In this document: positions 1 to 15,720 of the stretch, piece by piece
Position numbering within the stretch: position 1 is the stretch's first letter
Layout: each line of letters starts with the position of its first letter
Assembly: GCA_943329505.2 (NCBI GenBank)
Contig: CALQED020000004.1
Coordinates: 1 to 15,720, forward strand
Source: Polynucleobacter meluiroseus
Lineage (GTDB): Bacteria; Pseudomonadota; Gammaproteobacteria; Burkholderiales; Burkholderiaceae
Reading direction: 5' to 3'
DNA length: 15,720 bases
The notes under the pieces: model-generated
Database searches by the model: none
What the model saw: only the letters and a program-made list of their open reading frames with translations
Told to the model about the DNA's origin: nothing
Program-made: the position numbers and the translations under genes

Positions 1-267
1 ACGGGAGACTCTGCTAAAAATCGTGCTGAGTTGTTATCGCGCAAAGTGATTGATACTGAGGATGAAAGCGAAAGCGCTCGCTCTATTGAATTAATTTGGC
101 ATTACTGGCGGAGCAGGCCAGGAAATATTCTGATTCCTGGGCATGATTTATCGATGGTCTTGGATGAGCAAGAACAACCATGCTATCAAGGAGAGCGAGA
201 GGCAGCCATCCGAGTTTGGTTTTCTGAAAGCGTTGAGCACTCCGACCTGATTGACTTAACCCATTGA
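1..267 (+). CDS. Metallo-beta-lactamase-fold hydrolase, C-terminal part (5' end outside window)
   Basis: The reading frame is open from base 1 to a TGA at 265-267, so this is the last 88 codons of a longer gene; a TTG at 31 is in frame but need not be a start. The segment ILIPGHD (window-frame residues about 44-50) looks like the final GHD metal-ligand motif of metallo-beta-lactamase-fold hydrolases, including N-acyl-homoserine-lactonase-like members, in which this His binds the second zinc. It is followed by a short acidic helix and a tail without further motifs. The HxHxDH motif that would confirm the family lies upstream of the window. The next gene starts about 40 bp downstream on the same strand, so the two may be cotranscribed. 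The family call rests on one short motif and the substrate cannot be given. Confidence 0.55.
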   Translation, partial: TGDSAKNRAELLSRKVIDTEDESESARSIELIWHYWRSRPGNILIPGHDLSMVLDEQEQPCYQGEREAAIRVWFSESVEHSDLIDLTH

Positions 268-306
268 GTCAACGAACCCTTAATTTTTCAATTGAATGAT
301 GATTTG

Positions 307-1044
307 ATGATGACGATTACTCCAGAACTACTCCATACCATTGCACCTACTGGTAAATTGCGCGCTTCGATTAATTTGGGTAATCCCATTTTGGCTAATA
401 AACATCCTGATACTGCGGAACCCTTTGGCATCTCCATTGATTTAGCGAATGCCTTTGCAAAAAAATTAGGCCTCGAACTAGAATTACTGGTTTTTGATTC
501 TGCTGGAAAGTCTGTAGAAGCAGTGACTCAAGAGAAGGCGGACATTGGCTTTTTTGCGGTCGATCCTTTGCGGGGTGAGGGGATTGCATTTACTGCCCCT
601 TATGTATTAATTGAGGGTGCGTATCTAGTGAAGGATGCCTCACCTATTCAGAGTAATGAAGAAGTAGATGCATCTGGAAATCGAGTAGTTGTTGGGAAGG
701 GTAGTGCTTATGATCTCTTTTTAACAAGAGAAATCAAATCAGCTGAGATTGTGCATGCCCCCACTTCTCCAACAGTGGTCAGTGTATTTTTGGAGGGTGG
801 ATATGAGGTGGCTGCAGGAGTGAGGCAGCAACTCGAGGCAGATGCTTTAAAAACCTCAGGACTGCGCTTGTTGCCCGGACGTTTTATGGTGATTCAGCAA
901 GCTATGGGCTTACCAAAAAATCGCGGTGAGGTCGCATCACGTTTGCTGTGCGAGTATGTTGAAGAAATGAAGGCAAGTGGCTTTATTGCCAATGCTATGC
1001 AAAGACATGGCATTCAGGGTGCGTCTGTAGCGCCCTTAGTCTAG
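307..1044 (+). CDS. Transporter substrate-binding-domain protein (SBP_bac_3 type) lacking a signal peptide
   Basis: The product (245 aa from ATG 307) resembles the periplasmic amino-acid-binding protein fold of ABC transporters: an N-terminal lobe beginning PTGKLRASINLGNP, a FGISIDLANAFAKKLG segment near residues 40-55 and an FTAPYVLIEGAYLV segment near 95-110. A Burkholderiales subfamily with this wording is familiar to me. Unlike normal receptors it begins directly in the domain, with no hydrophobic leader or lipobox, so it is probably cytoplasmic, or the leader has been lost. Start choice is uncertain: ATG 307, ATG 310 and TTG 292 are all in frame and none has a clear Shine-Dalgarno. No ABC permease or ATPase lies nearby. 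The ligand is unknown. It sits 39 bp after the metallo-hydrolase fragment and before a terminator-like hairpin. Confidence 0.8.
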   Translation: MMTITPELLHTIAPTGKLRASINLGNPILANKHPDTAEPFGISIDLANAFAKKLGLELELLVFDSAGKSVEAVTQEKADIGFFAVDPLRGEGIAFTAPYVLIEGAYLVKDASPIQSNEEVDASGNRVVVGKGSAYDLFLTREIKSAEIVHAPTSPTVVSVFLEGGYEVAAGVRQQLEADALKTSGLRLLPGRFMVIQQAMGLPKNRGEVASRLLCEYVEEMKASGFIANAMQRHGIQGASVAPLV

Positions 1045-1049
1045 GGGTT

Positions 1050-1075
1050 ACCTTGTTTTCAAGGTTGAATTTTTT
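1050..1075 (+). terminator. Candidate rho-independent terminator after the binding-protein gene
   Basis: A six-base-pair stem (ACCTTG at 1050-1055, CAAGGT at 1060-1065) closes a TTTT loop. Four bases later comes a run of six T (1070-1075). It starts 5 bp after the stop at 1042-1044 and lies before the thiolase ribosome-binding site. The stem is short, so termination may be partial. Confidence 0.5.
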
Positions 1076-1104
1076 AGTAATAAATCTTAATTAGGTAAGA
1101 AATA

Positions 1105-2307
1105 ATGATGAATGCATATATTTGTGACGCTATTCGAACACCATTTGGTCGATATGGAGGCTCATTAAGCAGTGTACGCACAGATGATTTAGCGGCGATA
1201 CCGATTAAGGCGCTCATGCAGCGCAATCCAAAAGTAGATTGGGCAAAAATTTCAGATGTTATTTATGGCTGTGCAAATCAGGCAGGGGAAGACAATCGCA
1301 ACGTAGCCCGTATGGCTGCTTTATTGGCAGGCTTGCCCTTAGAAGTGTCGGGAGTGACCTTAAATCGTCTTTGCGGTTCTGGGTTAGATGCCGTAGGTTC
1401 TGCTGCTCGGGCTATTAAATCTGGGGAAGCTGGCTTAATGATTGCAGGAGGCGTTGAGAGCATGAGTCGCGCTCCATTTGTAATGCCTAAAGCAGAAAGC
1501 GCCTTTAGTCGGAGCAATGCCGTATATGACACTACTATTGGATGGCGTTTCGTTAATAAATTAATGAAAGAGGCGTATGGGGTAGATAGCATGCCCGAAA
1601 CAGCAGAAAATGTCGCTGTAGATTACAAAATCGAACGTGAAGCGCAAGACTTGATGGCTTTGCGTAGCCAGAAAAATGCGATGGCAGCGATTCAAGCGGG
1701 CCATTTTGTAAGAGAGATTTGTCCGGTAGTCATTCCGCAGAAAAAAGGTGACCCTATTGTCGTGAGCCAAGATGAACATCCTCGCGAAACTACCATCGAA
1801 TCACTGACTAAACTTAAGGGAGTAGTGCGCCCTGATGGAAGTGTTACTGCAGGTAATGCTAGTGGCGTGAATGATGGAGCTTGCGCTCTATTGTTGGCTG
1901 ACGATGCCAATGCCACTCGGTATGATTTGATACCAAAAGTGCGAGTAGTGGGTATGGCTACTGCTGGAGTTCCTCCCCGTGTCATGGGCATTGGTCCTGC
2001 ACCAGCTACTGAAAAAGTGTTGCAACAAACCAATCTAACGCTTGATCAAATGGATGTGATTGAGTTGAATGAGGCATTTGCTGCACAAGGTTTGGCAGTC
2101 ATGCGAATGCTAGGTCTTCAAGATGATGATGCCCGCGTAAATGCCTGGGGCGGGGCGATTGCATTAGGTCATCCTTTAGGTGCTTCAGGTGCACGGCTGG
2201 TAACTACGGCGATGAACCGATTACACGCCAGCAATGGACGTTATGCTTTGTGCACAATGTGTATCGGCGTTGGCCAAGGCATTGCTTTAATTATTGAGCG
2301 AGTCTAA
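1105..2307 (+). CDS. pcaF: Beta-ketoadipyl-CoA thiolase / acetyl-CoA acyltransferase
   Basis: This is a 400-residue thiolase, the usual length of PcaF/PaaJ enzymes. PcaF cleaves 3-oxoadipyl-CoA with CoA to succinyl-CoA and acetyl-CoA, the last step of the beta-ketoadipate pathway; related thiolases act on acetoacetyl-CoA. All catalytic parts are visible: nucleophile Cys90 in NRLCGSG, the ELNEAFAAQG loop, His356 in GGAIALGHPLG and acid/base Cys386 in CTMCIGVGQG. Segments such as GCANQAGEDNRNVARMA, GGVESMSRAPFVM, DTTIGWRF and MPETAENVA match the PcaF subgroup better than biosynthetic PhaA/AtoB enzymes, from memory of the family. ATG 1105 is chosen because AGGTAAG at 1094-1100 lies at good spacing; ATG 1108 is possible. 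No pca, paa or CoA-transferase gene is in the window, so the in vivo 3-oxoacyl-CoA substrate is open. Confidence 0.87.
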   Translation: MMNAYICDAIRTPFGRYGGSLSSVRTDDLAAIPIKALMQRNPKVDWAKISDVIYGCANQAGEDNRNVARMAALLAGLPLEVSGVTLNRLCGSGLDAVGSAARAIKSGEAGLMIAGGVESMSRAPFVMPKAESAFSRSNAVYDTTIGWRFVNKLMKEAYGVDSMPETAENVAVDYKIEREAQDLMALRSQKNAMAAIQAGHFVREICPVVIPQKKGDPIVVSQDEHPRETTIESLTKLKGVVRPDGSVTAGNASGVNDGACALLLADDANATRYDLIPKVRVVGMATAGVPPRVMGIGPAPATEKVLQQTNLTLDQMDVIELNEAFAAQGLAVMRMLGLQDDDARVNAWGGAIALGHPLGASGARLVTTAMNRLHASNGRYALCTMCIGVGQGIALIIERV

Positions 2308-2328
2308 AAACAGCAATCAATAGCAGTT

Positions 2329-3678
2329 CTATTTTGGCTGGAATTCATCTGGTGCCCCCGGGGGAATCGGTGGGTGTTCTTTCAATGAGTTTTGGAAATT
2401 AATGACCATCTTACGAATGGGGCCCCTCACCCATCCTTGGGTAGTATTGACATCCGATTCTTCTTTTGGATCTTGAACAATGTTAAATAAGTAGGGGGTT
2501 TCAAGATGGTTAGCTCCAGCATTCGGCTCGACCTCCCAAACAAAATGCATTTTCCAGTCTCGCCATTTCGCTGCTCTGAGTTCTGTTTTAATAAAGTACA
2601 CGAAACCTTCACGATTCGATTTCTCTTGCTTACCTAAAAGAAATTGACTTTGATCAAGTCCATCAATCACTCGATCTTTTGGAGTCTCTAGGTTAGCAAT
2701 TTGTGCAAGCGTTGGAAATAAATCCACCACATGGACCATCTCATTAGTGACTTTTCCAGCGGGGATTTTATTAGGCCAGCGAATAATCAGAGGCACTCTT
2801 AATGCACCTTCCATGGCGGTATGGTAAGTCCCCGTCCACATCCCCGCACTTCCTCTCCAGGGCCTGCGATATTCAGGACCATTGTCACTAGCAAATATGA
2901 ATACGGTATTGTCTGTCAAATGATTTTGATCAATGGCATCGATGATTTGCCCTACTCTGGCATCCATTTCTATTAGCGAGTCAGCAAAATCTCCCTGTTT
3001 AGAGATGCCCTCGAAATCGCGGTGTGGCAGAGTTGGGAAATGTAATTGCGTTAAAGGGACATATAGAAAGAATGGTTTTTTATTAGCATTGCGCTGGATA
3101 AATTCGCAGCTACGTTCTGTGAGAACTGCATCAATCTTGCGTCGCATCTCTAAATCGTATAGCTCTTTTTTCTCTGCTGGCTTTCCCTTGATACCTTCCA
3201 TGACATAAGGCGGCTCAACAATAGACTCGTCATACCCAATGGCATCAAAAAACATACTCTCGTTAGTGGTTCTTGGAATGCCATACCATTCATCAAATCC
3301 CTTATCTTTTGGATATCTGCCTTCTTTATCACCAAGATGCCATTTGCCATACATGGCAGTTACATAGCCCGCCTCTGAAAATAATTCAGCGATGGTCTTT
3401 TCCCAGGGAATAATTCCTTGCGGTAGGCCAGCAGGAACCGATTGAATAGCACCCGTTCTAATTGGATGTCTACCTGTCATGAGTGCCGAGCGAGTGGGTA
3501 CGCAGTCACTTTCAACATTGAAATTCAAAAAACGCGTCCCCTCAAGAGCAAGAGCATCAATGCGAGGGGTAGGCGCTCCACGAATGGCGCCACCGCCGTA
3601 GCAACCTAACTCCCCCCAGCCAAGGTTATCTGCCAGTATTAAAACTACATTGGGCTGGGTATTGTTTTGTGTATTCAT
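2329..3678 (-). CDS. Type I sulfatase (arylsulfatase family), no signal peptide
   Basis: A 449-residue alkaline-phosphatase-fold sulfatase that hydrolyses sulfate esters to alcohol or phenol plus sulfate. Residue Cys59 in CVPTRSALMTGR fits the CxPxR signature whose cysteine is oxidised to formylglycine. Also visible are the N-terminal metal segment (Asp17-Asn18), GKWHLG (Lys112, His114), His213, and Asp265-Asn266 of ASDNG, all expected active-site elements. The N-terminal pair is Asp-Asn where many sulfatases have Asp-Asp. No signal peptide is seen, so it is probably cytoplasmic; Pseudomonas aeruginosa AtsA also lacks one. ATG 3678 is preferred over an in-frame TTG at 3690; neither has a strong ribosome-binding site. 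It starts 22 bp after the Bug receptor gene, so the pair is probably one transcript. No formylglycine-generating-enzyme gene is in the window. The 3' end faces the thiolase gene with a 21-bp gap. Substrate unknown. Confidence 0.88.
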   Translation of the reverse strand: MNTQNNTQPNVVLILADNLGWGELGCYGGGAIRGAPTPRIDALALEGTRFLNFNVESDCVPTRSALMTGRHPIRTGAIQSVPAGLPQGIIPWEKTIAELFSEAGYVTAMYGKWHLGDKEGRYPKDKGFDEWYGIPRTTNESMFFDAIGYDESIVEPPYVMEGIKGKPAEKKELYDLEMRRKIDAVLTERSCEFIQRNANKKPFFLYVPLTQLHFPTLPHRDFEGISKQGDFADSLIEMDARVGQIIDAIDQNHLTDNTVFIFASDNGPEYRRPWRGSAGMWTGTYHTAMEGALRVPLIIRWPNKIPAGKVTNEMVHVVDLFPTLAQIANLETPKDRVIDGLDQSQFLLGKQEKSNREGFVYFIKTELRAAKWRDWKMHFVWEVEPNAGANHLETPYLFNIVQDPKEESDVNTTQGWVRGPIRKMVINFQNSLKEHPPIPPGAPDEFQPK

Positions 3679-3700
3679 GAATGTGTTCAATCGGTAATTT

Positions 3701-4672
3701 TTAATCTATCGGTATTTGAAGGACTTTATTTAATTCTGACCAACGCTGTACTGAAGCCTTCAAAAATACTTCAAATTCACTTGCGGGCATCGGTCTTGCA
3801 GTCAATCCAGCATCTAATAATTTCGCTTTAATTTCAGGCTTTTCTAAAACTGCCCCAATTTCCTTGGACATTTTATTGAGAATGATGGGGTTTAAGTTTT
3901 TAGGTGTAACCACACCTACCCATTGATTGATCACCATGTCTTTGAAACCTAATTCACTTAGTGTTGGTACGCTTGGCGCAGAGACATTTCGTTGGGCGCT
4001 AGTAATGGCCAGGATTCTGATGCCACCTTTCTTTTGTTGAGAAAGTAGGGGTGCAAAACCCAGCACTGCCGCTGGCGTGGTCCCGCCTGTCAAGTCAATA
4101 ATTGCCTGACCTCCGCCCTTGTAGGGCACATGAATCCATTTGAAATTCCCAGACTTTGCTAGCCATTCACCAATGTAATGTTGATTTGTCCCCTGTCCAG
4201 AGGTCCCGTAAGAGATTGTGTCAGATTTACTTTTTGCTGCATTAATAAGGTCGGATAAAGTTTGGTAGGGTGCTTGGCCAGATACTGCAATACCAATGGG
4301 CTGTTCGCCTAGTAAAGAAACGCCAATCAAATCCCTGCCCAATCTCCAGCTCAGAGATTCTTTTGTGGCACTCATGATGGCGATACTGTCGGAGGCAATC
4401 GCAAAAGTATATCCATCTGGAGCGGCAGTTGCGGCCGCTTGCATGCCAATAGCTCCGGAAGCTCCAGGCCTGTTTTCAACAATAATCGATTGGTTTAAGG
4501 CTTTACTGAGTTCTAAGGCAATCAACCTGGTGACGATATCATTTGTTCCGCCAGCTGCCTGAGGGACAATGATTCGAATGGGGCGCTCTTTAGGCCATTC
4601 TTCAGCCCAAGAATGATTGCTAGAAAGAAGGCAGATTAGTAAGGTGAAGCACGAAGCGATATATTTTTTCAC
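3701..4672 (-). CDS. Bug/TctC-family tripartite-tricarboxylate-type solute receptor (upstream of sulfatase)
   Basis: A periplasmic solute-binding protein of 323 residues, the usual length for the Bug (TctC) family, whose members bind carboxylates and other small anions. A signal peptide covers residues 1-23 (KK, hydrophobic core, cut after HSWA). Family motifs follow in order: RPIRIIVPQAAGGTNDIVTR (about 30-49), VENRPGASGAIG (65-76) and APDGYT (84-89). The start is GTG at 4672, supported by AAAGG six bases upstream and by the signal peptide it creates; an ATG slightly upstream is out of frame. The gene leads the minus-strand pair with the sulfatase, suggesting that the captured ligand may be a sulfated or sulfate-linked carboxylate, which is inference. 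No TctA/TctB membrane genes are in the window. A 7-bp tandem repeat lies immediately upstream. Confidence 0.9.
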   Translation of the reverse strand: MKKYIASCFTLLICLLSSNHSWAEEWPKERPIRIIVPQAAGGTNDIVTRLIALELSKALNQSIIVENRPGASGAIGMQAAATAAPDGYTFAIASDSIAIMSATKESLSWRLGRDLIGVSLLGEQPIGIAVSGQAPYQTLSDLINAAKSKSDTISYGTSGQGTNQHYIGEWLAKSGNFKWIHVPYKGGGQAIIDLTGGTTPAAVLGFAPLLSQQKKGGIRILAITSAQRNVSAPSVPTLSELGFKDMVINQWVGVVTPKNLNPIILNKMSKEIGAVLEKPEIKAKLLDAGLTARPMPASEFEVFLKASVQRWSELNKVLQIPID

Positions 4673-4687
4673 TCATTACCTTTGCTG

Positions 4688-4715
4688 TTAATCATTAATC
4701 ATTAATCATTAATCA
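4688..4715 (+). repeat. Four perfect tandem copies of a 7-bp unit (TTAATCA) in the 5' region of the Bug gene
   Basis: TTAATCA is repeated four times without mismatch, ending against TTTTG. Read on the minus strand, in the direction of the Bug gene, the unit is TGATTAA and the array ends about 15 bases before the GTG start, just ahead of its ribosome-binding site. Each unit contains an A/T-rich hexamer resembling a -10 box, so the array may overlap promoter or leader. Confidence 0.9.
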
Positions 4716-5150
4716 TTTTGTCTGCTAACTGCACAAAATTTAGTTTAATTTGACCTTAGAGAAATTAACCAGCTCTTTCCATCTTAAGGTTTCGGATTTT
4801 AAATATGCAACAGCGCTCATAGGGGTTGATAGAACTTTATTAATTGCTTTGATTAGATTTGTGTAATGAATTCTTGAATTGTTAGGTTGACTAAAGAATA
4901 TAGCTAAATCCTCACCCTGTTAAGCCGAATCAGTACATCATGGGGTAAACCATAAGCGCTTTTCTATAGATACATTTATCTAAATCCCCACTTATCCTAA
5001 CTAGTGAATTCAGTTTTACTGTGAATGGTGGTTCTGGCGTGGTTCATCATTTAAATAAGCTGGTTTGGTAAGCAGTATTGAGTTACTGAGTTAATTTAGC
5101 GTACATATTTTTGGTATTTAGCCGCTAGAGACTTTTAGGCTGGTAAGACC
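4716..5150. other. Long intergenic region between divergent transcription units
   Basis: With its flanks this is part of a 562-bp stretch (4673-5234) without a recognisable gene. It is A/T rich, with stops in all frames and no convincing coding remnant. Two close direct repeats are visible: GTGGTTC at 5028-5034 and 5039-5045 (11-bp period), and TGAGTTA at 5079-5085 and 5087-5093 (8-bp period). These could be regulator sites, but no regulator gene is in the window. No tRNA-like fold or IS end was seen. Confidence 0.5.
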
Positions 5151-5155
5151 CTTAT

Positions 5156-5186
5156 TTGCAGGCTGGGAGGCATTACTAAATATAAT
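5156..5186 (+). promoter_or_regulatory. Candidate sigma70 promoter for the central operon
   Basis: A perfect TATAAT lies at 5181-5186. The best upstream match is TTGCAG at 5156-5161, a weak -35 at a long 19-base spacing. Transcription would begin near 5193, giving a leader of about 40 bases before the ATG at 5235. The -10 is convincing; the -35 is not, so an activator may be needed. Confidence 0.4.
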
Positions 5187-5234
5187 GTTTGGGGTAACAT
5201 CAATTCATTGAAAACGATTAAGGAGCCATTGGAT

Positions 5235-5735
5235 ATGAGTCATACATTAGAGCAATTTGCAAGCCAATGCCACGGTTTTCTGAAGAGTAGTCCTGGGCCT
5301 ACTGGGCGTCAAAAAGTCGCCGAAGCCTTACAACAGATTTTGCTGGATGAAAGCTTTATTGCAAAGTATCTACCTCCCAGCACTGGCGAGCGCGAAGTGA
5401 TTTATCAAGATCCTGAAATGGGGTTCTGTATTGTGGTCCATCATTACCTTGGTCCAAAAAGTTCTGATCCACATGATCATGCCCATTCATGGGCCATCTA
5501 TGGGCAGGTGCGCGGTAGGACTGAAATGCGAGACTATCAAAAAATGGAAGATGCGAGTGCCGACAAACCAGGCAAAGTAAAAGTGACCCGATCTTATGCG
5601 CTCACTCCTGGCGTTGCTCACGTATACAACGAAGGAGACATACATGCGCCTGAGCGTAAAGACTCCACAAGTCTGATTCGCATTGAAGGCACAGATATGT
5701 CAAAGGTAAAGCGCTTTAAATTTGAGGTGGTATAG
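5235..5735 (+). CDS. Cupin-fold metalloprotein resembling the cysteine/thiol dioxygenase family
   Basis: A 166-residue single-domain protein. The segment DPHDHAHSWAIYGQVRG with Glu97 fits cupin motif 1 of cysteine-dioxygenase-like proteins (metal ligands His80 and His82), and His137 in GDIHAP is the likely third ligand from motif 2. Thiol dioxygenases of this fold use Fe(II) to oxidise cysteine, 3-mercaptopropionate or mercaptosuccinate to sulfinates; the exact substrate here cannot be told. No signal peptide is present. ATG 5235 is chosen because AAGGAG at 5220-5225 lies nine bases upstream; an in-frame TTG at 5208 has no ribosome-binding site. It is the first gene of the central operon, 64 bp ahead of the TauD-like gene. 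A non-catalytic or sugar/organic-acid cupin role is possible, but the HxH/E/H set looks complete. Confidence 0.65.
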   Translation: MSHTLEQFASQCHGFLKSSPGPTGRQKVAEALQQILLDESFIAKYLPPSTGEREVIYQDPEMGFCIVVHHYLGPKSSDPHDHAHSWAIYGQVRGRTEMRDYQKMEDASADKPGKVKVTRSYALTPGVAHVYNEGDIHAPERKDSTSLIRIEGTDMSKVKRFKFEVV

Positions 5736-5743
5736 AACTGGCC

Positions 5744-5761
5744 AATTACTTTAGTAATTTT
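5744..5761 (+). terminator. Weak A/T-rich hairpin between cupin and TauD-like genes
   Basis: AATTAC (5744-5749) and GTAATT (5754-5759) form a six-pair stem with loop TTTA, followed by only two T. It lies 8 bp after the cupin stop. At most a partial terminator or a processing site within the operon. Confidence 0.25.
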
Positions 5762-5799
5762 AAAATGATAAAACTCTCAAATCAGAGAAGGAGATAAGA

Positions 5800-6663
5800 A
5801 TGGCTAAATTAAAAATTCAAAAATTAGCAGATGCATTGGGTGCAGAGGTATCGGGTGTAGATGTTTCAAAACCGATTGCTAAAGAAGATCTTATGCAAAT
5901 AATGGATGCCTGGAAAGAGCATTTGGTTTTGAGATTTAGGGGGCAAGAACTCACCGATCCACAGTTACTTCAGGTTAGTCGTAATTTTGGAGAGATAGAT
6001 CCTCCGGGTCCAAATTCGTATGGAAAACCTTTTCTTGCAGATTTTCCAGATATCAATGTGATTTCCAATATTAAAGTTGGAGATCAGGCGCTTGGGGGCT
6101 TAGGTGATGGCGAGGCTATTTGGCATGCTGATATGACTTATATTGATACTCCACCCAAAGCATCCTTCTTGCATGCTTTAGAAATACCGCCCACTGGTGG
6201 CAATACTGAATGGTGCAATATGTACATTGCATATGAGGCCCTGCCTACCCATTTAAAGAATGAGATTCGAGGTCTCAAAGCGATTCATGACGCTACTTAC
6301 AATAGTGCCGGCATGATTCGCAAAGGCATGAAGGATGTTCAGGATCCACGAGAAGCTCCGGGCGCACATCATCCCTTGATTTCAAGGCACCCCGAATCCG
6401 GTTTGCCATGTTTGTTTTTAGGTAGACGTCGTAATAGTTACATATTAGGGCTGGATTTGGATGCTAGCAACCAATTGCTCGATGAGTTATGGGCACATAT
6501 TGATAATCCAGAATTTACATTTACCCAAGTTTGGCAGTTGTATGATTTGATTCTTTGGGACAACCGCTGTACATTGCATCGGCGTGATAGTTTTGATCCT
6601 CAAGCCAGACGCCTCATGCATCGCACCCAAATCAAAGGCAGTCCCGTCATTCCATTTGAATAA
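5800..6663 (+). CDS. TauD/TfdA-family 2-oxoglutarate-dependent dioxygenase
   Basis: A 287-residue Fe(II)/2-oxoglutarate dioxygenase of the TauD/TfdA family, close to the length of E. coli TauD. The facial triad is intact: His109 and Asp111 in WHADMTY and His260 in CTLHRRDSF. Arg271, eleven residues after the last His, is placed to bind the 2-oxoglutarate carboxylate, and Thr136 in GGNTEW matches the TauD threonine. The N-terminal LGAEVSGVDVSKPI segment is a family hallmark. Members hydroxylate a carbon next to sulfonate, sulfate or ether oxygen, so the product breaks down and releases sulfite, sulfate or a phenol. The cytosolic location and the thiol-dioxygenase-like, rhodanese and sulfatase neighbours favour an organosulfur substrate, but this is inference. 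AAGGAG at 5788-5793, six bases before the ATG, is a strong ribosome-binding site. Confidence 0.9.
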   Translation: MAKLKIQKLADALGAEVSGVDVSKPIAKEDLMQIMDAWKEHLVLRFRGQELTDPQLLQVSRNFGEIDPPGPNSYGKPFLADFPDINVISNIKVGDQALGGLGDGEAIWHADMTYIDTPPKASFLHALEIPPTGGNTEWCNMYIAYEALPTHLKNEIRGLKAIHDATYNSAGMIRKGMKDVQDPREAPGAHHPLISRHPESGLPCLFLGRRRNSYILGLDLDASNQLLDELWAHIDNPEFTFTQVWQLYDLILWDNRCTLHRRDSFDPQARRLMHRTQIKGSPVIPFE

Positions 6664-6669
6664 GATAAT

Positions 6670-7779
6670 ATGAAATCAACCATTTCTAAAGTAGAGGTTT
6701 TTGGTGTAGCTGTTCCCCTCGTTGGCGGTGGATTTAAGAATGCATACGTCACCAAAACGGTCCAAAAAAGTGCAGTGATACGAATTACTGATCATGATGG
6801 TCGTATAGGCTTGGGCAATATCGATCCTTCTCCTGGCTATTCAGTTGAGTCAATCGAGGATTCTCTTAAAGTGCTGAAGGAGACATTAGCTCCCTCCATC
6901 ATTGGATTAGATGCTTTTAATATTCACGAGCTATTAATTGCGATGAATAAAAAAGTAGATCATTTTTATGATGCTAAAGCGGCTATGGAGATGGCTTGCA
7001 CAGATCTGATTTGTCGAAAATTGGACATCCCGGTCTATACCTATCTTGGCGGTCAAGTGGTTGATACGCTCTTATTTAATGCGTGGATTGGCATATTACC
7101 TCCCGGTGAGGCTGCTGCAGAGGCAAAAAAATGGTTTGATAAGGGCTTCAGGTCAGCCAAAGTGAAGGTTGGTGGAAATATTCATGCTGATCGAGACCGT
7201 ATAGCTGCCATTCGGGCTGCCGTAGGTCCGAGCATGAAGTTACGCGCAGATGCCAATGCCGGATATTCAGTTGAAGATGCGATCGCTTTAGGCAAGCTAT
7301 TGGAGCCATTTGATATGCAGCTTTTTGAGCAGCCGGTCCATGCCGATGATTTAGTGGGCATGGCGAAGGTCAGGCAGGCAGTTGGCATTCCTGTGATGGC
7401 TGATGAATCTATTGTTGATCACGAGAGTTTGATTGCGGTGATTAAGCATGATGCCGCAGACATTGTGAAGCTAAAGGTCATGAAGCAAGGTGGATTTTTA
7501 AATGCCCGCAGGATGCTTGAGACCGCGAGTGCTGCAGGTCTTAAAGTGGTGATCGGGCACGGCTTTGGTTTGGGCGTGAACACAGTAGCAGAGATCATGT
7601 TTGCTTGTACTAGTTTCGATGTCCTGCCAGGCTTAGAGTGTGTCGGGCCACTAAAAACAGTTGATGATATTGTCACTCATAAACTCGATATTTCTAGTGG
7701 GTCGCTGGCATTACCTGATGGCCCTGGTCTTGGCGTCACCCTAGATGAAGAAAAAATGCAGAAATATACATTTTTTTGA
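6670..7779 (+). CDS. Enolase-superfamily enzyme, muconate-cycloisomerase (MLE) subgroup
   Basis: A 369-residue member of the mandelate racemase/muconate lactonizing enzyme family. The N-terminal capping domain (about 1-125) is followed by the barrel. Catalytic elements are visible in order: Lys164-x-Lys166 (SAKVKVGG), Asp194 and Asn196 (ADANAGYS), Glu220 (FEQP), Asp245 (ADES) and Lys267-x-Lys269 (VKLKV). Lysines on both sides of the site place it in the MLE subgroup, which abstracts the proton next to a carboxylate; known members are cycloisomerases, racemases/epimerases and a few dehydratases. His297 in IGHGFG replaces no known catalytic residue. The start lies six bases after the TauD-like stop, so the genes are tightly coupled and probably handle the same carboxylate. 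The reaction cannot be chosen from sequence alone. Confidence 0.88.
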   Translation: MKSTISKVEVFGVAVPLVGGGFKNAYVTKTVQKSAVIRITDHDGRIGLGNIDPSPGYSVESIEDSLKVLKETLAPSIIGLDAFNIHELLIAMNKKVDHFYDAKAAMEMACTDLICRKLDIPVYTYLGGQVVDTLLFNAWIGILPPGEAAAEAKKWFDKGFRSAKVKVGGNIHADRDRIAAIRAAVGPSMKLRADANAGYSVEDAIALGKLLEPFDMQLFEQPVHADDLVGMAKVRQAVGIPVMADESIVDHESLIAVIKHDAADIVKLKVMKQGGFLNARRMLETASAAGLKVVIGHGFGLGVNTVAEIMFACTSFDVLPGLECVGPLKTVDDIVTHKLDISSGSLALPDGPGLGVTLDEEKMQKYTFF

Positions 7780-7816
7780 AACTATCAATAAATTAAAGAT
7801 ATCTAAAGGTAAGGCA

Positions 7817-8770
7817 ATGCATCTCAAAAAAATTCTTAGTATTGTTTTTTTATCCTTTATAGGATTGGCAAATGCCCAAACCAGTAAAACGATGACTATC
7901 GTTGTGCCATTTGCTGCCGGCGGCACTGTAGACATAGTGGCAAGGCAGTTAGCGCCTGATATGGGTAGATATTTAGGTGATTCGATTGTGATTGACAATA
8001 AGGGCGGCGCAGGTGGCACGATAGCAACGGCGAAATTGGCCACTTCGAACCCTGATGGCAAAACGATTATGTTTCATCATATGGGTTTCGTTTTTAACCC
8101 AGCCTTATACGATAAGCTGCCATTTGATACGCGCAAAGATATTATTCCTGTCGCTGATATTGGTGTCACTCCTAATGTTCTGGTAGTTACTAATGCACTA
8201 CCAACAAAAAATATTGCAGAGTTTTTAGCGTACGCTAAAAAGAATCCAGGCAAGATTAATTATGGCTCTGGCGGTATTGGAAGTGCAGGGCATCTTGCCA
8301 TGGAGATGTTTGAGGAAGCTGCAGGTTTTCAGGCAACCCATGTTCCTTATAAAGGGTCTGGACCTGCAATTACCGATTTAATCAGCGGTCAGATCCAGGC
8401 GATGTTGATGACGATTGCGGCTATTAAGCCCTATATCGATTCAGGCCAAGTGAGGGCATTAGCCACCTCGGGCTTGACCAGAACACCATCCTTGCCAACG
8501 ATTCCTACCCTCAACGAGAGTGGTTTGAAAGGATTTAATTTTGAGCCTTGGTATGGCGTATTTGCTCCTGCTAAGACGCCACAAAAAACCTTAGAGCAGA
8601 TTAATTTCGCTGTAAATGAAGCTCTCAAGAACCCAGAAAATCAGGTGAAACTTGCTGGGCAGGGTCTAGAGGTAAAGCCAATGACAATGCCCCAGTTTGC
8701 TGCCATGGTTGATGCAGACTTACTTAAATGGGATAAGGTTATTAAGCGCTTGAACATCAAGGCAGAGTAA
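7817..8770 (+). CDS. Bug/TctC-family periplasmic solute receptor (first of two in the operon)
   Basis: A 317-residue Bug-family receptor with a signal peptide (residues 1-20, KK then a hydrophobic core, cut after LANA). Family motifs follow: VVPFAAGGTVDIVARQLAP (29-47), DNKGGAGGTIATA (60-72) and NPDGKT (78-83). ATG 7817 is chosen because TAAAGGTAAGG sits just upstream and it creates the signal peptide; an earlier in-frame ATG at 7745 would overlap the previous gene and bury the leader. It lies 37 bp after the enolase-superfamily gene. Bug receptors normally deliver carboxylates to TctA/TctB permeases or act as sensors; neither partner is in the window. Its ligand probably feeds the flanking enzymes, which is inference from context. 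Confidence 0.9.
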   Translation: MHLKKILSIVFLSFIGLANAQTSKTMTIVVPFAAGGTVDIVARQLAPDMGRYLGDSIVIDNKGGAGGTIATAKLATSNPDGKTIMFHHMGFVFNPALYDKLPFDTRKDIIPVADIGVTPNVLVVTNALPTKNIAEFLAYAKKNPGKINYGSGGIGSAGHLAMEMFEEAAGFQATHVPYKGSGPAITDLISGQIQAMLMTIAAIKPYIDSGQVRALATSGLTRTPSLPTIPTLNESGLKGFNFEPWYGVFAPAKTPQKTLEQINFAVNEALKNPENQVKLAGQGLEVKPMTMPQFAAMVDADLLKWDKVIKRLNIKAE

Positions 8771-8798
8771 TGCGTACTTCTAATAATAAGGATTGGTA

Positions 8799-10358
8799 AT
8801 GACTTTTCAATCGGTTGATGCAAAAACCTTAAAGCAATGGCTGCATGGAAAAACTGAAATTGCTTTATTTGATGTGCGCGAGCATGGTCAATATGGGGAG
8901 TCACATCTTTTCTTGGCAACCTCTGTGCCATATAGCCGATTGGAATATGAAGCGGCTCGATTAGCGCCTCGTAAGTCTGTGCGACTCGTGGTCTATGATG
9001 AAAATGGCTCTGGTGTTTCAGTCAAGGCTGCCCAAGCTCTCATCCAGCAGGGCTATCAAAATATTTATGTACTTAGCGGGGGCACGCAGGGCTGGCAGGA
9101 TGCCGGATTTAATGTATTTGCGGGAGTTAATCTTCCATCTAAAACTTTTGGGGAGTTAGTTGAGCATCAATGCCATACGCCCCGGGTGAGTGCGCATGAT
9201 TTAGTGAAGATGATGAGCGACAAAGAGGATTTCATCGTCCTAGATGGCAGGCCTCAGAGTGAGTTTAAAAAAATGAGTATTCCTGGGGCTCAATGTTGTC
9301 CAAACGGAGAATTGGCCTACCGGATTAAAAGTCATGTTGCGAGTCAAGATACTAAAATCATTATTAATTGTGCTGGTAGAACTCGCAGCATCATCGGCGC
9401 ACAGACGCTGATTAATTTAGGGATTAAAAATCCAATCTTTGCATTAGAAAATGGTACCCAAGGCTGGTATCTGAATGATTATGTGTTGGACCATGGGAAA
9501 GTGGCTCAATATGCTCAACCTAAAGTTGATGAGGAGATGCTGCTTGCTTCTCAAGCTTTAGTAAAAAAGTTTGATATTCCTGTAATTTCAGATGAGCAAT
9601 TTTTATCTTGGAAAAATGATACGGATCGTTCTTTATATCTCTGTGATGTGAGGACTGCAGAGGAGTTTGCACTCGATGGACTTCCTGGCGCGCAAAACAC
9701 GCCGGGAGGGCAATTTATTCAGGCTACCGATCAATTTGTTGGCGTTCGGAATGCGCGCATTGTGTTGTATGACTCTGATGGAGTGCGGGCAATAACCGTT
9801 GCTAGCTGGTTAAAGCAGATGGGACATGATGTAGCAGTGTTACGAGATGGCGTCAAAAGTACCGTTAGCTTACCGAGTACTCAGATCGATCATTTGCTTG
9901 GCTTGGCGCCTATCAAGACCACAGATTTGCAGGCAATGGATCAAAATGATGCTGTCACTATCTTGGATATTCGTGGCAGCATGCAATACCGTAAGGCCCA
10001 TTTACCAAATGCTCTTTGGGCTATTCGTCCTCGACTGCAAGAAATCATTCGTGGCGCTCAAAAATCCATCCTGATTATTTCAGATGATCCTGCGCTTACT
10101 TACGGGGCTCTATTAGAGCTGAAAGGACTTGATCTCAATATTCAGGTTTATGAATTACCGGACTCTGGGTTTCCAAAGGAGCTGAAAACCGTTTCTACGG
10201 AAGCCATGCCGCCTAATTCAGACTGTATTGATTTCTTATTTTTTGTGCATGATCGGCATGATGGTAATAAGGATGCAGCGCGTCGTTACCTAGAGTGGGA
10301 AACTGGCCTGATTGCGCAGTTAGACCAAGATGAAATTAACTTATATTCAATTCAATAA
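8799..10358 (+). CDS. Four-domain rhodanese-like protein with a single active-site cysteine
   Basis: A 519-residue cytosolic protein made of four consecutive rhodanese-like domains (about 3-110, 126-230, 262-360, 370-465) and a short C-terminal tail (475-519). Only domain 2 has a rhodanese active-site loop with cysteine, Cys191 in CAGRTRS. The matching loops of domains 1 and 3 read VVYDENGSG and VLYDSDGV, with Asp in the cysteine position, and domain 4 reads IISDDPAL. Rhodaneses carry sulfane sulfur as a cysteine persulfide and pass it to cyanide, thiols or proteins; cysteine-free domains are usually structural or binding units. ATG 8799 is supported by AAGGA at 8788-8792. It sits between two Bug receptor genes. 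The cupin at the operon head is of a type whose products involve sulfur oxidation, so the sulfur theme may be shared. Confidence 0.9.
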   Translation: MTFQSVDAKTLKQWLHGKTEIALFDVREHGQYGESHLFLATSVPYSRLEYEAARLAPRKSVRLVVYDENGSGVSVKAAQALIQQGYQNIYVLSGGTQGWQDAGFNVFAGVNLPSKTFGELVEHQCHTPRVSAHDLVKMMSDKEDFIVLDGRPQSEFKKMSIPGAQCCPNGELAYRIKSHVASQDTKIIINCAGRTRSIIGAQTLINLGIKNPIFALENGTQGWYLNDYVLDHGKVAQYAQPKVDEEMLLASQALVKKFDIPVISDEQFLSWKNDTDRSLYLCDVRTAEEFALDGLPGAQNTPGGQFIQATDQFVGVRNARIVLYDSDGVRAITVASWLKQMGHDVAVLRDGVKSTVSLPSTQIDHLLGLAPIKTTDLQAMDQNDAVTILDIRGSMQYRKAHLPNALWAIRPRLQEIIRGAQKSILIISDDPALTYGALLELKGLDLNIQVYELPDSGFPKELKTVSTEAMPPNSDCIDFLFFVHDRHDGNKDAARRYLEWETGLIAQLDQDEINLYSIQ

Positions 10359-10364
10359 GGCATC

Positions 10365-11348
10365 ATGAAATTATTTTCTCGTATAGCTCTCTATAGTATT
10401 TGGATACTCGCGGGTGGATTCATGAGCGGTCACCTGATGGCTCAGAGTAGTGATGCGTATCCTTCTAAGCCAGTCAGAATTATTGTGCCCGTGTCTGCAG
10501 GCGGAAGTACGGATAGATTGGCAAGGTTGCTGGCAGAAAAATTATCAGTTACCTGGAAGCAGCCAGTCATCGTTGAAAATGTCACAGGTGCGGGTGGATC
10601 GATTGGCGCAACCCAGGCAGCGAAGTCAAAACCAGACGGGTATACATTGTTATTACATAGCGATGCGGTGGTACTCAATTTGGCTTTGCTTTCAAAACCG
10701 AATTACTCCTTAAGTGACTTAACTGGAGTGGTGAAGGTTGCTGCCAACCCACAAATTCTGGTGGTACGTCCTGGACTGGGCGTCAGCACTCTCAAAGAAT
10801 ACGCTGAGTTAATCAAAAGTAAGCCCGGTATTATCTCCGTTGGATTACCTACTAATGGCGGAATTGGGCATATCTCCCATGAAATGCTTAGCAAAGCCCT
10901 GAACCTCAATGTGAACTATGTTCCCTATCCTGGTGGTGGCCCGGCAGCTCTAGCTGTCATGGGTGAGCATGTCGATGCCACCATGATCACAACAGCAGCA
11001 GTAACCGAATTTATTAAAGCTAAAAAATTGGTTCCGATTGCGGTGACAACGAGCTATCGTTCATCGGCATTACCAGATGTACCAACGATCTCGGAATCAG
11101 GCGTACCGGGATTTAGTGTGGAAAGTTGGCAAGGAATTCTGGCTCCCGCCTCTACACCGAAAGAGATAGTGAGAAAAATTAACCGTGATACATTGCTCAT
11201 TTTAGAAAATCCTGACTTTAAGAAGCAGATTGAGGCAATGGGTTATGGAGTCTCATCAGGAAGTCCTGAGCAATTTAACGCCTCCTTAAATGATGAGTTA
11301 AAGCGTTATACCCAAGTAATCAAAGATGCCAAAATTACTTTGAAATGA
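10365..11348 (+). CDS. Bug/TctC-family periplasmic solute receptor (second in the operon)
   Basis: A 327-residue Bug-family receptor with a signal peptide (residues 1-26, cut after HLMA). It shows KPVRIIVPVSAGGSTDRLAR (35-54), VENVTGAGGSIG (70-81) and KPDGYT (89-94), the standard family blocks. It begins six bases after the rhodanese stop, with AAGG overlapping that stop codon as ribosome-binding site, and its own stop overlaps the next possible ATG, so it is firmly within the operon. It differs substantially from the receptor at 7817-8770 (for example in the region after the first block), so the two are not a recent duplication and may bind different ligands. Confidence 0.9.
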   Translation: MKLFSRIALYSIWILAGGFMSGHLMAQSSDAYPSKPVRIIVPVSAGGSTDRLARLLAEKLSVTWKQPVIVENVTGAGGSIGATQAAKSKPDGYTLLLHSDAVVLNLALLSKPNYSLSDLTGVVKVAANPQILVVRPGLGVSTLKEYAELIKSKPGIISVGLPTNGGIGHISHEMLSKALNLNVNYVPYPGGGPAALAVMGEHVDATMITTAAVTEFIKAKKLVPIAVTTSYRSSALPDVPTISESGVPGFSVESWQGILAPASTPKEIVRKINRDTLLILENPDFKKQIEAMGYGVSSGSPEQFNASLNDELKRYTQVIKDAKITLK

Positions 11349-11776
11349 TCTTCCACTGCCTTCGCAAATCTACAATGAATTACTTATTCACTCTACTTTC
11401 ATTGGTCACAGCGCTCACCTCATTACAGCTTACTGCTGCTCCCAATATGTATCAGTGCCAAGTGATGAGTGATGCTTACATTAAGGAAGGCGGAGTTCTA
11501 GATATCTTGCGAGATAGTCCTAGAGTCGGGCAGAAATTTACTGTGGTTAAGAACACTGGCGAAGTGATTGGGGACATCATGGATCCCCTCAAAAATCCTA
11601 AAGTGATTGCATTGGGTAGCGAGAAAAATTCCTATAAAGTGCTTTGGGAGCAAAAGGCTGCTGATAAAAAAGGTGCCTTTGTTGATTACTTGAATATCGA
11701 TGAATTCATCAAAGGGAAAAAGAAGCCTTTTGGTTTCTTTTCGGGTAGCTTACTCTTAACGGGATTTTGTGAGTAG
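11345..11776 (+). CDS. Small secreted protein of unknown function
   Basis: A 143-residue protein I do not recognise. The ATG at 11345 overlaps the preceding stop as ATGA, which suggests translational coupling, and gives an Arg-Lys n-region before a hydrophobic segment (12-29). An alternative ATG at 11375 (133 aa) gives a leader without basic residues. Neither has a visible Shine-Dalgarno. Cleavage is likely near LTAAP (29-33). The mature part is small and lysine-rich, with one cysteine near each end (Cys38 in YQCQV and Cys142 in GFCE), which could pair as a disulfide in the periplasm. Position at the end of the operon suggests a periplasmic accessory, but membership may be incidental. Confidence 0.7.
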   Translation: MIFHCLRKSTMNYLFTLLSLVTALTSLQLTAAPNMYQCQVMSDAYIKEGGVLDILRDSPRVGQKFTVVKNTGEVIGDIMDPLKNPKVIALGSEKNSYKVLWEQKAADKKGAFVDYLNIDEFIKGKKKPFGFFSGSLLLTGFCE

Positions 11777-11836
11777 TGATTTTTGGGGTAAGCTAAGGTC
11801 AGATGAAGTAAGGTCGATATTGCAATATTTGTGGTT

Positions 11837-11868
11837 GGAGCATGATTGACATTGTTCAATCATGCTTC
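11837..11868. repeat. 13-bp inverted repeat (hairpin or operator) after the operon
   Basis: GGAGCATGATTGA (11837-11849) and TCAATCATGCTTC (11856-11868) pair over 13 positions with one G-T pair, around a 6-base centre. It lies about 60 bp after the last operon gene. It has no T-run, so it is either a terminator of non-classical form, an mRNA-stabilising hairpin, or an operator for the gene starting at 11956. Confidence 0.6.
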
Positions 11869-11875
11869 TCAAACT

Positions 11876-11888
11876 TGGGCCTAGCCCA
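11876..11888. repeat. Short GC-rich hairpin next to the 13-bp inverted repeat
   Basis: TGGGC (11876-11880), a CTA loop and GCCCA (11884-11888) form a compact stem seven bases after the larger inverted repeat. There is no following T-run. The pair of hairpins together may end the upstream transcript. Confidence 0.35.
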
Positions 11889-11955
11889 TTAAGCACTAAT
11901 TTGACGCATTTTCAAAATTAGTTCATCCAAAAGCTTTGTTAATATTCCCCTCTAT

Positions 11956-13014
11956 ATGAATATTATGCAAAACAGCTTAGTGAATAAAAAGAGCCTTTTC
12001 CCATTGCCGCAGGCCGTGTCACAGAAGATCGTGGGTGGACTCATCGGTTTGGTGGATGTTGACGGCGGCCCAACTCCTGAGCAAAGTCGGGTATTCAATG
12101 CGCTAGCAATCCATTTGCTAGGTGTCGATATGAACTCGACAGCAAAGCCCTCGACGATGACTCCTGCGGAGCTTGCTCTTTCTTTGCCAGATGCAAGCTA
12201 TCAGCGCATCTTTATGCAGATTGCTTCTATTTTAGAGTTATGCCGTCATCCCAAAAATGAAAAGCAATTTCGTCGTTTAGAGGAATATGCTGCAGCCTTT
12301 AAATTTGATGGAGTAGAGCTCAAGATATTGCAAGACTTTGCCCACTTGTCGGCAACAGATGCCACCGCTGATTTCATTCGCCTTTATGGCGCATTCACCC
12401 CTGAACTTTCTGAGCACTATGGTCAATTTCCTGTGGGCGATCGAAGAGGGCTTGATGATCAATTTTATGAGCGCATTGAAGCGTTGGCGCATATGCCCTA
12501 TGGAAGCTTGGGCTGGGCATTTACCAAATTTTATGAGCGAAGTAAGTTAACAGTACCGGGGCGAGACTCTCCAAACCCGAGCTACTATGTCAGTCATGAC
12601 ATGGGACATGTGATATCAGGATACGAAGCTACTGGACCTGGGGAGCTTGCTCTTGGAGCTATCAAGCTTGCTCTGGATGGTAGTGATGCGAATTGGATGG
12701 CATCGCTGGCTAATTTTTTAATTCATGAGGTAGGTCTTTTTACTCATGGCACCAATGTGCAATTTGTACCTTACGGTCACGATGGAGATCCTTATTACAA
12801 AGCTGGCGTAAGAGGCGCAATGGATATGCCTGGAGCAGCAGATCTTTTTGCTGAAGCCTTACAGCGCGGCGCGCAATGTGGCGGAGACTTCACTAAATTG
12901 GATCATCTGGCTATCGCCCATATGCCCCTGATAGAAATTCGGCGAGAGTTGAAAATTCCACCGCTGAGTAAATCCATGTATGACGACAAAGAGTTCTGGC
13001 CAAGTTCTTATTGA
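11956..13014 (+). CDS. Probable TerB-like plus COQ4-like two-domain protein
   Basis: A 352-residue soluble protein. Residues about 200-300 resemble COQ4: HDMGHVISGYEATGPGE (214-230) fits the HDxxH-x11-E metal-binding signature exactly (His214, Asp215, His218, Glu230). COQ4 proteins act in coenzyme Q biosynthesis, where they have been linked to removal of the ring C1 carboxyl group. The N-terminal part (about 20-130), with GGLIGLVDVDGGPTPEQSRV and later an FKFDGVELKILQDF segment, looks like the helical TerB fold, an assignment from pattern only. No membrane segment is seen. Start ATG 11956 or ATG 11965; neither has a Shine-Dalgarno. It stands alone, 186 bp ahead of the acetoacetate decarboxylase gene. 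No ubi gene is nearby, so a role outside ubiquinone synthesis is possible. Confidence 0.65.
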   Translation: MNIMQNSLVNKKSLFPLPQAVSQKIVGGLIGLVDVDGGPTPEQSRVFNALAIHLLGVDMNSTAKPSTMTPAELALSLPDASYQRIFMQIASILELCRHPKNEKQFRRLEEYAAAFKFDGVELKILQDFAHLSATDATADFIRLYGAFTPELSEHYGQFPVGDRRGLDDQFYERIEALAHMPYGSLGWAFTKFYERSKLTVPGRDSPNPSYYVSHDMGHVISGYEATGPGELALGAIKLALDGSDANWMASLANFLIHEVGLFTHGTNVQFVPYGHDGDPYYKAGVRGAMDMPGAADLFAEALQRGAQCGGDFTKLDHLAIAHMPLIEIRRELKIPPLSKSMYDDKEFWPSSY

Positions 13015-13200
13015 GCCAGGACTAGGCTGACAACATGACTGCGGCAGCTATTGAATAATAAGCACTAGAGCGCAGTGTTTTAGCCAATATTCACCAATAT
13101 AGGGATTACTTATTCCTTACTTTAAGATAACTTTGCTATAAGCTATATGGGTAAGATCATTACCATTGGATAATAAAAATTATTAATAGAGAGTTTGCAT

Positions 13201-13941
13201 ATGGATATTGCTTCAATTAAAAAAACTGCTTACGCAATGCCGCTGACAAACCCAGCCTACCCTCCCGGTCCTTATCGATTTATGGATCGTGAGTACATGA
13301 TCGTGACTTATCGGACTGATCCTGCAGCATTGGCTGCTGTTATCCCGGAGCCATTGGTCCCACTTGAGCCAATCGTGAAGTATGAATTTATTAAGATGCC
13401 TAACTCAACAGGTTTTGGTGACTACACAGAATCCGGCCAAGTAATTCCAGTGAGTTTTCAGGGTGAAGAGGGCGTCTTTATTCACTCAATGTATTTGGAT
13501 GATGAATCTCCCATCGCAGGTGGTCGTGAAATATGGGGCTTCCCTAAAAAATTTGCTAACCCTAAAGTTGAACATGAGGGTGATGTGATCGTTGGGAAGC
13601 TGCATTACGGTAGCGTGCTGTGCGCGACTATGACGATGGGATTCAAACATCGTGCGCTCGATCCTTCGGGCTTGATTAGTTCCTTACAGAAACCCAATTT
13701 TCTGATTAAGATCATCCCTCACGTAGATGGTAGTTTGCGCATTTGTGAGTTAGTGCGTTATCACCTCAAAGAAATTACCATTAAAGAAGCTTGGTCTTCA
13801 CCAGCAGATTTACAGCTTTTTAATCATGTGATTGCTGATGTTGCCAAATTACCTGTCTTGGAGGTTCTTTCGGCTGTGCATTTTGTAGCTGATATCACTC
13901 TTGGTATGGGTGAGGTAGTACACGATTATATGCAGGACTAG
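13201..13941 (+). CDS. adc: Acetoacetate decarboxylase
   Basis: A 246-residue enzyme, the same length class as the clostridial acetoacetate decarboxylase, which converts acetoacetate to acetone and CO2 through a Schiff base. The active-site lysines are present: Lys116 and Lys117 in [15 protein letters not shown], with Glu77 in YTESGQ and Arg30 in MDRE, each one position after the Clostridium residues Lys115, Lys116, Glu76 and Arg29. This supports a true decarboxylase rather than an ADC-like aldolase or dehydratase, though the family also contains those. ATG 13201 is preferred, with an AGAGAG ribosome-binding site; an in-frame TTG at 13195 is less likely. The gene stands alone. A thiolase able in principle to act on acetoacetyl-CoA lies 11 kb upstream, but no CoA-transferase is visible. 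Confidence 0.88.
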
Positions 13942-14116
13942 GCAGGATTGGTAGGCAAAAAGCTGCTTTATCGCCCTCCAGAATTGTTGGGGTAATAATG
14001 TTATAGTTTTCCCAATTTAGACGGCTCTATATCAAAGCAATGGCAGATTGATGTTTTATAGAGTTAGCAATTTAATTCAGTAGATCTTGCCAGCTATATT
14101 TTTAAGAAAATGACTT

Positions 14117-14668
14117 ATGAATCCAGAAAAAAATAGTAATGAAAAAAAGGTAGACAACTCAGGGCTAATTGAAAAAGGTCTCGAACTATTAATATTTAAT
14201 AGTAGATGGGTCTTGGCCATCTTCTATGTTTTCTTAGTATTCGCTTTAGTCATCTTGGCCATTAAGTTTTTGCAAGAATTTGGACATTTCGTCATGACTT
14301 TCTGGGGCGCTACCGACGCTGAGTTTTTAACCGGTGTGTTAGGCCTTGTTGACAAGACACTCCTTGCTAATTTAATGATCCTGGTAATTTTCTCTGGATA
14401 TGAAAATTTTGTATCTGTGATTGGAGCTGCAAAGGATAGCGATGATCGGCCAAGCTGGATGGGTGCGGTTGATTTTGCGGAGCTCAAACTCAAGCTTATT
14501 GGATCTATTATTGCGCTGTCCGGAATTATTCTTTTAGCTTCATTTTTAGAGATCTCTAGCACCAACAAGGATGACTTAGGCTGGATGATTGGCATTCATA
14601 TGGTATTCGTTATCACAGGCCTGTTATTTGCGCTCTCTGAGCGAGCCATGATCCATCACAAAAAATGA
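14117..14668 (+). CDS. UPF0114 (YqhA) family membrane protein
   Basis: A 183-residue inner-membrane protein of the UPF0114 family, whose function is unknown. It shares with E. coli YqhA the blocks NSRWVLAIFYVFL, IKFLQEF, GLVDKTLLANL, VIFSGYENFVS and the final IHMVFVITGLL. Four membrane segments are likely: about 31-50, 70-93, 125-145 and 155-174. It is preceded by a charged cytoplasmic N-terminus (1-22) that is longer than in YqhA. The start at ATG 14117 has only a weak purine stretch upstream. The gene is flanked by 175 bp upstream and a hairpin downstream, so it is probably monocistronic. Confidence 0.88.
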   Translation: MNPEKNSNEKKVDNSGLIEKGLELLIFNSRWVLAIFYVFLVFALVILAIKFLQEFGHFVMTFWGATDAEFLTGVLGLVDKTLLANLMILVIFSGYENFVSVIGAAKDSDDRPSWMGAVDFAELKLKLIGSIIALSGIILLASFLEISSTNKDDLGWMIGIHMVFVITGLLFALSERAMIHHKK

Positions 14669-14684
14669 CCTAGTAATCAATTGT

Positions 14685-14726
14685 GCAGAGCATTTCTGAG
14701 CCGCTAATTGGCTGCTCAGAAACTGC
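14685..14726 (+). terminator. Bulged hairpin after the UPF0114 gene
   Basis: TTTCTGAGC (14693-14701) pairs perfectly with GCTCAGAAA (14714-14722), and GCAG (14685-14688) pairs with CTGC (14723-14726) beyond a 4-base bulge. It starts 17 bp after the stop. Only a few T follow, so termination is likely but not classical. Confidence 0.5.
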
Positions 14727-14839
14727 GCTCTTAATCTCATGACCAAGGGATTAAAAGATCTCACCTGCTTTAGTGAGCCTTGCCTCTATCAAAGGTGAAG
14801 TTTTAAATCTATCGACAAAATATAGTAATGGAGCAATGT

Positions 14840-15720
14840 ATGACAAACCAGCCGATGACGACTATTCCCGAATTTCTGATTCGACGCTTTCATGAGCTAG
14901 GAGTGCATGAGGGTTTTGGGATAGTGGGTGATTTTGCGCTGAAGTTATTTGATCGTCTGTCTCATCATGGTTTCCCCATTTTGGTCACTACCGATGAACA
15001 GGGTAGTGCATTTGCAGCAGAGGCATATGGAAGAGTGCGTGGTTTAGGCGTATGTGCAGTCACTTACTCTGTTGGCGGATTTAAGGTTGTGAATGCCACT
15101 GCGGGAGCATGGGCGGAGAATGTTCCTCTTTTAATTTTGGGTGGATCCCCCGGTCTTGCCGAAAGAAAAGGCGATCCCCTGATTCATCATAAAGTGAAAA
15201 ACTTTGATACTCAGCTTGAGGTTTTTAAAGATATTACGATTGCTCAGGCTGTGCTATCCAATCCACTAACGATTACCCAAGAAATTGATCGTGTTCTCGG
15301 TCAGATGATTGCTCATCAACGTCCAGGTTATATTGAAATTCCTAGAGATATGGTCGATGTACCAGTGCTTGATCGTCTTGAGAGCCTCTCTATTGACCTG
15401 CCGAAGGTTCATGAAAAACGCTTAGAGCTCGCAGTTACAGAGGCCTTGTCTTTATTAGAGGCCGTTGGTGATGCTGTTTCTATTGCAGGCGTTATGGCAG
15501 TACGCCGCAAACTTGGACCTGAGCTCTTGGCCTTTGCTGAAAGCTTTAAGGTTCCAATGGCAACTACCTCTCTCTCTAAAGGGGTCATTCCTGAAACACA
15601 TCCGTTAGCTTTAGGTGTTTACATGGGGGCAGTGAGTGCGAAGTCTGTGATTGACCAAGTTGAAAGTGCCAAGCCACTAATCTCTTTCGGAGTGCTGTTT
15701 GGAGATTTGGTGATGGGTGG
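14840..15720 (+). CDS. Thiamine-diphosphate-dependent decarboxylase, pyruvate/indolepyruvate decarboxylase family (3' end outside window)
   Basis: The frame is open from ATG 14840 to the window end (293 complete codons), about half of a typical 550-residue enzyme. The N-terminal TPP pyrimidine domain shows FGIVGDFALKLFD (26-38), catalytic Glu53 in TDEQGSAFAAEAYGRVRG, SVGGFKVVNATAGAWAENVP (77-96) and the double His116-His117 of LIHHKVKNFD, which is characteristic of pyruvate, indolepyruvate and phenylpyruvate decarboxylases. Next come the IDRVL helix and PGYIEIPRDMVDVPV (about 161-175), then the central domain from about 195. These enzymes turn 2-oxo acids into aldehydes and CO2; the substrate is not evident. 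ATG 14840 is chosen for GGAG at 14830-14833; an in-frame ATG at 14828 overlaps that site. The cofactor-binding GDGS domain lies beyond the window. Confidence 0.85.
   Translation, partial: MTNQPMTTIPEFLIRRFHELGVHEGFGIVGDFALKLFDRLSHHGFPILVTTDEQGSAFAAEAYGRVRGLGVCAVTYSVGGFKVVNATAGAWAENVPLLILGGSPGLAERKGDPLIHHKVKNFDTQLEVFKDITIAQAVLSNPLTITQEIDRVLGQMIAHQRPGYIEIPRDMVDVPVLDRLESLSIDLPKVHEKRLELAVTEALSLLEAVGDAVSIAGVMAVRRKLGPELLAFAESFKVPMATTSLSKGVIPETHPLALGVYMGAVSAKSVIDQVESAKPLISFGVLFGDLVMG

What the first reader, a model, noticed from the sequence alone, without database searches (positions are those of the whole stretch)
5235..11776. Possible organosulfur capture-and-breakdown operon with an uncharacterised gene combination
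Seven close or overlapping same-strand genes combine a thiol-dioxygenase-like cupin, a TauD-type dioxygenase, an MLE-type enolase-superfamily enzyme, a four-domain rhodanese and two secreted Bug receptors. Three of these enzyme families commonly act on sulfur compounds, and a sulfatase with its own Bug receptor lies next door in divergent orientation. A scheme that fits: Bug receptors bind a carboxylated organosulfur compound; the enolase-type enzyme isomerises it next to the carboxylate; TauD and the cupin oxidise at or near sulfur; the rhodanese carries or removes sulfane sulfur. Substrate and order are unknown.
Basis: partly seen in the sequence, partly recalled or inferred. Interest (0 to 1): 0.7.

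Follow-up and report, generated by a model that had tools for sequence, protein, structure and literature searches.

The report
Two-part sulfur-compound breakdown gene cluster
A freshwater bacterium's gene cluster appears to be two separate sulfur-related gene sets placed in front of one shared sulfur-handling enzyme; relatives examined keep one set or the other, so it may be a pathway caught in the middle of being swapped.

Summary
The seven same-strand genes are real and tightly spaced, but they are not one conserved operon. They are two modules in front of one rhodanese. Module 1, TauD-MLE-BugB, is contiguous in 12 of 12 Polynucleobacter genomes with a complete MLE ortholog, and lies directly upstream of the rhodanese in 5 of these. 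In 3 of the 5, yeiH and a divergent yeiE-like gene head the operon; their Salmonella namesakes confer sulfite resistance (PMC12880088). Module 2 is a thiol-dioxygenase-fold cupin directly upstream of a rhodanese in 12 of 80 cupin loci. Among loci examined only the window has both intact. One relative (L046) keeps a decayed BugB end between cupin and rhodanese (105/131 nt), and the rhodanese tree places the window between the two arrangements. The cupin probably joined an older sulfite-associated operon that relatives later lost. Best reading: both front ends release sulfite, which rhodanese and YeiH handle. Substrates are unknown. The sulfatase and seventh gene are not part of it. The sulfur theme is supported; the single linear pathway is not.

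The parts
5232..5735 (+). Cupin with thiol-dioxygenase fold, 167 aa (a longer start at 5208 is possible); H81, H83, H138 invariant in 21 aligned rows
5800..6663 (+). TauD/TfdA-family Fe(II)/2-oxoglutarate dioxygenase, 287 aa; H109-x-D111, H260 and an RRxxHR motif present
6670..7779 (+). MLE-subgroup enolase-superfamily enzyme, 369 aa; KxK, D, E, D, K active-site motifs intact
   Evidence: motif assignment recalled
7811..8770 (+). BugB, TctC-type periplasmic receptor belonging to the TauD-MLE module (possible longer start 7745)
8796..10358 (+). Four-domain rhodanese, 520 aa, one catalytic-type Cys at residue 192; shared partner of both modules
10365..11348 (+). BugC, second TctC-type receptor; kept after the rhodanese in 3 of 4 relatives with the TauD-MLE-BugB-rhodanese order
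11375..11776 (+). Small ORF of unknown function with signal-peptide-like start; no listed match in related loci, probably not part of the system
3701..4672 (-). BugA, receptor of the neighbouring sulfatase unit (separate module)
2329..3690 (-). Type I sulfatase with CxPxR motif at residue 63; separate module

Best explanation
The locus is a composite operon made of two sulfite-producing front ends feeding one sulfur-handling back end. SHOWN by sequence: TauD-MLE-BugB is one recurrent three-gene module; in four relatives it lies directly upstream of the same rhodanese, in three of them behind yeiH with a divergent yeiE-like LysR gene; the cupin is a separate gene that lies directly upstream of the same rhodanese in other relatives; at least one such relative keeps a decayed 3' end of BugB between cupin and rhodanese, so there the cassette stood between them and was lost. 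INFERRED: BugB/BugC bind a carboxylated organosulfur compound in the periplasm; the MLE enzyme epimerises or isomerises it next to its carboxylate; the TauD-type enzyme hydroxylates the carbon bearing sulfur, releasing sulfite. The cupin oxidises a related thiol to a sulfinate that also yields sulfite (as mercaptosuccinate dioxygenase does). The rhodanese, with its single active Cys, combines sulfite with persulfide sulfur to thiosulfate or moves sulfane sulfur, and YeiH, where present, protects against sulfite. Because both front ends would give the same toxic product, either can sit in front of the same rhodanese, which explains the swap. A C4 dicarboxylate skeleton (sulfosuccinate/mercaptosuccinate) is my guess for the substrates, with no direct evidence.
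For: TauD-MLE-BugB contiguous in 12 of 12 Polynucleobacter genomes with a complete MLE ortholog; 13 of 186 genomes have any match, one cut by a contig end. TauD-MLE-BugB-rhodanese contiguous in 5 of these 12: window, G231, G602, G606, G568. yeiH 36-48 nt upstream of TauD and a divergent yeiE-like LysR gene in G231, G602, G606 (TIGR00698 above cut-off in all three; PRK10837 above cut-off in the two LysR proteins tested). Salmonella YeiE/YeiH give sulfite resistance (PMC12880088, abstract and passages). Cupin directly followed by a rhodanese in 12 of 80 loci (7 at 83-87% identity to ours, one of these cut by the contig end; 5 alphaproteobacterial at 25-27%), and in G223. Thiol-dioxygenase fold. 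Scar in L046: 105/131 nt identical to the BugB 3' end plus spacer, score 132 against a maximum of 27 in 500 shuffles. Rhodanese tree: TauD-MLE-BugB-rhodanese rows basal, window next, cupin-rhodanese rows as the crown (100/99 and 98/97 support). Known precedents: msdo beside a rhodanese gene (PMC5373536), 3mdo-tst unit (PMC12947264).
Against: No substrate, activity or expression evidence. The TauD homologue is far below the taurine-dioxygenase cut-off (179.5 against 313 bits), its best PDB match is an (R)-phenoxypropionate dioxygenase (E 2.4e-41, E. coli TauD 6.2e-39), and the sulfonate-binding His70 of E. coli TauD (residue role recalled) is aligned to Pro at the edge of a gap. TauD-MLE-Bug in Variovorax plasmids sits with acyl-CoA genes; in f46 genomes the MLE sits with aconitase-, isocitrate-dehydrogenase- and methylisocitrate-lyase-like genes. 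In G151 and G171 cupin, rhodanese and TauD-MLE-BugB are all present but on different contigs. yeiE/yeiH occur in three related genomes only, not as independent events; G568 and the window contig lack them. In P. protegens a tst deletion had no significant effect on 3-mercaptopropionate (PMC12947264). Clade tests give only p-AU 0.024 and 0.032, on groups named after a first tree had been seen. Four of seven cupin-rhodanese gaps show no BugB remnant above shuffles in the BugB-only test, and the TauD-leader test on L046 is weak (15 of 500 shuffles reach it).
Confidence: 0.5

Rival explanations
1. TauD-MLE-Bug breaks down a sulfur-free carboxylate or ether acid, and its place next to the cupin and rhodanese reflects clustering of Bug-type catabolic genes rather than a shared pathway.
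For: LysR/TauD-MLE-Bug beside acetate-CoA-ligase-like and enoyl-CoA hydratase genes in two Variovorax plasmids; acyl-CoA carboxylase-like and CoA-ligase-like genes next to it in family f13 genomes; tripartite transporter, aconitase and PrpD genes in f18 genomes; TauD slightly closer to a phenoxypropionate dioxygenase than to TauD.
Against: Directly upstream of the rhodanese in five Polynucleobacter genomes and about 2.5-2.7 kb from one in three f18 genomes; behind yeiH with a divergent yeiE-like gene in three.
Confidence: 0.33
2. One reading: Bug receptors, MLE, TauD, cupin and rhodanese act one after another on one compound.
For: All are in one tight gene string in the window. Among 300 order-level genomes 15 of the 17 with the MLE ortholog also have the cupin, expected 1.4; by genus 5 of 6.
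Against: The cupin is not in the operon in 4 of 5 TauD-MLE-BugB-rhodanese loci and is absent from G231; 0 of 80 cupin loci carry TauD or MLE at 50% identity or more within the stretch held; the cassette was lost from L046 while cupin and rhodanese stayed. The co-occurrence count has no control for shared ancestry or lifestyle.
Confidence: 0.12
3. The composite order is a metagenome assembly chimera.
For: The genome is a 64% complete bin in 237 contigs, and the intact composite was not seen in the other loci examined.
Against: The BugB remnant between cupin and rhodanese in L046, an independent assembly, shows that the composite order existed; the sequence just before the rhodanese matches that of relatives.
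Confidence: 0.03

Closest known systems
msdo (mercaptosuccinate dioxygenase) clusters of Variovorax paradoxus B4 and Advenella mimigardefordensis
   Same: Thiol-dioxygenase-fold cupin clustered with a rhodanese gene; 8vni is the best sequence and structure match (PMC5373536, passages and section 25)
   Different: The msdo clusters also have a cystathionine beta-lyase gene (and LysR in Advenella); the window cupin is only 22% identical in the structural alignment; TauD-MLE-Bug is not mentioned in the passages I read
3mdo-tst transcription unit of Pseudomonas (PA2602-PA2603)
   Same: Thiol dioxygenase gene upstream of a sulfurtransferase gene (PMC12947264, section 17); our rhodanese aligns end to end with 1yt8, which I recall as PA2603
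   Different: A different cupin family, and no TauD-MLE-Bug cassette between the two genes
yeiE-yeiH sulfite-resistance pair of enteric bacteria
   Same: yeiH homologue above the TIGR00698 cut-off with a divergent yeiE-like LysR gene heads the operon in three relatives
   Different: Not in the window contig; joined to a catabolic operon; the two LysR proteins tested score below the YeiE equivalog cut-off (343 and 349 against 480)
TauD taurine dioxygenase
   Same: Same family, iron ligands and arginine motif
   Different: Below the equivalog cut-off; His70 not conserved in the alignment; partnered with MLE and Bug instead of an ABC transporter
LysR/TauD-MLE-Bug operon of Variovorax plasmids (NZ_LR594673.1, NZ_LR594669.1)
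   Same: Same three gene kinds in the same order, TauD 68-69% and MLE 72-73% identical
   Different: No rhodanese, cupin or yeiH annotated within the fetched stretches

Membership tests
Thiol dioxygenases (CDO/3MDO/MSDO) | Cupin fold matching thiol dioxygenases | tested here: met
   48 of the 50 Foldseek PDB rows shown are named as this group, E 4.8e-11 for 8vni; the other two are YubC of B. subtilis
Thiol dioxygenases (CDO/3MDO/MSDO) | Three-His iron site | tested here: met
   H81, H83, H138 invariant in 21 rows and aligned with the PHNH and DIH segments of 8vni
Cysteine / 3-mercaptopropionate dioxygenase subfamily | Ser-His-Tyr triad (PMC10966181, start of abstract in search listing) | tested here: not met
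   By inspection the strand after H138 reads S-T-S-L-I-R-I-E, with no His or Tyr; that strand was not superposed
Cysteine / 3-mercaptopropionate dioxygenase subfamily | Match to a curated family model | tested here: not met
   0 Pfam and 0 NCBIfam families at E<=0.001
Mercaptosuccinate dioxygenase | Activity on mercaptosuccinate | not testable with these tools
   needs purified enzyme
TauD/TfdA dioxygenases | PF02668 above gathering score and conserved iron ligands | tested here: met
   207.7 against 27 bits; WHAD at 108, H260
Taurine dioxygenase | NF007104 equivalog cut-off | tested here: not met
   179.5 against 313 bits
Muconate/chloromuconate cycloisomerase | TIGR02534 cut-off | tested here: not met
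   213.2 against 334.95 bits
MLE subgroup of the enolase superfamily | KxK, D, E, D and K active-site residues (recalled) | tested here: met
   KVKVG 164, DANAG 194, FEQPV 219, ADES 244, KLKVMK 267
Four-domain rhodanese (1yt8 type) | End-to-end alignment and CAGRTRS catalytic-type loop in domain 2 | tested here: met
   16-513 to 18-522, loop conserved
Thiol dioxygenase-rhodanese gene pair | Adjacent genes | tested here: inconclusive
   Adjacent in relatives, but separated by the 3 kb cassette in the window
Tripartite tricarboxylate (Bug) transporters | TctA/TctB partners near the receptors | tested here: not met
   By inspection none of the window ORFs looks like TctA or TctB; 10 window proteins were scanned by Pfam. 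TctA is present in an f18 relative. Rest of own genome not tested

The most novel reading that the evidence does not exclude
The window is a transitional state of a pathway swap: a horizontally gained thiol-dioxygenase cupin was placed in front of an existing sulfonate-desulfonating operon (yeiE/yeiH-TauD-MLE-Bug-rhodanese-Bug), after which close relatives deleted the older TauD-MLE-Bug module, in part leaving scars, and kept the cupin. The shared selective unit would be sulfite disposal by the tandem rhodanese, not the substrate; and TauD-MLE-Bug would be an undescribed route for desulfonating carboxylated sulfonates in which an enolase-superfamily enzyme prepares the substrate.
Probability: 0.4. 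Interest if true: 0.7.

Novelty: new variant of a known kind. Interest (0 to 1): 0.52.

Why it matters
What tandem rhodaneses beside thiol dioxygenases do is, as far as I know, open: in the one deletion I read about (P. protegens tst), 3-mercaptopropionate levels did not change significantly (PMC12947264). Here the same rhodanese is paired in turn with two unrelated front ends that could do C-S chemistry and, in relatives, with a yeiH/yeiE-like pair, which points to sulfite disposal and gives a directly testable role. It also names a compact TauD-MLE-Bug module of unknown substrate, present in Polynucleobacter, Variovorax plasmids and other Burkholderiales, and gives a relative order of events (module gain, composite, module loss with a scar) for operon remodelling in a freshwater lineage.

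Tried and rejected
Single conserved operon: rejected by neighbourhoods of 80 cupin loci and of the MLE orthologs. Sulfatase-Bug as part of the operon: absent (E<=1e-60) from G151, G171, G188, G231 and G242, though 5.6-8.9 kb from the MLE gene in G301, G254, G507 and G419 of one genus; kept as an open side observation. Simple insertion of TauD-MLE-BugB into a cupin-rhodanese pair as the last event: rejected by the L046 remnant and the rhodanese tree; an earlier insertion into an older cupin-rhodanese pair such as that of G223 is not excluded. Co-occurrence of MLE, cupin and sulfatase across 300 genomes looks strong, but I made no control for shared lineage or lifestyle, so I give it little weight. 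In the family-level sample 46 of 150 genomes had a cupin match at E<=0.001, but only the window's own was better than 1e-30; the rest look like other thiol dioxygenases and were not used. Structured RNA: 0 Rfam matches at gathering score. Promoter and terminator scans: fewer sites than in shuffles, not used. Plasmid search with the cupin: 3 records, at most 35% identical. Literature: (0 papers with 3 of the 4 terms muconate, TauD, rhodanese, Polynucleobacter), and searches listed no paper that by title deals with this gene combination; only open-licence papers are held and only the listed rows were seen.

Rows dropped: the L199 and L200 rhodanese rows seem cut in a wrong frame (very long branches, 12 stops in L199) and the two alphaproteobacterial rows overran a stop; these, with L165, were left out of the tree that I rely on. 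In one search, 20 of 80 loci gave no cupin ORF in my mechanical gene picking and one more (L110) was picked as a wrong reading frame; for those loci presence of a rhodanese was judged from the tblastn table alone.


Full report
WHAT IS THERE. The window is contig C4 of a bin (G000, 64% complete, 237 contigs) in what is evidently the genus Polynucleobacter (same-genus genomes G231 and G188 have contigs whose lengths equal those of records named P. sinensis and P. kasalickyi). On the plus strand lie cupin 5232-5735, TauD 5800-6663, MLE 6670-7779, BugB 7811-8770, four-domain rhodanese 8796-10358, BugC 10365-11348 and a small ORF 11375-11776, with gaps of 64, 6, 31, 25, 6 and 26 nt. On the minus strand lie BugA 3701-4672 and a sulfatase 2329-3690. 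Pfam supports TauD, MLE, the three Bug receptors, rhodanese and sulfatase; the cupin and the small ORF hit nothing.

THE CUPIN. Its only PDB sequence match at E<=0.001 is mercaptosuccinate dioxygenase 8vni (E 4.2e-7). An AlphaFold model from 21 aligned rows has mean pLDDT 94.4; 48 of the 50 PDB matches shown are thiol dioxygenases, 8vni first, and the other two are B. subtilis YubC. The superposition is moderate (TM 0.74 by query length, 3.9 A, 22% identity for 8vni). H81, H83 and H138 are invariant. The Ser-His-Tyr triad named for CDO/3MDO (PMC10966181, start of abstract in the listing) is not seen by inspection. I therefore call it a thiol-dioxygenase-fold cupin of unnamed family, not a CDO or 3MDO.

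THE RHODANESE. It aligns end to end with 1yt8 (E 9e-96). By inspection only domain 2 has a catalytic-type Cys (CAGRTR, residue 192). [quoted passage not shown] a tst deletion had no significant effect on 3-mercaptopropionate (PMC12947264, passages and section 17). In Variovorax and Advenella msdo is clustered with a rhodanese gene, and mercaptosuccinate is oxidised to sulfinosuccinate, which falls apart to succinate and sulfite (PMC5373536, passages and section 25).

MODULE 2, CUPIN-RHODANESE. Of the 80 best cupin loci in genome contigs (425 confirmed in all), 12 have a rhodanese directly downstream: L034, L035, L036, L040 (cut by the contig end), L043, L045 and L046 at 83-87% identity to ours, and the alphaproteobacterial L088, L095, L101, L103, L108 at 25-27%. 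The others have other neighbours. None of the 80 shows TauD or MLE at 50% identity or more within the stretch held (up to 10 kb each side, often less; best matches covering 40% or more). G223 (57% cupin, 61% rhodanese) also has the pair.

MODULE 1, TauD-MLE-BugB. In the genus, 13 of 186 genomes match the MLE (E<=1e-50); in one (G242) the contig ends within it. In all 12 others TauD, MLE and BugB are contiguous. In order-level genomes outside the genus, 9 of 16 MLE loci show TauD (59-69% identity, one partial) next to it; several contigs end nearby, and the f46 loci have no TauD. Two Variovorax plasmids carry LysR / TauD-MLE-Bug beside acyl-CoA genes; no rhodanese, cupin dioxygenase or sulfite exporter is annotated in the stretch, while glutathione-transferase-type genes lie a few kb off.

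THE SHARED RHODANESE. TauD-MLE-BugB lies directly upstream of the rhodanese in 5 of 12: the window, G231, G602, G606, G568; BugC follows in the window, G231, G602 and G606. In the other seven it is not next to the rhodanese; in G151 and G171 cupin, rhodanese and module 1 are all present but on different contigs. In G231, G602 and G606 a yeiH homologue lies 36-48 nt upstream of TauD on the same strand, with a divergent yeiE-like LysR gene. The yeiH proteins score 331, 341 and 336 bits against the TIGR00698 cut-off of 232.6; the two LysR proteins tested score above PRK10837 and below the YeiE equivalog cut-off, and the third is 80% identical to one of them. In Salmonella, YeiE binds sulfite and YeiH is the main driver of sulfite resistance (PMC12880088, abstract and passages). 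In three f18 genomes a 40-43% identical rhodanese lies about 2.5-2.7 kb from TauD-MLE, with LysR and PrpD genes between (Pfam on L183 only).

ORDER OF EVENTS. In the rhodanese tree (20 rows) the TauD-MLE-BugB-rhodanese rows branch first, then the window, then the six cupin-rhodanese rows (100/99 for window plus six, 98/97 for the six); the order among the basal rows is only partly supported. Holding the four TauD-MLE-BugB-rhodanese rows together is rejected only modestly (p-AU 0.024; with the window 0.032), and these groups were named after I had seen a first tree. Independently, the cupin-rhodanese gap of L046 contains a decayed BugB 3' end: 105 of 131 nt identical, score 132 against a maximum of 27 in 500 dinucleotide shuffles, with an in-frame stop. 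L035 has a shorter remnant (38 of 49 nt with spacer; BugB part alone 0 of 500 shuffles). L043 is marginal (BugB part 6 of 500). L034, L036, L040 and L045 show none in the BugB-only test (451, 374, 135 and 495 of 500). A TauD-leader remnant in L046 is weak (15 of 500). In the cupin tree the window and the seven cupin-rhodanese rows of its kin form a clade (97/87) within a larger group whose other rows, mostly Alcaligenaceae by name, have no rhodanese next to the cupin (bootstrap not fully settled). The simplest reading: an operon TauD-MLE-BugB-rhodanese, in part headed by yeiH, gained a cupin at its front; the window keeps both; relatives lost TauD-MLE-BugB.

HOW IT LIKELY WORKS. Both front ends belong to families that can end in sulfite: TauD-type hydroxylation next to a sulfonate, and thiol dioxygenation to an unstable sulfinate. 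A rhodanese can pass sulfane sulfur to sulfite (established rhodanese chemistry, recalled), and YeiH relieves sulfite stress. This would explain why one rhodanese is paired with either front end. The substrate is not shown; Bug receptors and an MLE enzyme suggest a carboxylate. Against it: the TauD homologue has Pro where the alignment puts E. coli TauD His70 (at a gap edge; residue role recalled) and scores well below the taurine-dioxygenase cut-off; and elsewhere the module keeps company with carboxylate and CoA genes without sulfur signature.

CO-OCCURRENCE. In three searches of 300 order-level genomes (the same handles recur, so apparently one sample) the MLE (17), cupin (24) and sulfatase (27) overlap strongly: MLE/cupin 15 (expected 1.4), cupin/sulfatase 20 (2.2), MLE/sulfatase 11 (1.5); by genus 5 of 6, 6 of 8 and 3 of 6. 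These counts have no lineage or lifestyle control and are only suggestive.

VERDICT. Observation confirmed; the interpretation as an organosulfur system partly supported; the single linear pathway not supported; the sulfatase unit and the small ORF not part of it. New variant of a known kind (thiol dioxygenase/tandem rhodanese), with a partner module that I found unnamed in the papers searched and with direct sequence evidence of module loss in a relative.

Noticed in passing
2329-4672: Sulfatase (CxPxR motif, no obvious signal peptide) with adjacent Bug receptor is its own unit: 78% and 47% identical and adjacent in G413 (L207), and 5.6-8.9 kb from the MLE gene in G301, G254, G507 and G419 (one genus, f13/g37).
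   Followed up: partly
L187, L189 (family f46): MLE ortholog (60-61%) without TauD sits with aconitase-, isocitrate-dehydrogenase-, methylisocitrate-lyase-like and BKACE-like genes and, in L189, two genes like the split sulfopyruvate/phosphonopyruvate decarboxylase (all below NCBIfam cut-offs).
   Followed up: no
L183, L185, L188 (family f18): TauD-MLE beside a tripartite tricarboxylate transporter, PrpD-type and aconitase-type genes and, in L183 and L185, an alpha/beta hydrolase next to a 40-43% rhodanese (Pfam run on L183 only).
   Followed up: partly
G000:C96 (L163) and G000:C116 (L164): The same genome has a second, 37-38% identical four-domain rhodanese and a second thiol-dioxygenase-like gene on other contigs; in G033, G074 and G050 such genes lie about 4 to 7 kb apart.
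   Followed up: partly
292-1044: Solute-binding-protein-like ORF without a signal-peptide-like start; similar-looking ORFs lie near the second rhodanese in L159 (387-1124) and near a cupin locus in L203 (4275-5015).
   Followed up: no
L199:8321-9061: In G287 a TauE-type sulfite exporter gene (PF01925) lies directly upstream of a 49% identical rhodanese, another sulfite-linked partner.
   Followed up: no
L032, L033, L037, L038, L039, L042, L044, L047: Eight cupin loci, several named Alcaligenaceae, have an opposite-strand Bug gene and a flavin-monooxygenase-like gene downstream instead of a rhodanese (names from sequence inspection).
   Followed up: no
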